The notes beneath the pieces are model-generated. The model saw only the letters and a program-made list of their open reading frames with translations, had not been told where the DNA came from and searched no databases. DNA of 64,000 nt from assembly GCF_001983935.1 (NCBI RefSeq), contig NZ_CP017641.1, positions 5,799,001 to 5,863,000 of the forward strand. Direction: 5' to 3'. Source of the DNA: Fuerstiella marisgermanici. GTDB taxonomy: Bacteria > Planctomycetota > Planctomycetia > Planctomycetales > Planctomycetaceae. This document shows positions 1-64,000 of the stretch, piece after piece. The stretch's first letter is position 1. The number at the start of each line of letters is the position of its first letter. Position numbers and translations under genes: made by a program.

Positions 1-94
1 GCGAACAGCCATGCGAGACGTCAGCTACAACGAATGCGGCAACGAAGTGATTTTGACCGACGCCGCAGACAACACGGCTCTGGCAGCGTGCTGA
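1..94 (+). CDS. C-terminal end of an RsbW-like ATPase-domain protein (partial)
   Basis: The frame is open from the window edge to a TGA at 92-94. The readable tail contains DVSYNECGNEVILTD, which closely matches the last residues of the next gene ([16 protein letters not shown]). That segment ends the HATPase (anti-sigma kinase, RsbW/SpoIIAB type) fold, so the missing upstream gene probably carries the same domain and may be a paralogue. It ends 19 bp before the next start codon and on the same strand, so an operon is likely. Only about 30 residues are visible; the assignment rests on this one similarity. Confidence 0.5.
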   Translation, partial: RTAMRDVSYNECGNEVILTDAADNTALAAC

Positions 95-113
95 ATGAAG
101 CAACGGAGTAACC

Positions 114-1004
114 ATGGATTCGATTCTGGTTGTCGATGATTCAGCCACCGATCGCACGCGGATATCGGGTCTCCTGTTGAAGCACGATGGCTATGCCGTG
201 ACCCACGCCGTCGATGGAGCCGATGCGTTACTGCAATTGGCAGAACAACCGGTCGACCTGGTACTGACTGATCTGCAGATGCCTGGCATGGACGGCTTGC
301 AGCTTGTGCGGGAAATGAAGAAGCACCACCCGCAGATTCCCGTCATCCTGACGACCGGTGTCGGCAGCGAAGAAATTGCCGTTCAGGCGATGAAGGATGG
401 TGCGGCCAGCTACATCAACAAATCGAGCGCTGCGACATGGCTGCACGAAAACGTCGAACGCGTGCTGGCCGCGCGAGTCGAAGCGTTATCCAATGCGGAA
501 GTGCTGCGGAAGATTGTGGCGGATGAATACACTCTGTCGCTGGAAAACGACCGCGTGCTGATGGCCACGACAGCTCGCTTTTTAAGACAGGCCGTCCAGG
601 CTGTGCAACTGTGCCCGGAAGCAGACGTGCCAAGAATTGGCGTGGCTCTGGAAGAAGCACTGCTGAACGCGTGCCTGCATGGAAATCTGGAACTGGATTC
701 CAAACTGCGTGAAGGCGACGGCGATCTGTTCGAAAGCCTGGCACGTGAACGATCTGCCAAAAGTCCCTGGAAGGAACGTCGCGTCAAGGTTACGGCTTCG
801 ATTTCGCCGCAGCAGATGAAGGTTCAGATTGAAGACGAAGGGCAGGGCTTCGATCCAGGCAATCTGCCTGACCCAACTGACCCGGAAAATCTACTGAAGC
901 CACACGGACGCGGCGTGATGATGATGCGACTTTTCCTCGACGATGTCCGGTATAATGAACGCGGTAATCAGGTGACCTTGATCAAAAACGGAATCAGCGA
1001 ATGA
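114..1004 (+). CDS. Response regulator with C-terminal RsbW-like ATPase domain
   Basis: The 296-residue protein has an N-terminal receiver domain (about 1-120) with the acidic pair in VVDDS, phospho-acceptor Asp53 in [11 protein letters not shown] and the conserved Lys near 103. The C-terminal part (about 150-290) resembles anti-sigma-factor serine kinases of the HATPase_c_2 type, with an N-box [11 protein letters not shown] and a G-box GRGVMMMRL. There is no His phosphotransfer domain, so the ATPase part more likely works in partner switching (binding or phosphorylating a regulator) than as a histidine kinase. It overlaps the following hybrid kinase by ATGA, suggesting translational coupling, and that kinase is the obvious candidate to phosphorylate it. 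The partner is not visible in this window. Confidence 0.85.
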
Positions 1005-4000
1005 ATCCGCCGTCGTCCGATCCATCTGAAGAAACGCTGCGCCAGACTCAGGCAGATTACCATCGCCTGGTCGACAGCCTGCCGGTCTGCCTGCTGCACA
1101 AGGATCGCAATAGTCGGCCGGTGTTCGCTAACAAACCGTACCTGGAATTTCACGGTCTCACCCTGAAAGAACTGATCGATCGCGGCGAACCTGCGATCGA
1201 CGACTCTGTGCAGCAAGCGCAATTCGCGCGTGAAGACAGGCAGACTCTGACAGAAGGCGCCATCTTTCAGGGCATCGTCCGGCAGACTCGCAAAGACGGC
1301 TCGGTATGCTGGATCGAACGCCTGAAAGGCCCCAACAAAGACACAGACGGCAACATCATCGGCATTCAGGTGCTGTTTTGGATTGTTACCGACCGGATCG
1401 AAGCCGAACACGCTCACCAGCGCGAAAGCGCGCTGCTGGAAACTCTGCTGACATCAATTCCCGATGCGATCTACTTTAAAGATACGGCCAGCCGTTTTCT
1501 GCGCATCAGCGAAAGCATGGCGGGCATGTTCGGCCTGACTTCAGCGGCAGAAGCCGTCGGCAAAAGCGACGCCGATTTCTTCACCAGCGAACATGCCGAT
1601 CAAGCGCGAGAAGACGAATTGCGCATCATGAGGACCGGCGAATCGATCATCGGACGCGTCGAAAAAGAGACGTGGAAGGATCGCGAAAACACGTGGGCGT
1701 CCTCAACAAAGTTGCCTTTGCGCGACGCCAATGGTGAGATCATCGGAACGTTCGGTCTGTCTCGCGATATCACCAACGTGATGCAGGTTGAAGAAGAACT
1801 CGCGCAGGAACGTGATCGGCTGCAGACTCTGATGAATCACCTTCCGGACGTGATCTTCATCAAGGATCGCGACGGCCGATTTGTAATGACCAATCCAGCC
1901 CTGAGCCAGCTGTATGGCTGCACGTCCTCTGCTTCGATGGTGGGCAAAACCGACTTCGATTTTGTGCCCGATGAGGTTGCTCAAAACTTCGCTGAAGATG
2001 ATCAGAAGGTCATGCGATCCGGCGAAGCGTTGATCGATCGCGAAGAATCCAACGTCGATCCGAACGGCGACGTGATTTGGATGCTGACCAGCAAGATTCC
2101 GCTGCGAGACGCCGACGACAACGTGATCGGACTGGTAGGAATCGGTCGCGACATCACAAGACTTAAGCAGGCGGAACACGCGGCCACTCGCAAAGCCATG
2201 GAAGCCGGCCTGCTGTATCAGGCCACAACGTTGGCGCGGAATACGGATTCACTGCAGGAAGCGCTGCGAGGCTGTCTGGCCATTGTCTGCGACCTGACGG
2301 ATTGGGATGTGGGTCATGTGTTGCGGCCCGTTCCGCAGGCTGAGTCCGATGGTGCTGAGGAACTGGAGTCCATGGGCATCTGGCACAAGGCGGCTGGTTC
2401 ACGGCTGGAAGCGTTTCGCTCGCTGACAGATTCCTCCCGCATCCCCAAGGGCAAGGGACTGGCAGGCAACGTGTGGCAAACCGGCGAACCCATGTGGGTC
2501 GCCAATGCAATGGATGATGTCGACGCTCGCAGCGCCGAAGTGTTTCGTGCCGCCGGCATTCGCAGCGGCGTCGCGTTCCCAATCATCATTCAAAACGAAA
2601 CAGTGGCCGTTCTGGAATTTTTCGCGTTCGCCGAACAACCGGAAGACAAAGGCTTGCTGGGCGTGTTCCAAAGTGTGGGCGAACAGGTCGGTCGCGTGAT
2701 CGAACGCAATCGCAGCGAAGAAGCACTCCGAGCCGCTCTGGAAGCCGCCGACGCCGCCAACCGCGCGAAGAGCGATTTTCTGGCAAATGTCAGTCACGAA
2801 ATTCGCACGCCGATGAATGGTGTGATTGGTATGACTGAACTGCTGCTGGAAACCGATGTCACGCCGACTCAGCACGAATACCTTTCAATGGTGCAGTCGT
2901 CGGGCGAATCGTTGCTGGATCTGATCAACGACATACTGGACTTTTCCAAGATCGAATCCGGCAAGATGGAAATGGAAGCCATCCCGTTCGATGTGCGCGA
3001 ATCGCTGGGTGACACCATGAAGGTGCTGGGCACGCGAGCTCACAAGCAGGGCCTGGAACTCGCCTTCTCCGTCCACGAAGATGTGCCCGCGTTCCTCATC
3101 GGCGACCCAGCCCGACTTCGCCAGATTGTGGTGAACCTCGTGGGCAACGCGATCAAGTTTACGGCTCAGGGCGAAGTGGTTTTGCGAGTCCGCGTGTTGG
3201 AACAGCATGAGCAAAATGTGAAGCTTGCCGTTTCCATTTCTGACACGGGCGTCGGCATTCCGGCCGATCGCATTGACGAAGTCTTCGGAGCATTTCAGCA
3301 GGCCGATACTTCAACGACACGCAGCTTTGGCGGTACCGGATTGGGCCTGGCCATCTGCACGCGACTGGTCGAAATGATGAACGGTTCGATCCGTTGCGAA
3401 AGCGAAGTGGGTACGGGCAGCGTCTTCACTTTTGATGCAGAATTCGCGATCGCGGAAGACTATCAGGCGCAAACTCGAGATCCCGTGGTGGTGCATGGCA
3501 CAAAGACTCTTATCGTCGACGACAACGCCACCAATCGCAGAATCTTACTTGAGATGTGCACCAATTGGGGAATGGCGCCGCTTGTCGCCGGAAGCGCTGA
3601 AGAGGGCTTTCGCCTGTTAAATGAATATCAAGACATTGCTCCGTTTAAGCTGCTTCTGACGGACGTTCACATGCCAGTGATGGACGGCTTCGATCTGTGC
3701 CAACGCGTGCGTGAAGATGAGCGATTTAATGACCTGAAAATCATCATGCTAACATCGGCCGGGCGACCGGGCGATGGCGACCGGCGGCGCGAACTGGCAG
3801 TTTCGGGCCACATCCTGAAACCGGCGAAGCAGTCAGAATTGTTCGACAGTATCGTAAGCCTGCTGGGCGTCACCGACGAAGAAGACGTTCATGATAAACC
3901 GCCAGTCAATCCGGACTACCCGGTGGTGACCGGCCTGCGAGTTCTGCTGGCGGAAGACAACCTCGTCAACCAGAAGCTGGCTATCGGACTCTTAAACAAA

Positions 4001-4753
4001 CATCAACACCACGTCACGCTGGCCTGCAATGGTGTGGAAGCGGTCGAAAAATACCGCAACGGGGAATTCGACGTGATCCTGATGGACGTGCAGATGCCTC
4101 AGATGGACGGTCTGGAAGCGACGGCCGCCATTCGCGAATACCAGCAGCAGTCCGGCCGCAGGACGCCGATTGTGGCGATGACAGCTCACGCCATGAAGGG
4201 CGACAAAAAGCGCTGCCTGGACGCCGGGATGGATCAGTATTTGTCGAAGCCAATTCGAGGTCGGCAGATAGCGGAAATGTTCGCCCGAATGAAACTGGCT
4301 CCCAGCAGCACGGCGGCAGAAATCGCCATGGATTCGCCACCAGAAGACGTGCCGCAGAAAACGGAGCCCAATGACAATCCGCCCGTCGATCACCAGCCAC
4401 AAGCACCAGCAGAATCGCAGATCGACTGGCAAGCAGCGATGGAAAGTGTGGACGGCGATCGCGAACTGCTGGCTGCGGTCATCGAAGCTTTTACGGACGA
4501 AATTCCTAAGCTGATCGCACAGGGAAAAACGGCAATCGAAGGCGGAGACGCAAAGACGCTTCACCGCGTAGGGCACACGATTAAGGGAGCACTTCTGTCG
4601 CTCGGGGCCACTCGCGCGGCAAACCTCGCTCAGCAGTTAGAACAATTGGGAGCCGATGGAAATCTGCCGAGGGCCGCTGGTTTGATGCCGGAAGTGACGG
4701 AAGTCCTGCAAGCAGTGGTCGCTGAACTTTCCGAGTTCGATCCGATCGAGTAG
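1001..4753 (+). CDS. Hybrid sensor histidine kinase (3 PAS, GAF, HisKA, HATPase, 2 receivers, HPt)
   Basis: A 1250-residue multi-domain kinase. Three PAS-like modules lie at about 15-135, 140-265 and 270-390; the last two are clearly related to each other (both contain FIKD/YFKD starts and GLxGIGRDIT-type ends). A GAF-like region follows (about 400-575). The HisKA box [12 protein letters not shown] places the phospho-accepting His at 599, followed by HATPase with DTGVGIP and GGTGLGLAI. Receiver 1 has Asp888 ([11 protein letters not shown]), receiver 2 has Asp1029 ([11 protein letters not shown]), and the C-terminal HPt domain has His1192 ([14 protein letters not shown]). No membrane segment is apparent, so it is probably a cytoplasmic sensor. 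The layout is of the BarA/ArcB tripartite kind. The signal is unknown. It is coupled to the upstream regulator by a 4-bp overlap. Confidence 0.93.
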
Positions 4754-4763
4754 CTTCCACCGC

Positions 4764-6284
4764 ATGCCTGACCCGAAAACACATTATGACGAACTCCTCA
4801 CCCTTGTCCGCAAGGCCGAACTACTCGGATCATGCGGCGCCGTCCTCGGGTGGGACCGCGAAACCTACATGCCGCCCGGCGGCAATGAACATCGAGCCAA
4901 TCAGTTAAGTCTGCTGGCTGGCGTGGCTCACGAATGGTCGACGTCGCCGAAAATCGGTGAGTTACTCGATCAACTGGCCGACAGCGAGTTCAACGACGGT
5001 GCAGAATCTGATTCCGTCGCCAACATTCGAGAAATCCGTCGCACTTACGAACGGTCAAGAAAATTGCCGCAGCGGCTGGTCGAAGAACTTTCGCGCGTGA
5101 CCGCGCTCGCTCAGCAGCATTGGGCGGAAGCTCGTCAGAAGAACGACTTCGCAGCCTTCGCCCCGTGGCTAAGCCAGATTGTTAAGCTGAAACAGGAAGA
5201 AGCAGCAGCCGTCGGATTTGCTGAAAACGGCGAGCCGTATGACGCGCTGCTGGACGAATATGAACCAGGTGCAGAAAGCGCGGATGTGGCATCGGTGTTT
5301 GATGCGTTGCGGACTGAATTGGTGCCGTTGCTCGACGCGATCAAAGGAGCCGGTCGGCAACCAGACACGTCGCTGTTGAATCGCCATTACCCGGTGGACG
5401 CTCAGGCCGTGCTCGGTCGCGAAGCAGCTACGGCAATTGGTTTCGACTTCAACAAAGGTCGACTGGATGTGACGACTCATCCTTTTTGCAGCGGCTTTGG
5501 GCCCGGTGACTGTCGCCTGACAACGCGTTACGACCCCGACTTCTTTTCCTCAGCCTTCTTCGGCACGCTGCACGAATCCGGTCACGGAATGTACGAACAA
5601 GGGCTGCCGGGAGACGCCTTCGGCACGCCGCTGGGAAGCTCAGTGTCGTTGGGAATCCATGAATCTCAATCACGGATGTGGGAGAACCTTGTAGGGCGAG
5701 GGCTGTCGTTCTGGAAGCACTTCTTCCCGCGGGCTCAGGAGCTTTTCCCGGATGCTCTGGGAAATACCTTGCTGGACCAGTTTCATTTTGCAGTGAACGC
5801 GGTCAGTCCATCTTTTATTCGGGTTGAAGCTGACGAAGTCACGTACAATCTGCACATCATGCTGCGATTCGATCTGGAACGCGATTTGATTTCCGGGCGG
5901 CTGCCGCCGGAAGAAGTTCCGACTGCGTGGAACGAACGTTTCACAAACGACTTTGGAATCACACCGGAAACCGACGCTAACGGGTGCCTGCAGGACGTCC
6001 ACTGGAGTGCCGGGTTATTCGGCTATTTCCCTACCTATGCGCTCGGCAACATGTATGCAGCCCAATTTTTTGAAGCCGCCGAAGACAAAATTGGCGATCT
6101 GCAGCATCAGTTCGCAAAAGGCGAGTTCCAACCATTGCTGCAATGGCTGCGACAGCACATCCATCAACACGGCCGGAGATTGTCGGCCAGCCGCTTGGTG
6201 GAAGTCGTCACCGGAAGCACACTGTCGAACACGCCGCTGATGAATCAACTGAACAACAGATTCAAAACGCTGTACGGGATCTGA
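4764..6284 (+). CDS. M32 family metallocarboxypeptidase (carboxypeptidase Taq type)
   Basis: 506 residues, the usual length for M32 carboxypeptidases, which remove C-terminal residues from peptides with broad specificity. The zinc site HESGH starts at His270 within GTLHESGHGMYEQGLP, and the family segments LGWDRETYMPPGG near the N-terminus and GIHESQSRMWEN after the zinc site (supplying the third ligand Glu) are present. There is no signal peptide, so it is cytoplasmic. It begins 10 bp after the kinase gene and may share its transcript. Its role is probably general peptide turnover; nothing in the sequence ties it to the kinase. Confidence 0.93.
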   Translation: MPDPKTHYDELLTLVRKAELLGSCGAVLGWDRETYMPPGGNEHRANQLSLLAGVAHEWSTSPKIGELLDQLADSEFNDGAESDSVANIREIRRTYERSRKLPQRLVEELSRVTALAQQHWAEARQKNDFAAFAPWLSQIVKLKQEEAAAVGFAENGEPYDALLDEYEPGAESADVASVFDALRTELVPLLDAIKGAGRQPDTSLLNRHYPVDAQAVLGREAATAIGFDFNKGRLDVTTHPFCSGFGPGDCRLTTRYDPDFFSSAFFGTLHESGHGMYEQGLPGDAFGTPLGSSVSLGIHESQSRMWENLVGRGLSFWKHFFPRAQELFPDALGNTLLDQFHFAVNAVSPSFIRVEADEVTYNLHIMLRFDLERDLISGRLPPEEVPTAWNERFTNDFGITPETDANGCLQDVHWSAGLFGYFPTYALGNMYAAQFFEAAEDKIGDLQHQFAKGEFQPLLQWLRQHIHQHGRRLSASRLVEVVTGSTLSNTPLMNQLNNRFKTLYGI

Positions 6285-6332
6285 CGGCTCGTCCTGTTCA
6301 ACATTCACCTCAAACCGATACGAAGGCTCACC

Positions 6333-7661
6333 ATGAAAACGACCGTGTTGACAATACTGTTGGCCACCACCTGCGGCTTAACCTTCGCCGCCGACCAGAC
6401 GCGCGAAGAAAAAGTGCGTGAGGACATGAAACGTGTGAAGGAAGATGGCTTCTGGATCTACAACGACCTGCCGAAAGCATTTGAAACCGCAAAGAAGACC
6501 GGCAAACCACTGCTAGTCGGGTTTCGCTGCATTCCGTGCGAAGAGTGTGTGAAACTGGATGACAACCTTGTCGACACAGACCCCGTGATTCGGCCGTTGC
6601 TGGAACAGTTTGTTTGTGTCCGAGTCGTCTCAACCAATGGTCTGGATCTTTCGTTGTTTCAATACGACACCGATCAATCGTTCGCGATGTTCATGCTGAA
6701 TGCTGATCGCACGATCTACGGTCGATTCGGAACTCGTTCGCACCGCACAGAATGGTTTGGAGACGTAAGCCTGACCGGACTGGCCGAAGCACTAAAAGGC
6801 GCGTTGGCCCTCCATAAGGACTATCCCGCAAACAAATCTGCGCTGGCAGGCAAGACCGGGACGCCGCTGGAATTCGGTTCGCCAGAACAATATCCGGCGT
6901 TGAAAGATCGATTCACGAGCAAGCTGAGTGCCACCGGCGAGATCGCGAAAAGCTGTATTCACTGTCACCAGATCGGCGATGCTCGGCGGGATTTTCACCG
7001 GAAGAACAGCGGCACGATTCCGGAGAAGCTTCTATATTCCTATCCGCATCCGAAATCGATCGGCTTAATCCTGGATGCCGAAGCTCGTGCACTGGTCAAA
7101 GATGTGAAGCAGGATTCATTGGCCGCGAAGGCCGGATTCCAACCCGGCGACCAGATTGAAACGCTGGCCGGGCAGCCCCTGCTGTCCATTGCCGATGTTC
7201 AATGGGTGCTGCATATCGCCGATCCGGACGGCACAGATGTGGCAGCAGTCGTAGACCGAGCGGGCGAGTCTGTGAAGCTCACGCTGGCTTTGCCAAAGGG
7301 CTGGCGACGAAACGACGATATTGCCTGGCGAGTTTCTTCGTGGGGACTGCGTCGTATGGTGACGGGTGGCATGAAATTGGAATCGCTGTCGGATGAAGAA
7401 CGCCGGGAAGCGAAGATCGAACCAGGCTCACTGGCATTGCGAGCCTCCCACGTCGGACAGTACAACAAACATGCGGTGGCCAAACGCGCGGGTGTGAAAA
7501 AGGACGACATCCTGATTTCCTTCAACGGCCGTTCAGACGACATGACGCCCGGCCAATTGCTTGCTTATGGCGTTCAAACAACCAAACCTGGCCAGAAAAT
7601 TCCCGTGACCTTTCTGCGCGGCAAGCAAAGAATTGACGTGAAGTTGCTGATGCAGGAGTAA
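6333..7661 (+). CDS. Exported thioredoxin-fold protein with PDZ domains and a CxxCH motif
   Basis: 442 residues with a signal peptide (cut after about residue 18, ...TFAADQ). A thioredoxin-like domain follows (about 30-150) with RCIPCEEC, giving a CxxC pair in the redox-site position. At about residue 210 there is SCIHCHQIGDARR, a CxxCH sequence of the kind that binds haem c, though only one is seen and a zinc role is possible. Two PDZ-like segments follow (about 240-320 and 350-440; VKKDDILISFNGR). The architecture matches planctomycete proteins annotated as Trx7/PDZ-domain (seleno)proteins; here the active position carries Cys, not selenocysteine. It lies 10 bp ahead of the next exported protein gene, in a probable four-gene operon. 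Confidence 0.75.
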   Translation: MKTTVLTILLATTCGLTFAADQTREEKVREDMKRVKEDGFWIYNDLPKAFETAKKTGKPLLVGFRCIPCEECVKLDDNLVDTDPVIRPLLEQFVCVRVVSTNGLDLSLFQYDTDQSFAMFMLNADRTIYGRFGTRSHRTEWFGDVSLTGLAEALKGALALHKDYPANKSALAGKTGTPLEFGSPEQYPALKDRFTSKLSATGEIAKSCIHCHQIGDARRDFHRKNSGTIPEKLLYSYPHPKSIGLILDAEARALVKDVKQDSLAAKAGFQPGDQIETLAGQPLLSIADVQWVLHIADPDGTDVAAVVDRAGESVKLTLALPKGWRRNDDIAWRVSSWGLRRMVTGGMKLESLSDEERREAKIEPGSLALRASHVGQYNKHAVAKRAGVKKDDILISFNGRSDDMTPGQLLAYGVQTTKPGQKIPVTFLRGKQRIDVKLLMQE

Positions 7662-7671
7662 GAATGAAGTT

Positions 7672-8694
7672 ATGAGTACTATCCACGTCATAAAATTCCC
7701 GATTGTCGTCCTGCTGGCTGCAGTCATTTGTGGCAACCATGTCGCCGCCGACGATGTCGACGATGTCGTCCACAAGGCACTCGACTTTTTGGTGGCCGAA
7801 CAAAAACGACAGGGCTATTGGGAAGCAGAGCAGGGGGCGTACCGAGTCGCCATGACGGCTCTGGCGGGCACGGCGATGCTTGCCGAAGGTTCGACCGCCA
7901 CGACTGGTCGCTATGCAACTTCGATCAGCAAAGCGGTCGACTACCTCCTGGCTCGCAGCCGCCCTAACGGCCTGATCGGATACCGCGAAGACGGTCACTA
8001 CACTTATGGCCACGGCTTCTCGATGGTATTTCTGAGCCAGGTTTTTGGCGAAGAAGAAGACGTGCGTCGTCGCGAAGAAATCCGCCAGGTGCTGACGAAA
8101 GCCGTTCAGTTCTGCGCGGACGCTCAAACATCGCGAGGCGGCTGGGGCTATGTTTCGGCAAAGGAAGGACAGGACTTCGACGAAGGTTCAACTTGTATTA
8201 CTCAGGTCCAGGGCCTGCGAGCGTGTCGGAACGCGGGCATCCCGGTGTCGAAAGAGATCATCGATCGAGCCAAAAAGTACATTGCAGATTGCACAACGTC
8301 TGCAGGCGGAGTCCAGTACAGCATCAAAGGCGGCGGCGAACGGCCTCCGATAACGGCCGCTGCTCTTGCCGCGCTGTTCAACGCCGGCGAATACGATACG
8401 GAACTCACCAAGCGAATGCGGAAGTTCTGCGACGACCGCATCTGGCCGGGCAAGAAACTGAATTCCAGTTCCGGTCACTGGCACTACATGCACTTCTACT
8501 ACGCTCAGGTGATTTACCGGCAAGGCGGCGATCGCTGGAACAAGTACCGTCGTGAGATCGAAGAAAAACTGCTGAAGGAAGCCAGCGGTGGCGGTGGCTG
8601 GTCGGACCGTCAGATCGGTCACGTGTATACGACATCGATCAACTGCATCATCCTGCAACTGGACAAAGGCTACCTGCCGATTTATCAGCGATAA
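7672..8694 (+). CDS. Exported prenyltransferase/squalene-oxidase-repeat protein
   Basis: 340 residues: a signal peptide (about 1-26, ending VAADD) followed by an alpha/alpha-barrel repeat protein. Repeats of the squalene-hopene cyclase/prenyltransferase type are seen, for example DFLVAEQKRQGYWEAEQGAY, SRGGWGYVSAKEG and SGGGGWSDRQIGHVYTT. It is too short and lacks the DXDD acid motif of true triterpene cyclases, so it is unlikely to cyclise squalene; secreted planctomycete members of this fold have no settled function. It sits between the Trx/PDZ gene (10-bp gap) and a lipoprotein gene (9-bp gap), suggesting a joint role at the cell envelope. Confidence 0.75.
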   Translation: MSTIHVIKFPIVVLLAAVICGNHVAADDVDDVVHKALDFLVAEQKRQGYWEAEQGAYRVAMTALAGTAMLAEGSTATTGRYATSISKAVDYLLARSRPNGLIGYREDGHYTYGHGFSMVFLSQVFGEEEDVRRREEIRQVLTKAVQFCADAQTSRGGWGYVSAKEGQDFDEGSTCITQVQGLRACRNAGIPVSKEIIDRAKKYIADCTTSAGGVQYSIKGGGERPPITAAALAALFNAGEYDTELTKRMRKFCDDRIWPGKKLNSSSGHWHYMHFYYAQVIYRQGGDRWNKYRREIEEKLLKEASGGGGWSDRQIGHVYTTSINCIILQLDKGYLPIYQR

Positions 8695-8703
8695 CTCAAC
8701 AAC

Positions 8704-9660
8704 ATGCTTCCACGAATATTTCTCCCCGCACTGCTGATTTGCATGGGCTGCAGCGATTCCGAAACGCCGCAGCCGGTCGCGCCACCACCTGAAACGGCTG
8801 CGTCTGAAACGGCTGCATCAGGGGACGGCTCGACAGTTGACGCGTCGCCCATTGAAACGGCAATGGATGACGACTTTGACTTTCAACCACTATCAACAGC
8901 CTCCGGCGCAGGCAACGACGCAACATCGGCAGACGGCACAGCAGGCACCCGACTTTCCGGGGAAGCTCACATTCGGGCCGTCATGAAAAAGCTGAAGCCG
9001 CTGCAGGTCATGCTGGGACAATGGCGTGGGATCACTCGCAAGGTCTACGATGGTCAAAAGGCCGTCGACAACCACGAATGGATCTGGGATTTGCAGTCTG
9101 CACCGGACCAACCTTCACTGGCCGTTACGTCCGACAACAGCCCCTACCTTCGAACTGCCCGACTGACATGGCTGCCGGACAAGTCCGTTTTTCAACTCAC
9201 CGCAACCGATGCGGACGGCATACAGCGGACCTTTCAGGGCGACTACACAGACCCGGTTCACGAAGTGGTCGGATCGGACGACAAACTCCACCGCGTATTT
9301 CGCCTGGAATTGACCGAACAACCAGATTCCACAAAAGCAACGGGCGGCGAAACGTGGAAGTTGGCCTTCGTGCAGCAGGAGAACAATCGCTATCTGCTGG
9401 AACTGGACAAACAGCGAGGCACGGCTCCGTTTCGTCGCTACGATACCGTGTCGACTCAGCGCGAAGGCACGTCGTTTGCCGTAAGTGATTCGGACTACGG
9501 CGACAAATCCTGCATTATTTCGCAGGGACTGGGCACAATTGCAGTGTCGCATCAGGGACGCACCTATTGGGTGTGTTGCAGCGGCTGCAAAGCAGCATTC
9601 GAAGAAGACCCCAAAACATGGATCGCTCGTGCAGCAAAGCGAGCGGCCGAAACGAAATAA
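8704..9660 (+). CDS. Lipoprotein with a Cys-rich YHS-like C-terminus
   Basis: 318 residues. The N-terminus is a lipoprotein signal (LLICMGC, with Cys16 as the likely acylated residue), followed by a Pro/Ala/Thr-rich linker to about residue 80 and a globular part to about 255. The C-terminus contains YWVCCSGCKAAFEEDPKTW, which looks like the metal-binding end of YHS-type domains (a Cys-x-x-Cys pair before a FxxxP segment). It may bind a metal or sense redox state. It is packed between the repeat-protein gene and a hydrolase gene, and its TAA stop overlaps the next ATG by one base. The central region is not recognised. Confidence 0.65.
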   Translation: MLPRIFLPALLICMGCSDSETPQPVAPPPETAASETAASGDGSTVDASPIETAMDDDFDFQPLSTASGAGNDATSADGTAGTRLSGEAHIRAVMKKLKPLQVMLGQWRGITRKVYDGQKAVDNHEWIWDLQSAPDQPSLAVTSDNSPYLRTARLTWLPDKSVFQLTATDADGIQRTFQGDYTDPVHEVVGSDDKLHRVFRLELTEQPDSTKATGGETWKLAFVQQENNRYLLELDKQRGTAPFRRYDTVSTQREGTSFAVSDSDYGDKSCIISQGLGTIAVSHQGRTYWVCCSGCKAAFEEDPKTWIARAAKRAAETK

Positions 9661-10394
9661 TGGCGACAATGAAGCTGAACAACAGCCAAGAAACTTACGG
9701 CGGCCTGACCTGCCGAGTCATCGACGCGCTGCCTCAAGGTCAGCAGCCCGATGCTGTCATGGTGCTGTGTCACGGTTTTGGTGCGCCGGGCGACGACCTT
9801 GCTGCCTTCGGCCCTCACTTGCTAAGCAGCAGTGAAGACATAGCGGAACGCTATCGCTTTGTTTTCCCGGAAGCTCCCATCGACCTGACACCGATGGGCA
9901 TGCCGGGCGGTCGAGCGTGGTGGCCGATCAATATGGCTCAACTCGCGGAAATCAACCAAACCGAAGACTACAGTAAACTGACAACCGTTGAACCACCGGG
10001 GATGAGCGCCGCGTCGGACCAGTTGGCGGCCACCGTCAAAGAGATCCAGGCGGCCAACGGCATCGACGATTCAGCAACGGTGCTGGGCGGGTTTTCTCAG
10101 GGAGCCATGGTGACCAGCAACATCGTTCTGCGCGACGGTTTCGTCCCGAAGCTGATGGTGCTGTTTTCGGGAACGTTGTTAAACAGCGAAGTCTGGAAGA
10201 AACAGGCTGCAAATCACGCCGGTTGCCCGGTTCTGCAGTCTCATGGCCGGCAGGACATGGTGCTGCCGTTTGCTCCCGCAACGTTACTCCGCGATATGTT
10301 GACGGAAAACGGTTTTGACGTGGATTTTCACGCTTTCATCGGACCGCACACGATTCCTATGGAAGTTTTGACCGAGTTGATGCGTCAGTTGTAG
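9660..10394 (+). CDS. Alpha/beta hydrolase, carboxylesterase/phospholipase family
   Basis: 244 residues from an ATG at 9660-9662 that overlaps the previous stop (TAATG). An upstream in-frame start at 9567 would lie inside the lipoprotein gene and adds unrelated sequence, so it was not used. The fold is that of the PF02230 esterases: LCHGFGAPGDD near the N-terminus forms the oxyanion region, GGFSQGAM carries the nucleophilic Ser, and SHGRQDMVLPF and the final GPHTIP carry the Asp and His. No signal peptide is present, so it is cytoplasmic, hydrolysing short-chain or lysophospholipid-type esters. It is the last gene of a four-gene run. Confidence 0.85.
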   Translation: MATMKLNNSQETYGGLTCRVIDALPQGQQPDAVMVLCHGFGAPGDDLAAFGPHLLSSSEDIAERYRFVFPEAPIDLTPMGMPGGRAWWPINMAQLAEINQTEDYSKLTTVEPPGMSAASDQLAATVKEIQAANGIDDSATVLGGFSQGAMVTSNIVLRDGFVPKLMVLFSGTLLNSEVWKKQAANHAGCPVLQSHGRQDMVLPFAPATLLRDMLTENGFDVDFHAFIGPHTIPMEVLTELMRQL

Positions 10395-10872
10395 ACCGGC
10401 GACCGCAGAAGGACCGTCACCGATTCCTGTTCCAATCCGTCACCATGATGGCCGGCCACAGGACCGCCCTTGGCTGGGAAAACGTGGTTCGTTTTGGGAA
10501 AACGGGGGGAATCGGTCTTTTCTGGAAAAATGGGCGTCGATAGTATTCGCAATTCGATTTTTGCCGGTCAGGATCTGGCCACAAATGGATGGAAACGGTC
10601 GAACCAGCGGAGGCGAAAGCGAGTCCCTGGTGTGACGCCCCTCGCCGTATCACTGATTCGGCGGCGGTTGAGATACAGGCGTAGGCAAAGACGCTCGCTC
10701 AGCAGCGATGCTTCTGGCACGTGCTTTGAAGGTTGTCAATCACCTGAATGCTGTGTGGCAACCCCCTATTTTAGTTTTTCGTGCGGACGTTCCGTACATG
10801 GTACCTTGATTTGTTAAATGCTTCGGGAAACGCTCGATTGCGAACGTTTCCACCACTCAGGACGTTGGAGAA
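10395..10872. other. Intergenic region ahead of EF-G
   Basis: About 480 bp without a convincing gene. A 115-residue open frame at 10470-10817 has no recognisable features. The sequence TGGGAAAACG occurs at 10475-10484 and again at 10495-10504, exactly 20 bp apart, with a weaker copy near 10523. No clear -35/-10 pair was identified, although the EF-G promoter must lie here. A GGAG ribosome-binding site lies just before the EF-G start. Confidence 0.5.
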
Positions 10873-13014
10873 ATGGCTGACCTTAGTCGTGTTCGCAACA
10901 TTGGTATTTCCGCTCACATCGATTCAGGAAAGACGACCCTGACAGAGCGTATGCTCTTTTATTGCGGTCGGATTCACAAGATTCGGGATGTGAAGGGCGG
11001 CGATGGCGGCGCGACCATGGACCACATGGACCTGGAACGCGAACGCGGCATCACCATTACGTCGGCAGCCACGCGCGTGAGCTGGAAAAACGACACGCTG
11101 AAGATTCCTGAGCACGTTGTGAATATCATCGATACGCCAGGCCACGTTGACTTCACCGTCGAAGTGGAACGGTCGCTGCGCGTACTGGACGGAGCGATTC
11201 TGGTTCTGTGTTCGGTCGGTGGCGTGCAAAGCCAGTCGCTGACGGTTGACCGCCAGATGAAGCGATACGGTGTTCCGCGAATTGCGTTCATCAACAAGAT
11301 GGACCGTACCGGTGCCAATCCCGACAAGGTCATGGCGGCCATGCGGGATAAATTGAAGACCAATGCCGTACCGTTGCAGATTCCAATCGGTTCAGAATCC
11401 AACTTCGTGGGCGTGGTCGACCTCGTGCGAATGGAAGCCGTCTACACCAAAGGTGACGAAGGCGAGATCATTGAACGCACTGAGATTCCTGATGAGTTGA
11501 AAGAAAAGGCCGAGACCGCTCGCATGGAAATGCTTGAGGCTCTGTCGCAGTTCGACGACGAACTGATGGGAACGCTGCTGGACGAAGGCGAAGTGGATGA
11601 GAAAGACATCCGTCGTATCATCCGTTCTGCCACGCTGGCTCAGCAGATTACGCCTGTACTGATGGGTAGTGCCTTCAAGAACAAGACGGTTCAGGAAGCT
11701 CTGGATGCTGTCACGATGTACCTGCCATGTCCGACGGACGTGGAAGTGTTCGCCAACGACAACAGCAAAGACGCCGAACTGGACGAAGATGGCGCACCGC
11801 CTCGCGTGAAGCTGACCAACGATGACAAAGACCCGATGGTTGCGATGGCCTTCAAAACGGTTGTCGAAACCTTCGGCCAGTTGACGTACATGCGAATCTA
11901 CCAGGGGCAGATCAAGAAGGGGGATTCGTACGTCAACGCTCGTACCGGAAACTCCGTTCGATTTGGCCGCCTGGTGCGTATGCACTCTAACGACCGCGAA
12001 GAAATTGACGTCGGCGAAGCTGGCGACATCATGGCGGTCGTCGGTGTGGACTGCGCGTCCGGGGATACGTTCCTGGGCGATGGCGTGGAGTACTCGTTGG
12101 AAAACATCTACGTCGCCGATCCAGTAATTCGCCTGTCGATTGAACCGGCAAAGCGAGACGACGCGGACAAACTTGGCAAAGCGTTGGAACGTTTTCGTCG
12201 TGAAGATCCGACCTTCCGAGTGCTTTCTGATGAGGAAACGAATCAGACGCTGATCGCGGGCATGGGACAGTTGCACCTTGATGTGTATGTCGAACGCATC
12301 AAGCGTGAATACGGTTGTGAATGCATTATCGGTGAACCTCGCGTGTCGTACCGTGAACGTCCGACGAAGAGTGTCGAGTTCAATCACAAGCGAGCCAAGC
12401 AGTCCGGTGGTTCCGGTCAGTACGGACACGTTGTTGGCGTGATGGAGCCACTTCCGGAAGACGCTGAAAACGCATTCGAGTTCGAAAACGAAGTCACTGG
12501 TGGACGTATTCCTCGTGAATACATCCCGGCCTGTGAAAAAGGTTTCGAAGAGATGATGACGAAGGGGCCTTTGGGCGAATTCGAAATCGTCGGCCTGAAG
12601 ATTCGTCTGCAGGACGGTACTTTCCACGACGTGGACTCATCGGACATGGCGTTCAAGCTGTGTGCGATGGAAGCGATGCGTGAATCAATTCTGCCGAAGT
12701 GCGGGATGGCATTGCTGGAACCAATCATGAAGCTGGAAATTGAAACTCCGGATGAGTTTCAGGGCGGAGTGACAGGACACATTTCCAGTAAGCGAGGTCT
12801 GGTTAGTTCTTCGGAAGTGACCGACGGAAGCTGCATCATTCTAGCAGAAGTGCCACTGGCGGAGATGTTTGACTACGCCAACGAAATTCGATCGATGACG
12901 CAGGGCAAGGGAACGTTCAGCATGGAATTCCTGTGCTATCGCCAGGCTCCTAAGAACGTTCAGGAAGAAGTTCTGGCTCGTCGTCGTAAGGAAAAGGAAG
13001 AGCTGAAGAAGTAG
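10873..13014 (+). CDS. fusA: Translation elongation factor G, spdEFG1/mitochondrial EFG1-like
   Basis: 713-residue translational GTPase that moves tRNA and mRNA through the ribosome. G-motifs are AHIDSGKTT, the switch region LERERGITITSAAT, DTPGHVDF and NKMDR; domains II-V follow to the C-terminal EVLARRRKEKEE. Several segments match mitochondrial EFG1 better than standard bacterial EF-G: HKIRDVKGGDGGATMD (extra residues before ATMD), TVDRQMKRYGVPRIAFINK, GSAFKNKTVQEALDAV and VDCASGDTF. This fits the spdEFG1 subfamily known from spirochaetes, planctomycetes and deltaproteobacteria. The gene stands alone, not next to rpsL, rpsG or tuf, with GGAG before ATG and a strong terminator behind it. 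Confidence 0.95.
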   Translation: MADLSRVRNIGISAHIDSGKTTLTERMLFYCGRIHKIRDVKGGDGGATMDHMDLERERGITITSAATRVSWKNDTLKIPEHVVNIIDTPGHVDFTVEVERSLRVLDGAILVLCSVGGVQSQSLTVDRQMKRYGVPRIAFINKMDRTGANPDKVMAAMRDKLKTNAVPLQIPIGSESNFVGVVDLVRMEAVYTKGDEGEIIERTEIPDELKEKAETARMEMLEALSQFDDELMGTLLDEGEVDEKDIRRIIRSATLAQQITPVLMGSAFKNKTVQEALDAVTMYLPCPTDVEVFANDNSKDAELDEDGAPPRVKLTNDDKDPMVAMAFKTVVETFGQLTYMRIYQGQIKKGDSYVNARTGNSVRFGRLVRMHSNDREEIDVGEAGDIMAVVGVDCASGDTFLGDGVEYSLENIYVADPVIRLSIEPAKRDDADKLGKALERFRREDPTFRVLSDEETNQTLIAGMGQLHLDVYVERIKREYGCECIIGEPRVSYRERPTKSVEFNHKRAKQSGGSGQYGHVVGVMEPLPEDAENAFEFENEVTGGRIPREYIPACEKGFEEMMTKGPLGEFEIVGLKIRLQDGTFHDVDSSDMAFKLCAMEAMRESILPKCGMALLEPIMKLEIETPDEFQGGVTGHISSKRGLVSSSEVTDGSCIILAEVPLAEMFDYANEIRSMTQGKGTFSMEFLCYRQAPKNVQEEVLARRRKEKEELKK

Positions 13015-13038
13015 GCCACAACCTTCAGCTAAGAAACA

Positions 13039-13078
13039 GGGTTCTGGTGCGGCATCGCATCAGAACCCTTTCTTTTTG
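13039..13078 (+). terminator. Intrinsic terminator after EF-G
   Basis: A 13-bp stem (13039-13051 with 13056-13068, one G-T pair) closes a GCAT loop and is followed by TTTCTTTTT. It starts 25 bp after the EF-G stop. The convergent gene ends at 13097, so the hairpin may also serve that gene, though its T-run on the other strand is weak. Confidence 0.9.
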
Positions 13079-13096
13079 CGCGGCTGGCAGTGCGTT

Positions 13097-15499
13097 TCAA
13101 TTCCGAGTGATGGTCTCATCCAGATTTAGAATTGCTCGGCTAACCGCCATCCATGACGCCATTTCGACAGAATCAAGTCTCTTCGGCTGCGGCGCCAACC
13201 CCACGCCCAACGCCTTTTCAGCTTCGGCGGGGTGAGCCTTGTAGTAACTTCGCGATGCCTGCAGCAGATCGCTAAACAGTTGCCGCTCCCGCGCGTCCGG
13301 CAGCCGGGATGTGGCCAGTTGCATCGCGTGGTCAAATCGTGAATCGTCGGACTTGCCATCAGTTTCCGTCAGGATGCGATCGGCAAACGCTCGAGCAACT
13401 TCGACGAACGTCGGATCGTTCAACAGCGTGAGTGCCGCAAGCGGAGTATTGCTGCGCGACCGCTGGGCCGTGCATTCTTCGCGAGTGGGCGCGTCGAAGG
13501 CTTTTAACATTGGGTGCAGAAACTGACGCTGCCAATGCACGTACAACCCTCGCCGCCACTGCCGGTCGTCAGTGTGGTGAGCGTACTTGCGGACGGGGAA
13601 ATTCAGGTGACGATAGTAGCCCGCCGGCTGGTACGGCCGGACGCTGGGGCCACCAACTTTGTGAACCAATAGCCCTGACACCTCCAATGCGTTATCGCGG
13701 ACCATTTCGGCCGGAAGGCGAAAGGCCGACTGTCGAGCGTAAAGCGTGTTGCCAGGATCCTTCTCGAGCAGTTCATCTGTCCAGGCAGATGACTGTCGAT
13801 AGGTGCGGCTGGTCACAATCAGCCGCAACATCTCTCGCACATTCCAGTCGCTGTTGACGAATTCCAGTGCCAGCTGGTCCAGCAATTCCGGGTGCTCCGG
13901 CGGCGTTCCCTGGCCGCCAAAGTCATCCAGATCGGCGGCGATGCCACCGCCAAACATCAGATACCAGAAGCGATTCGCAAACACTCGCGCCGTCAGCAGG
14001 CCAGCGCCATTTTCGGCGTCGCACAACCAGTTGGCCAGATCCAGCCGCGTCGCGCGAGAACTGTTGGCTGTCGGAGTTTCGCCCAGGAACTCCGGAATCG
14101 AAGGCGACACAATCGGGCCGCTGTCGTCAAGCCAGTTGCCGCGAGCCAACAGTCGCATCTCGCGAGGCTCTTTGGCAACGCTGATCATGGTCAGGCGAGC
14201 CGCATTTTCAAGGTCGTCTATCGCAAAGCCAAGCTGCTTTCTGCGGTCCACGAGATCTTTGTTGTCTGGCGATTTCTTGAGCTGCCGCTCGACGTCTGCC
14301 AGATCGTGCTTCAGCTTCGTCAAGTGAGCGCGCTCGCGACGCGAGTGGACTTTCAATTCCGGCGCACGCTTTGTTGGCAATGCATTTGAGCCATCGCGGA
14401 AGTGCTGGTCTTCGTCCAGATCCGCAAAAAACGCGGCCAGCGAGTAGAAGTCTTTGGCCGTGTACGGATCAAACTTATGGTCGTGGCATTGAGCACACCC
14501 AACGGTCGCTCCCATCCACACGGCGGAGACATTTCGCACTCGATCAGCCGCGTAAATCGACAAATATTCCTTTGGCTGAATGCCGCCTTCGTGCGATGTC
14601 TGCAGCAGGCGGTTGTAACCGGACGCTATCTTCTGATCGACAGTGCTGTCTGGCAGCAGGTCGCCAGCAAGCTGTTCGCGAGTGAACTGATCGAAGGGCA
14701 TGTTCTGGGCAAAAGCATCAATCACCCAATCGCGGTAAGGCGAAATGTTGTGGTCCTGATCTCCGTGATAGCCGACCGTATCGGCGTAGCGCACAAGATC
14801 CAGCCAGTACATCGCCATGCGTTCGGTAGCGGCGTCCGACGCCAGCAATTGGTCCACGACTTTCTCGTAAGCCTCGTCACTCGGGTCTTGGGCAAAGGCC
14901 GCAACGACTTTCGGCTGAGGCGGCAGGCCGGTCAGATCGAAGTGCACACGCCGCATCAAGGTGACCGGATCCGCCCCAGGAGACGGCTGCAGGCCTTCGG
15001 TTTCCATTCGAGCCAGGACAAAATTGTCGACCCAGTGAATCGGCCATTCGGGCGTTTTAACTTCAGGAGTCGGCTGATTTTTTGGCGGGACGTACGCCCA
15101 GTGCGGATTGATTTCGGCACCTGATGCGATCCAGCGATGCAGAATATCCACTTCCGCCTCAGTGAGCGACTTCCCCAGATGCTTCGGCGGCATCACCAGA
15201 TCTTCATCGTCGCTGGTGATGCGCTTAAGCAGCTCGCTGGCTTCCGGCTTGCCCGGCACGACAACCGCATAGTCGCCTCGGTCTGCCGTCATGCTTTTGA
15301 AGTCATCGAGCCGGAGTTCGGCCTCGCGATGAGCCGCGTCCGGGCCGTGGCAGGCGAGGCAGCGGTCTGACAGCAACGGACGGACTTCACGGTTGAAATC
15401 GGGAGGCTCGGCAGCTTCCAACGGCCGAAAATCAGCGAAAACACTGGCCAAAGGGACTGTAAGCAGCAAGAAACGGAACTTGCCGGTAAGCGTCAACAT
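13097..15499 (-). CDS. Exported PSCyt1/DUF1549/DUF1553 protein
   Basis: 800 residues from the ATG at 15497-15499, chosen because AGGAG precedes it by 6 bases and it opens a signal peptide (LLLTVPLASVFADF...). A cytochrome-c-like PSCyt1 domain comes first with CLACH (Cys47, Cys50, His51), then DUF1549 (PSCyt2, about 190-400, with WMGATVGCAQCHDHKFDPY holding a second CxxCH), then DUF1553 (PSD1, about 510-760). This three-part architecture is expanded in planctomycetes and a few relatives; a periplasmic role tied to polysaccharide breakdown or electron transfer is suspected but not established. A longer frame reaches 15727 but adds residues without signal-peptide character. Confidence 0.9.
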   Translation of the reverse strand: MLTLTGKFRFLLLTVPLASVFADFRPLEAAEPPDFNREVRPLLSDRCLACHGPDAAHREAELRLDDFKSMTADRGDYAVVVPGKPEASELLKRITSDDEDLVMPPKHLGKSLTEAEVDILHRWIASGAEINPHWAYVPPKNQPTPEVKTPEWPIHWVDNFVLARMETEGLQPSPGADPVTLMRRVHFDLTGLPPQPKVVAAFAQDPSDEAYEKVVDQLLASDAATERMAMYWLDLVRYADTVGYHGDQDHNISPYRDWVIDAFAQNMPFDQFTREQLAGDLLPDSTVDQKIASGYNRLLQTSHEGGIQPKEYLSIYAADRVRNVSAVWMGATVGCAQCHDHKFDPYTAKDFYSLAAFFADLDEDQHFRDGSNALPTKRAPELKVHSRRERAHLTKLKHDLADVERQLKKSPDNKDLVDRRKQLGFAIDDLENAARLTMISVAKEPREMRLLARGNWLDDSGPIVSPSIPEFLGETPTANSSRATRLDLANWLCDAENGAGLLTARVFANRFWYLMFGGGIAADLDDFGGQGTPPEHPELLDQLALEFVNSDWNVREMLRLIVTSRTYRQSSAWTDELLEKDPGNTLYARQSAFRLPAEMVRDNALEVSGLLVHKVGGPSVRPYQPAGYYRHLNFPVRKYAHHTDDRQWRRGLYVHWQRQFLHPMLKAFDAPTREECTAQRSRSNTPLAALTLLNDPTFVEVARAFADRILTETDGKSDDSRFDHAMQLATSRLPDARERQLFSDLLQASRSYYKAHPAEAEKALGVGLAPQPKRLDSVEMASWMAVSRAILNLDETITRN

Positions 15500-15601
15500 G
15501 GAAACTCCTGGCCGGTCGGGGATCGTATTGCCTGATATCACTGTTTTTGCGATCATTCCCATCCCACCTAACAGGACGGCGGCTAATTGATTGTGGGGCG
15601 T

Positions 15602-15709
15602 TTGCCTTCGAAAGGCAACAGTTCCACTAACTGCCGTCGCCGAAATACCGCTGGCCGACTTTCCTGGGCACTTGATGAGGCGGAGCCTCAATTCGAGCGA
15701 TCGCTCGAA
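15602..15709. repeat. Cluster of three small palindromes between divergent genes
   Basis: Between the PSCyt1 gene (minus) and the DUF1570 gene (plus) lie TTGCCTT-CGA-AAGGCAA (15602-15618), TGAGGC-GGA-GCCTCA (15676-15690) and the perfect 18-bp palindrome TTCGAGCGATCGCTCGAA (15692-15709). The last two are one base apart. They could be operator sites for the divergent genes or a short interspersed repeat. Confidence 0.6.
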
Positions 15710-15731
15710 AGCGTTGCCGTTGGTCACTCCA

Positions 15732-16658
15732 ATGGCGCGTGAAGCATGGTACGAAACCGTTCTTAATGACCTGATTGCGCCTGATTCGTTGCACGACCGA
15801 ATTACTCAGACCACAACATCCAGCCAGACTGCGCTGCGAACGCTAATCCGTTTCGCGGTGGTGGTGTGCTGTTGTACGGCCGGGTGCACGAACACGACGC
15901 CGAAAACGTTCACCGTAGAACGCCCCGTTCGTCATACGACAACAGGCGACGGCTATTCCATTCAAAGCAATTTTCCGATCGGCCGCGACGCACCGCTGGT
16001 AGGGGAACTGAATGACCTGAAGGCGGCGATCATCAGCAAGCTAGAGCTCCCGAAGCAGCGTGACCCCGTGGTCGTGTATCTGTTTTCGGACGAAGAATCC
16101 TACCGCCGTTACATGCACAGCATGTGGCCCAACCTGCCGCCGCGGCGAGCTTACTTTGTGGGGACCAGTCGCGAGCTGGCCGTGTATTCTTTCCACAGTC
16201 CAAACGTGCAGGAAGACCTGCGGCACGAATTTACTCATGGGCTGCTGCACGCGTCGCTGAACACGGTGCCGCTATGGCTGGATGAAGGACTAGCAGAATA
16301 CTTCGAAGTACGTGGCAGCGAAGTCGGAGCGCCTCACGCCGCGCATCTTAAGCATCTACAAGCGGCGCGCGCCAACGGCTGGAACCCGTCGATGTATCAG
16401 CTCGAACAACTGTCTGACTTCCAAAAGATGACTCAACGCGACTATGCCGAAGCGTGGGGCTGGGTTCACTTCATGCTGGAAAGTGACGCCAACGGCCGAC
16501 AGGCACTGATCGATTACATCGCAGAACTGGAAACGAAAACCATCGCACCATCGTTTATGGCACGTCTTGAGCAAGCGAATCCAGCCTACTACAACAGCAT
16601 GATCGCTCACGTGTCGAATGCCGCTCAAGGCATTTCACTGGTCAGCCATGAACCATAG
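15732..16658 (+). CDS. DUF1570 protein, putative HExxH metallopeptidase-like lipoprotein
   Basis: 308 residues from ATG 15732; the true start is uncertain because the hydrophobic export signal (FAVVVCCCTAGC, Cys52 as likely lipidation site) lies unusually far in, and a shorter non-ATG start is possible. The mature part contains RHEFTHGLLHASLNTVPLW followed by LDEGLAEYFE, the HExxH plus downstream Glu arrangement of gluzincin-like (peptidase MA-type) enzymes; the HEFTH begins near residue 165. DUF1570 proteins are typical of planctomycetes and have no established substrate. The gene is alone, facing the minus-strand TPR gene. Confidence 0.75.
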   Translation: MAREAWYETVLNDLIAPDSLHDRITQTTTSSQTALRTLIRFAVVVCCCTAGCTNTTPKTFTVERPVRHTTTGDGYSIQSNFPIGRDAPLVGELNDLKAAIISKLELPKQRDPVVVYLFSDEESYRRYMHSMWPNLPPRRAYFVGTSRELAVYSFHSPNVQEDLRHEFTHGLLHASLNTVPLWLDEGLAEYFEVRGSEVGAPHAAHLKHLQAARANGWNPSMYQLEQLSDFQKMTQRDYAEAWGWVHFMLESDANGRQALIDYIAELETKTIAPSFMARLEQANPAYYNSMIAHVSNAAQGISLVSHEP

Positions 16659-16735
16659 CTCCATTGGCCGCGAAGCTTGATCGCAGAGGCGGCCGCGGAA
16701 ACAGCAACAGCTTCGTAGCCCCATCGTGCAAGACT

Positions 16736-17911
16736 CTACTTAACGATCGGTTTCTCTGCCTGAATCAGTTCCAGATGTTCATTCAGGCCGTCCTTCATAT
16801 CGTCTGGCGCTGCTTCGATCGCAGTGGCCACCCATTGCTGAGCAGACTTAAAGTCTCCATTGGCGGCATGAGCAGCCGCAAGCGTGTCCAGTGAATTCCA
16901 GTTCTTGTACTGCGTCATCTGACAGGCTTTCGTCGCCAGTTCCAGCGCCCTCTTCGGATCGCGGACGGAACTTTCAGCGGCAGTTGCCAGCACCCATGCG
17001 AGGTCATTCACCGGCTTGTAGTCCAGCGGGTTCTTGTGCATGGCCATTTGCAGGTCGGAAATCGCTTCGGTGAACTTCTTCAATTGCCGGTATGCAAAAG
17101 AACGGTTCCCGTAAGCATCGATGTACTTATCATCAATCTCAAGCGCCGCCGAATAGTCTTTAATCGCGGCCGGGTAATCGCCCTGCTTTGAAAACACCAC
17201 GCCACGATTGTTCAAAGCCTCTGGATACTTCTGATTCAACTTCAGTGCGGCATTCAAATCACGCAAAGCTCCGTCGAAATCTTCTTTCGCAATCAAACAC
17301 AAAGCTCGGTTGTTAAGCGCAATAAAATGGTCAGGAGCGCTGGTAATGGCGGCGGTGAAATCCTTGATGGCGGCGTCGAAATCGTTCTGCAAATAGTGAA
17401 CCTGCCCAAGGTTGTTTAGCACTCCAGCGGTGCCCGGCTTCTTTTTGAGGCTCATTTCAAAATCGGCCACAGCCTTGTCGTATTCTTCATGAACCGAATA
17501 CGCGATCCCTCGCAGGTGGTAATTCTCTGGAGATGGTTGCTGTTGAATTCTTTTTGTCAGCTCCTCAATAGCGTTGTCGAACAGCACGACTTGCTTTTCT
17601 GACAACCAGCCGCCTTTTTCTGCGACCCACAGCCATTCGCCATTGGTCAGAGCCACGGTGAAGGTTTCGCCCAGATAGGCTTTCCACACGGTCTCCTTCG
17701 GTGTCTGCAAAGGTGCGCCCGCTTCTGTCACAATCACTTTTTGCCCGACGCGACTATCCTTTTCCTGCGCCTGTGCAGAAGGTTGAGCAGCATTTTGTTG
17801 CGGTGCGGCAGCGGCTGCACTGATAAGGCTGGCAGACACCAATCCGGCGGCAAGCGTGAGAACAGAATGACGAAGTAAGAGCAACATGAAACAGCTTTCT
17901 GCGGTCAGCAT
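16736..17911 (-). CDS. Exported TPR-repeat protein with an SH3-like N-terminal part
   Basis: 391 residues from the ATG at 17911, or 383 from a second ATG at 17887, which gives a more compact signal peptide (MLLLLRHSVLTLAAGLV...); neither has a clear ribosome-binding site. After an Ala/Gln-rich linker, residues about 50-110 resemble a bacterial SH3-like beta domain (VGQKVIV...EWLWVAEKGGWL). From about 115 to 350 there are at least five tetratricopeptide repeats (for example YPEALNNRGVVFSKQGDYPA). It should act outside the cytoplasmic membrane as a protein-binding scaffold; the partner is unknown. Confidence 0.8.
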   Translation of the reverse strand: MLTAESCFMLLLLRHSVLTLAAGLVSASLISAAAAAPQQNAAQPSAQAQEKDSRVGQKVIVTEAGAPLQTPKETVWKAYLGETFTVALTNGEWLWVAEKGGWLSEKQVVLFDNAIEELTKRIQQQPSPENYHLRGIAYSVHEEYDKAVADFEMSLKKKPGTAGVLNNLGQVHYLQNDFDAAIKDFTAAITSAPDHFIALNNRALCLIAKEDFDGALRDLNAALKLNQKYPEALNNRGVVFSKQGDYPAAIKDYSAALEIDDKYIDAYGNRSFAYRQLKKFTEAISDLQMAMHKNPLDYKPVNDLAWVLATAAESSVRDPKRALELATKACQMTQYKNWNSLDTLAAAHAANGDFKSAQQWVATAIEAAPDDMKDGLNEHLELIQAEKPIVK

Positions 17912-18054
17912 GATAGAATCGAAGCGGGCAGTGTAACGGGAAAATTTCGCTTTGTAGAGAGTGAATCACACCTCACAGACGGCCCCAAATCGCATTGAGC
18001 TCGTGTACGGCGTCGAGCGGCTGCAAATTGTCCATTCACCTGTTGACAATCGGA

Positions 18055-19023
18055 ATGACCGAAGAACTCGACTACTTAAAACACTGCTGGTTCCTGGCTG
18101 GTCCAACCGCAGGTGGCAAGACCGCGACCGCGATTGAACTGGCAAAGATCCTCAACGCTGAAATCGTGTCGATGGATTCGATGGCCATCTACCGTGGCAT
18201 GGATATCGGCACAGCCAAACCGTCGCGTGACGAACAGAACGCTGTGCCGCATCATCTGATTGATGTGGTCAAACCTCACCAGGAATTCAGCGTTTCCGAA
18301 TACGTGCTTCAGGCCAGCGAGGTGGCAAGACAGATTCTGAAGCGGGACCGCATTCCGTTATTTGTCGGCGGCACAGGATTGTATCTGCGATCGTTACTGC
18401 GCGGAGTGTTCGAAGGTCCGCCTGCCGACTGGGAACTTCGAAACGAACTGCAGCGCGGCGCGGAAGAGCGCGGCAACGACTGGCTGCATTCAGAACTTCA
18501 AAACGTAGACCCCGGCACAGCCGCGAAGCTGCACCCAAACGATGTGCGACGCGTTGTTCGCGCAATCGAAGTATTTCGGCTGACAGGCCAGCCACTGTCG
18601 CAGCAGCAACAACAAACACCGCTGCCACCTCAGAAACGCCCGGCTGCCGTCTTCTGGATCGATCCGCCGCGAGACTGGCTGCATGAACGCATCAACCGAC
18701 GCGTAGACCTGATGATGCAGCAAGGGTTGCTGAAGGAAACTCAACAGCTGCTTGCCGCCGAACCGCCTCCCGGCAGAACCGCGCGGCAGGCACTCGGCTA
18801 TCGCGAAATTATTAGCCACCTCGAAGACGGCGTGCCATTGGACGATGCTGTTGAACAGATCAAGACCGGCACTCGCCAATTCGCCAAACGGCAGCACACA
18901 TGGTTCCGTAATCTGGAAGAATGCAGCAGCGTGAGCATCACGGGCTCTGAGAACCCGCAGGAACTAGCGGTTCGGCTAAAGGCGATAACGGCGACTCGAC
19001 CAGCTGACGAAACGCACGCTTAA
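18055..19023 (+). CDS. miaA: tRNA dimethylallyltransferase
   Basis: 322 residues from ATG 18055. MiaA transfers dimethylallyl from DMAPP to N6 of A37 in tRNAs reading UNN codons. The P-loop GPTAGGKT follows a short N-terminus, with the family segments MDSMAIYRGMDIGTAKP (normally DSxQxYxxMdIGTAKP), PHHLIDV, GGTGLYLRSLL and TRQFAKRQHTWFR. Length is typical. A start at 17995 would add about 20 residues without family similarity. The gene appears to be transcribed alone or with the following membrane-protein gene. Confidence 0.95.
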   Translation: MTEELDYLKHCWFLAGPTAGGKTATAIELAKILNAEIVSMDSMAIYRGMDIGTAKPSRDEQNAVPHHLIDVVKPHQEFSVSEYVLQASEVARQILKRDRIPLFVGGTGLYLRSLLRGVFEGPPADWELRNELQRGAEERGNDWLHSELQNVDPGTAAKLHPNDVRRVVRAIEVFRLTGQPLSQQQQQTPLPPQKRPAAVFWIDPPRDWLHERINRRVDLMMQQGLLKETQQLLAAEPPPGRTARQALGYREIISHLEDGVPLDDAVEQIKTGTRQFAKRQHTWFRNLEECSSVSITGSENPQELAVRLKAITATRPADETHA

Positions 19024-19195
19024 CTGCTGAATTCGCAGCCATGGCTGTCGAATTCGGCGGAAATTGCTGCCCCGCCTGCCCAACCGGACCGGAACGGTAG
19101 GCGAAGGCCCCACTTCGCCCAAACCCGGGTTCTCGCCAAACCGAGGTCGACTACGATTCTGCGGACTCCGTGCACCGAACCGCCCAGCAGATACC

Positions 19196-19939
19196 ATGGC
19201 AGCTTATCGAGAACACATTACCGTCAGCGGAACGCTGGGCATTGCCTACGCGTTCGCGGCCGTGATCTCATTCGGCTTTTCGATCACTCAAGCCATCATT
19301 GCCGCCATCCTGACCTGGATTGCGGGCATGCTGCCGGACATGGATTCGGAAAGCGGCAGGCCAATTCGAGAGCTATCCGGCATCACCGCCGCGCTGGCTC
19401 CGCTGGTGCTGCTGCAGCACGCCAACTATCTGGGCATCAGTAATGATCGAGCCATGATGTTCTCGCTATTGCTGTACGGAGCGGTGCGGTACGGCGGCGC
19501 AGCCTTATTAGGAAAGCTGACGGTTCATCGAGGAATGTTTCACAGCATTCCAGCGTTAATTATTGCGTCTGAAGCGACGTTTCTGGCGTACCACAACCCG
19601 GATCCGAAAGTGCGATTGCTAATGGCTGGCGGTGTGGCACTCGGCTTCTTTTCGCACCTTATCCTGGACGAAATGTACAGCGTCCAATGGGACGGCATGC
19701 GCATAAAAGTGAAGAAGTCGTCAGGCAGCGCGATTAAGTTCTTTGGGAAGAAGCATATGCCCAACGCAGTCGCGCTGGGGCTTATGATGTTCTTTAGTTA
19801 CGCATGCCTGATGAACGTCGGAATCATTCCCGACCCGAACGTGGCACCGGCTCCGGAAGTGCTGGAGATCACCGGCGACCTTGAAGCCGCTCCCGTATAC
19901 CGGATGGCCGATGAACCGACCGGAGCCGTGTACCGCTGA
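19196..19939 (+). CDS. YdjM/DUF457-family inner-membrane protein
   Basis: 247 residues from ATG 19196. The N-terminal half has the family motifs GMLPDMDSESGRP and HRGMFHS, which in YdjM-like proteins carry putative metal ligands near the membrane, and GFFSHLILDEMYSVQWDG. At least four hydrophobic segments are visible (about 12-45, 60-78, 120-145, 180-200). The family is often called membrane-bound metal-dependent hydrolase, but activity is unproven. The tail after 205 is acidic. The upstream frame back to 19064 is low-complexity and is not included. It converges on a DUF1015 gene with a gap of 5 bp. Confidence 0.8.
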   Translation: MAAYREHITVSGTLGIAYAFAAVISFGFSITQAIIAAILTWIAGMLPDMDSESGRPIRELSGITAALAPLVLLQHANYLGISNDRAMMFSLLLYGAVRYGGAALLGKLTVHRGMFHSIPALIIASEATFLAYHNPDPKVRLLMAGGVALGFFSHLILDEMYSVQWDGMRIKVKKSSGSAIKFFGKKHMPNAVALGLMMFFSYACLMNVGIIPDPNVAPAPEVLEITGDLEAAPVYRMADEPTGAVYR

Positions 19940-19944
19940 CGGAT

Positions 19945-21174
19945 TTAGTCCAGCGAATGCACCAGCAGGCCGCTGCGGAGCTTCGGTTCGAACCACGTGC
20001 TTTTTGGCGGCATGATCTCGCCCGCATCTGACACAGACATCAACTGCACAATCGACGTTGGGAACATAGAAACGGCACACGCCCAGTCGCCGCTGTCGAC
20101 TCGTTTTTTCAATTCGTCAGTGCCGCGAATACCACCGACGAAGTCGATACGCGAATCCGTCCGAACGTCGCCGATGCCAAAAATTGGTTCCAGCACGCGC
20201 TGCTCCAGAATCGCGACATCCAACGACGCGATCGGATCGTCCTGATCGATCGTGTCAGGTGAAACCGTCAGGCGGTACCAGGAATTTTCGAGGTAGATGC
20301 AGAACGAGCCGGCGGCTTCGGGCACAGGATCATTGGTCGGTTCGACCTGTCCAACTTTGGCCAGCGCGTTCAGTACGTCGTCGACCGATTGCCCATTCAA
20401 ATCCTTGATGATGCGATTGTAAGACAGAATGTTCAACTGCCGCGCGGGAAACAGGACCGTCAAAAACCAGTTGTACTCTTCATCGCCCGTGTGATCCGGA
20501 TTCGCCGCTCGGCGCTCCGCCCCAGCGCGCCATGCGCTGGCAGAACGATGATGGCCGTCAGCCACGTAGAACGATTCCACCGCGTTCAATTCTTGTTGAT
20601 ACGGCGTGGCGTCTTCAATTGCCCAAACGGTGTGCTGCACGCCGTCAGGAGCCGTGAAGTCGTAGAGCGGTTCGCCTTTCTGAACGGCGTCTACCATCTC
20701 GTCGACGGCGGCCACGTCTTTGTAGGTCAGAAAAACAGGGCCGGTGTGAGCGTTCAGAGTTTGTACGTGGCGAGTGCGATCGTCTTCTTTGACCTTGCGA
20801 GTTTTTTCGTGCTTCAGAATCAGGTTGTTTTCGTAATCGTCAATGTGGCAGCAGCAGACGATTCCCGATTGAGCGACGCCATTCATGATTTGGCGGTAGA
20901 CGAACAGACGTTCCTTATCGTCTCGCACCAGCACGCCGTCGTTCAGCAGGCGGTCAAGATTTTTGCGAGCCGTCGCGTAGACTTCGTCGGCATAGGGGTT
21001 GGTGTCCGCCGGAAGATCGATGTCCGGTCGCACTACGTGCAGAAAGCTGTCCGGATTGCCGCTCGCCAGTTCTGCGGCTTCTTCGCGGTTGACCACGTCG
21101 TAAGGCACAGACGCGACTTTGGCAGCAGATTCCGGGTTCGGACGAATGGCCTGAAACGGCTTGACGCGAGGCAT
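19945..21174 (-). CDS. DUF1015 family protein
   Basis: 409 residues from the ATG at 21174. The opening MPRVKPFQAIRP and SVPYDVVNREEA are typical of DUF1015 N-termini, and YVADGHHRSASAWR with the later SYNRIIKDLNG are conserved internal segments; the GHHR part recalls the phosphate-binding motif of ParB/sulfiredoxin-fold proteins. There is no signal peptide or membrane segment. The biochemical role of this widespread family is not established. Extending the frame to 21291 adds 39 residues that do not match the family and lack a better ribosome-binding site. Confidence 0.85.
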   Translation of the reverse strand: MPRVKPFQAIRPNPESAAKVASVPYDVVNREEAAELASGNPDSFLHVVRPDIDLPADTNPYADEVYATARKNLDRLLNDGVLVRDDKERLFVYRQIMNGVAQSGIVCCCHIDDYENNLILKHEKTRKVKEDDRTRHVQTLNAHTGPVFLTYKDVAAVDEMVDAVQKGEPLYDFTAPDGVQHTVWAIEDATPYQQELNAVESFYVADGHHRSASAWRAGAERRAANPDHTGDEEYNWFLTVLFPARQLNILSYNRIIKDLNGQSVDDVLNALAKVGQVEPTNDPVPEAAGSFCIYLENSWYRLTVSPDTIDQDDPIASLDVAILEQRVLEPIFGIGDVRTDSRIDFVGGIRGTDELKKRVDSGDWACAVSMFPTSIVQLMSVSDAGEIMPPKSTWFEPKLRSGLLVHSLD

Positions 21175-21375
21175 GGATAGACAGCTTTCGACTTCAGAGT
21201 GAGGAGGTGCTTGCAAAGAACGCTGGAATTGAAGCGACTGTTCGACGGTGGTCCAAGTGACAGCACGGCCAACGCATCGAATTTCGCTCATTTCCCGAAT
21301 CAGGGCATTTTCAAATGCGTTCCGGCACGCAGGTTTTGATGGTTTTCACGTCGCCCTACTGATATTGTGCCTCCT

Positions 21376-21606
21376 ATGGAAATCGAACGAAATCTGGGCG
21401 CTCAGCCGCTTGCCGAATTGCTGACGAAGTTTGAACTGAAGGCGCACGACCTCGTCGCGGCGTCTGACGAGCAATTGACTCATAAGCTGATTTCGCGAGC
21501 CTCAAAAGGGCGGCGACTGACGGATCGCAGCAAGGCAAAGGTGGTTCGCGCGTTCAACCTGGCAACGAACCAAACGTTCGAAACGCGACAATTGTTTAAC
21601 TACTGA
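21376..21606 (+). CDS. Small putative helix-turn-helix protein
   Basis: 76 residues from ATG 21376 (a GTG at 21367 would add three). LAELLTKFELKAHDLVAASD followed by THKLISRASKGRRLTDRSKAKVV has the pattern of helices in Cro/CI-like DNA-binding folds, and the protein ends FETRQLFNY. It is highly charged and has no export signal. The gene lies 10 bp ahead of the zinc-ribbon membrane protein and probably shares its transcript. No precise family name could be given; a DNA- or RNA-binding role is inferred from pattern alone. Confidence 0.6.
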   Translation: MEIERNLGAQPLAELLTKFELKAHDLVAASDEQLTHKLISRASKGRRLTDRSKAKVVRAFNLATNQTFETRQLFNY

Positions 21607-21616
21607 GACAGGCACT

Positions 21617-22888
21617 ATGGTCATCAAAGTTCGCTGCCGATGCGGCAAGGGAATCAAAGTGCGTGATTCGGCAGCGGGCAAGCGAGTCCGGTGTCCGGAA
21701 TGCAGCAAGCCGGTCAAGATTCCCGAACCTGTGATCGAGGAATTCGACGACTACGGCGATGACGCCTACGAAGATGATCCGTATGACCAGCCCGCCGCAC
21801 CTCCACCGCGACGCCGAAAGCCGGCCGCGTCCGGGAAGCGGCCCTCCAAAGCGAAGAAGAAATCAGCGGGCGGCGGTTCGAAGCTTCCGCTGTTAATCGG
21901 AGGCGGAATCGCGGTCGTCGTTCTGTTGATCGGCGGCGCATTGTACGCCATTTTCAGCGGCGGAGATTCTCCTGACGCTCCCGCCGTTGCCGCAAACAAT
22001 CCGGGGCAGTCCCCGCCTACGACGACACCAATGCAGCCCCCGGCAACGGAGCCGCCGCCATCAACTCAAGCAGATGATCAGCCGCCCGCAGCGTCCGCAC
22101 CAGCCAACGCCGTCGCCGAAACCAATCAGAATTCTGCGGCCCCCGCAGCCGATCCGCCGATGACGACTCCGCAAACAACGGCAGCAAGCGGCAATCAGTT
22201 GTGGGTCGTCTTGTCTGACTTCAAAGAAGTGGCGAATCCGCAGTCAATTGGCAAAGCGCATCAAGTCAACTACCGCGTTGCCGCGGGTGCTCCTGAAACC
22301 GGCAAGGCTTACGTGCTCTACATGGGTTCTTCAATGGGCATGATGGAACGGTTTTACGAAGTGCCTGTAGAAATTCAGGCCAGCGGAACCGTGCAGATCC
22401 CACCCGCGATTGGGATGGCGGGTGACCTGCGAGCGTACCTTGCGTTGAAGAAGGGACGCCGCGAATGGAAGCCGGTCTCTGGCGAGATCGCAATCGGGGG
22501 ACAGCCGACGTCGCCGAAACGTCCGCCAACAATCGTGGAAGCAGCCGGCGCAGCAGCTCAGGGAAAGGCGCTTGCACTCGCCAACGGCCGCTTAGAGAAA
22601 GCGCGCAGCCGCATGGCGGTCGTCGTCGATTACGTCCTGCAGAAAAAAGCGGACATGGGACAGCGCTATTTTCTGGTGGTCAGCGGCGGCGGCGACAACA
22701 TCGAAGCCGATGTGACCATGGACCTTTCACGAGCGACGGTCGGGAAGAAAGGCCAATTTGGTCTTGCAGTAATGCCTGGTCGAAGTTTTCCGGCAGGGGA
22801 CCTGAAGGTCCACGTGGAGACTCGCAAGAGCCGTATCCGCCGTGAACCTGGTACCGTCGCGTCGAACACCGTGTCGGTTCAACGCTAA
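21617..22888 (+). CDS. Membrane protein with N-terminal zinc-ribbon-like motif
   Basis: 423 residues. The N-terminus has CRCGKGIKV and VRCPECSKPV, two Cys pairs (Cys7/Cys9 and Cys26/Cys29) typical of small zinc ribbons found at the start of many planctomycete proteins. A basic linker leads to one membrane span (about 94-116, LPLLIGGGIAVVVLLIGG), then a long Pro/Ala/Thr-rich stretch (to about 190) and a C-terminal beta-rich domain to 423. The ribbon should be cytoplasmic and the C-terminal domain outside. Function unknown. The GC-rich linker is low complexity. Confidence 0.7.
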   Translation: MVIKVRCRCGKGIKVRDSAAGKRVRCPECSKPVKIPEPVIEEFDDYGDDAYEDDPYDQPAAPPPRRRKPAASGKRPSKAKKKSAGGGSKLPLLIGGGIAVVVLLIGGALYAIFSGGDSPDAPAVAANNPGQSPPTTTPMQPPATEPPPSTQADDQPPAASAPANAVAETNQNSAAPAADPPMTTPQTTAASGNQLWVVLSDFKEVANPQSIGKAHQVNYRVAAGAPETGKAYVLYMGSSMGMMERFYEVPVEIQASGTVQIPPAIGMAGDLRAYLALKKGRREWKPVSGEIAIGGQPTSPKRPPTIVEAAGAAAQGKALALANGRLEKARSRMAVVVDYVLQKKADMGQRYFLVVSGGGDNIEADVTMDLSRATVGKKGQFGLAVMPGRSFPAGDLKVHVETRKSRIRREPGTVASNTVSVQR

Positions 22889-22991
22889 GCTACAGTGTGT
22901 TACGCCGACTTGTGGTCGCGGAACAAGCGTTTCGTAATATGAAGGCTGTTTGCCACGAGCCCGAACCGTCCACGACAAAAGGTAAACTGCT

Positions 22992-23513
22992 CTAAGCTGC
23001 GCCAATGCCCTGCATTCTTCGCCACGCACTCATTTGGCCCAGGTGCATCATCATGTGGCCGCCAGCGTAGAAAGCATGCATGGAACCAAGCGTTGGAAAT
23101 TTTTCCGTCATCGGTCCGCCGAGTGGATTCGGTTGCTGCAAGGCTTCGTCCGACGTCGCCTGCAACGCTTCCAACACAGTTCGATAACCGGTGAAGAAAA
23201 ATTCCGTCACTTGCTCCATCGGCGGATAAATCGTGCCGCGCGGGTCGTCTACACACTGAGCATTCTTCGAAAAGACGTCTTGAAATGCGTCCGGCGTCGC
23301 GGGCGCATCGTGGCCGAGGTCTTTCAGCATGATGGGCCCGTACAGGCTAAGGTGGCCATACACAAACGCGGCGTGATTGGATTCAACGATCTGTCCGCCG
23401 GGGCTGCCGAAGCGAGCGAATTGATCTGCCTGAACATCCTTCAGCAGGCGTTCGGCATAGCCCAGGCTAAGTTGCAGAGAATCCGAAATAGTGAACCCAA
23501 GGGAACGAGACAT
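22992..23513 (-). CDS. DinB-superfamily protein
   Basis: 173 residues from the ATG at 23513. The pattern fits the four-helix DinB/YfiT fold: NHAAFVYGHLSLYG in the second helix and GHMMMHLGQMSAWRR in the last supply the three His residues expected to bind a metal. Members include thiol-dependent S-transferases (for bacillithiol or mycothiol) and proteins of unknown role, so no substrate is named. It stands alone between two plus-strand genes. Extending to 23576 adds 21 unrelated residues. Confidence 0.75.
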   Translation of the reverse strand: MSRSLGFTISDSLQLSLGYAERLLKDVQADQFARFGSPGGQIVESNHAAFVYGHLSLYGPIMLKDLGHDAPATPDAFQDVFSKNAQCVDDPRGTIYPPMEQVTEFFFTGYRTVLEALQATSDEALQQPNPLGGPMTEKFPTLGSMHAFYAGGHMMMHLGQMSAWRRMQGIGAA

Positions 23514-23783
23514 CAGCGACGATCCAGAAAAATGTTGGCGAGAAGTCTGTGTAACGCGGAAGCGGGAACTTAACATTTCATGCGGGAAAATTCACCCATC
23601 GGTATTCGACGATTACGCAGCAGGGGAAACAGGATTCGGGAATTTGTGGGTTTGGCGTGGGAATGCACAGACCAACGTCGCCACAGGAGCGGCATGTGTA
23701 ACAATGACGGCACGCGGACATCGCGAATTCGAAATTTGAAACTGCACCATCACCCGACTACCGCAGGGCCCCAGAAAATCACC

Positions 23784-24551
23784 ATGAAGTTTCTCATCAC
23801 TAACGACGACGGTTTCGATGCACCAGGCCTGGCCGCTTTGTATGAAGCGCTGGCCCCGTTGGGAGAAGTGCGAGTCGTCGCACCAGCGGTTTGTCACAGC
23901 GCGAAGGGGCATGCCGTGAACACGCATTCGCCCATCCGCATCGAACGTCGGGAAGTGGCTCCGTTTGGCCCGATCGAGATCGTGGAATCTTCGCCCGCCG
24001 ATTGTATCCGCGTGGGTTTGTGTGCACCGGGAGCCGAGCGACCAGACTTCGTCGTCGCGGGTATCAATCCAGGAGCAAACCTGGGCGTCGATCTGTTCTA
24101 CTCCGGCACCGCGGCCGCGGCCAGAGAATCGGCGATTCTGGGTGTGCCCTCGCTGGCACTGTCACGCTACATTCGAGCGGACCATTCCGTCAACTGGACG
24201 GCTCTTAGCCAGCACGTCACGCGAATTGTCAGCCTGCTGACTTCTGACGAACACCGTCTGGATACGGGCCACTTCTGGAATGTGAACTTTCCAGCCATCG
24301 ACGACGATGCTCATCCGCCAGACATCACATTCGCCACGCAAAGCCTTCTCGCTCACGACATTCGGTTTCGTCCAGCAGCAATTCAGCCCGATGGCAACGG
24401 CTCCGTCACGATGCTGGAATACGCTGGCGAATACAAAAGTCGAGGGAAAACAGGCACCTGCGACGTCAGCCATGTCTTCGAAAACCGGATTGTCGCGACC
24501 CCAATCGACCTCTGCACGACGGCCAAACACGCCTCAGTCGCAAAGTCCTGA
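23784..24551 (+). CDS. surE: 5'/3'-nucleotidase SurE
   Basis: 255 residues from ATG 23784. SurE dephosphorylates nucleoside 5'- and 3'-monophosphates and acts in stationary-phase survival. The metal site NDDGFDAPG is at the extreme N-terminus, followed by the family segments SAKGHAVNTHSPI, SPADCIRVGL, GINPGANLGVDLFYSGTAAAA and the C-terminal DVSHVFENRIVATPI. The long frame running back to 23580 lacks family similarity and the NDDG motif normally lies at residues 6-9, which fixes the start here. Confidence 0.95.
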   Translation: MKFLITNDDGFDAPGLAALYEALAPLGEVRVVAPAVCHSAKGHAVNTHSPIRIERREVAPFGPIEIVESSPADCIRVGLCAPGAERPDFVVAGINPGANLGVDLFYSGTAAAARESAILGVPSLALSRYIRADHSVNWTALSQHVTRIVSLLTSDEHRLDTGHFWNVNFPAIDDDAHPPDITFATQSLLAHDIRFRPAAIQPDGNGSVTMLEYAGEYKSRGKTGTCDVSHVFENRIVATPIDLCTTAKHASVAKS

Positions 24552-24839
24552 CAATGCTCGGCCCTTGCCTCGGTGGCGTGGTGAGCGTTTACGCATAGGA
24601 CGCTCAACCGCCGCACCGCTCCTGTTGGTCGCATTTGGGAATGATGTGTGACTTTTCGCCAGAGTGGTTGGGACACACCCGGAAACCAGGGCCAAACGGG
24701 GTTTTCGGAAAGGATCCGGTTTTCTCCAGTCACCGCAGCCTGCGCTGATTGACTCAGCACAATTGCTTCGTCAGGATTCCGGAACAAAGCCATCAGCCCG
24801 GACTCACACCGCGATTAACGTGGAAGGCAGAGCCACAGC

Positions 24840-25787
24840 ATGTACGAACGTCTGACGATTTTGAGCGGACGCGGCAATCCAGCCCTCGCCACAGAAATTG
24901 CCGAATATCTCGGCATTGGACTGGGGCATGTGGATGCATCCAACTTCCCGGACGGCGAAGTCAGCGTCAAGCTCAATCAGAATGTGCGCGGCTGCGACGT
25001 GTTTATCGTGCAGTCGACTTCACCCCCGGTGAACGACAACCTGATGGAGTTGCTGATTCTGATTGACGCCTGCCGCCGCGCCAGCGCGGCTCGTATTACG
25101 GCCGTCATTCCGTACTTCGGTTACGCTCGCCAGGACCGCAAAGATTCGGGCCGAGTTCCCATTACGTCAAAGCTGGTGGCCAACCTGATCGTTCAGGCTG
25201 GCGCTCACCGAGTGCTCGCGATGGACCTGCACGCAGCTCAGATTCAAGGCTTCTTCGACGTACCGGTCGACCACCTGTACGCCGCGCCGATTCTGGACAA
25301 GCACTTCAAGTCGATGGACATCGCTCTGGAAGACCTGGTGATTGTCAGCCCGGACGAAGGCAGCATCAAACGCAGCTTGCAGCATCAGGAAAACCTGGGC
25401 GGTTCACTCGCGATCGTCGACAAACGCCGCGCGAATGCACTGGAAACGCGGCAGGCAAACCTGATCGGCGGCCCCATCGACGGCAAAACGGCGCTGATTT
25501 TTGACGACATGATCACGACGGCCGGCTCCATCACCGGTGCCGTTAAAGTCGCCCGAGAACACGGGGCTCGAAGAATTTACGTGTGTGCGACTCATGGAGT
25601 TTTCTGCGGCCCGGCCGTGGAGCGGCTGAACGCGTCGCAGGTGGACGGCTTGGTCGTATCGAACACGTGTCGCGACGCTTCGAACCCGCTGTTGAAAAAT
25701 CTGACAACTGTCAGCGTCGCCCCGTTGCTGGGCGAAGCGATTCGGCGAGTGCACCGGAACGAATCCGTAAGCTATCTGTTTGACTAA
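24840..25787 (+). CDS. prs: Ribose-phosphate pyrophosphokinase
   Basis: 315 residues, the standard length. Makes PRPP from ribose 5-phosphate and ATP for purine, pyrimidine, His and Trp synthesis. Visible motifs: FPDGEVSVKL, the ATP-binding loop YFGYARQDRKDSGR, the metal-binding VLAMDLHAAQIQGFF, and the ribose-phosphate loop FDDMITTAGSITGA. GGAAGG lies about 13 bases before the ATG. The 288 bp between surE and this gene contain no further gene. Confidence 0.97.
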   Translation: MYERLTILSGRGNPALATEIAEYLGIGLGHVDASNFPDGEVSVKLNQNVRGCDVFIVQSTSPPVNDNLMELLILIDACRRASAARITAVIPYFGYARQDRKDSGRVPITSKLVANLIVQAGAHRVLAMDLHAAQIQGFFDVPVDHLYAAPILDKHFKSMDIALEDLVIVSPDEGSIKRSLQHQENLGGSLAIVDKRRANALETRQANLIGGPIDGKTALIFDDMITTAGSITGAVKVAREHGARRIYVCATHGVFCGPAVERLNASQVDGLVVSNTCRDASNPLLKNLTTVSVAPLLGEAIRRVHRNESVSYLFD

Positions 25788-25870
25788 AGCAGTCTACCTT
25801 TGATTGTGAACGATTCGGGCTTGTGGTGAACAGCCTTCATAGTCCGAAACGCTTGGCCTGCGGCCACATG

Positions 25871-27052
25871 TCAGCGAGATTCGGCGTAACCGCTGGCTGA
25901 GTTCAACGCCGCGTCGAGTTCAGGCTTGAGTTGCTCAATGGGTTCAAGGCCGACGGAGATTCTTACCAGTTCGTCGGTGATGCCGATGTCTGCTCGTTCT
26001 GCTTTCGTCATGAAGCCGTGTGACGTTGTGGCGGGGTGAGAGATCGTGGTGCGAGCGTCTGCCAGCGTCGCCGAAAACGGAATGGACTCAGCCGCCTGCA
26101 TGAAAGCATTGACTCGCGCTTTGCCGCCGTCCCGAAACGCGAACGAAACGATTCCACCGGTGCCGTCTGGATACAGTTCTGTGGCCAGCCGGTGAGTTCC
26201 ATGGTGCCTTAGCGTGGGATGATACACCGTTGCCACGGCCGGGTGCTGTGACAGGAATTCAGCAAGTTGCGAAGTTGTCTTCGTAATCTGCTGCATTCGC
26301 AGTGGCAGGGTGCGCAGGCCGCGTTGAGTCAGCCAGCTTTCGAACGGGTTGGCATTCTGTCCGAACACGCTTGAGGTGGCTCGCACGGCACGCATGTGAG
26401 ACGCCGATCCGGCAGCGACGCCCAGCATTACGTCGCCGTGACCGTTCAAATACTTCGATGCACTGTGGACTACGATTTCCGCTCCATGTTCCAGCGGGCG
26501 AATCAGCTCCGGCGTGGTGAAGGTACTGTCAACAACCAGCGGCACACCGTTGAGTGCGCTGGCAATCGATGCAATGTCAGCGACTTCCAGCAGCGGGTTG
26601 GAGACCGTTTCGATCAGGCAGAACTTTGTGGACGTCTGCAGATGGCCAGCGACTGAGGCAGCGTCGGTCGCATCGAAGTAACTGACGTCCACACCGAACT
26701 GTTGCTGCAATCGCCGCATCAGTTTTAGAGTAATACCGTACAGCGAACGGCCCACCAAAATGTGGTCACCAGTGCCTGCCAGAGTCATCGCGACAGCTGC
26801 GATGGCTCCCATGCCGGATGCAAAGACGGCTCCTGATTCTGCGCCTTCGAGCGTAGCGATCGATTCGGCCAGCGCCTTGTGATTCGGATTGCTGTCGCGC
26901 GTGTAGATGTGGCCATCGGCCGTTCCAGCGTGGAGTGCGGCCAGCACGTCCAAATCGGGAATGTCAAAGGCCGTCGTCTGGAAGATCGGCGGCGAACTGG
27001 CCGGTGTCACGATCGGTGGAACGTGGCCCATACGAGAAGGGTGCTGAGTCAC
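25871..27052 (-). CDS. PLP-dependent trans-sulfuration enzyme (Cys/Met metabolism family)
   Basis: 393 residues from a GTG at 27050-27052. This start overlaps the sulfatase stop as GTGA and has AAAGGA 6 bases ahead, which favours it over the ATG at 27031. The protein belongs to the cystathionine gamma-synthase/gamma-lyase fold group: PPIFQTTAF, YTRDSNPNHKALAE, the substrate-binding ASGMGAIAAV, and VHSASKYLNGHGDV with the PLP-binding Lys. Sequence alone does not separate cystathionine gamma-synthase, sulfhydrylase and methionine gamma-lyase. Its coupling to a sulfatase hints at sulfur use, but this is inference. Confidence 0.88.
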   Translation of the reverse strand: MTQHPSRMGHVPPIVTPASSPPIFQTTAFDIPDLDVLAALHAGTADGHIYTRDSNPNHKALAESIATLEGAESGAVFASGMGAIAAVAMTLAGTGDHILVGRSLYGITLKLMRRLQQQFGVDVSYFDATDAASVAGHLQTSTKFCLIETVSNPLLEVADIASIASALNGVPLVVDSTFTTPELIRPLEHGAEIVVHSASKYLNGHGDVMLGVAAGSASHMRAVRATSSVFGQNANPFESWLTQRGLRTLPLRMQQITKTTSQLAEFLSQHPAVATVYHPTLRHHGTHRLATELYPDGTGGIVSFAFRDGGKARVNAFMQAAESIPFSATLADARTTISHPATTSHGFMTKAERADIGITDELVRISVGLEPIEQLKPELDAALNSASGYAESR

Positions 27053-28503
27053 TTGCTGTCCTTTCTCGCGATTGTGGCGTGTCGCCCAAAGGAATCGCCG
27101 CTGGGCAGTTGGTGCCGGTCCAACCACGGATCCGGTGTGGCATGACAGCGTTGCTTTAACCTGGCAAGCAGCTTATCGCGGACGGCCGCGTGTTCCGGCA
27201 TCGCAGCGAGGTTGTGGATTTCATCGGGATCGTTTTGCAAATTGTATAGTTCCAATTCATCGCGAAACAGAAACTGCTTCACGGTGCGAGGGCCAATGGT
27301 TTTTTCGCCGTCGTCAATGGTGCGAATCCATGTTTGGCGGCTGAGCGTGTCGATGGGATTCGGAAATTCCAGCCTCCATGCAATATTCCAGATCAGCTTA
27401 TAGCGCCGAGTCCGTAGCGTTCGCATGGGGTAGTACATCGTGACTTCGTGGCAGACGTGGCTCAAAAACACTTCGTCCCAGCCCGCAGGATATTCCTGGT
27501 TCATCGCCGATAGAAAGCTGCGCCCATCGTAGTGGTCTGTGTCGCGAGCCGTATTTGTCCAGTCGACGATGGTCGGAACGATATCGGCAAGCGTCACCAT
27601 CGCGTTGCATTCGGTGCCGCGATTTTTCTTTCGCGGGTTCCGCACGATGAAGGGAACTCGCACACCAGGTTCGTAGTGATTGGCCATCGCGCCGGGTTCT
27701 GACGAACCGTGATCGCTGGTGAAAATCACAAGCGTTTCTGAGGCGGTTCCTGTTTCTTCCAGCACGTCCAGCATGCGATTGACTCCTGCATCCATGCGAC
27801 TGATCAACTGATAGTAACCTGCAAGGCCTTCGCGCACCCAAGGTTTGTCAGGCAGGTAAGACGGCACACCGATCTTTCGCGAATCGTATTCTTCGGGTGT
27901 GATGCCGGCGAAGTCTTTCCGGATACCCCAGCCTGGAGCATTGCGCGACGTGGGATGTGGGTCGCTGTAGCCCATCGTTAGAAAGAAAGGTTTTTCTGCG
28001 GCCTTTGCCTGCTGAATAAACTGCTTGCCAGCTTCCGCCATCCGCATCACATCGCGGCTGTTGAGCTTCGGGTTATACGTGAACGGATACTGTTCTTTCG
28101 GCACGGTATGTTGCTTGCCAAGCAGAGCAGTGTGGTAGCCCTTTTTTCTGAGCCGCGTGAAGATGGTTTCGGTCTTTGGATTCAGGACAAACGTATGCAC
28201 GCCGTGCCCGTGTCCATATTGACCGTTGGCCGGAGTCAACAGCCCGGTGTACAGGACCGCTCGACTGGGACCGCATGACGCCGTCGTGGCGAACCCGTAG
28301 TTGAACTTCACGCCGTCCGACGCGAGGCGGTCAATGCCAGGCGTTCGCACGTCTGAGTTTCCGTAGCAACCGCAGTCCGGCCAGCTCTGATTATCGGACA
28401 CCAGCAGCAGGACGTTTCGTTTCGTCTGACCGAAAGCGGTTGTGGCGAGGCACGCGCAAATTGCGAGAAGTGCGCAACAGCGTTGGAATCCGAAATGTTG
28501 CAT
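27049..28503 (-). CDS. Exported sulfatase, N-sulfoglucosamine-sulfohydrolase-like
   Basis: 484 residues from the ATG at 28503, which opens a signal peptide (CCALLAICACLATTAFG). The active-site signature CGPSR has Cys77 as the residue to be oxidised to formylglycine, and NVLLLVSDNQSWPDCGCYGN near the N-terminus gives the metal site. The following LYTGLLTPANGQYGHGHG and the overall order resemble heparan N-sulfatase-type S1 sulfatases. It acts in the periplasm or outside, probably releasing sulfate from a polysaccharide. It requires a formylglycine-generating enzyme, not in this window. The downstream trans-sulfuration gene is translationally coupled. Confidence 0.92.
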   Translation of the reverse strand: MQHFGFQRCCALLAICACLATTAFGQTKRNVLLLVSDNQSWPDCGCYGNSDVRTPGIDRLASDGVKFNYGFATTASCGPSRAVLYTGLLTPANGQYGHGHGVHTFVLNPKTETIFTRLRKKGYHTALLGKQHTVPKEQYPFTYNPKLNSRDVMRMAEAGKQFIQQAKAAEKPFFLTMGYSDPHPTSRNAPGWGIRKDFAGITPEEYDSRKIGVPSYLPDKPWVREGLAGYYQLISRMDAGVNRMLDVLEETGTASETLVIFTSDHGSSEPGAMANHYEPGVRVPFIVRNPRKKNRGTECNAMVTLADIVPTIVDWTNTARDTDHYDGRSFLSAMNQEYPAGWDEVFLSHVCHEVTMYYPMRTLRTRRYKLIWNIAWRLEFPNPIDTLSRQTWIRTIDDGEKTIGPRTVKQFLFRDELELYNLQNDPDEIHNLAAMPEHAAVRDKLLARLKQRCHATPDPWLDRHQLPSGDSFGRHATIARKDSK

Positions 28504-28927
28504 GTTGATGTTCCGGCAGAAGCGAAAATGGTCGGCTGTGTGCACCAGCAGATTATCCGGTCAAGCTCAAGAATTCACGCGTAGGGCTCCCCGGATGGAA
28601 GTACGTGCGCTCCGTTTTTTTCGCGGCCCCGGGTGGCGGCGTTGTGTGCGGAACCGAAAAAAGCAGCATTCTGCCGCCTTCGGCAATAATTGCAGAAAGG
28701 AGCGTCGCTCGCCTCGCTGCGGCAGGAATCGCCGAAGAAGGCCGTGTGTCTGGCATATTTCGGCTCTTAGACAGCGCAGTTTGTGCTGCTTTGCTCAACC
28801 TGGTGTTGACGAGAATCGGCGAAACGGCAGAAACTATTGAAAACCTCTCATGGCGGAGGCTAGCTGCAGATTCCATGCAGTTACCTCGGCCGATTCGAGC
28901 TCCCCAACGGTCGCTCGATCCCACCTT
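28504..28927. promoter_or_regulatory. Divergent promoter region, sulfatase and exported barrel-like protein
   Basis: About 420 bp between two divergent starts; both promoters must lie here. A short open frame crosses it but has no coding character. No convincing -35/-10 pair or operator was identified; GGAAC precedes the sulfatase ATG. Confidence 0.4.
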
Positions 28928-30301
28928 ATGGCTTTAAACAGGGTGCTGAAAGTGAATCCACTTTGCGCGTACCTACAGACACATTTTCGCCACAAAACGC
29001 GGGCCGCTGCGTTGGTTCTGACGTGCCTGATCACGGTATCGGCGTCCGCTCCGGCGGGCCTGTTCGACGGACCGCGCGGACCATTGGTCCGTTCGATGTT
29101 TCGTTCTGTGTCCAGCCCGGAAACCATCTTCCGAGCTCAATCCGGCGATGGCGTGCCGTTGCCGCCGGGTGCCTCCGGTGGTGCCACAATCGGAACGCCG
29201 CCCGCAGGCAGCTTCCCAATGGGCAACCCCGCACCGCAAACCTACAGCATGCCGCCGGGTTCGGTCCCGTCTGATTCAGTGCCGTTCGGCTCTTATCCGA
29301 CAGATCCGAACGCGTTTGGCATCCCCACCAGCCCTGAACCATCCACATGGAACGCGTTCTCGCCACCGATCAGTCCGGATCCATTTGTGCAGGATCCAGG
29401 TCTCGGCAACGCTCCCTACGCGCCGTATTCGCCTTACAGCTCCGGTTCCGTTGGAAGTCCGTACAGTGGTGGGTTGAGCCAGCCATTCAGCACGCCCGGC
29501 ACAACAGGCCCTCAGCCCTATCGACAGGGCTGGCAGCCTCGCCTGGATATCGAATGGATGCCGGAAAGCAATGCTGGCCCGGGCTCATCAGGCGACTTCG
29601 AACAATTCGGTGCGGACTTTGATATGGCTTACACCGGCCCGTTCATGCCGGGCTGGATGTTTACATGGACAAATCAGTTTCGCCTAAGAAACTGGGACGG
29701 CCCCGGAGCCGGTCCTGGGCTGCCGGGCAAAGCTTTTCACTTCGGCGTTGACTTCGAACTGGAAACACCAAGCGCCGGACCGATCAGTATGAGTCTGGGA
29801 ATCACGCCTTCGATTAACACCGATTTTGCCGGCTCATTGGGCCAGGACGCGTTCCAGCTGGACGGTCGCGGCATGTTTATTTTCAAAGCCAATCAGTATT
29901 GGGATATCGTTCTGGGAGCCGCTTACTGGGACCGCGTTGACGACAGGGTAATTCCCTACGCAGGTCTGGTTTACCGCGACGACTTCTGGGAATGGCGGTT
30001 GATGTATCCAGAAAGCATGGTCAGCGTCTTCATGGGTAACGGACCGGGTGGTTCCACCTGGCTGTACGCTCGAGCCGAATATCACGTCGAAGCGTACGAA
30101 GTCCAAACAACAGGCGGCATCGACCAGGCGGAACTGGAAGACTATCGAGCGGTGTTGGGCATACGAACAGACAATGGCAGTTCGTCGTGGTTTCTGGAAG
30201 GCGGTTGGGTCTTCGAACGCAATGTTATCTATGACAGCCCGTTAAACACTGGCTTCTCGCCCGACAGCGGCTTCATCGCACGAATGGGTTGGCGATACTA
30301 A
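28928..30301 (+). CDS. Exported Pro/Gly-rich protein with outer-membrane beta-barrel-like C-terminus
   Basis: 457 residues from ATG 28928; upstream residues are not export-signal-like. The signal peptide has a long basic n-region and the core AAALVLTCLITVSASAPAG. Residues about 70-200 are low-complexity (Pro, Gly, Ser, Tyr), possibly a flexible linker. From about 205 on, alternating hydrophobic strands with many aromatic residues (GWMFTWTNQFRLRNW, YWDIVLGAAYWDRV) and a terminal MGWRY suggest an outer-membrane barrel of about 10-12 strands; the final Tyr fits the BAM recognition end. A DUF6268-like assignment is possible. Function unknown. Confidence 0.65.
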   Translation: MALNRVLKVNPLCAYLQTHFRHKTRAAALVLTCLITVSASAPAGLFDGPRGPLVRSMFRSVSSPETIFRAQSGDGVPLPPGASGGATIGTPPAGSFPMGNPAPQTYSMPPGSVPSDSVPFGSYPTDPNAFGIPTSPEPSTWNAFSPPISPDPFVQDPGLGNAPYAPYSPYSSGSVGSPYSGGLSQPFSTPGTTGPQPYRQGWQPRLDIEWMPESNAGPGSSGDFEQFGADFDMAYTGPFMPGWMFTWTNQFRLRNWDGPGAGPGLPGKAFHFGVDFELETPSAGPISMSLGITPSINTDFAGSLGQDAFQLDGRGMFIFKANQYWDIVLGAAYWDRVDDRVIPYAGLVYRDDFWEWRLMYPESMVSVFMGNGPGGSTWLYARAEYHVEAYEVQTTGGIDQAELEDYRAVLGIRTDNGSSSWFLEGGWVFERNVIYDSPLNTGFSPDSGFIARMGWRY

Positions 30302-30419
30302 TCGTTCGATCGATTAATCCTGCTTCTGCAAGAAGCAATACGCCAGCCGCCGGTTATCGCAGCGCTGTTCCCCGCACGCCTTCATCTGTAAACACATCCA
30401 GAGATTCCTGAGACCACGA

Positions 30420-31367
30420 ATGACTGCTCCCGTTGCTGTAATCCTGGCCGCCGGCAAAAGCACTCGGATGAAATCCGAAACGCCAAAGGTGCTGCACCCC
30501 GTCTGCGGTCGTCTGATGATCGACTACGTTCTCGACGCGGCTCGCGCAGCGGGTGTGGAGAAGAGCGTCGTCATCGTGGGGCACAAGGCGGACCTGGTGC
30601 GAGAAGCTTTGGCCAGCCATTCCGATGTGGTCTTCGCTGAACAGGTGGAACAAAACGGGACGGGCCATGCGGTGATGATGGCGGAACGGGAACTCAAATC
30701 GCATCAAGGTTCCGTGCTGATTCTGGCGGGTGACACACCGTTGCTGCAGGGATCGTCGCTGAAAGCACTGTTGGACGCTCAGGCATCTGAAAAAGCGGCC
30801 TGCGTGATCGGCACAGCGGACACTGAAAATAACGAAGGGCTGGGTCGAGTCGTCCGCACCGCAAGTGGGGACTTCGACTGCATTGTCGAACACAAAGATG
30901 CGTCTGAAGACCAACGCCGCATCACAGAAATCAATACCGGCTGCTACGCGTTTGATACTCAGCTGCTGCTGAGTTCCCTTCGGAAGCTGAAACCCAACAA
31001 CGTGCAGTCAGAATACTATTTGACGGACTGTCCTCGCATCTTGATGGATGACGGGCACAAGGTCGCCGCCAGTTGCAGCCTCACGATTGAAGAAGCGATC
31101 GGCGTCAACAATCGAATTCAACTGGCTGAAGTTCGAAGCCACATTCAGCGTGAGCACCTCAACCAAATCATGCTTAGCGGCGTGACGATTGTTGACCCCA
31201 CCCAAACCAGCATCGACATCAATGTTGCGATCGGCAGCGACACAGTGATCAATCCGGGTTGCGTGATTGAAGGCGACGTCACCATCGGAGCCAACTGCGT
31301 CATTGGCCCGCACGCTCACATTGTGGGTCCGAAAACGATCGCAGACGGCAGCCACGTTGGTCGCTGA
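30420..31367 (+). CDS. GlmU-like UDP-N-acetylglucosamine pyrophosphorylase, short form
   Basis: 315 residues. The uridylyltransferase half is intact: AVILAAGKSTRMKSETPKVL, QNGTGHAVM, LAGDTPLL, GLGRVVR and EINTGCYAFD. The C-terminal left-handed beta-helix is cut to about 70 residues (a few hexapeptide turns, IGSDTVINPGCVIEG...ADGSHVGR), against about 200 in bifunctional GlmU (456 residues in E. coli). It should make UDP-GlcNAc from GlcNAc-1-P but lacks the acetyltransferase active site, so acetylation would need another enzyme. The reading frame shows no sign of a recent frameshift at its end. Confidence 0.85.
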   Translation: MTAPVAVILAAGKSTRMKSETPKVLHPVCGRLMIDYVLDAARAAGVEKSVVIVGHKADLVREALASHSDVVFAEQVEQNGTGHAVMMAERELKSHQGSVLILAGDTPLLQGSSLKALLDAQASEKAACVIGTADTENNEGLGRVVRTASGDFDCIVEHKDASEDQRRITEINTGCYAFDTQLLLSSLRKLKPNNVQSEYYLTDCPRILMDDGHKVAASCSLTIEEAIGVNNRIQLAEVRSHIQREHLNQIMLSGVTIVDPTQTSIDINVAIGSDTVINPGCVIEGDVTIGANCVIGPHAHIVGPKTIADGSHVGR

Positions 31368-31394
31368 CCGGCCGTCCGGCTATTCGCGAAACCG

Positions 31395-32300
31395 CTACGT
31401 TGACGCCTTGCTGACAAACACCGTGCGCGGCTGCAATCGTTGACTGGCCGCATCGTATTCCGCCATCGCCAAGAGGCGAGTCGCGTCACTCGACACCAAA
31501 GCAACTTCGGTGTCGGACGCCTTGTATGGCTGAACCCATCGCGTTTTCGCGGCGACAATGTTCCGGCCCAGAACGATTTCCGACTCATCATGCTCCGTGC
31601 AACGGTACTGAGCCACTCCGGCGACGACATCAATTGGGTTGGCGAGCTGAGATGCAAGGTTATCTGCTGAAAGCGATTGCGGATCGATGGCGTCCTCAAC
31701 GGAAAACCGGCCAATCGCCGTGCGTTCAAGAGCACTCATTAGGCCGCCGCAACCGAGTTGCGTTCCCAGATCCCGCGCGATGGATCGAATGTAGGTGCCG
31801 GAACCGCATTCAATGGTGACTCGCAATCGCGGCCAATCGAACTGCTGAAGCTGAATGCCGTATACGGTGACGGGCTTCGCTTTGAGGGTCACGTCTTCGC
31901 CCCGGCGAGCCTTCGTGTAGGCTCGCTGACCATTCACCTTTACAGCAGAAAACGCGGGCGGAACTTGTTCAATCGTCCCAACGAAAGTCTGCAGGGCGTC
32001 TTCAACCTGCTTCGCTGTGAACACTGCTTCGGTGGGTACGTTTTCGACAGCCCCGGTCGCATCATCGGTGTCGGATCGTTGTCCGAGCACGAAATCTGCA
32101 ACGTACGTCTTGGGCGACTGCTGCAATCGCGAAATCAGCTTTGTGGCTTTTCCCAATGCGACCAGCAACACGCCGGTCGCCATGGGGTCCAGTGTCCCGG
32201 CGTGACCAACTTTGACGGGTTTCACGATCCGCTGCACCACGTTCACCACGTCTCGCGAGGTCATGCCTTGCGGCTTGTGCAGGTTCAGAATACCAAACAT
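31395..32300 (-). CDS. truB: tRNA pseudouridine(55) synthase
   Basis: 301 residues. Converts U55 in the T-loop of tRNAs to pseudouridine. The N-terminus MFGILNLHKPQGMTSRDVV and the catalytic-Asp motif GHAGTLDPMATGVL (Asp38) are diagnostic, followed by YVADFVLGQRSDTDDATG and CGSGTYIRSIARDLG. Length is normal and a PUA-like tail may be represented by the last 50 residues. It converges on the glmU-like gene with a 27-bp gap. Confidence 0.95.
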   Translation of the reverse strand: MFGILNLHKPQGMTSRDVVNVVQRIVKPVKVGHAGTLDPMATGVLLVALGKATKLISRLQQSPKTYVADFVLGQRSDTDDATGAVENVPTEAVFTAKQVEDALQTFVGTIEQVPPAFSAVKVNGQRAYTKARRGEDVTLKAKPVTVYGIQLQQFDWPRLRVTIECGSGTYIRSIARDLGTQLGCGGLMSALERTAIGRFSVEDAIDPQSLSADNLASQLANPIDVVAGVAQYRCTEHDESEIVLGRNIVAAKTRWVQPYKASDTEVALVSSDATRLLAMAEYDAASQRLQPRTVFVSKAST

Positions 32301-32351
32301 ACTTAGTGCAGGACTTTAAGAAGATGCCTCGAGATCCAAAGGCGAATACTA

Positions 32352-32383
32352 AGAAGCCCGGCTTTTCGAAAAGCCGGGCTTCT
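32352..32383 (-). terminator. Intrinsic terminator after the BBP7 gene
   Basis: A perfect 15-bp inverted repeat (32352-32366 with 32369-32383) around a CG centre lies 30 bp beyond the BBP7 stop on the minus strand. The T-run on that strand is short (TTCTTAGTATT). The stem is symmetric, but on the plus strand no gene ends nearby. Confidence 0.8.
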
Positions 32384-32412
32384 GTTGTGTCACATCTATT
32401 TCGCGTCTGTGG

Positions 32413-33657
32413 TTAATATCGCAACACACAACCGACACTCAGGCCGCGAGTGTAGAACGATTCCAGATCGACCTGCTGACGGAGATCAGGAACGAACCCG
32501 CCAGCTTCGCCAGCAACGCTGTCATACGCGATGTTGTCGAACGGACGAGTCATGCGGTAGATCCACATGAAGTCGTAGCCGCCGAAGATCGAAAAGTTCG
32601 GCGTGATATGAATCTCACCCGTGAAGCTGACCTGCACAATCGGCGTGAAGTCGATATCGGATTCTGAGTAGCTGGTACCCGCGACGCCGAGCGGTGACGA
32701 CTGAGTGTTGGCCGAGTAGTCGTTCAATGCGAACGCGATTCGCGGCGTCGCACTTAGCGAAAACCAGCGATTCTTCATCGCCATGCGAGCACCGACTTCC
32801 GGGCCATACATGTTGTTAATCGTATCGCCACCAAACGTTGTGACGACAGGGGTGTCCAGCCCACCAGAACTGTTCACGCCGCGGTTGCGGAATTCTTCTT
32901 CATACGCGATGTAGCGAATGCCGCCCAGCCACTGCCATGACGTGTCCGCATTGGGAACGTATGGCTTCGACAGAAACGTCGCTTCGCCGCCCCACATCTG
33001 GGTATGAATCGAAGTGCTGAAACTGTCGTCAAAGATCAGATAGTTGGCCGTATCAGCACTGGCCACGCCACCACCGCTTAGCAACGGAATCGCAACGTTC
33101 GGAAACGCTGTGGTACCAATCGTTTCAGCCCCGGTGTCGCGACCAGCAAACAGATTGGTACGGCTCAGCGAGTCAGAGTTCTGTTCTGTGCCGAAGAACT
33201 GTAGCTCGAAGTCGGCGTTGGCCAGGTCAAGGCCCCATGTGCCTCGAACGCCGCGAGTGTCATCCAGCCCCAGGTTGCCGAGATTCGGGATCACGGCTTC
33301 ACCGGCTGGCGTGCCGTTCTGATTGTCGAACACAATCAGTGGGTCAGTCACGTCAGTCAACGGAGCCCCGACCCGCACGCTGCCGGGTCGGCTAACGTTC
33401 CAATGCAGGTATTCGAACCGCATCCAGCTGCGTTTGGCAATTTCGCCAAACAGCCTTTCAACTGGTTGCTGATCGTCCCACAACGCGGGTTTCGACCCGG
33501 TGTAATGATCGAGGATCGGAGCCTGATATTGAGACTGCGGCGCGTGGATACCGGGCATTTGCCAGTGGCCACCGGGGTGCTGCGCCTGACTCACTGAACA
33601 GAAAGTCAGAGCAAAGCTCATCAGGATCAGTGATCGGAACAGGTTCGGACGGAACAT
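32413..33657 (-). CDS. BBP7-family outer-membrane beta-barrel protein
   Basis: 414 residues from the ATG at 33657, which starts a signal peptide (SLILMSFALTFCSVSQAQ). The mature protein starts with a Gly/His/Gln-rich stretch, then YLHWNVSRPG, and a long series of amphipathic strands typical of planctomycete BBP7 (PF07585) proteins: WGLDLANADFELQFFG, QWLGGIRYIAYEEEF, EVGARMAMKNRWFS, YDFMWIYRMTRPF, ending VGCVLRY with the aromatic last residue of barrels. It is probably an outer-membrane or surface protein of unknown function. The frame upstream to 34011 lacks coding character. Confidence 0.85.
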   Translation of the reverse strand: MFRPNLFRSLILMSFALTFCSVSQAQHPGGHWQMPGIHAPQSQYQAPILDHYTGSKPALWDDQQPVERLFGEIAKRSWMRFEYLHWNVSRPGSVRVGAPLTDVTDPLIVFDNQNGTPAGEAVIPNLGNLGLDDTRGVRGTWGLDLANADFELQFFGTEQNSDSLSRTNLFAGRDTGAETIGTTAFPNVAIPLLSGGGVASADTANYLIFDDSFSTSIHTQMWGGEATFLSKPYVPNADTSWQWLGGIRYIAYEEEFRNRGVNSSGGLDTPVVTTFGGDTINNMYGPEVGARMAMKNRWFSLSATPRIAFALNDYSANTQSSPLGVAGTSYSESDIDFTPIVQVSFTGEIHITPNFSIFGGYDFMWIYRMTRPFDNIAYDSVAGEAGGFVPDLRQQVDLESFYTRGLSVGCVLRY

Positions 33658-34134
33658 ACGAACCGGACCTTTGCAAAGTCGCCGGCAGGTTTTCGATGTC
33701 GAGGCACGGTCCAGAGACCGTCCACAGACGACATTACGACATCGCTGACCTGACCGACCATGTGAAAACATAGTCTGCTTTCGTCGATATCGGTTTATGA
33801 TGGCTGTAATCTTTGCTCCAAATCTGCCGCTCGTGCAGTTTTTATGGCTTGTGGAATATGGGTAACTTACAGAGCCTAAGCCAACCTCAACAAAACCACG
33901 CAGCATTGGCGTGAAGGAAGCATGCACACCAGCTTTGTGCCGGTTCTTATTGAACAAGGCGAAGACACGCTGCATCAATGCGGCTGGCTCGGCAAACCAA
34001 TGCGTCCTCAAGGTGCCTGTAAGCTCCCGACGGAACTCAGTTGGGCGGGGTTACCATCAACCCGAAAGAACACTGCATCGCCGTCAGAACAGCGACCTAT
34101 ATTCCCGTAGGTTCACACTTTCTGAGGCAACGCT
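33658..34134. promoter_or_regulatory. Divergent spacer, BBP7 and PilP-like genes
   Basis: About 480 bp between divergent starts. Open frames here (for example 33911-34303 plus) overlap a real gene or lack coding features. Nothing further is recognised; promoters for both genes are expected. GAGG lies 9 bases before the PilP-like ATG. Confidence 0.4.
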
Positions 34135-34599
34135 ATGCGTATTGACACGACAATTGCAGCATTCAACGCGCACTCACTTCGCTTCGCGATGTATGGGGTG
34201 GCGCTTTTGCCCGTGGTATTTTTCCCCGGTTGTTCAATGCCTTCGATCGAAGCGCCAGCAGCCGTTGCGGAGTTCGACGTGGACTTTGAGCAGGTTCCGG
34301 TAGCCATCACGGAGCCATTGCCAGTCTCAGAAGCCGAAGCGCCGCCTGCTCCGTATCCGCATCGCACAAATCCGTTTCTCGCCCCGGCGCAGGGTGAAGG
34401 TGGCCAGGCGGAGTCGGTTCACCTGAAGGGTTTCGTTTACGTTGATCAACCCAAGGCAATTTTGTCGATCGATGGCAAGACTTCGATCGTGGTTGAGCAG
34501 CAGGAACTGCGCGGCTTGAAGGTCATCAGCATCAATCCGCCGCTCGTCACGCTGCAACAGGGCGAACTGCGTCGACAATTGGCGTTGTCGGCGAATTGA
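34135..34599 (+). CDS. PilP/GspC-like lipoprotein beside the secretin gene
   Basis: 154 residues. A signal with lipobox VVFFPGC (Cys33) is followed by an acidic/Pro-rich linker and the segment HRTNPFLAP, recalling the RDPF-type motif of PilP. The C-terminal 60 residues (VHLKGFVYVDQPKAILSIDG, then VEQQELRGLKVISINPPLVTL) fit the small beta-sandwich of PilP and the homology region of GspC, which links the inner-membrane assembly platform to the secretin. The gene converges on gspD with an 18-bp gap. No other GspC candidate is present, so it is the likely link protein here. Identification is by pattern and context. Confidence 0.6.
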   Translation: MRIDTTIAAFNAHSLRFAMYGVALLPVVFFPGCSMPSIEAPAAVAEFDVDFEQVPVAITEPLPVSEAEAPPAPYPHRTNPFLAPAQGEGGQAESVHLKGFVYVDQPKAILSIDGKTSIVVEQQELRGLKVISINPPLVTLQQGELRRQLALSAN

Positions 34600-34617
34600 T
34601 TGACGACGTGGCGCCGT

Positions 34618-36825
34618 CTACTTCCGACGGCGATTCACGTACGGCTCACGCAGCGAACGCATCCAGTCCGGCCATTGGCTGGACGACTTTATTACTGGTC
34701 GTGCCGGTCTGGCGTCGGCGTCCGGTACAGCTTCCTGTTGAACCACTTCTGCCTTCACCTGCGTCACGCCGGAATCCTGCTGAATCGCCAGGAACTCCTG
34801 CCAGCGGCGGTCCGTACCGGAGGACGAATTCTGAATCGGAAACGGCTGTTCCAATGCGTCATCTGGCTGCGGGATCGTGGAAGAATCGAACGATTGCTGT
34901 GGGCTCGGCTGCAGTTGAGAAGGCTTTGTCGTGCCTCCGTCGACGGGTGCATTAAACGGAGGCAGATGAATTTCCGGTGGCTCGGGGTTGGCAATTATCG
35001 CGTGATCGTCTTGCCGCGTTGCCGGCGGCCGAGCGATTCGTGGCCGAGGGTAATGATAGGGACAGTGTGGATCGTTGCAGGACGGAATGACGGGCACGTC
35101 AGACGGCCAATTCAGCCGCGACAGTGCCTGATGAGCTGCACACAACCCGGCCGCATTCCGATCTGTGCCGACTTCCGTTGGCGTCGTGATTTCCGGCCGT
35201 AGAAACACCATCAGCTCGCTCTCACGTACCGTTGTGGTGTGTGAACGAAAAAGCTTTCCGAATCGTTTCATATGCATGAGTTTCGGAATGCCGGTCACGT
35301 TTTCGACCTCTGTCCTCTGCCGCAGCCCCCCGATCACAATCGTTTGACGATCTGCGATTCGGACCGTTGTCGTCGCTTCCCGGCTGTCGATGATCGGCTG
35401 ACCTTCTGAAAAGCCAGACAACACGCTGAACGTGGGACTGACCTGCAACGTGATTGTTCCGTCGGCACCAATTTGCGGAGTGACAGTGAGCGTTACGCCC
35501 GCATCGCGGAAGCTGGTCGTGCCGATCTGGCCACCAGCTTCAGTTTGGGTGAGTTGCTGAATCGGGATCTCAGTGACAATCCGAATCGATGCTTCTTCAC
35601 GGTCAAGGACTGTGACAGATGGGTCGGCCAACAGACGAGCTCCGTCAGTCTGGTCCAGTGCGGTGATCACGGTGCTGAGGTCAAAGTGCCGACTTAGCGT
35701 CATCAACCGGGCGGCTCCCAAAGTTGTGGTTGACGCGGTTGAATCCACCGCAGCATCAGTCGCTGCTCCGACCGCGTTGCCGATTGTGAAGGCGCCGTCT
35801 GTGGGATCGGTGAACGGACCAAATTTGCCGCCAAAAACCTGCTGAGGGTTGCCGGCTGCGTCAAAGCCGCCCTTCATATTGTGAGTCCAGTTGACCCCCA
35901 GTTTTTCGAGTTCCGAGACATTGACGTCGTAAATCAAAGCCGTGATTCGCACCTGTTCGCGGGGTTGATCGAGTTCCGCAAAAATACGCCGCGCCAGTTG
36001 AATGCCTTCCGGCCGGTCGACGATCGCGATCCGGTTTTCCTGTTCAATGACAACCACGCGAGCATCCGGCCCCAGAAACGATTCGAAGGCTTCCTGCAGC
36101 GATGTTGCCTGAGTGTACTTCGGAGAAAAATAGGCAATGGATTCTTCCTGCCCCGCCGATGGCAGCAAAGCCATCCCCTGCGGCTGTGGCAGCACGGGAT
36201 TGAGAACGATCTGTTCGTCAGAGTTCGGACCGGCGTGAGTCTTGGATGACCGCACAGAGTCGATGAACGTGCGAACTTTTTCAATATTTTCCGGGTAGTC
36301 GCTGACCATCAGTGAATCGACGGAACGCACCACCTGCAGTTTCCCCTGCGGCGAAAGGAACATCTGAGCGGCTTCAACAATATCGTCGGCCTGACTGCCG
36401 GGCAGAGGAATTGCGACCGTTTTCAACATGGCGTTGGTGTCGCCGAGTTCATCCAGCGTCATCACAATGAGACTCTGTCCTCGCGGGCGATAGCCGTAGC
36501 CATTGGCCAGCAACAATGAATCCAACACTTCACGCAACGTGACGTCGCGAAACACACCGTTAACATCACCGGCGATGTCTTTCCCGAACAACAGATTCAC
36601 GCCCCACGTTTCGCTTATCGTAAACAGCGCGTCCGAAAGACTCATGTCACGAACCGTCAGACTGCCGCGTTTTGAAAGCAGTTCTTCATAGCCGGCAGGC
36701 GCGTTCGCTTTGGCCACCTGTTGCTGGCCAAAGGCTGGCAGTGGCAGCGCACAGACGATCCACATCACCGCGCATCGCGCGATGCGTGCGCCTGATGTCT
36801 TTGAGGATCTTCCACTCGTACGCAT
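34618..36825 (-). CDS. gspD: Type II secretion secretin (GspD/PilQ-like)
   Basis: 735 residues, exported (signal MWIVCALPLPAFGQQ, cut near 34). An STN/N0-like domain (about 52-120), a secretin N1 repeat (about 135-190, AIPLPGSQADDIVEAAQMFL) and a second N-type repeat (about 225-290) precede the secretin core (about 375-560; LADPSVTVLDREEASIRI, SFRDAGVTLTVTPQI, RQTIVIGGLRQ, SELMVFLRPEI). The last 150 residues are Pro-rich and specific to this protein. It forms the outer-membrane pore of the secretion system. GGGAGG is ideally placed before the ATG. It diverges from the gspE operon and converges on the PilP-like gene. Confidence 0.92.
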   Translation of the reverse strand: MRTSGRSSKTSGARIARCAVMWIVCALPLPAFGQQQVAKANAPAGYEELLSKRGSLTVRDMSLSDALFTISETWGVNLLFGKDIAGDVNGVFRDVTLREVLDSLLLANGYGYRPRGQSLIVMTLDELGDTNAMLKTVAIPLPGSQADDIVEAAQMFLSPQGKLQVVRSVDSLMVSDYPENIEKVRTFIDSVRSSKTHAGPNSDEQIVLNPVLPQPQGMALLPSAGQEESIAYFSPKYTQATSLQEAFESFLGPDARVVVIEQENRIAIVDRPEGIQLARRIFAELDQPREQVRITALIYDVNVSELEKLGVNWTHNMKGGFDAAGNPQQVFGGKFGPFTDPTDGAFTIGNAVGAATDAAVDSTASTTTLGAARLMTLSRHFDLSTVITALDQTDGARLLADPSVTVLDREEASIRIVTEIPIQQLTQTEAGGQIGTTSFRDAGVTLTVTPQIGADGTITLQVSPTFSVLSGFSEGQPIIDSREATTTVRIADRQTIVIGGLRQRTEVENVTGIPKLMHMKRFGKLFRSHTTTVRESELMVFLRPEITTPTEVGTDRNAAGLCAAHQALSRLNWPSDVPVIPSCNDPHCPYHYPRPRIARPPATRQDDHAIIANPEPPEIHLPPFNAPVDGGTTKPSQLQPSPQQSFDSSTIPQPDDALEQPFPIQNSSSGTDRRWQEFLAIQQDSGVTQVKAEVVQQEAVPDADARPARPVIKSSSQWPDWMRSLREPYVNRRRK

Positions 36826-37056
36826 TTACCCCTCCCTGGAAACACGGTCACGATCCAACGCGCGATTGCGTCGGCAAACCGAGGCCCTTCGTCAGGATCG
36901 ACTTCTGGCTTGAGAAACTGCATGGGGTCTTCCACGTAGTTGGAAGGATTGCCCCTGCGAGAGGCCGTTGCATACGCCAGAGTTTACGAAACGCATCATT
37001 CCGTTGCGTCCGTCATATCACGTTTACTCTGCCGTGAAGCATCAGGATCATACATC

Positions 37057-37458
37057 ATGGACTACGAACGTCCGCGCCTTCTGCTGGTGCAGCACAATCA
37101 GCAAACGGCGGATATCACCAGCTTTCGTTTGCAGCTGCTCGGCTATGACGTCGTGTCGCTCAAACGTGGCGAAGACGTTCCTCAATCGGTCGAACTGCAG
37201 TTGCCGGACTTGCTGCTGGTCGAAAGCCGACTGCCTGGCATCGACGGTTTCGAAGTCACCAGTCGTCTGCGAGCCAACGAACGCACGGCTGCGATTCCGG
37301 TTCTAATCTGTTCACCGGATTCCAGTCGCGAATCCGTACGCAACGCGTTTTCAGCCGGCGCTGACGACTATCTGATCATGCCGTTCGATCCGGCCACACT
37401 GGAAAACAAAGTGGAATCGCTGCTGGCCAATGGCCGAGTCGTCGCGGTTCAGGAATAA
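37057..37458 (+). CDS. Degenerate receiver-domain protein heading the secretion operon
   Basis: 133 residues from ATG 37057 with AGGA 9 bases ahead. The whole protein is a single CheY-like domain (RPRLLLVQHNQ, LLLVESRLPGIDGFEV, PVLICSPDSS, GADDYLIMPFDP). Key residues are replaced: the acidic pair is Gln12/His13, the phospho-acceptor is Glu56 where Asp is expected, and the Lys of the LxKPF motif is Met108; Ser86 keeps the Thr/Ser position. It is therefore unlikely to be phosphorylated normally and Glu56 may mimic the active state. It lies 24 bp before gspE and is probably cotranscribed, suggesting a scaffold or regulator of the ATPase. Confidence 0.85.
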   Translation: MDYERPRLLLVQHNQQTADITSFRLQLLGYDVVSLKRGEDVPQSVELQLPDLLLVESRLPGIDGFEVTSRLRANERTAAIPVLICSPDSSRESVRNAFSAGADDYLIMPFDPATLENKVESLLANGRVVAVQE

Positions 37459-37482
37459 ACTCAACACAGAAAACGCAGCAAC

Positions 37483-39162
37483 ATGGCCGGACGATTGGGC
37501 GACATCCTGGTGAACCAGGGACACCTCGACGAATCTCAACTGGATGAGATCCTCTCGAAAGGTGGCGGCGGACGGCTGGGCGAACGGCTGCTAACCAGCG
37601 GCCTAGTCAACACCGCGCAACTCGGTTCGGCATTGTCTGAACAATTTGACGTCGAATACCGGACGCTCACGCCGCAGACGATCAAACCGCAAATCATTCA
37701 ATTAATCCCGGAATCATTCTCGCGGAAGAACCTGGTCGTGCCGCTGGAGGTTGCTCAGGAACGACTGACGCTGGCAATGGAATGCCCGGACGACATCGAA
37801 ACGATTTCCGAAGTGGAAATGATGACCGGCTATTCCATCGAACCCGTGGTCTCAATGGCTTCCGATGTGACAGCCGCTATCGACTTCGGATTTGACGATC
37901 GCCTTGTCGCTCGGCAAACCGTCGTCGACCTGCAACTCGCCGACTTGCGGGAAAAGTCGGACGAACTTGTCGACGATGCCGCAATCGCCGAAGAAGACGA
38001 ATCCGCTCCGGTGGTGCGACTGGTGCAGGCCATTCTGACCGGGGCAATCAACGCCGGCACCAGCGACATTCACCTGGAACCGCATAATCCGGAAATGCGA
38101 GTTCGCTATCGAATCGACGGCGAACTGCAGCAGGTGATGACGATTCCGAACCACATTGAAGATGCCATGGTGGCTCGCATCAAGATCATGGCCGACATGG
38201 ACACCACCGAAAACCGCCGCCCGCAGGATGGCAAGCTGTCCGTGACAGAAAACGGCAAGCGCGTCGGCTTTCGCGTGAGTTCCGTGCCTACGATTGACGG
38301 CGAAAAAGTGGTCATGCGACTGCTGGACGAAGGCGGCAACGTATTTGCGATGGACACCATCGGCTTTTCGGATTCTGATCGGCAGCGAGTCGACACGATG
38401 CTGGAAAAGCCTCACGGCATGATCGTCGTGACGGGCCCCACCGGTTCGGGCAAGTCAACCACGATGTACGCCATGCTGCGACAGCTGAATTCTGTCGCAC
38501 GCAATATTGTCACCGTCGAAGATCCCGTCGAATACCGACTGGACGGTATCAATCAGGTGCAGTCAAACAGTGAATATGGAATCGGTTTCGCCAACGCATT
38601 GAAGTTTATTATGCGTCAGGATCCGGACGTGATCATGGTGGGCGAAATTCGAGACCACGAAACAGCGACCACCAGCATCCAGGCCGCTTTGACGGGTCAT
38701 CTGCTGATCAGCACGCTGCACACTAACGATGCAGTTGGTTCCATCACGCGGCTAAACGATTTGGGAATTGACTCATTCAAAATCGGAGGCGCTTTGCTGG
38801 GGAGTATGGCTCAACGACTGGTCCGAGGCATCTGCCCAAACTGTCGGGTCCCCGACGAACCGAGCCCAAGTTTGATTGAGAAAACCTTCGGCCGCGTCGG
38901 GCTTCCCGTGACCGCGCCGATGTTTCGAGGGGCAGGGTGCGACCGCTGTCTGGGCACGGGTTACCACGGGCGCCTGCCAATCCATGAAGTGATGGTCATC
39001 ACGCCTCGTATGACGGAAGCCATCGAAAACGGGCTGCCACATACAAAGCTGCGCGAAGTCGCTTTGGAGGAAGGCATGCATGACCTTGTGCATTCCGGCC
39101 TGCAACTGGTGCTGGACGGCAGGACGACGCTGGAAGAAGTTTACTACAAAACAAGCAGCTAA
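37483..39162 (+). CDS. gspE: Type II secretion/type IV pilus assembly ATPase
   Basis: 559 residues. The N-terminal MshEN-like region (about 1-150; GRLGDILVNQGHLDESQLDEIL) is of the kind that binds c-di-GMP in some homologues, although key residues were not checked. The ATPase has Walker A GPTGSGKSTT near 318, an Asp box IVTVEDPVEY, Walker B VGEIRDHETA near 386 and the His box TGHLLISTLHTNDA. A zinc-binding tetracysteine set, CPNC near 450 and CDRC near 486, matches GspE/PilB rather than PilT. It energises pseudopilus assembly from the cytoplasmic face. Confidence 0.95.
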   Translation: MAGRLGDILVNQGHLDESQLDEILSKGGGGRLGERLLTSGLVNTAQLGSALSEQFDVEYRTLTPQTIKPQIIQLIPESFSRKNLVVPLEVAQERLTLAMECPDDIETISEVEMMTGYSIEPVVSMASDVTAAIDFGFDDRLVARQTVVDLQLADLREKSDELVDDAAIAEEDESAPVVRLVQAILTGAINAGTSDIHLEPHNPEMRVRYRIDGELQQVMTIPNHIEDAMVARIKIMADMDTTENRRPQDGKLSVTENGKRVGFRVSSVPTIDGEKVVMRLLDEGGNVFAMDTIGFSDSDRQRVDTMLEKPHGMIVVTGPTGSGKSTTMYAMLRQLNSVARNIVTVEDPVEYRLDGINQVQSNSEYGIGFANALKFIMRQDPDVIMVGEIRDHETATTSIQAALTGHLLISTLHTNDAVGSITRLNDLGIDSFKIGGALLGSMAQRLVRGICPNCRVPDEPSPSLIEKTFGRVGLPVTAPMFRGAGCDRCLGTGYHGRLPIHEVMVITPRMTEAIENGLPHTKLREVALEEGMHDLVHSGLQLVLDGRTTLEEVYYKTSS

Positions 39163-39167
39163 GAACC

Positions 39168-40316
39168 ATGTCCACGATTCTCACCACAAAACCTCAAGCC
39201 CGTTCACTTCTGGCCAGCGTTCGCGACAAACTTCATAGCGTCAAGTTTGGGGATGATGTCCGCGACCCGCTAAAGTTTCACATGAAACAGCCGGTGCTGG
39301 CGAGCTTGATTCATAACATGGCGATGCTTCTGGAGAACGGCTTGTCACTCCCGAAGGCGCTGGCAACGTTGTCAGCGGAGCCTTCATTAAGAAAGTACGC
39401 ATGGATACTGAACGCCGTTCGACGCAAGATCGATACCGGGGAACCGTTCAGCTCAGCACTGGCCGATTTCCCTCGAACATTTAACCGGCTGATTATCAGC
39501 CAGGTGCGAGTCGGAGAACGCAGCGGCAGCATGCCCGAAACGCTACGCCGAATCAGCGGCCAGTTCGAACGCAGCGGCGATGTGCGTCGCACAATCCTGA
39601 AGCGGCTGAGTTACCCCGCGATGATCCTGCTGGCCGGAACAGGGCTGATTATCTTCATGATGACTGTCGTGGTGCCCGAATTCGAAACCGCGTTCGCCGA
39701 ATCCGGCACCGACCTGCCGCTGATCACTCAGTTCGTCAGCGGCACCAGCCGATTTTTGTATGCGTATGGATGGATGGTCGTTCTGGCGGTAGCGGGGCTG
39801 TGGGGTCTATTCTGTCAGTCGCGCAAACGGCCTCAGTTTGCCGAATTCACAGACCGCATGGCGCTGCGTATTCCGATTGTTGGCCGTTGGATTCGCGATT
39901 ATGCCGTGCTTCAGTTCATCGATACTGCTGGCGTGATGATGGACTCCGGGTTTGTTCCCGTTGAAGCCATTCATGCGTCTGTAGACGGCATTAGCAATCG
40001 AGCCATGCGGAAGGTCATCGCCAAATTGACAACCGCCGTCCGCAGTGGCCAGAAACTCAGCGAAGAACTAAGCCGTCATCCAGACATGTTCCCGCCAACG
40101 ATTAGCCAGCTCGTGATCGTCGGCGAACAGACCGGAAACCTGTCCCATGCGACTCACGGCGTTCGCAAGCACCTGAGGCAACAACTGGAACAGCGAGTCG
40201 ATTCGGCGGTTTCGTTAATCGAACCGCTGCTTACCGTCGCGATGGCGTTTCTGATCGGTTGCGTTGTGATGGCCATCTACATGCCGATGTTCGACATGCT
40301 GAACGCAATGGAATAG
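39168..40316 (+). CDS. gspF: Type II secretion inner-membrane platform protein
   Basis: 382 residues. Two copies of the GspF/PilC domain (about 50-170 and 250-375), each followed by membrane segments: ILLAGTGLIIFMMTVVVP, WMVVLAVAGLWGLFCQ, and the C-terminal LLTVAMAFLIGCVVMAIYMPMF. Conserved features LENGLSLPKAL and RVGERSGSMPETLRRI with the later VGEQTGNLSHA are present. It anchors the ATPase and receives pseudopilins. It starts 5 bp after gspE. Confidence 0.94.
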   Translation: MSTILTTKPQARSLLASVRDKLHSVKFGDDVRDPLKFHMKQPVLASLIHNMAMLLENGLSLPKALATLSAEPSLRKYAWILNAVRRKIDTGEPFSSALADFPRTFNRLIISQVRVGERSGSMPETLRRISGQFERSGDVRRTILKRLSYPAMILLAGTGLIIFMMTVVVPEFETAFAESGTDLPLITQFVSGTSRFLYAYGWMVVLAVAGLWGLFCQSRKRPQFAEFTDRMALRIPIVGRWIRDYAVLQFIDTAGVMMDSGFVPVEAIHASVDGISNRAMRKVIAKLTTAVRSGQKLSEELSRHPDMFPPTISQLVIVGEQTGNLSHATHGVRKHLRQQLEQRVDSAVSLIEPLLTVAMAFLIGCVVMAIYMPMFDMLNAME

Positions 40317-40520
40317 TCCTTAAAAGGTCGGGGAAACCGTTATTGCGTCCGATAAATGGCGACCTAACTTTTCACTGACATGGGCAAAAGCGGATCGGCC
40401 GCTGCCGGTATCGAGCAAGCGCTCAAACACCGAATCACGCGCTCCGGAATTCGTGCCGCCAATTGGGAGCAGCACAGAGCCACGTGTTTCAGAAATCTTA
40501 GTCCGAGGGGGAATAGGAAT

Positions 40521-40868
40521 ATGTTGAAGAAGTCTCAGGCAACCCAGAAGAAACGTCGCGGTTTTTCGTTAATGGAAGTGATGTCAGCGATTGTCATCAT
40601 CGCCGTCGTCGCCACCGCCAGCGTCACTGGGCTATCGGCTTTGCGCGGTAAAGCCAATGCCAAGATGGACCAAACAAACATGGCGGAACTTAACAGCAAG
40701 TGCCAGGCCTATCATCTTGAACACGGCACGTGGCCATCCGCCAACATGAAGCAACTGGCCGACAGTGGTTATGTCGAATCGGCCAACTTCACAACACCTT
40801 TTGGTGGTCGTTACACGTTTGACCGTAAGCAGTTGACCGTCGTCAATCGTTACGCTCCGACGCCATAA
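40521..40868 (+). CDS. gspG: Major pseudopilin GspG-like
   Basis: 115 residues from ATG 40521 (AGGAAT just upstream; the longer frame from 40380 lacks family similarity). The class III signal peptide RRGFSLMEVMSAIVIIAVVA is cut after Gly by prepilin peptidase and has Glu at +5. The remaining 85 residues include MDQTNMAELNSKCQAYHLEHGTWP-like sequence resembling the GspG C-terminal domain, but shorter. About 200 bp without a gene separate it from gspF, so it may have its own promoter. Confidence 0.88.
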   Translation: MLKKSQATQKKRRGFSLMEVMSAIVIIAVVATASVTGLSALRGKANAKMDQTNMAELNSKCQAYHLEHGTWPSANMKQLADSGYVESANFTTPFGGRYTFDRKQLTVVNRYAPTP

Positions 40869-40886
40869 CAGGATTGAACTCTCCTG

Positions 40887-41348
40887 ATGAAACGGACTCC
40901 TCGCCACGGGCTGACGCTGCTGGAAGTGATTGCTGCACTGTCACTCATGGCCGCATTGGCCACGATTTCCGCCTCCGGTTTTCGAATCGCGGCGGTATCG
41001 ACGGTCGAGACCGCAACGAAGGCTCAGTCATTAAGGCTTGAGCTTGCTAAAACCCGTCGACTCGCCATTAAATCGGGCGAGTCGCACGGGATTCGCTTTA
41101 TTAGTGAAGGCAGCCGCATCGTGGGATTTGTGCCATATCGTCGGCGAAGCGATGGTGTGGAAGCTCGAGCCACACAACCGATTCGATTTTCTGACGGAAC
41201 AGCGGTCAGCGTTTCAGAGAAGGCTGTCGAATTCGCCGCAGAAGGTAACGCCGTACAGGCTTGCCAAATCAAACTCGCTGCGGAAGCTCGCACCTGGCAA
41301 ATTAGTGTCGTGCCCGTGACTGGTACGGTTGTGCTTCGGGAACTGTGA
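40887..41348 (+). CDS. Minor pseudopilin (GspH-like)
   Basis: 153 residues. The signal RHGLTLLEVIAALSLMAALA gives a prepilin cleavage after Gly with Glu at +5. The rest resembles GspH/FimT-type minor pseudopilins (LRLELAKTRRLAIKSGESHG). It starts 18 bp after gspG and should join the pseudopilus tip or shaft. The letter assignment (H) follows order and length. Confidence 0.8.
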   Translation: MKRTPRHGLTLLEVIAALSLMAALATISASGFRIAAVSTVETATKAQSLRLELAKTRRLAIKSGESHGIRFISEGSRIVGFVPYRRRSDGVEARATQPIRFSDGTAVSVSEKAVEFAAEGNAVQACQIKLAAEARTWQISVVPVTGTVVLREL

Positions 41349-41370
41349 TCGTTGTCCGCGATTGACCGCC

Positions 41371-41796
41371 ATGAATATTCAGACACAACCCGGAAAACGA
41401 AACGGTTCCGCACTGCTGGACATCATCGCCGCCAGCATTGTCACGGCGCTGGTTCTGGTCCCTTCCGTCAACATCATGCGCCGCAGCATGAACGTCAATA
41501 ACCGAATTGTGATTCGGCAGGAGATGGCCACGGCGTGCAGTAGTTTGCTCGAACAGCAAATGGCGGACGCCGCGCTGACGTTTCGGGCATTGAAGATCGA
41601 AGGAAGAACGTCTGTCAATACCGAGACGCTGGGATACCGAGTCATCCGATCCGACCATTCTGATTATGGCGGCATACCGAAACAGCTAATGGGCATTTCC
41701 GTCACGGTTTGGCACGACGCAAACAAAAACCGCCGCATCGACACGCAGGAATCGCGGTTCGAGCTCTACAGCAAAGTCGCCCGGACGGACTCATGA
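41371..41796 (+). CDS. Minor pseudopilin-like protein (GspI position)
   Basis: 141 residues from ATG 41371. The N-terminus KRNGSALLDIIAASIVTALV is pseudopilin-like, with Gly as the cleavage residue but Asp where Glu is usual at +5. The charged segment MRRSMNVNNR and a short globular part follow. It occupies the gspI position between H- and J-like genes and ends in a 4-bp ATGA overlap with the next gene. Similarity to GspI is limited; the call rests on the signal and on gene order. Confidence 0.72.
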   Translation: MNIQTQPGKRNGSALLDIIAASIVTALVLVPSVNIMRRSMNVNNRIVIRQEMATACSSLLEQQMADAALTFRALKIEGRTSVNTETLGYRVIRSDHSDYGGIPKQLMGISVTVWHDANKNRRIDTQESRFELYSKVARTDS

Positions 41797-42407
41797 AACC
41801 ACACCGCCACAAACAACTTTGCTGCAAGCGCGCTCAGCGATCCGGCCTGTCGCTGCTGGAGGTTACCATGGCGTGTTCGTTGGCAGCGTTGCTAATGACG
41901 TCCGTCGTCGGCATGCTGCACACCAGTCGGCAGGTTTGGGAACTCACTGACAACCACAGTTCGCGAATCAACTCGTTGCACGGAACGCTCAGGCACGCTT
42001 CACGAGAATTGCGATCCGCTCAATCGCTGCTGACGCTGGAATCGCGCAGCGGATATCCAGCAGTCCTCGAATTTCGCGATCGCAGCGGGCAAGTTCAGCG
42101 ATGGACACACGATCCCAAAAGCGAAACCGTGATGTGCGCTCGAGGCGGCGATACGGGAGTTCTGGCCGAGCATATTCACAGCTTGAATTTTCAGGGCTAT
42201 GCCGCCGACGCGAAAACTCCCGCCACACTGGCGAGCGGCATTCATTGCGTGCGTTGCACGGCCACGGTCAAACTCAAAAAGAAGAACGATGAAACCAGAA
42301 CGGCAGAGTGCTGGGTCTGGCTTCGCAGTCAAGGTCAACCGAATGGATCGCCGCCAACAATCCTGCCGTCCGAGAAACTGGCCGTGCAGCCTGCGCCGGT
42401 GCGTTGA
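41793..42407 (+). CDS. Minor pseudopilin (GspJ-like)
   Basis: 204 residues from ATG 41793 (ATGA overlap with the preceding stop). The signal RSGLSLLEVTMACSLAALLM fits prepilin-peptidase processing after Gly with Glu at +5. TLRHASRELRSAQSLLTLES matches the region after the helix in GspJ-type proteins, and the C-terminal part has two Cys (HCVRC) and basic stretches. It is one of the pseudopilus-tip components in type II systems. Confidence 0.8.
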   Translation: MKPHRHKQLCCKRAQRSGLSLLEVTMACSLAALLMTSVVGMLHTSRQVWELTDNHSSRINSLHGTLRHASRELRSAQSLLTLESRSGYPAVLEFRDRSGQVQRWTHDPKSETVMCARGGDTGVLAEHIHSLNFQGYAADAKTPATLASGIHCVRCTATVKLKKKNDETRTAECWVWLRSQGQPNGSPPTILPSEKLAVQPAPVR

Positions 42408-42939
42408 CCAATCGGCAATGGCATGCGGCCATCGGCGCGGCACGGTCATGCTGATCTGCATCTTCGTCAGCGGCCTGGTGTCGCTGATGGTCCTGGGAAT
42501 TTTGAATTCGCTGTCTGTTCAGGCCGACACAATGTCAGCCATCGAACAACACGAACAAGCGACGTACGTTGCTGATGCCGGCATACAGCACGTGACCAGC
42601 ATCCTGAAGTTCGACCCAAAATCGCTGGGGCTGAATCCGGACATATTTGCGAAGCCGCCGACGGTCGCGTCGCCATCAAGCCCTGTCGCAGCGGTGCTGT
42701 CTAATGCAGTGCTGACGAAAGCCGTAACACAACCAACCTTGTCGAAACCGATGTCGGGAGTCCTGAAATGGACCGATGCGGGCAGCACTGTTTCGACGGG
42801 AACCCCGCGCGGCTACACCGTGAGTGTAAGCATCAACGAAAAGGGCATCGCCACCATTTCCAGTGACGGCTTCGTCGGTGACGTTCATGCGCGGCGGACC
42901 ATGGTGGTGAATGATGCGTTTGGAAAGCAGGGAGGTTAG
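42343..42939 (+). CDS. GspK/PilX-like minor pseudopilin
   Basis: 198 residues if begun at ATG 42343, which has AAGG 8 bases ahead and overlaps the previous gene by 65 bp; other starts at 42289 and 42418 are possible. RRGTVMLICIFVSGLVSLMV is a pseudopilin-type signal without the Glu at +5, as in GspK. The segment ATYVADAGIQHVTSIL is the typical motif after the helix of PilX/GspK proteins. The remainder is Ser/Pro/Val-rich and ends with VHARRTMVVND. It likely caps the pseudopilus. GGGAGG near its 3' end serves the next gene. Confidence 0.75.
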   Translation: MDRRQQSCRPRNWPCSLRRCVDQSAMACGHRRGTVMLICIFVSGLVSLMVLGILNSLSVQADTMSAIEQHEQATYVADAGIQHVTSILKFDPKSLGLNPDIFAKPPTVASPSSPVAAVLSNAVLTKAVTQPTLSKPMSGVLKWTDAGSTVSTGTPRGYTVSVSINEKGIATISSDGFVGDVHARRTMVVNDAFGKQGG

Positions 42940-42943
42940 TGCG

Positions 42944-44521
42944 ATGAGCAAGTCGTCTACCGGAGCGGTTCCGCTACGAACTGTCGCGATGGAGTTGCGG
43001 CATTCTTCCATTCACGTTGTCGTCAACGACAGAAGAGGCGCGATCCGAGCAACTCACTGCCGCACGTATCCGTGGCGTCAGCAGGCCGCTGTTCTGAATT
43101 CTGACCAGGGTCTTCAGGAACTCACGATGGCGTTTGAAAAAATCGTCAAAGCTGAAAACCTGCAGGGACAGGCCGTCCGATTTCTACTCGACGGTGAATA
43201 CTGCGTGACTCGATATGTTCGCGGCACTGAACAGATTGTGAACGACCGACTGGATGAATTGGAGGCGAGGTGTTCACGATACCTGCTCTTGGGGCACGGG
43301 CGAAAACTGGCTGCTCGGCACATTCAAAAAACGGATGACGGTTCCGTGACTGGCTTACTGACCGTCGCGAACCAGAGAACTCTGGAAACACTTTCCAACG
43401 CGGCAGGCCGCACGGGTATTCAACTCACGAGTGTTACAGCGTCGATTGCCGTGATCGGGGAACTCGTCAACCGTCACTACCCAACCGATTGCAGAGCCGG
43501 TTTGTTGATCCGTCATCGACAGACGGGCGTGGACCTGGCCATCATCGACAACGGCCAGCTTCTGATGGACGTTCATCCCGTGCGCAACATGGACGACAGC
43601 GAAATCTGCTCGTACGTTGCTCACCGCATCGCACTGATGCAGCGTTTCTATCAACGCAACGCGCTTTCAAAGAACCGGCATCTGCAGAACCTGTTTTTCT
43701 GTGGCACATCTGAGGCCGCTCACCTATTGAAGGCGGCGTTCGCAGATTCCGATCTGCACGTTCACAGCATTGCGGAGCAACTGGAGCAGTCAGAGAGCAG
43801 CCTCGCTGGCGAGTCAGACGCATCGGAATACGCAGCCGTGATGGCTGAAATTTATTCTGCGGAAAACACGGCCGGCAATCATGGGCGGCCCAACCTGCTG
43901 GAGGGGCTAGACCGGCAGGTATCACGACCTCTGTGGCAGCTGCTGGCGCGGACCTTGTGGCCTGTGGCGGCGGCCGTCATTCTCGGAGTTCTGCTTAGCG
44001 GCCTCACCGCCAAAGAAAGCAGGCTTGCCGCCGTGAACCCGGAAGCCATCGCACGTCATCGCAAACTGGATCAACGGCGAAAGCACATTTTGCGAGACAT
44101 CACAATGCTGCGGGATCGAGCCGCTCACTTGTCGGCGATCGATCGGCAGGTGCGACACACAGACATCAGTCGGCTGCTGACATACGTCGGCAGTTGCCTC
44201 GCCGATGACGCCGGCCTTGCCGGGATTAGCCTGCAGCATGATGGCACACTGAAGCTTCAGGGTTCGTGCCCTCAAGAGAAAGACGTGTATGACTTCGTCG
44301 ACCATCTTGAAAAGCTGCCCGTCATTTTGAAGGCGTCACTGTCCGGAACCAGGTCTTCGGAAACCGGATCGGAGTCTCGCACTGAATTCAACGTCGACGC
44401 CATCGTGCGTCCCGTCAACGGCCGTGCTTCGGTGCCGCAGTACACGGACACCCAAGCAGAACAATCAGCGACGGACAAATCACGCCGTTCGGCCAATGCC
44501 AGGGAGCCCAACCATGGCTAA
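42944..44521 (+). CDS. GspL-like assembly-platform protein (PilM/PilN-type)
   Basis: 525 residues from ATG 42944 with GGGAGG ahead. Residues 1 to about 325 fit the actin-like cytoplasmic fold of PilM/GspL (ELRHSSIHVVVNDRRGA, LLIRHRQTGVDLAIIDNGQL, NLFFCGTSEAAHLL). One membrane span lies at about 337-355 (LWPVAAAVILGVLLSGL), followed by a coiled-coil stretch and a PilN-like periplasmic domain (LLTYVGSCLADDAGLAGISL). It links GspE to the periplasmic components. It overlaps the next gene by 8 bp. The tail after 470 is Ser/Thr-rich. Confidence 0.78.
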   Translation: MSKSSTGAVPLRTVAMELRHSSIHVVVNDRRGAIRATHCRTYPWRQQAAVLNSDQGLQELTMAFEKIVKAENLQGQAVRFLLDGEYCVTRYVRGTEQIVNDRLDELEARCSRYLLLGHGRKLAARHIQKTDDGSVTGLLTVANQRTLETLSNAAGRTGIQLTSVTASIAVIGELVNRHYPTDCRAGLLIRHRQTGVDLAIIDNGQLLMDVHPVRNMDDSEICSYVAHRIALMQRFYQRNALSKNRHLQNLFFCGTSEAAHLLKAAFADSDLHVHSIAEQLEQSESSLAGESDASEYAAVMAEIYSAENTAGNHGRPNLLEGLDRQVSRPLWQLLARTLWPVAAAVILGVLLSGLTAKESRLAAVNPEAIARHRKLDQRRKHILRDITMLRDRAAHLSAIDRQVRHTDISRLLTYVGSCLADDAGLAGISLQHDGTLKLQGSCPQEKDVYDFVDHLEKLPVILKASLSGTRSSETGSESRTEFNVDAIVRPVNGRASVPQYTDTQAEQSATDKSRRSANAREPNHG

Positions 44522-45152
44522 ATCAAAATTTCATACCTTCATGAACCATTCAGCGAATCGCACCTTGCTGTTTTGCACAGCCGTGACAATTGCGATCGTT
44601 GGGGTCATGCCGCTGGCCAATGCCTGGTTTGAACAGAGTAATCGCAGGCTCGAAGCAGACACCGTGCGATCAGAAGTTGGCGAACTGGAAGTCACGGTCG
44701 AGCAACTTCAGAACATGCTGGCGGATTGCCGCAACGAAACCGGCGGGCTCGAAGCTCAAATGATTGACGCGGCCCAGGCAGAAAAATTCCGCGACCAGAT
44801 CGTGGAGCTCGTGAGGACTTCCGACTGCCGGCTGCGAAACCTGACACTCGGTGAGCGGTCGCACCGCCGCTGCATGCAGGACGACAACCCCTTGTCTGAT
44901 GGTGACTTCAATCGGTTTGACGACGAGGAGTACATGACGCCGTACGAATTGGAATCACAGCCACTGGAATTGGTGGTAAGTGGCAGCTTTGAAAGCATTC
45001 AGGCGTTGTTGTCGAAAACTCAGGCGCTACAGCGTTTATTCAGCACTCAGAGTCTCGAAATTCACACCGACCAATCACACTCTGAAATCACACTTCAGTG
45101 GGAATTGACACTGTTTAGTCTTGTCGACAGCCCGGACGACGAACAGGAATAA
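44514..45152 (+). CDS. GspM/PilO-like assembly-platform protein
   Basis: 212 residues from ATG 44514 with AGGGAG ahead. A short cytoplasmic N-terminus and one membrane span (about 17-37, TLLFCTAVTIAIVGVMPLAN) are followed by a coiled coil (about 45-95) and a ferredoxin-like domain (LELVVSGSFESIQALLSKTQ). This is the PilO/GspM layout, which pairs with GspL/PilN. It is the last gene of the operon. An acidic patch DDEEYMTPYELES precedes the domain. Confidence 0.75.
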   Translation: MAKSKFHTFMNHSANRTLLFCTAVTIAIVGVMPLANAWFEQSNRRLEADTVRSEVGELEVTVEQLQNMLADCRNETGGLEAQMIDAAQAEKFRDQIVELVRTSDCRLRNLTLGERSHRRCMQDDNPLSDGDFNRFDDEEYMTPYELESQPLELVVSGSFESIQALLSKTQALQRLFSTQSLEIHTDQSHSEITLQWELTLFSLVDSPDDEQE

Positions 45153-45184
45153 ACACCGCGCTGGTGATAATTGGCCACGGTCGG

Positions 45185-45649
45185 CTATTCCCAGCCATTC
45201 ACCTTCAGGAACTGGTCCTTCCAGTAATAGTCCTCCAGAATTCCGTCAATCGGCCGCTGCATGATTTGCAGCGCCGCGTAGACGGCTTCGACGGTGGCAA
45301 GACCACCTGTCGGGTCCTGCGACACCTTCGACACGCGCGGATACGCCGTCGCGGTTGCGGGCAATGTTCGAACCGGAACGTGCTTGTAGAACGGTTCCAT
45401 TCTTGCGGCCAGCTTCCACGTGCCGTCCAAAACAAGTAATCCGGCGGCGGCGTCTTCAGACGATAGCTCTGGCCCGCCGAGTCCCAGCCGGATGTAGCCG
45501 TCCAGCGGCAAGTCCACCGGGTCGGGGAATTTCACAAAGTGAAAATCGTCTCGCCCGCGCAGCGGTTCGACAGAACATTTGCTGCGACGTTCTTTGGGAT
45601 GCACCACGATGATTGTTGGCGGCGCGACTTCGAAGTCCGATGAGGCCAT
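45185..45649 (-). CDS. Tsr3/DTW-like putative RNA aminocarboxypropyltransferase
   Basis: 154 residues. The segment [16 protein letters not shown] carries the DGTW motif, and [16 protein letters not shown] with [13 protein letters not shown] follows the layout of the SPOUT-like Tsr3/DTW superfamily, which transfers the aminocarboxypropyl group of SAM to RNA (Tsr3 in 18S rRNA, TapT-type DTW proteins in tRNA). The N-terminal [10 protein letters not shown] resembles the DPKKCSG stretch of Tsr3. It is shorter than Tsr3 and the substrate is unknown. It converges with the secretion operon. Confidence 0.6.
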
Positions 45650-45723
45650 CCTGATTCACTTCAGAAATAACAGTGTGCACGCTGCACTCAACAAGAGCGT
45701 TGCCGCTCGACAGCTCTAAGCAG

Positions 45724-45988
45724 GCTTAGAACCCTAACAAAACCTGTGTGAGCCGCGACGTTTGTGGTTTCGTTTCAGGCAAGAAGTGAGGAGGAGGCGA
45801 CAAATGTCGTCGACGACGAACGACGCCGCCTGAGGCGGAACCACAAGCGGCCCGGAGGGTTGCGACGACAGCAGCCGATCTGCGGCGTCAGCGCTCCTCG
45901 ACGACATCTGTCGCCTCGTCACTTTTCCTTGCATCTCGACCACTGTCATCACAACGCGGCCACACAGGTTTTGTTAGGGGTTCTTAAG
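45724..45988. mobile_element. MITE-like imperfect hairpin element (about 265 bp)
   Basis: Terminal repeats 45732-45750 and 45961-45979 (19 bp, perfect) extend outwards with one-base bulges to TTA/TAA ends at 45726 and 45987. Further inner pairs follow in order: GCCGCG/CGCGGC, GTGGT/ACCAC (45764-45768 with 45939-45943), 45779-45789 with 45919-45932, 45795-45813 with 45898-45916, and 45822-45829 with 45882-45889. The element thus folds into a single long hairpin with a loop of about 50 nt. It codes for nothing, and no transposase is in the window. It is bounded by the Tsr3-like gene and a small coiled-coil gene. Confidence 0.75.
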
Positions 45989-45999
45989 ATTCAGCCACA

Positions 46000-46176
46000 T
46001 CAGGCGTTCTTGATTTTTTCGATTTCCGCCTGGTAGCCGGCCACTTCTTTCTCCAGTCGCGGCACGTCGGCAGGGTCGTCAGGTTGGTTCTTGGCGGCGG
46101 AAAGCAGCGTTTGTGCCTTCTGCATCTTATTCTTAAGCGCTTCGATTTGCTTCTTTTGCTTCTTGTTCAGTGCCAT
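46000..46176 (-). CDS. Small charged coiled-coil protein
   Basis: 58 residues from the ATG at 46176: NKKQKKQIEALKNKMQKAQT, then LLSAAKNQPDDPADVPRLEK and a final helix ending KIKNA. The two Lys/Glu-rich helices are predicted to form a coiled coil; there is no signal peptide. A frame extending to 46272 adds an unrelated Cys-rich stretch. The stop lies 12 bp beyond the hairpin element. The function is not recognised; it could bind RNA or another protein. Confidence 0.6.
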   Translation of the reverse strand: MALNKKQKKQIEALKNKMQKAQTLLSAAKNQPDDPADVPRLEKEVAGYQAEIEKIKNA

Positions 46177-46556
46177 GTTTGCTGTCGTTGGAGAATGGAG
46201 TGGAAGGATTGCCGGACGGCAGTTCTCAGAAGGGCCGCATGATAGCAGAAATGCGCAAATTCTGCCGACCATTGTTTCAACTCGACACGAGAGCGGCCAA
46301 TCCTGCAGCTTTGTCCATTTTGCAGTGAGGTGGCGACCATTCAGCTACTGAATTGCCCTGCTACCAATCGAAAGTGACGACTATCCTGCGCAGCATCATA
46401 ACCGGAAGACCGTCGGCTTCAGCTACGACGGAAGCTCGAAATCAAAGACCGTTCTCGCGGTCGCTTTTGCAACTTAGAGTTTGGCGGGTGTCGATCATCG
46501 GCCACTGCTGATCTTCCGGACAACGAGTCACAGAAATTCATTCGAAGGAATTCAGT
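46177..46556. other. Intergenic region before the epimerase gene
   Basis: About 380 bp with no coding or RNA-gene signature seen. Promoters for the small coiled-coil gene (minus) and the epimerase gene (plus) are expected here. AAGGAA lies a few bases before the GTG start at 46557. Confidence 0.4.
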
Positions 46557-48164
46557 GTGGGTACAAGAACGCCAGCTCTGAAAGACCCCGTGGGCAGTTC
46601 GCTGCGATTTCGACTGTTCGGCCATGCTGACGGAAAGGCCGTCCTGTCTCGGATGGGTGTGGACTTCGCGATCGCCAACGTCGCGCTGATTGCCGCATCA
46701 CTGTGTCGCCTTGTGACCAGCCGCCAGCTTTCATCCGCGGACCCGATCGGCTCGGTCGCTCAACGCGTGAACGCCTCCTTCGCAGTCAACGCGGCGTGGT
46801 TCGGGCTGACCGCCATCGCATTGCTCGCCCTGACTGGTTTCTACCGCCCACTTCCCAGCGGCCGACTTCACGACCGACTAATCGCGGCCGCGAAAACCTG
46901 CATTGCCGGATTCGTCCTGCAGGTTCTGTTCGGCGCCCTCGCACTTGGCCGACCATTACCGGCATTGGAACTGGGCATCCCAGCCTGGGCCATGCTGTTC
47001 GGCGGACTAGCGCTGACGAGAGTTTCTCGGCGATCGTTTTCGTCGTACTTTCAATTGATTCCAAAATCTGAACACCGTGGGAACAGCCAGATCGAAAGTG
47101 TGCTGGTGGTTGGCGGAGCGGGTTACGTCGGTTCAGAACTGGTACGGCAACTGTTGAGTTCCGGATACCAGGTTCGAGTTCTCGACCTGCAGTTGTTCGG
47201 CCTCGAACCATTGGCAGACTTGCTTAACAACAAACGCCTGCAGGTTCAGAAGGGCGATTTCCGCAACATCGAACACGTTACGAAGGCACTGCGAGGCATG
47301 GACGCCGTCGTTCACCTGGCGGCCATCGTGGGTGATCCGGCCTGTGCGATTGATGAAGACACAACGATCGCGGTCAATTATCAGGCCGCTCGGATGATGG
47401 CTCAGATGGCCCGAGCGAACGGGATTTCACGCTTCGTGTTTGCGTCCACATGCAGCGTCTACGGCGCGGCGGACGGCAAAGGCGAAATCAGTGAAGGCGG
47501 AGCTTTGAATCCCGTATCGTTGTACGCCACCACGAAAATTGACGCCGAACAAGCTCTGCTGGAAACTGCGGACGACGTCTTTCAACCAACACTGCTGCGA
47601 TTCGGAACGGCATACGGGTTGTCACATCGACCGCGTTTCGACCTGGTCGCAAATCTGTTTAGTGCTCAGGCCGTGACCAGCGGGAAAATTTCCGTTTTCA
47701 ACGGCCACTATGCTCGCCCATTTATTCATGTGCGAGACATGGCGCGAGCCTGCCACCTGTGCCTGGAAGCTCCGCTGCGACTGGTGGGTAACGAAACGTT
47801 TAACGTAGGCGACGAAAGCCAGAACTACACGATTAGCGAACTCGGCCAAATGGTGGCTCAGCACGTGCCCGGCACGCAGGTTGAAGAATCGTCCGACGAC
47901 AGCGACCCGCGCAGCTACCGCGTTTCATTCGACCGAATTCGCTCAACGCTCGGCTTTCGAGCCAGCGTTGATGTTTCTGAGGGTGTGCTCGAAATGGTAG
48001 AAGCCGTCCGCGACGGGCACGTTGGGGATTGGCGAGACCCGATTTACAGCAATTCGTTGCAGATGAAAGAATTTGGCCTGAGTGCCCTGAAATTCCCGGA
48101 ACCCCAACGAAGTTCCGAACGCGACATGCCAGCGACGTCCGAGTTTTTGCGGCGAGCGGCTTAG
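46557..48164 (+). CDS. Membrane-anchored NAD-dependent epimerase/dehydratase
   Basis: 535 residues from a GTG start. The N-terminal 165 residues contain about four membrane segments (DFAIANVALIAASLC, ANAAWFGLTAIALLALTGF-like, FVLQVLFGALALG, AWAMLFGGLALT). A cytoplasmic extended-SDR domain follows: VLVVGGAGYVGSELV (NAD-binding GxxGxxG, near 184), HLAAIVGDPA, FASTCSVYG and YATTK (catalytic Tyr and Lys), and RPFIHVRDMARA. The order (membrane part then sugar-nucleotide SDR) recalls CapD/FlaA1-type polysaccharide enzymes, but the SDR part is of the epimerase kind. It probably remodels a nucleotide sugar for a surface polysaccharide. Confidence 0.85.
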   Translation: MGTRTPALKDPVGSSLRFRLFGHADGKAVLSRMGVDFAIANVALIAASLCRLVTSRQLSSADPIGSVAQRVNASFAVNAAWFGLTAIALLALTGFYRPLPSGRLHDRLIAAAKTCIAGFVLQVLFGALALGRPLPALELGIPAWAMLFGGLALTRVSRRSFSSYFQLIPKSEHRGNSQIESVLVVGGAGYVGSELVRQLLSSGYQVRVLDLQLFGLEPLADLLNNKRLQVQKGDFRNIEHVTKALRGMDAVVHLAAIVGDPACAIDEDTTIAVNYQAARMMAQMARANGISRFVFASTCSVYGAADGKGEISEGGALNPVSLYATTKIDAEQALLETADDVFQPTLLRFGTAYGLSHRPRFDLVANLFSAQAVTSGKISVFNGHYARPFIHVRDMARACHLCLEAPLRLVGNETFNVGDESQNYTISELGQMVAQHVPGTQVEESSDDSDPRSYRVSFDRIRSTLGFRASVDVSEGVLEMVEAVRDGHVGDWRDPIYSNSLQMKEFGLSALKFPEPQRSSERDMPATSEFLRRAA

Positions 48165-48171
48165 CAAGCTG

Positions 48172-48223
48172 TCAAAAATCGAGATTCGCTGGCAATAGCC
48201 AGCCTCCGCCGTCTGATTTTTGA
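48172..48223. terminator. Stem-loop after the epimerase gene
   Basis: Outer stem TCAAAAATC (48172-48180) pairs with GATTTTTGA (48215-48223); inside it GCTGGC pairs with GCCAGC around AATA. It lies 8 bp after the stop of the epimerase gene. The two-part shape with A/T-rich outer stem suggests transcription termination or a transcript-end structure. Confidence 0.55.
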
Positions 48224-48340
48224 GCAACTTTGGCTTCCCGCGTGAATTTTCGAAAAAACGGGGCTCACTGAATTAGCGCGGGCCGTGTCCTAAGTTCAGA
48301 ATACGTCCCCTAAGACGACACAAACACAAACCCATATCGG

Positions 48341-48383
48341 CTGAGATGGCTCGACGAGCTGCCTCAGTCGTTTTTGTTTTTAT
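48341..48383 (+). promoter_or_regulatory. Terminator-like hairpin 58 bp upstream of argF
   Basis: CTGAGATGGCTC (48341-48352) pairs with GAGCTGCCTCAG (48356-48367; two wobbles, one mismatch), loop GAC, followed by TCGTTTTTGTTTTTA. This has every feature of an intrinsic terminator. It ends about 58 bases before the argF ATG, leaving little room for a promoter downstream. It may end the epimerase transcript or act as an attenuator in the argF leader. Confidence 0.7.
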
Positions 48384-48440
48384 TCGCTTGCCGATGCGAC
48401 GGCACAACGCAGAACATTGGCACCAACCGGCTGTTTTCAG

Positions 48441-49358
48441 ATGACGCGACACCTGACATCATTGTATGACCTCAACTCCAACGAATTGCAGGAACTGCTG
48501 GCGACGGCAGCTGACCTGAAATCGAAATACAAATCCGGCGAACGCCCCCAATTGCTGCCCGGCCGCGTTCTGGCTCAACTGTTCGAAAAGCCATCCCTGC
48601 GAACTCGCAATAGCTTCGAAGCTGCTATTGTAAATTTAGGCGGAGCAGGAATTTTTCTAACGACGGCGGAAGCGGGGCTAAATGGCCGCGAATCGCTGAA
48701 GGACGTCGCCACGGTACTAAGTTCCTACAGTGACGTGATCACGATGCGGACGTTTTCTCACCAATTGATCGAGCAATTTGCGGAATTCAGCAGCTGCCCC
48801 GTCATCAATGCATTGTCCGACGAACGACATCCCTGCCAGGCTTTGACCGACCTGCTGACCATACAGGAAACGCGGGGCGAGTTGCGTGGCACTCATTTGG
48901 TGTTTGTAGGCGATGGCAACAATGTTGCGATGTCGCTGGCGATTGCTGCTGCGATGACGGGGATGAAGTTCACGCTGGCGGTTCCGGCGGGCTACGAAAT
49001 GCCAGCCGCATTCCTGTCGGACCTTACGCAACGTTACCCAAAAGCCGATGTGGATCAGGTACCAGACCCCAAACAGGCAGTGACATCGGCCGATATTGTT
49101 TACACCGACGTGTGGGCCAGTATGGGACAGGAAGAAGATTCGGAACGCCGCAAGAAAGCCTTCGGGGCCTTCCAAGTGAATGCCGATCTAATGAAACTAG
49201 CGCCTTCAGACGCAAAATTCATGCACGATTTACCTGCCAAACGGGGGCTTGAGGTCACTGACGAGGTGATGGACGGAGGACAAAGCATCGTCTACCAGCA
49301 GGCCGAAAACCGCATGCACATCGCTCGCGGACTGTTTGCATGGCTGCTGGTAAAATAA
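48441..49358 (+). CDS. argF: Ornithine carbamoyltransferase
   Basis: 305 residues from ATG 48441. Makes citrulline from ornithine and carbamoyl phosphate in arginine synthesis. The carbamoyl-phosphate site FEKPSLRTRNSFEAA, MRTFSHQLIEQFA, DERHPCQALTDLLTI and YTDVWASMGQE are typical of OTCases. The ornithine-binding HCLP motif is replaced by HDLPAKRGLE, with Asp263 in the usual Cys position. Length is normal, so a role in arginine synthesis is likely, but a related carbamoyltransferase (acting on an acylated ornithine) cannot be ruled out. A terminator-like hairpin precedes it. Confidence 0.88.
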   Translation: MTRHLTSLYDLNSNELQELLATAADLKSKYKSGERPQLLPGRVLAQLFEKPSLRTRNSFEAAIVNLGGAGIFLTTAEAGLNGRESLKDVATVLSSYSDVITMRTFSHQLIEQFAEFSSCPVINALSDERHPCQALTDLLTIQETRGELRGTHLVFVGDGNNVAMSLAIAAAMTGMKFTLAVPAGYEMPAAFLSDLTQRYPKADVDQVPDPKQAVTSADIVYTDVWASMGQEEDSERRKKAFGAFQVNADLMKLAPSDAKFMHDLPAKRGLEVTDEVMDGGQSIVYQQAENRMHIARGLFAWLLVK

Positions 49359-49534
49359 GACGGACACCATGACGGCTCAGACGTTCCATTGCCGGGAAGC
49401 CGGGAAAACATTGGCAATGCTGGCTTGATTCCGAAAGCTAAAGTCGTCATCCTTCCCCGCTTCGGATTTTTTTGTGAGCCGCCTGATGGCTCATTCTTGC
49501 TTAGATTACACCACAAGTTACGAGAGTTTCGGAA

Positions 49535-49870
49535 ATGAAGATCCGCAAAGGTGATACGGTAGAAGTCGTCGCCGGAGATGACGCAGGCACGCGCGGAACC
49601 GTTCTTTCCGTTGACCTGAAGAAGGGCAAAATCGTCGTTGAGGGCGTCCATAAGGTGTACAAGCACGTACGACGCGGACATCCTAAGAGCCCACAGGGCG
49701 GTCGTCTGCACATGGAATTGCCTATCGACGCTTCCAATTGCCAGCTGATCTGCCCCGAAACGAACAAGCCGACTCGCGTTGGCGTTCGCTTCACGGAAGA
49801 CGGCACCAAGGAGCTGTTCGCCAAACGCAGCGGTGCACGTCTGCGACAACTGGCCGCTCCCAAAAAATAG
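49535..49870 (+). CDS. rplX: 50S ribosomal protein L24
   Basis: 111 residues, close to the usual 104. MKIRKGDTVEVVAGDDAGTR is the KOW motif, followed by VLSVDLKKGKIVVEGVHKVY and RVGVRFTEDG with a basic C-terminus. L24 starts 50S assembly. In most bacteria the gene lies between rplN and rplE in the large ribosomal operon; here it stands alone after argF, with about 175 bp of leader. No ribosomal neighbour is present. Confidence 0.95.
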   Translation: MKIRKGDTVEVVAGDDAGTRGTVLSVDLKKGKIVVEGVHKVYKHVRRGHPKSPQGGRLHMELPIDASNCQLICPETNKPTRVGVRFTEDGTKELFAKRSGARLRQLAAPKK

Positions 49871-50260
49871 TCGGACAGTCCCGACGGGCGGTTGGCGTGA
49901 CGTTACGGTGAACTCTGATGAGCTAAATTCGCCGGCCTTGCGCGCTGGCCGCCAGAGATAACGACTCCGTAAACCAGCTCTCAAGAACCACCGTTTAGCA
50001 TGGTTGGCTTCTGACACCGCCGAGCGGAATCGCCAATAGCGACGCAGCTTGAGACCCAGGCAGTCACAAATTTAGTGGTGAGTAAACCGCAGACATACCT
50101 GACAGAGCAACCTCGGTCCAAGTTACTCCGCCTTAGCAACGCGAGCTTCAGCCACGCTGTAGCCGCCACTCCTCCCAGCAACCAACGAGACCACCGCAGG
50201 CGGTTCAGCCCACAAACGTCATCCGCTTCCCACGTCAACCGCCCGCCGAGGCTACCCGGC
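49871..50260. other. Intergenic region between rplX and dapA
   Basis: About 390 bp between convergent genes, with no believable gene; the open frame at 50075-50368 runs into dapA antisense. Short 5-bp stem candidates near 49871-49885 and 49931-49949 may end the rplX transcript but have no T-run. Confidence 0.4.
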
Positions 50261-51154
50261 TTAAATCAGGCCGTAATTCTTAAGCGTGGTCTTAAGCGAG
50301 GCCAATTCTGCGTCGGTGAGTTCCGTCATGGGCAAACGTACTGGACCGCATGCCATGCCGATAAGTGACATGGCCGCCTTGACGGGAATCGGATTCGTCG
50401 ACAGACCCAGCATGTCGCGACAAAGCGGAAACAGCTTGTGGTGCCATTCCTGCGCTTTCGCGATGTCGCCAACTTGGAAGGCGGCAACCAAAGCCAGCAC
50501 ATCTTTCGGCACAATGTTGCCGGCCACTGAAATCACTCCACTGCCGCCGATGGACATCAACGGAAGCGTCATGCTGTCATCGCCGGAGAGCACCGTCAGG
50601 TCGGACGCGGCCAGAATCTGCGATGCCTGGTCGATGGTGCCTGTGGCATCCTTCACGGCAACCACGTTTGAACACGCTTCGGCCATGCGGCAAATCGTAT
50701 CCGGTTCGATGTTCTTCGCAGACCGCCCCGGAATGTTGTAGACGACCACCGGAATGTCCACAGCTTCCGCAATGGCTTTGAAGTGCTGGAAAAAGCCTTC
50801 CTGAGTCGGCTTGTTGTAGTATGGAGCCACCTGTAGAGACCCGTCAGCTCCCGCATCCTTCGCGTTCTTCGTCATGCGAATGGCTTCTGCCGTGCAGTTT
50901 GAACCGGTTCCCGCCATCACTTTGATTCGTCCAGCCGCCTGCTCGCAGACAATGTTGATCACCTGATCGTGTTCGGCATGAGTCAGAGTCGGACTTTCGC
51001 CAGTCGTGCCCACAGGAACGAGGCAATTCGTTCCGGCGTCGACGTGCATATCGACCAGTTTCCGCAGCATGGCCTCATTCAGTGAGCCATCAGCGTTCAT
51101 TGGAGTGACAAGGGCCACAGACAGGCCGGAAAACATTTCGCCACGGCGTGACAT
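50261..51154 (-). CDS. dapA: 4-hydroxy-tetrahydrodipicolinate synthase
   Basis: 297 residues from the ATG at 51154; a second ATG at 51136 begins [13 protein letters not shown], the common DapA start. Condenses pyruvate with aspartate semialdehyde towards lysine and diaminopimelate. Family segments are [54 protein letters not shown] and VVAVKDATG, which holds the Schiff-base Lys, then [20 protein letters not shown]. No signal peptide. A frame extending to 51247 adds no family sequence. Confidence 0.95.
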
Positions 51155-51482
51155 TTGAATGTACTTCGAGGTTAGGGGTTTTGGTGCAAGCTGGTCAAAG
51201 ATTCCGTTACTGCTCAGCAGGCTACAGATTACGCTCCGTCCCCGCAAATCGATGACGGCAAGAATGACAAGAACGGTGCATCCGCATCATCAGGGAGTGG
51301 TGAATTTCGCTGAAAATCCTGCCGGCGGGAATCCTGGCGAATACCACTACGTCTAACGATTTCACTTCCCGAGTAACAATTGCTTCCTGCCTGAAATCGT
51401 CTGAAGAGGCACAAGGCGCACACGCCTTGAGACAACAAAGGGCATGCAAGGTTCACTGGAAGTGCGAAGTCTGCATCAATCG
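51155..51482. other. Intergenic region upstream of dapA
   Basis: About 330 bp on the dapA side of the membrane-protein gene. CAAGGCG-CACA-CGCCTTG at 51412-51429 is a 7-bp stem-loop without a T-run, 54 bp beyond the minus-strand stop at 51483, and may mark the end of that transcript. The dapA promoter should lie here. Nothing else is recognised. Confidence 0.45.
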
Positions 51483-52718
51483 CTAAGGCTTTCTGACGGT
51501 ATTCGCATTCAGCAGGTAGCCTTCAAATCCGTTGCCCACGGCTTCAACTTCGGCAACCGAACGATGCCACCACAGAACTTCCGGGCGTTCAATTTGAATG
51601 CGAATGAAGTCCTCCCCGATCGCCACTGCCAGGTCCTTCGCCACTGCCAGTTGGAATCTGTCTTCTGGGTAAAGAGGGGCTTTAGCAGCGGACAGCGACC
51701 AGCGATCGATACGAATCGGGCACCACTCCTCTAGCGGAGCAGGGGGGAGAACAAACTGCCTGACCGGCTCCGGCAGACTGGCGATCGCATCCTGCTGGAC
51801 GAACACACGGACAACTTCCGGACGCGGCGAATACAGTTGCCACGACAGCCAGTTGTCCGCCAAACCAAACAAGCCTGACAACGGAAAAAGAAACAGGAAC
51901 GCCCCAAACAACCGCGATGACCACGGAGATTTTGCAGCTTCCGGCACAGTGTGTTTTGCCGCACCCGAAATGTTGCTCCGTCGAAACAGAATGGGGACTG
52001 CGAACAGAAGGAACAGGTTCCAAATCAAGACGCCACTCTGATGCTTCAGCCCCACCGGTCCCAGGGCCAGCAACAGAACGGCATGCAGCGGCACAGCCAA
52101 CAGAATGCCGTAGCGCCGTGTCGCCGGGGCCAGCAACATCAACCCGCACAACAGTTCGATCACCGACATCGCCAGACATGCGGCGAACACGAAGCTGTCG
52201 TTTTTCAAGAGATGACCAAGCTGCAGCGTTTCGAGGGTCACAGCCAACACCTGACGTGTCATGCCGCTGGCCACGTCCGGCCCCATTCGTGACACCGCCG
52301 CAAAAATGTAGATCGACGCGAACGTGAGCCGCCGGATTGCCGTCAACCACGGTTCACGAAGCACCATCGTCTGCGACACAACCAGCATGAACAGCCAGTG
52401 CCACGGTTGCAGGCGGTGCTGGTTCAGAATCACAAGTGCCACCGAAACAGCCAGCGACATGCAGAGTGACAATCCTGATAGACGCCCGTAACGTGCAGTC
52501 AGTGCCGGAAATGCAATCAGCACCAGACTCAACAGCAGCACACCAACTAACGTTCGATCGACAATGACCGGCACGTCGCTGAATGCTGCAAACAACGGAA
52601 CAGCGGGAAACGCGTCCACCTGCGTCCACAATGGCCATGTCGCGATGACCAGACTTGCTTCGGCCAGCAAACAGGTGAGCAGAAACCAGTCAATCGTTGC
52701 GCGAGATGGCGGTTGCAT
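51483..52718 (-). CDS. Multi-pass membrane protein, HTTM-like
   Basis: 411 residues from the ATG at 52718; a start at 52742 would overlap the upstream gene by 19 bp. About ten hydrophobic segments are visible (for example WFLLTCLLAEASLVIATWPL, FAACLAMSVIELLCGLMLL, SGVLIWNLFLLFAVPIL), followed by a soluble C-terminal part with conserved-looking SWQLYSPRPE and EEWCPIRIDRW. The LxPATRRYG and WNLFLLFAVPIL regions recall HTTM/MauE-like membrane domains, but family membership is weak. It lies 5 bp downstream of the M42 peptidase gene and is probably cotranscribed. Function unknown. Confidence 0.65.
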   Translation of the reverse strand: MQPPSRATIDWFLLTCLLAEASLVIATWPLWTQVDAFPAVPLFAAFSDVPVIVDRTLVGVLLLSLVLIAFPALTARYGRLSGLSLCMSLAVSVALVILNQHRLQPWHWLFMLVVSQTMVLREPWLTAIRRLTFASIYIFAAVSRMGPDVASGMTRQVLAVTLETLQLGHLLKNDSFVFAACLAMSVIELLCGLMLLAPATRRYGILLAVPLHAVLLLALGPVGLKHQSGVLIWNLFLLFAVPILFRRSNISGAAKHTVPEAAKSPWSSRLFGAFLFLFPLSGLFGLADNWLSWQLYSPRPEVVRVFVQQDAIASLPEPVRQFVLPPAPLEEWCPIRIDRWSLSAAKAPLYPEDRFQLAVAKDLAVAIGEDFIRIQIERPEVLWWHRSVAEVEAVGNGFEGYLLNANTVRKP

Positions 52719-52723
52719 GCGGC

Positions 52724-53767
52724 CTATAGCGTTTCCAGCCATGCCGTTAGCAACGCCGGATAGGAAGCCAGGTCGACCTTGTGAGACATCTCAGTCACGG
52801 TATGAATGTACTTAACCGGGCATGCAAACGAAACGGTTCGCACGCCGCTACGACTACGTTGAATCACAGCACCGTCCTGACCACCGCGCGGCAGGATGCC
52901 TCGCTGGCACTTTATGTCTTTCGCCCGAGCAATAGCCTCGATGTCTTCGATCAGGCCGATGTCACTAATCATCGACGAATCCATCACGTGTAGACAAACG
53001 CCATCGCCCGGTACGGTCACACGATCTTCTTCCGGCACACCCGGCGTTTTGCAACACAGCGTCGTGTCGCAGGCGATTCCAATATCAGGTTCAATGCCAA
53101 AAGCGGCTGGCATGGCACCACGCAAACCAACTTCTTCCTGAACGGTCCACGCAGCGTGAATGTCGCAATTGTGATGCTTCAGTTCTTCGATCGCTCGGAT
53201 CTGAGCCCAGCAACCGACTCGATTATCCAGACACTGCGACGCCACGAAATCACCGACTTCATGAAACGGCCCGTCCAGCACAACCATGTCACCAATCTTG
53301 ACTTTGGCATGAACGTCGTCGGACGACATTCCCAGGTCGACGAAGAATTCGCCGATCAGCGGTACCTTTTTCTTTTCGTCATCGGTGGCGATATGTATCG
53401 GGCGGCCCGCCGGATTCATCACGCCTTTCAGGTCACCGTCCGCCGCACAGACGCGGACAGTGCGAGCGAACAGGTTCCGCGTATCGAATCCGCCGACCGG
53501 ATTGATCCGTAGAAATCCATTTTCATCAATGTGGCGGACCAGAAACCCAATCTGGTCCATATGAGCCGCCAGCATGACTTTCTGCGGCGCAGCAGACGGC
53601 TTTCCATTCGGTCGAGCTTTACGCACGGCGATCAATGAGCCCATCGCGTCCGTGCGAATTTCGTCGAACAGATTTGCCTTCGTGATATAGGCTTCGATCA
53701 CGCTTCGAATACGGTCTTCACGACCAGGGACGGATGGCGTTTGTGTTAGTTGTTCCAGCAAATCCAT
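52724..53767 (-). CDS. M42 family metalloaminopeptidase
   Basis: 347 residues from the ATG at 53767. The family motifs are LAAHMDQIGFLVRHI (first metal-binding His), CLDNRVGCW with the bridging Asp, WTVQEEVGLRGA with the catalytic Glu pair, and ACDTTLC. M42 enzymes (glutamyl aminopeptidase, TET-type and some endoglucanases) are cytoplasmic dizinc aminopeptidases forming tetrahedral dodecamers. The length matches. The first residues QTPSVPGREDRIR are typical. It is the first gene of a probable two-gene operon with the membrane protein downstream. Confidence 0.92.
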   Translation of the reverse strand: MDLLEQLTQTPSVPGREDRIRSVIEAYITKANLFDEIRTDAMGSLIAVRKARPNGKPSAAPQKVMLAAHMDQIGFLVRHIDENGFLRINPVGGFDTRNLFARTVRVCAADGDLKGVMNPAGRPIHIATDDEKKKVPLIGEFFVDLGMSSDDVHAKVKIGDMVVLDGPFHEVGDFVASQCLDNRVGCWAQIRAIEELKHHNCDIHAAWTVQEEVGLRGAMPAAFGIEPDIGIACDTTLCCKTPGVPEEDRVTVPGDGVCLHVMDSSMISDIGLIEDIEAIARAKDIKCQRGILPRGGQDGAVIQRSRSGVRTVSFACPVKYIHTVTEMSHKVDLASYPALLTAWLETL

Positions 53768-54137
53768 GTGGGAGTTCTCATCTGAATGATGACATGTGAG
53801 GCGTTGCCGCAACAACAGCCGCGCGACGGCGTTTGCGACCCAAGTGTGAGCGGGTTATACAAATCAACAAACGTACTGCCAAACCCGACGGCCGCCTCAG
53901 CGGCCATCCTTCTGTGTCACACCTAAACTCGCCTGTCTGCCAAGGCTTGTATACGAGTGTTCAGTTAGACAGGTATGACTGCAACCGACTGGTTCGGTTT
54001 CCCGTTGCGCGGCGGGACATATTCGGCAATATCGATCTTATTGAGTTGCTTCCCACAATATGCAGGGGCATGCTGAGAAGTAAAACCTGCGGGTTTTTAC
54101 TTATCGTTCATTCTTGACGCGAAAACGGGGCCGCGGA
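53768..54137. promoter_or_regulatory. Divergent region, M42 peptidase and patatin genes, with stem-loop
   Basis: About 370 bp between divergent starts. AAGTAAAACC (54078-54087) pairs with GGTTTTTACTT (54092-54102) around TGCG, with one bulged base, and is followed by ATCGTTCATTCTT about 35 bp before the patatin ATG. It resembles a weak terminator or leader structure. No other element was recognised. Confidence 0.5.
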
Positions 54138-57100
54138 ATGTCAACGTCTGCACGAGGTGTGAAAGAAGTTCTGGACGAAGAACTTCACGAGATTCGAAAA
54201 CGGCGCTACCGCAGCGGGATGTGGTCTAAGGAACAGGACGAAGAGATCACGGACGAACAACTGAAGAGCGAGCTGACGGGCATGGCGCTTTCCGGCGGTG
54301 GAGTACGTTCGGCCGCGTTGAATTTGGGGCTGATTCAGTCGTTTTACTCTGCCGGCCGCATGAAACTGGTCGACTACCTGTCCACCGTTTCCGGCGGCGG
54401 CTATGCAGGGGCACTGCTGTCCACAGAATCAGCGACGGACCGCGACGGCGTCAACTGGGGGCCCAAAGATGGTCGCAACCGGTTGAGCATTGAATCGGAA
54501 TCGAAACACGGCCAGCCTTCGCGCATTTACGAAATCGCTCTGCACGGTCGCCGCATGGGCGACCTGCTGAAGATGCTCAGCCGCCATCTGTTTGGCTGGG
54601 TACTGACGCTTGCCTTCTTGCTGAGCGGACTAACAGCAATTGCCGCAGTTCTGGCTTGGATGATGCGCCTGTCATCGAGCGCGAATTCGATGGTGTTTCT
54701 GCAGGAGCTGGGATTCACCGGCGACATTCCACGCGCATACTTCCCGATGTTTCTGGCCGCCATATTTTGGGGATTCGCGCTGATCCTGACGGTCGTTAGC
54801 CGCGCTTTGGGCTGGCAGATGCCTCCAACCACGCGATTTAGCTATCTGGTATTGCTTGGTACGTTTGTGCTCGGGACTGTCACCATTTTGGGAATGGGCC
54901 AGGTGGCGATGACCGACTTAGTCACGATTGGCAGTATGCCGAAGGCATGGGAAACTGCGTTAAATAACGTCTTCAACGTTACGAGTACCATTCTTGGTGC
55001 CCTGTTCGCCGTCGTCATTGCGCCGTACCTGATGCCGACCAAACTACTGGAGAGTGGTGCCAAGAAGAACAATTTGCTTCAAAAAGCCGTGTTTAATGTC
55101 GCGGGGTACGGCGTATTGATTGGGACTCCAGTCATGTTTTTCTACGTGCTCTCGGCCGAAAACCTTTCTGGCACGCACGACAAACGCGCGGAAGACGGAT
55201 TACTGGTGCGAAACAACCTGCGGAATTTTCGTGAGTTCGCCGGCATGCTGAAGACCCGTTACGGCGAAGCGGCTGCGGCAGACGGAGACCGAACCGAGCA
55301 GGCCATTTGGAAGGCCATTCAATCGATCGAATCCGAAACTGAAAACGGGGGCAGCATCGAGGAATGGATTCGCAAAGAGGACGCTCGAATTAAGGAATAT
55401 ATGCAACTGGGATTCGTTGAACGCTGGATTGACTTCGGAACCAGTCGGCTTTTGCAGCATGGCGATGGCGAATTCCACAAACGCCTGCGGAAGCGGGCAC
55501 GGTTGAATCTGCTGCAAACCCAATTCGCCAATGCAATTACTGCGCGCTGCCTGAGTGACCCGGGGCTGTTTGGCTTTACGCTCAACCATGGCCGGCGCGG
55601 AATTGTCAGCGGCTCGGTGGAAGTAGGACTGCCAGGCAGCGATCCGGTCGGAAAAATGGACTTCTCGATGCGTCGTGGGGGACAAATCAACGGGCCCAAC
55701 ACGCTGCTGATTGATGGCGAGCCCTTCGAATCGGAACTCACGAGTCGCTGGCTGGTCGCGGACGAAAACCGTTGGGAAGAGCTGATGCTGGCTGCGTACG
55801 CCCTTGAAGGTGCCAAGGTGCAGGGCGAATGGCTATTAAGAGATCTGACGTCGCCCGTTCCATTTCGGTATTCGAGTCCAAAGCAGACTTCAACAGAGGC
55901 AGAGGAAAACAGTTGGTGGCGAGCAGCACTTGCGGCAGCGCAGGCCTTTTCGTCCAAATCGGTTAATAACACTTCCGACGCGCAGCCTGGCGCATCTGAC
56001 AGCATTGCTGATGCAGCAGAACTGCCGAACGAATCGGATGCCGCGGTTTCACCAGCACTTGTCCGGTTTCGAAAAGCGGTGCCGGGACTCAGCGGTGGAA
56101 CACGCGGCGAAGAACTGGCGTGGTTGCAGACGAAGCTCGGCGATGAAATTAAGCGAGTTACGGAGAAGTTGGGCGCCGATGTCGATCCGGAACTCACAGA
56201 GCGATATGTGTCGTGGCTGACGACGAAAAAACATGAACTCGACCGCCTGCTGACCACCACACGCCGCGCCAACTGGACGTTACTTTGCGCCAGATACCCG
56301 AAATTCTTCTCCGGACCGGACGTGATTTACGCAACCCACGTGAACAGCTTCGATCAGTCCAGCCGGCTGACGATCGCGGGCTACGCGTTCCTGACTTTTG
56401 TCATCCTTGGGCTGGTCACCAACCTGAACACCAGCTGCCTGCACGGTGTCTACCGAGACGAACTGGCTGCCATCTGGCTGCGTGATCCGGCAGTGCGAAT
56501 CAAAGACCTGGATTCTTGTGCGTCGGGCGGACCGTTCCATCTGATTAACTGTACGCTGAATCATCTGAGCACCCTTGATGATCCGGATCCCGAACAACGA
56601 TCGCGTTTCGTGTTCAGTTATCGTTTTTGTGGCAGCAAGTTGACCGGCTACCGCGAAACGGAACTTTACCAAAACGGCGACACCACCGTTGCAGACGCGA
56701 TGGCGATTTCCGGAGCGGCCGTGACGACGTCCAGCGCCAGCAATCTGATGTACAAGCTCGTACTACTGCTAACGAATTTCCGACTGGGCCAGTGGGTTCG
56801 CAACCCGGCTCATTACAAACAGGAGCATTATTGGCCGTCTCCTTTGCGGTCGATCATCAGCCTGCTGTGGAATCCGCAGGAACGCCCATTTTGTTTTCTA
56901 AGCGACGGTGGCCATTTGGACAACACGGGACTTGCCAGTTTGCTGGAACGTCGCTGCCGGTTAATGATTTTGGGCGATGCCAGCTACGATCCTGATTTCC
57001 AGTTCGAAGATCTCAGACGCGTGCTGCAATGCGCCCGCGGCAAGTATCATGTTGAATTCGAAAGGTTGGATCCGCTGGTCGCGTCAAAGGACCGCATCAA

Positions 57101-58028
57101 CTCAGAATGGCACATTCTGGATGAATTAAGGCCGGACGAAAATGGCGTCAGCCCGCGACACTTTGTTGCGTTGCGTGTGAAGTATCCGGAACCCAACGTT
57201 CCTGACGGCATGCTGATTATCGCGAAGTCGACGATGACTGGTGATGAACCCATGGATCTTGTGGAACTGAAACGCAGCCGCGACGCTTTTCCGCATGACC
57301 CGACCTCCAATCAGTTTCTTCCACCGGAACAGTTCGAATCGTATGTGATCCTGGGGCGACATATTGGAAACCAGATCCTGGACTTCTTCGAAGACCTGCC
57401 ACCACTACCGGGCGACTCAAGCGATGCCGAGCCTGCCAGCGGTGTGCCAACGGATCTGGTTCCCGATGGCTGGCGAGGACCTTCAGCTCAGGCGGCCGTT
57501 GCTGCAGCGGAAGAAACACAAACGATCGACAACGAAAAGGACGGCGATTCCCATCAAAGCGTTGATGACGCGACACCTCATGATGACACCGAAACTGGCG
57601 ACGCGGTGCCTGACGAGGCAGAGGATGTTGAGGCGGCCGAGGCGCCGGAGGTTCCCGCGAGCTCTGATGTATTTACAGCACGAGTTCTACTGGCGGACGA
57701 CCCGCCGTTTACTGCCGAGACCGTCGACATCGCGTGCGGTTTGATTTCTGCGTGGCTGACGTCACCGTTTGACACCGACGACACCAGCGTGCTGGAAGAG
57801 GTATCCCAATGGGCTCGCACAAATTCCGCGAATGCTGAGAAGCCGCTCCGTGATCGCATAAGCCGTCGTCTGATCGAAGCAGTTCAAACGCACAGCGACA
57901 GGATTGCCGCGTCCAACATAGCTCAGTTAGAATTCCTAAGAATGCTGCATTGTCTTGGCGAACGAAAGCTGGCTGGTTTTAGCGACGCCGTCCAAACCCT
58001 GTCGACAATGTCCAGCGTCAACGCTTAG
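54138..58028 (+). CDS. Large membrane patatin-like phospholipase
   Basis: 1296 residues from ATG 54138 (a TTG at 54114 is less likely). Oxyanion loop GMALSGGGVRSAALNLGLI and nucleophile YLSTVSGGGYAGALL (Ser85; first Gly of GxSxG is Thr) form one half of a patatin/cPLA2-type site. Asp923 in FLSDGGHLDNTGL gives the catalytic Asp, 838 residues later. Between them are about five membrane segments (about 150-340), a soluble domain of about 400 residues and a further span near 745-765. The last 200 residues are acidic and then helical. It probably acts on membrane lipids from the cytoplasmic face; no substrate is known. Confidence 0.75.
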   Translation: MSTSARGVKEVLDEELHEIRKRRYRSGMWSKEQDEEITDEQLKSELTGMALSGGGVRSAALNLGLIQSFYSAGRMKLVDYLSTVSGGGYAGALLSTESATDRDGVNWGPKDGRNRLSIESESKHGQPSRIYEIALHGRRMGDLLKMLSRHLFGWVLTLAFLLSGLTAIAAVLAWMMRLSSSANSMVFLQELGFTGDIPRAYFPMFLAAIFWGFALILTVVSRALGWQMPPTTRFSYLVLLGTFVLGTVTILGMGQVAMTDLVTIGSMPKAWETALNNVFNVTSTILGALFAVVIAPYLMPTKLLESGAKKNNLLQKAVFNVAGYGVLIGTPVMFFYVLSAENLSGTHDKRAEDGLLVRNNLRNFREFAGMLKTRYGEAAAADGDRTEQAIWKAIQSIESETENGGSIEEWIRKEDARIKEYMQLGFVERWIDFGTSRLLQHGDGEFHKRLRKRARLNLLQTQFANAITARCLSDPGLFGFTLNHGRRGIVSGSVEVGLPGSDPVGKMDFSMRRGGQINGPNTLLIDGEPFESELTSRWLVADENRWEELMLAAYALEGAKVQGEWLLRDLTSPVPFRYSSPKQTSTEAEENSWWRAALAAAQAFSSKSVNNTSDAQPGASDSIADAAELPNESDAAVSPALVRFRKAVPGLSGGTRGEELAWLQTKLGDEIKRVTEKLGADVDPELTERYVSWLTTKKHELDRLLTTTRRANWTLLCARYPKFFSGPDVIYATHVNSFDQSSRLTIAGYAFLTFVILGLVTNLNTSCLHGVYRDELAAIWLRDPAVRIKDLDSCASGGPFHLINCTLNHLSTLDDPDPEQRSRFVFSYRFCGSKLTGYRETELYQNGDTTVADAMAISGAAVTTSSASNLMYKLVLLLTNFRLGQWVRNPAHYKQEHYWPSPLRSIISLLWNPQERPFCFLSDGGHLDNTGLASLLERRCRLMILGDASYDPDFQFEDLRRVLQCARGKYHVEFERLDPLVASKDRINSEWHILDELRPDENGVSPRHFVALRVKYPEPNVPDGMLIIAKSTMTGDEPMDLVELKRSRDAFPHDPTSNQFLPPEQFESYVILGRHIGNQILDFFEDLPPLPGDSSDAEPASGVPTDLVPDGWRGPSAQAAVAAAEETQTIDNEKDGDSHQSVDDATPHDDTETGDAVPDEAEDVEAAEAPEVPASSDVFTARVLLADDPPFTAETVDIACGLISAWLTSPFDTDDTSVLEEVSQWARTNSANAEKPLRDRISRRLIEAVQTHSDRIAASNIAQLEFLRMLHCLGERKLAGFSDAVQTLSTMSSVNA

Positions 58029-58061
58029 ATTTCGCGTCGTGGTGACATAGATAAGACCTGT

Positions 58062-58814
58062 ATGCAGTGGATTGACAAGAAGCGACTTCGCAGCGAATTG
58101 CTGGCCGGAACATTCCTGAACCTGGGTTCGCCAACCGCCATTGAAATCGCGGCCGACACAGGTTTTGACTGGCTATTAATCGATCTCGAACACGGATCCG
58201 GAACCGAAGCCGACCTGCGCAATATGCTGCTGGCCTGCCGTGACTCAAACGCCGCGCCGATTGTCCGAATTCGATCGGTCGATGCAGACATGGTGAAGTT
58301 TGTGATGGACAGCGGCGCGGCGGGGATCATGTTCCCGTACGTCAGTTCAGTCGAAGAAGCCAGGCGAGCCGTGGACTGCATGAAGTATCCGCCGCAGGGA
58401 AGCCGCGGAGTGGCAGGCGCCATTCGAGCGACCAACTTTGGGCGAGATTGGAAGCAATACTTCGAAGAAGCAAGCAACAACAGCCTCGTCGTTGTGCAAA
58501 TCGAAACGCCGGAAGCAGTCGAAGCGGCGGCAGACATTGCTGCCATTGACGGAGTGGATGTGTTGTTTGTCGGACCGCTGGATCTGTCGGTGAATCTCGG
58601 CTGCCCCGGCGACTTCAGCCCGCCGCACTTTGTGGAAGCCTTGCAGAAAGTGGTTGCCTCATGCAACGACAATGGCAAAACGGCTGGCATCCTGACCAAG
58701 CCGGGCTTTGAACAGCAGCACAAAGACCTTGGGTTTCGTTTCGTGGCTGTCGGCTCGGATTCACTGGCAGTCGTCAACGGAATGCAACAGAACCTTGCGG
58801 CATTGCGACAGTGA
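58062..58814 (+). CDS. HpcH/HpaI-family aldolase
   Basis: 250 residues. Class II aldolases of this family cleave hydroxy-oxo acids such as 4-hydroxy-2-oxoheptanedioate to pyruvate or related 2-oxo acids and an aldehyde. The fold motifs are visible: GFDWLLIDLEHGSGT (with catalytic or metal-linked Glu and His), PIVRIRS, DSGAAGIMFPYVSS, GSRGVAGA, QIETPEAVEAA (metal-binding Glu) and VLFVGPLDLSVNLG (metal Asp). The substrate is not determined by sequence. It begins 34 bp after the patatin gene, on the same strand; the link is probably only positional. Confidence 0.87.
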   Translation: MQWIDKKRLRSELLAGTFLNLGSPTAIEIAADTGFDWLLIDLEHGSGTEADLRNMLLACRDSNAAPIVRIRSVDADMVKFVMDSGAAGIMFPYVSSVEEARRAVDCMKYPPQGSRGVAGAIRATNFGRDWKQYFEEASNNSLVVVQIETPEAVEAAADIAAIDGVDVLFVGPLDLSVNLGCPGDFSPPHFVEALQKVVASCNDNGKTAGILTKPGFEQQHKDLGFRFVAVGSDSLAVVNGMQQNLAALRQ

Positions 58815-58900
58815 TTGCACAAGCAAACGTTTCCGACCGCTGAGTGACGCTCATACCACGCCAACACAGCGGCGAGACTTGTTCGGTTTGGATGGCGTGG

Positions 58901-60520
58901 CTAGCGGTTCAGTTCACTTAGCCGCACTTCGTGTTGCAAACGCAGGTTGTCGTCCAGGTCTCGGATCGAAAGGGTGATCTGAGGATCTTTCTGGTCCCAG
59001 TCGACTGCAATCACGCCGAAATTTTCCTTGTGATATGTCGTCGGCAGCGCTCGGAAGCTGTTCTTTGTCGGCGTGCCTCGCGGATGGAGTTGATTCAGGC
59101 TGCTGGAAGTAAAGTCGTACAGTCGATACGGAGCGCCTTCGTTGATGGCTGACAGTTCTGACCAGTGTCGGTCACCACTGATGAAAATCACTCCGTTGGC
59201 TTCGGTGCTGGTCAGCAGATCCAGCATTCGTTGGCGTTCGCGAGGGAGATTCGACCACGTTTCCTGACCAGCGTCTTCGGCAAGAAACTGAATGCCGCTG
59301 GCGATGATCCGCAACTCAGCAGGTTGTCGAAGCTGTTCTCCCAGCCATTTCCATTGAGCCTCACCCAGCATCGTTTTCGTAGGATCGTCGTCTGGAATCC
59401 ACGAACCGCCGACTCGCTTCTCACCGCGTTTTAACGGCGAACGAAAATAGCGTGTGTCCAACAGAATGACCTGCACTCGCTGGCCGTTCGGGCCGAACAT
59501 TTGAGTGTCATAAACGCCAGGTCGTTTTCGCGACGCGCTGTCGGCGGAACGCTGCCAGAAGTCTTCGAAAACCTGCTCAGACTCCTCACGCTTCGAATAG
59601 TCCGCCCCACCATCGTTGACGCCGTAGTCGTGGTCGTCCCACGTGGCCAGCGTCGGACAAGTCTTTTGCAACTGATTGAAACCAGCATCAGCCGCCAGTT
59701 TTGCGTACTTGGCTCGCAACACATCCATGTCCTCGGTGTCACCGTAGATGTTGTCACCCAGGAAGACGAATAAATCAGGTTGGCTGTCGACAATCGTGCG
59801 CAGGATCGGCATTGGCCTGTCCTGCTTGATGCAGGAACCAAACAAAATGCGACTCAACGGTTGCTCGGCATCCCGCGATGCAAGTGCCTCTCGAATCGCG
59901 CCTGCAACCTGGTCGGCCAGTTTCTGATATCCAACCGGTTTGAAGTGAACGTCGCCCGGTTGAGTAAACAAATTCGCTTCGAAGGTGCGGCTCAGTTTGT
60001 TCAGGTCGTTGATGCGTACGCCGTGCTTCTGCATCACGCGAGCAGCGACGTCGTTGTACTTCAGATCATCATTCCGCTTGCGACCGGCTTCGCCTTCAGG
60101 CACAACGGTTGTGCTGGCCCAGACCAACGTCGCACCGGTGCTCTTCAGCTTTGTGACCAACTCGTCCAGATTTTGCTCGTACTTTTCCAGCGTTGTGGTC
60201 AACGTGCCACGAACTTTGTCTCGCCGCCCCTGGTTCTTCGATTCAGGGTGCCGATAACACAGATCCCACAGTCCCCAATTGAAGTGGACCACGTCCCACT
60301 TCGTATCGCCCAGCCAGCGGTCCAGCTTTTGTAATCCGGTGCCAGTGTGTTGAGCGTTCCCTTTGTTATGAACAACGTTGGCTTCGTCCTCCATCAGCTT
60401 CACAACATGCGGCGTGTAGCCCAGCGAAATAGAATCGCCGATAATCAGCACGTTGGGTTTGTCTGCAGCAGCGGGGCTGACCGCCATTGCAAGGGCGATA
60501 AAACTCGTCAGGAACTTCAT
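58901..60520 (-). CDS. Exported SGNH-hydrolase/PhoD-phosphatase fusion
   Basis: 539 residues with a signal peptide (about 1-19). An SGNH/GDSL hydrolase domain (about 22-215) starts with LIIGDSISLGY (Ser30), and GDVHFKPVGYQ carries the Asp/His pair. From about 222 a PhoD-like metallophosphatase follows: ILFGSCIKQDRPMP, FVFLGDNIYGDTEDM, TWDDHDYGVNDGG and ISGDRHWSELS. Two hydrolases with separate active sites are thus joined: an esterase-type and a phosphodiesterase/monoesterase-type. The protein should act in the periplasm. Its ATG overlaps the stop of the preceding beta-propeller gene (ATGA). Confidence 0.88.
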   Translation of the reverse strand: MKFLTSFIALAMAVSPAAADKPNVLIIGDSISLGYTPHVVKLMEDEANVVHNKGNAQHTGTGLQKLDRWLGDTKWDVVHFNWGLWDLCYRHPESKNQGRRDKVRGTLTTTLEKYEQNLDELVTKLKSTGATLVWASTTVVPEGEAGRKRNDDLKYNDVAARVMQKHGVRINDLNKLSRTFEANLFTQPGDVHFKPVGYQKLADQVAGAIREALASRDAEQPLSRILFGSCIKQDRPMPILRTIVDSQPDLFVFLGDNIYGDTEDMDVLRAKYAKLAADAGFNQLQKTCPTLATWDDHDYGVNDGGADYSKREESEQVFEDFWQRSADSASRKRPGVYDTQMFGPNGQRVQVILLDTRYFRSPLKRGEKRVGGSWIPDDDPTKTMLGEAQWKWLGEQLRQPAELRIIASGIQFLAEDAGQETWSNLPRERQRMLDLLTSTEANGVIFISGDRHWSELSAINEGAPYRLYDFTSSSLNQLHPRGTPTKNSFRALPTTYHKENFGVIAVDWDQKDPQITLSIRDLDDNLRLQHEVRLSELNR

Positions 60521-61491
60521 CGTAGCACCTTCTTCACAGGCTTGCCGTCCATTGTGAGGATCTGCGAATTGGTCAACGAGTTGCCAAAGCGTTCGAAGTC
60601 CTTGAACGTCCAGACGACCCTTTTCTGGCGATCAACTTCGATCAACTGCGGGTTCTTCGGCCCTGCGTGACAGTTGCCGATGAGAACATTGCCACCCGGC
60701 AGCACCTGCAGCGATGTCACCCACGCCAGTTGAATACCGGGTAAGTCTTCTTGATGAATACTCCAAACATCCTGACCAGCCGGAGTCACTTCAATAATCC
60801 CGTGGCCGTTACCGGTGCTGATCAGAGTGTTGCCGTTCTTCAACCGAATCGCGCTAAAGCACTGATTTCCAAAAGCTTCCACGCCGTGCCCATTGGCTCG
60901 GTCGCGACCGAATAGCGGGACGTTGTATTCCCAGACGACTTTTCCGCTGGGATCATATTCGCGCACGGCCCCGTCGCTTTCATGACAAGCGAGGTAGTTG
61001 CCCGTATCGAGTTTGCGAACCAAACGAGTGTCGTGATGAGCGCTCGGGTGTTCCACCTTGAGCGGGATTGTTGTGACAACATTGTTCTGCAGGTCGAGTT
61101 CCAAAATTCGCGCGCGGCCCGATTCCACAACCATCGTATTGCCATTTTCCAGCCGCTGAAAAGCGTGAATTTCGATTCGTCGTCCTTCATTGCCCGGCGC
61201 AGTTTTTGCTTCGTATTCCCATACGACGGCGTCAGTCTTCGGATTCACTTCCAGCACATGAGTCCATGAATCCTGAAACAGGACGTTGCCATTCGCGAGC
61301 ACATGCAGATCGTGCAGCGGCCCGATTTTGCGTTCCCATGCGACGGTGCCATCTTCACTAATGATGGCGATGGTCTGCTTCGACGAATCCGCCGCGATAA
61401 ATTTTCGAGCTGGCGCGTCAGCGGCAGTCGCGAGTTCCGCGAACGGGGCCAGCAGAAGAGCGAGACATAAAACAGTGAATTGCCGGTGCAT
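60517..61491 (-). CDS. Exported beta-propeller (PQQ/arylsulfotransferase-like) protein
   Basis: 324 residues from the ATG at 61491; ATG 61503 is an alternative. Signal peptide FTVLCLALLLAPFAELATA. Repeated blade units such as LHDLHVLANGNVLFQD, AFQRLENGNTMVVESG, IRLKNGNTLISTGNGHG and LQVLPGGNVLIGN indicate a propeller of about six blades, of the type in PQQ-like and arylsulfotransferase-related proteins. No catalytic His set of arylsulfotransferases was recognised, so a binding role is possible. It is the first gene of an operon with the SGNH/PhoD fusion (4-bp overlap), so both likely share a substrate. Confidence 0.78.
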   Translation of the reverse strand: MHRQFTVLCLALLLAPFAELATAADAPARKFIAADSSKQTIAIISEDGTVAWERKIGPLHDLHVLANGNVLFQDSWTHVLEVNPKTDAVVWEYEAKTAPGNEGRRIEIHAFQRLENGNTMVVESGRARILELDLQNNVVTTIPLKVEHPSAHHDTRLVRKLDTGNYLACHESDGAVREYDPSGKVVWEYNVPLFGRDRANGHGVEAFGNQCFSAIRLKNGNTLISTGNGHGIIEVTPAGQDVWSIHQEDLPGIQLAWVTSLQVLPGGNVLIGNCHAGPKNPQLIEVDRQKRVVWTFKDFERFGNSLTNSQILTMDGKPVKKVLR

Positions 61492-61799
61492 GCTTGGGAA
61501 CATCCTGAGTGGAGGAGAATGGCTTGGGACCGCAAATCTACGCAAATTGAACGCTGATAATCGCCTCGCGATTGCCGTCAGCAACCAACGAGAGCGGCAA
61601 CTTCAAATTTGAGCGTCAGCTCAGATCCGAGTTGATGGCCGGTGCCCTTATGTTGTGGGAGTTGGCTGGGTTTCACAAGTCCGCCAGACTAACAATTGAG
61701 CCGCCAGACTCGAAAAACACTTCGCGGGTTGGCATACTTTGGCGTTCGGCATCTCATACGGGCGAGACAACTTCAATCATCACGAACAGGAGAACAGAC
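61492..61799. promoter_or_regulatory. Divergent promoter region, beta-propeller and aldehyde dehydrogenase
   Basis: About 310 bp between divergent starts. AGGAG precedes the dehydrogenase ATG. No operator or clear -35/-10 pair was recognised and no gene-like frame is present. Confidence 0.4.
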
Positions 61800-63281
61800 A
61801 TGTCAATAGCTACCGAAACTGGTTCCTTCGCGGCTCCCGCTGTTCGGCAAACGGGGATCCTGATTGGCGACGAATGGCGACCGGCGGTCAGCGGCAAGAC
61901 CTTTAAAACGATTAACCCGGCCACGGAAGAAGTCATTTGCGAAGTCGCGGAAGGCGACAAAGAAGATGTCGACCTCGCGGTACATGCCGCTCGGTCTGCC
62001 TTCGAAAGCGGATCCTGGTCGAAGATGGATGCTCGGGATCGAGGTAGGCTGATGATGAAGCTGGCCGACTTGATGGAAGAAAATCTCGACGAACTCGCGG
62101 CACTGGAAACGCTGGACAACGGCAAACCCATCGGCGACGCTCGAGCCGCCGACCTTCCGCTGGCGATTGACTGCATCCGCTATTACGCTGGCTGGGCAGA
62201 CAAGATTCACGGCGACACCATTCCGGTTCGCGGTGATTACTTTTGTTATACACGCCGCGAACCGATCGGCGTGTGTGGGCAGATCATTCCGTGGAATTTC
62301 CCCATTCTAATGACGGCCTGGAAGTGGGGTCCGGCCCTGTCGATGGGCAACACCGTTGTGATGAAGCCTGCCGAACAAACACCGCTGACCTGTTTGCGAC
62401 TCGGCGAACTCGCATTAGAAGCAGGCTTTCCGCCAGGCGTGATTAACATTGTGCCAGGCTTCGGTCCGACGGCTGGAGCGGCCATCGTAAAGCACGGACT
62501 GGTCGACAAGATCGCGTTTACAGGCTCGGGCGAAACGGCTCAGCGAATCATGGTCGATGCGGCCACGACATTAAAACGCCTCACCTTCGAACTGGGCGGC
62601 AAGTCGCCCAACATCGTCTTTGCCGACGCTGATCTGGATGCCGCGATTGCCGGTGCTGAGTTCGGCTTGTTCTTCAATCAGGGCCAGTGCTGTTGTGCGG
62701 GCAGTCGATTGTTTGTGGAAGATTCGGTGCACGATGAATTTGTGGAACGAGTGGTCTCACGAGCCAGCCAGCGCGTACTGGGCAACCCATTCGACAGCGA
62801 GACGACTCAAGGGCCGCAGGTCGACAAGGATCAGTTCGACAAAATCATGCACTACATCGACAGCGGCAACAAGGAAGGCGCCGAATGTGTTACGGGCGGT
62901 CAGCGCGTCGGCAATCGCGGGTTCTTTATTGAGCCGACCGTGTTCACAAACGTCAACGATGACATGGCCATCGCGAAAGAAGAAATCTTCGGCCCGGTGA
63001 TGAGCATTCTGAAGTTCAGCGACATGAACGAAGCGATCAGCCGAGCCAACAACACCACATTCGGCCTCGCCGCCGCCGTGTGGACAAGCGACGTGAAGAA
63101 GGCTCACCAGATTGCCGCCAGTGTGCGAGCGGGAACCGTGTGGGTGAACTGCTATGACGTGTTCGACGCGGCAGCCCCGTTCGGCGGCTTCAAAATGAGT
63201 GGCATGGGTCGCGAACTGGGGCAGGCCGGTTTGCAAAACTATACGGAACTGAAAACCGTGACGATGGCTCTGGGTGATTAG
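61800..63281 (+). CDS. NAD(P)-dependent aldehyde dehydrogenase
   Basis: 493 residues from ATG 61800 with AGGAG 8 bases ahead; a longer frame from 61572 is not family-like. ALDH motifs in order: [38 protein letters not shown] (NAD loop), [20 protein letters not shown] with the general-base Glu, [14 protein letters not shown] with catalytic Cys298, and [10 protein letters not shown]. Length and motifs match class 1/2-like ALDHs. It oxidises aldehydes to acids; the physiological aldehyde is not given by sequence. Cytoplasmic, apparently monocistronic. Confidence 0.94.
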
Positions 63282-63374
63282 GACGACGGGAAAGAGCCCA
63301 AAGCGAATGTAATCCCAGTACCGTTGGTAGTCACAGATCGAAAACGCGGAGGGGAGGGCGAATCCTGAGGACGC

Positions 63375-64000
63375 TTACGACTTCGATGTCGTCAACAAAT
63401 TCGGGTCCGCCTTCCCTAACGTCATCTGAACCTGCTGTTCAACCATCGACTTGTACTTGCCACCGGAACTCATCAGTTCGTCGTGGCTGCCCGTTTGTGT
63501 AATCTCACCGTGCTCGACGACGCAAATCAGGTCGGCTCCTGCAATCGTGCTTAGCCGGTGAGCGATCACAAACGACGTGCGGTCCTTCATCAGTTTAGAC
63601 AGCGATTCCTGAATAAGCTGTTCGCTGTCGGTATCCAGATTGCTGGTCGCTTCGTCCAGAATCAGCAGTTTAGGGTCCGCCAGAATCGCTCGGGCAATCG
63701 CCAGTCGCTGCCGCTGCCCGCCGCTTAGCCGCACGCCGCGTTCACCGATAATCGTGTGCATTCCGTCTGTCATGCGATCGATAAACTCAACCGCGTTCGC
63801 CGCTTCTGCCGCGCGGCGGATGTCGACGTCAGTGGCATCGCGGCGAGCGTACGCGATGTTGTCGGCAATGGTGCCGTCGAACAGGAACACGTCCTGCTCA
63901 ACTACTCCCAGCAAGCTACGAAACGATTCGACGTCGTAGTCGGTCAGCGGAATGCCGTCCAGCAGTACCCGGCCTTCGGTCGCGTCGTAGAAGCGAGCTA
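63375..64000 (-). CDS. ABC transporter, C-terminal ATPase part (partial)
   Basis: The minus-strand frame is open to the window edge; the visible 208 residues are the C-terminal nucleotide-binding domain of an MsbA-type exporter (membrane part lies beyond the window). Seen are the segment [15 protein letters not shown] after Walker A, the Q-loop [12 protein letters not shown], signature [14 protein letters not shown], Walker [13 protein letters not shown], and the switch VIAHRLST. The tail after MVEQQVQ is short. Substrate could be lipid, drug or peptide. The start of the gene is outside the window. Confidence 0.93.

Follow-up and report, generated by a model that had tools for sequence, protein, structure and literature searches.

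A new MITE family with a conserved branched palindrome in Fuerstiella marisgermanici and its probable driver, an IS427-like transposase of the IS5 family

A short palindromic element of Fuerstiella marisgermanici was analysed in its context, a window of 64,000 nucleotides (the whole stretch of DNA studied, positions 5,799,001 to 5,863,000 of contig NZ_CP017641.1). We conclude with high confidence that it belongs to a family of MITEs inserted at C-TWA-G sites. An IS427-like transposase of the IS5 family most likely drives it in trans, and its palindrome is most likely kept at the level of DNA. Copies with common ends recur in the host genome and in relatives, most lie between direct 3-bp target duplications, the site in the window is empty in related genomes, and IS elements with matching ends are present in other genomes.

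The limits of the MITE were fixed by aligning copies whose flanks are unrelated. Its parts, in window positions, are as follows.

45729-45983, no strand assigned: MITE, 255 bp here and 256 bp in most other copies
45726-45728, no strand assigned: left copy of the target duplication, TTA, 3 bp
45984-45986, no strand assigned: right copy of the target duplication, TTA, 3 bp
45729-45750, plus strand: left terminal inverted repeat, one C short of other copies
45961-45983, minus strand: right terminal inverted repeat
45729-45757, no strand assigned: outer stem, 5' side (helix 1), partner of 45955-45983
45955-45983, no strand assigned: outer stem, 3' side (helix 1 of the conserved fold)
45759-45849, no strand assigned: left arm, a separate hairpin (helices 2 and 3), with many two-sided changes
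45851-45859, no strand assigned: short hairpin between the arms (helix 4, 3 pairs)
45860-45954, no strand assigned: right arm (helices 5 to 7), its lower stem showing two-sided changes

The first-pass annotation had described perfect 19-bp repeats at 45732-45750 and 45961-45979. These are present and extend outward to 45729 and 45983, giving terminal inverted repeats of 22-23 bp overall. The left end of the window copy reads GAACCCTAAC and that of the other copies GAACCCCTAAC; the missing C accounts for its length of 255 rather than 256 bp. The target duplication, thought at first to be of TA type, is instead a direct 3-bp repeat of TWA, here TTA on both sides. The element was also said to encode nothing, and no conserved open reading frame was found: of 35 copies, most have stops in each of the six frames, and variation among them shows no codon periodicity.

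A BLAST search of the complete host genome (8.92 Mb) with the MITE returned 77 matches, about 22 of them near-full copies of 91-100% identity. The remainder are several diverged or internally deleted copies, fragments, and many matches of one arm against the other. The element is thus far from being single-copy, the result that would have told against mobility. Flanks were compared across an alignment of 22 copies, of which 20 belong to the host and two to relatives. Identical 3-bp flanks were found by script in 15 of the 22, and in 16 when the boundary of the window copy was set by hand; flank identity never reached 4 bp or more. With one exception the duplicated bases are TTA or TAA, often in the context C-TWA-G, and in about six copies the duplication is imperfect. 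All 20 host copies checked are intergenic, as judged on genes predicted by a simple codon-score method, and their orientation relative to neighbouring genes looks random. Matches at E<=1e-20 occur patchily in nine of 170 genomes of the bacterial family, mostly as several copies each, and no relatives of the MITE were found on plasmids. Host copies are on average about 93% identical to one another and 82-86% identical to copies in other genomes.

The insertion site in the window lies between two genes.

45185-45649, minus strand: DTW-domain-like gene (Pfam match just below cut-off)
46000-46176, minus strand: lysine-rich small gene

In all eight relatives tested (seven of the same genus, one of another), these genes are adjacent and the MITE is missing. 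The intergenic DNA is too diverged for a base-by-base alignment, and the empty site is therefore defined by the adjacency of the genes and the lack of the MITE rather than by an exact junction. With these eight empty sites, the near-full copies, the target duplications and the copies in other genera bear out the earlier suggestion of a non-autonomous transposable element.

Copies L009 and L010 (G000:C1:3061922 and 2579936) have near-identical flanks on both sides and therefore represent one duplicated segment, not independent insertions. The right end of copy L011 (G000:C1:7307401-7307657) is cut by CCCAACTT...CTCGAGTCACGAAGGC, the end sequence of a different multi-copy host IS with a 621-623-aa transposase; an unrelated IS thus appears to have inserted into the end of this copy. 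A host sub-family (L073, 3953-4100; L075, 3454-3580; L077, 3388-3649) has a similar interior and GAACCYATCCGAAAACC-type ends; both sides are altered, suggesting that the ends of another transposase were adopted. One relative (G012 contigs, e.g. L096, L102 and L105; L192, 7580-7631) is rich in minimal derivatives about 47-52 bp long, which consist of the outer stem and a short loop and in many cases have TWA flanks. Six contigs of another genome, G004 (L103, L106, L116, L118, L120 and L122), end just inside two common terminal sequences, TWA-GAACGCCTAACAAAACCGTTC... and ...CCGATGTTG...; this is the pattern expected if the assembler had dropped a longer multi-copy element bearing those ends.

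The MITE ends, GAACNCCTAACAAAACC, match those of complete IS5-family (IS427-like) elements of 844-1750 bp. When bacterial and archaeal genomes were scanned for exact matches to TWAGAACNCCTNACAAAACC, many planctomycete contigs with 256-bp elements were recovered, and also IS-sized elements bearing these ends in inverted orientation. The latter were the following.

L201, from a planctomycete MAG: 901 bp, with TAA/TAA flanks
Faecalibacterium: 861 bp
Xanthobacter: 858 bp
Paracoccus: 845 bp
Rhodobacteraceae: 844 bp
Massilia: 1750 bp

The L201 transposase has 268 aa and matches NF033580 (IS5 family) at 2.7e-72, with PF13340 and PF01609 over cut-off. Together with four elements from relatives, ten IS elements were examined. 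Complete or degraded, they have ends the same as or similar to those of the MITE, and most are flanked by TWA. All ten encode a transposase related to that of L201, in several cases in two overlapping frames or broken. One broken IS with MITE-type ends is in G005, a MITE carrier of the same genus as the host. On size, overlapping frames and family matches, these elements appear to be IS427-like. Homology between the MITE and the IS elements ends after 17-20 bp at each end; the MITE interior therefore did not arise by internal deletion from any of the IS elements found.

The complete host genome gave no match with the L201 protein, nor with profiles PF13340, PF13359 and PF13586. It also contains no IS with ends matching the MITE, so that the case for the enzyme is drawn from other genomes. 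Since a matching transposase is absent, the MITE seems to be stranded in this host. The IS load of the host is heavy, with 65 PF01609 matches that mostly belong to multi-copy groups of near-identical members. The PF01609 IS groups that were checked as a source of the MITE ends have different ends.

We propose that the MITE ends would be recognised in trans by the IS5-family, IS427-like transposase, which would insert the element at intergenic C-TWA-G sites and double the 3-bp TWA. As the complete host genome is now without its gene, the enzyme has presumably been lost from the host lineage or merely passed through it. Over the long term, the outer stem and two arms have kept their self-complementarity, most likely as DNA. 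Quasi-palindromes may have been corrected by fold-back template switching, copies that pair well may have spread preferentially, or both.

The element had been read as one long hairpin. Its inverted-repeat content is indeed beyond chance, the 265 nt folding as RNA at -139.7 kcal/mol compared with -89.3 +/- 5.0 for shuffles (z = -10). The conserved fold is a different one. RNAalifold analysis of 35 copies gave an outer stem and two arms and no single long hairpin, and many of the relatives' copies adopt this branched fold when folded singly. Fold statistics were compiled on 24 distinct copies from several genera. In the branched fold 95.3% of cells are paired, and two-sided changes affect 28 pairs, compared with 12.6 in shuffled and 6-13 in slid controls. 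Because the fold was derived from the same sequences, the slid control flatters it on pairing percentage. Stronger evidence comes from mapping on a tree, which gave 30 double changes as against 1-4 for slid partners, a count that recombination between copies could disturb. The short hairpin at 45851-45859 is invariant except for one unpaired cell, and is therefore weakly tested. With the single hairpin 86.3% of cells are paired; the outer stem is common to both folds and holds most of its two-sided changes, with only five such pairs outside it. The single long hairpin is thus rejected as the conserved fold and is only the minimum-energy fold of the window copy. The compensatory changes sought in related genomes are present.

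These changes do not carry the signature of a selected RNA, for which G-U intermediates would be expected to exceed A-C ones on the transcribed strand. Among pairs shared by the folds of the two strands, changes from Watson-Crick to G-U (20) were as frequent as those to A-C (21), and neither strand showed a preference for G-U. Of 27 double changes, 19 are transversional, a route that G-U intermediates do not allow. DNA-level maintenance is accordingly favoured over RNA, and the data point to upkeep of the palindrome as DNA. In E. coli, fold-back template switching is known to make quasipalindromes more perfect (PMC7202029), and it has been put forward as a means of maintaining the stems of RNA genes (PMC8794818). 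Short terminal branches of the tree carry 48 pair-breaking changes and two double changes; internal branches carry 15 and 12, respectively. The share of double changes is 12/27 on internal branches and 18/95 on terminal ones (P = 0.011). With breaks so far in excess of doubles on short terminal branches, either correction is slow or well-paired copies found lineages. Among the young copies of the host, cases of one substitution segregating on both arms were no commoner than chance predicts (two pairs, 1.1 expected), and double changes adjacent on one branch numbered three, with 1.3 expected (P = 0.13).

It is conceivable, though rather unlikely, that selection acts on the arms as a DNA structure, with transposition or tolerance needing extruded hairpins. 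Pairing preserved without tolerance of G-U is consistent with this, as is the excess of double changes on internal branches, as if broken copies found no lineages. However, slow template-switch correction predicts the same branch pattern, and many short derivatives without one or both arms are also flanked by TWA, so that the arms are not strictly required for insertion. A more specific form, in which copies able to extrude stem and arms are mobilised or tolerated better, and which would make this a DDE-transposase MITE dependent on folded DNA, we regard as less likely still. If it were true, broken pairs would gather in dead copies while source lineages stay paired; the observed branch pattern fits this, but it is not the only explanation of that pattern.

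The first-pass annotation had offered a structured non-coding RNA as the alternative to a transposable element. As a mobile RNA, the element would be transcribed and its branched fold selected as RNA, the terminal repeats serving only to spread it. The strong covariation on the branched fold is what such an RNA would show, and an interior conserved across genera, in an element whose length stays near 256 bp, would also fit. However, the equal rates of G-U and A-C change and the mostly transversional double changes are better explained by maintenance as DNA. Both strands fold about equally well, with no RNA-strand asymmetry, and no promoter-like site was found within the MITE, whose orientation to neighbouring genes, as noted above, looks random. 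Rfam gave no match at gathering score in the relatives' copies and only sub-threshold matches in the window copy. We therefore consider an RNA very improbable. A REP/BIME-like or other host-amplified palindromic repeat would likewise be palindromic, intergenic and multi-copy, but the fixed 3-bp target duplication, the empty sites and the ends common to IS5-family elements contradict it, and it can effectively be dismissed in favour of a DNA transposon.

The MITE family was compared with known systems. TTA/TAA target duplications are typical of eukaryotic Tourist/PIF-Harbinger MITEs. Unlike those, the present MITE has ends matching bacterial IS5-family elements, and a PIF/Harbinger-type transposase was rejected as its driver, the host being without a PF13359 match. 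Elements of the IS427 group (e.g. IS1248, ISPpa2 and ISPha1) are 832-865 bp long with the transposase in overlapping frames (PMC3281130). The IS elements with the 17-bp MITE end motif encode IS5-family transposases, several in two frames, and are commonly 844-901 bp, near the group size. The MITE itself, in contrast, lacks a transposase, has only 17-20 bp in common with them at each end, and duplicates 3 bp (TWA), whereas members of the group mostly duplicate 2 bp and ISPha1 4 (PMC3281130). By description rather than by sequence, the family resembles the bacterial MITEs QMITE1 and QMITE2 of Coxiella (PMC5896051) and that of Porphyromonas gingivalis (PMC4596501) in being short and non-coding, with terminal inverted repeats, target duplications and many copies. 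It differs from them in its hosts, and its interior is a branched palindromic fold that changes on both sides of the stems have preserved from genus to genus. Quasipalindrome template-switch correction (PMC7202029; PMC8794818), which perfects imperfect inverted repeats and changes both sides of a stem, is a process and not an element, and is here a presumed cause.

A literature search on planctomycetes and MITEs listed no publication on this element, and nothing came from searches on ERIC/MITE structure or on the transposases of F. marisgermanici. The family is new and of an ordinary kind, most likely IS5/IS427-driven, with a branched palindrome that is unusually well kept. It adds a well-delimited planctomycete MITE family together with its likely IS5/IS427-type driver and, because the complete host genome is without that driver, it illustrates how such elements may outlast their enzyme. 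Two-sided compensatory changes, usually taken to prove a functional RNA, arise here in a transposable palindrome. As this covariation comes without a G-U preference, strand symmetry should be checked in palindromic repeats before a functional RNA is claimed.
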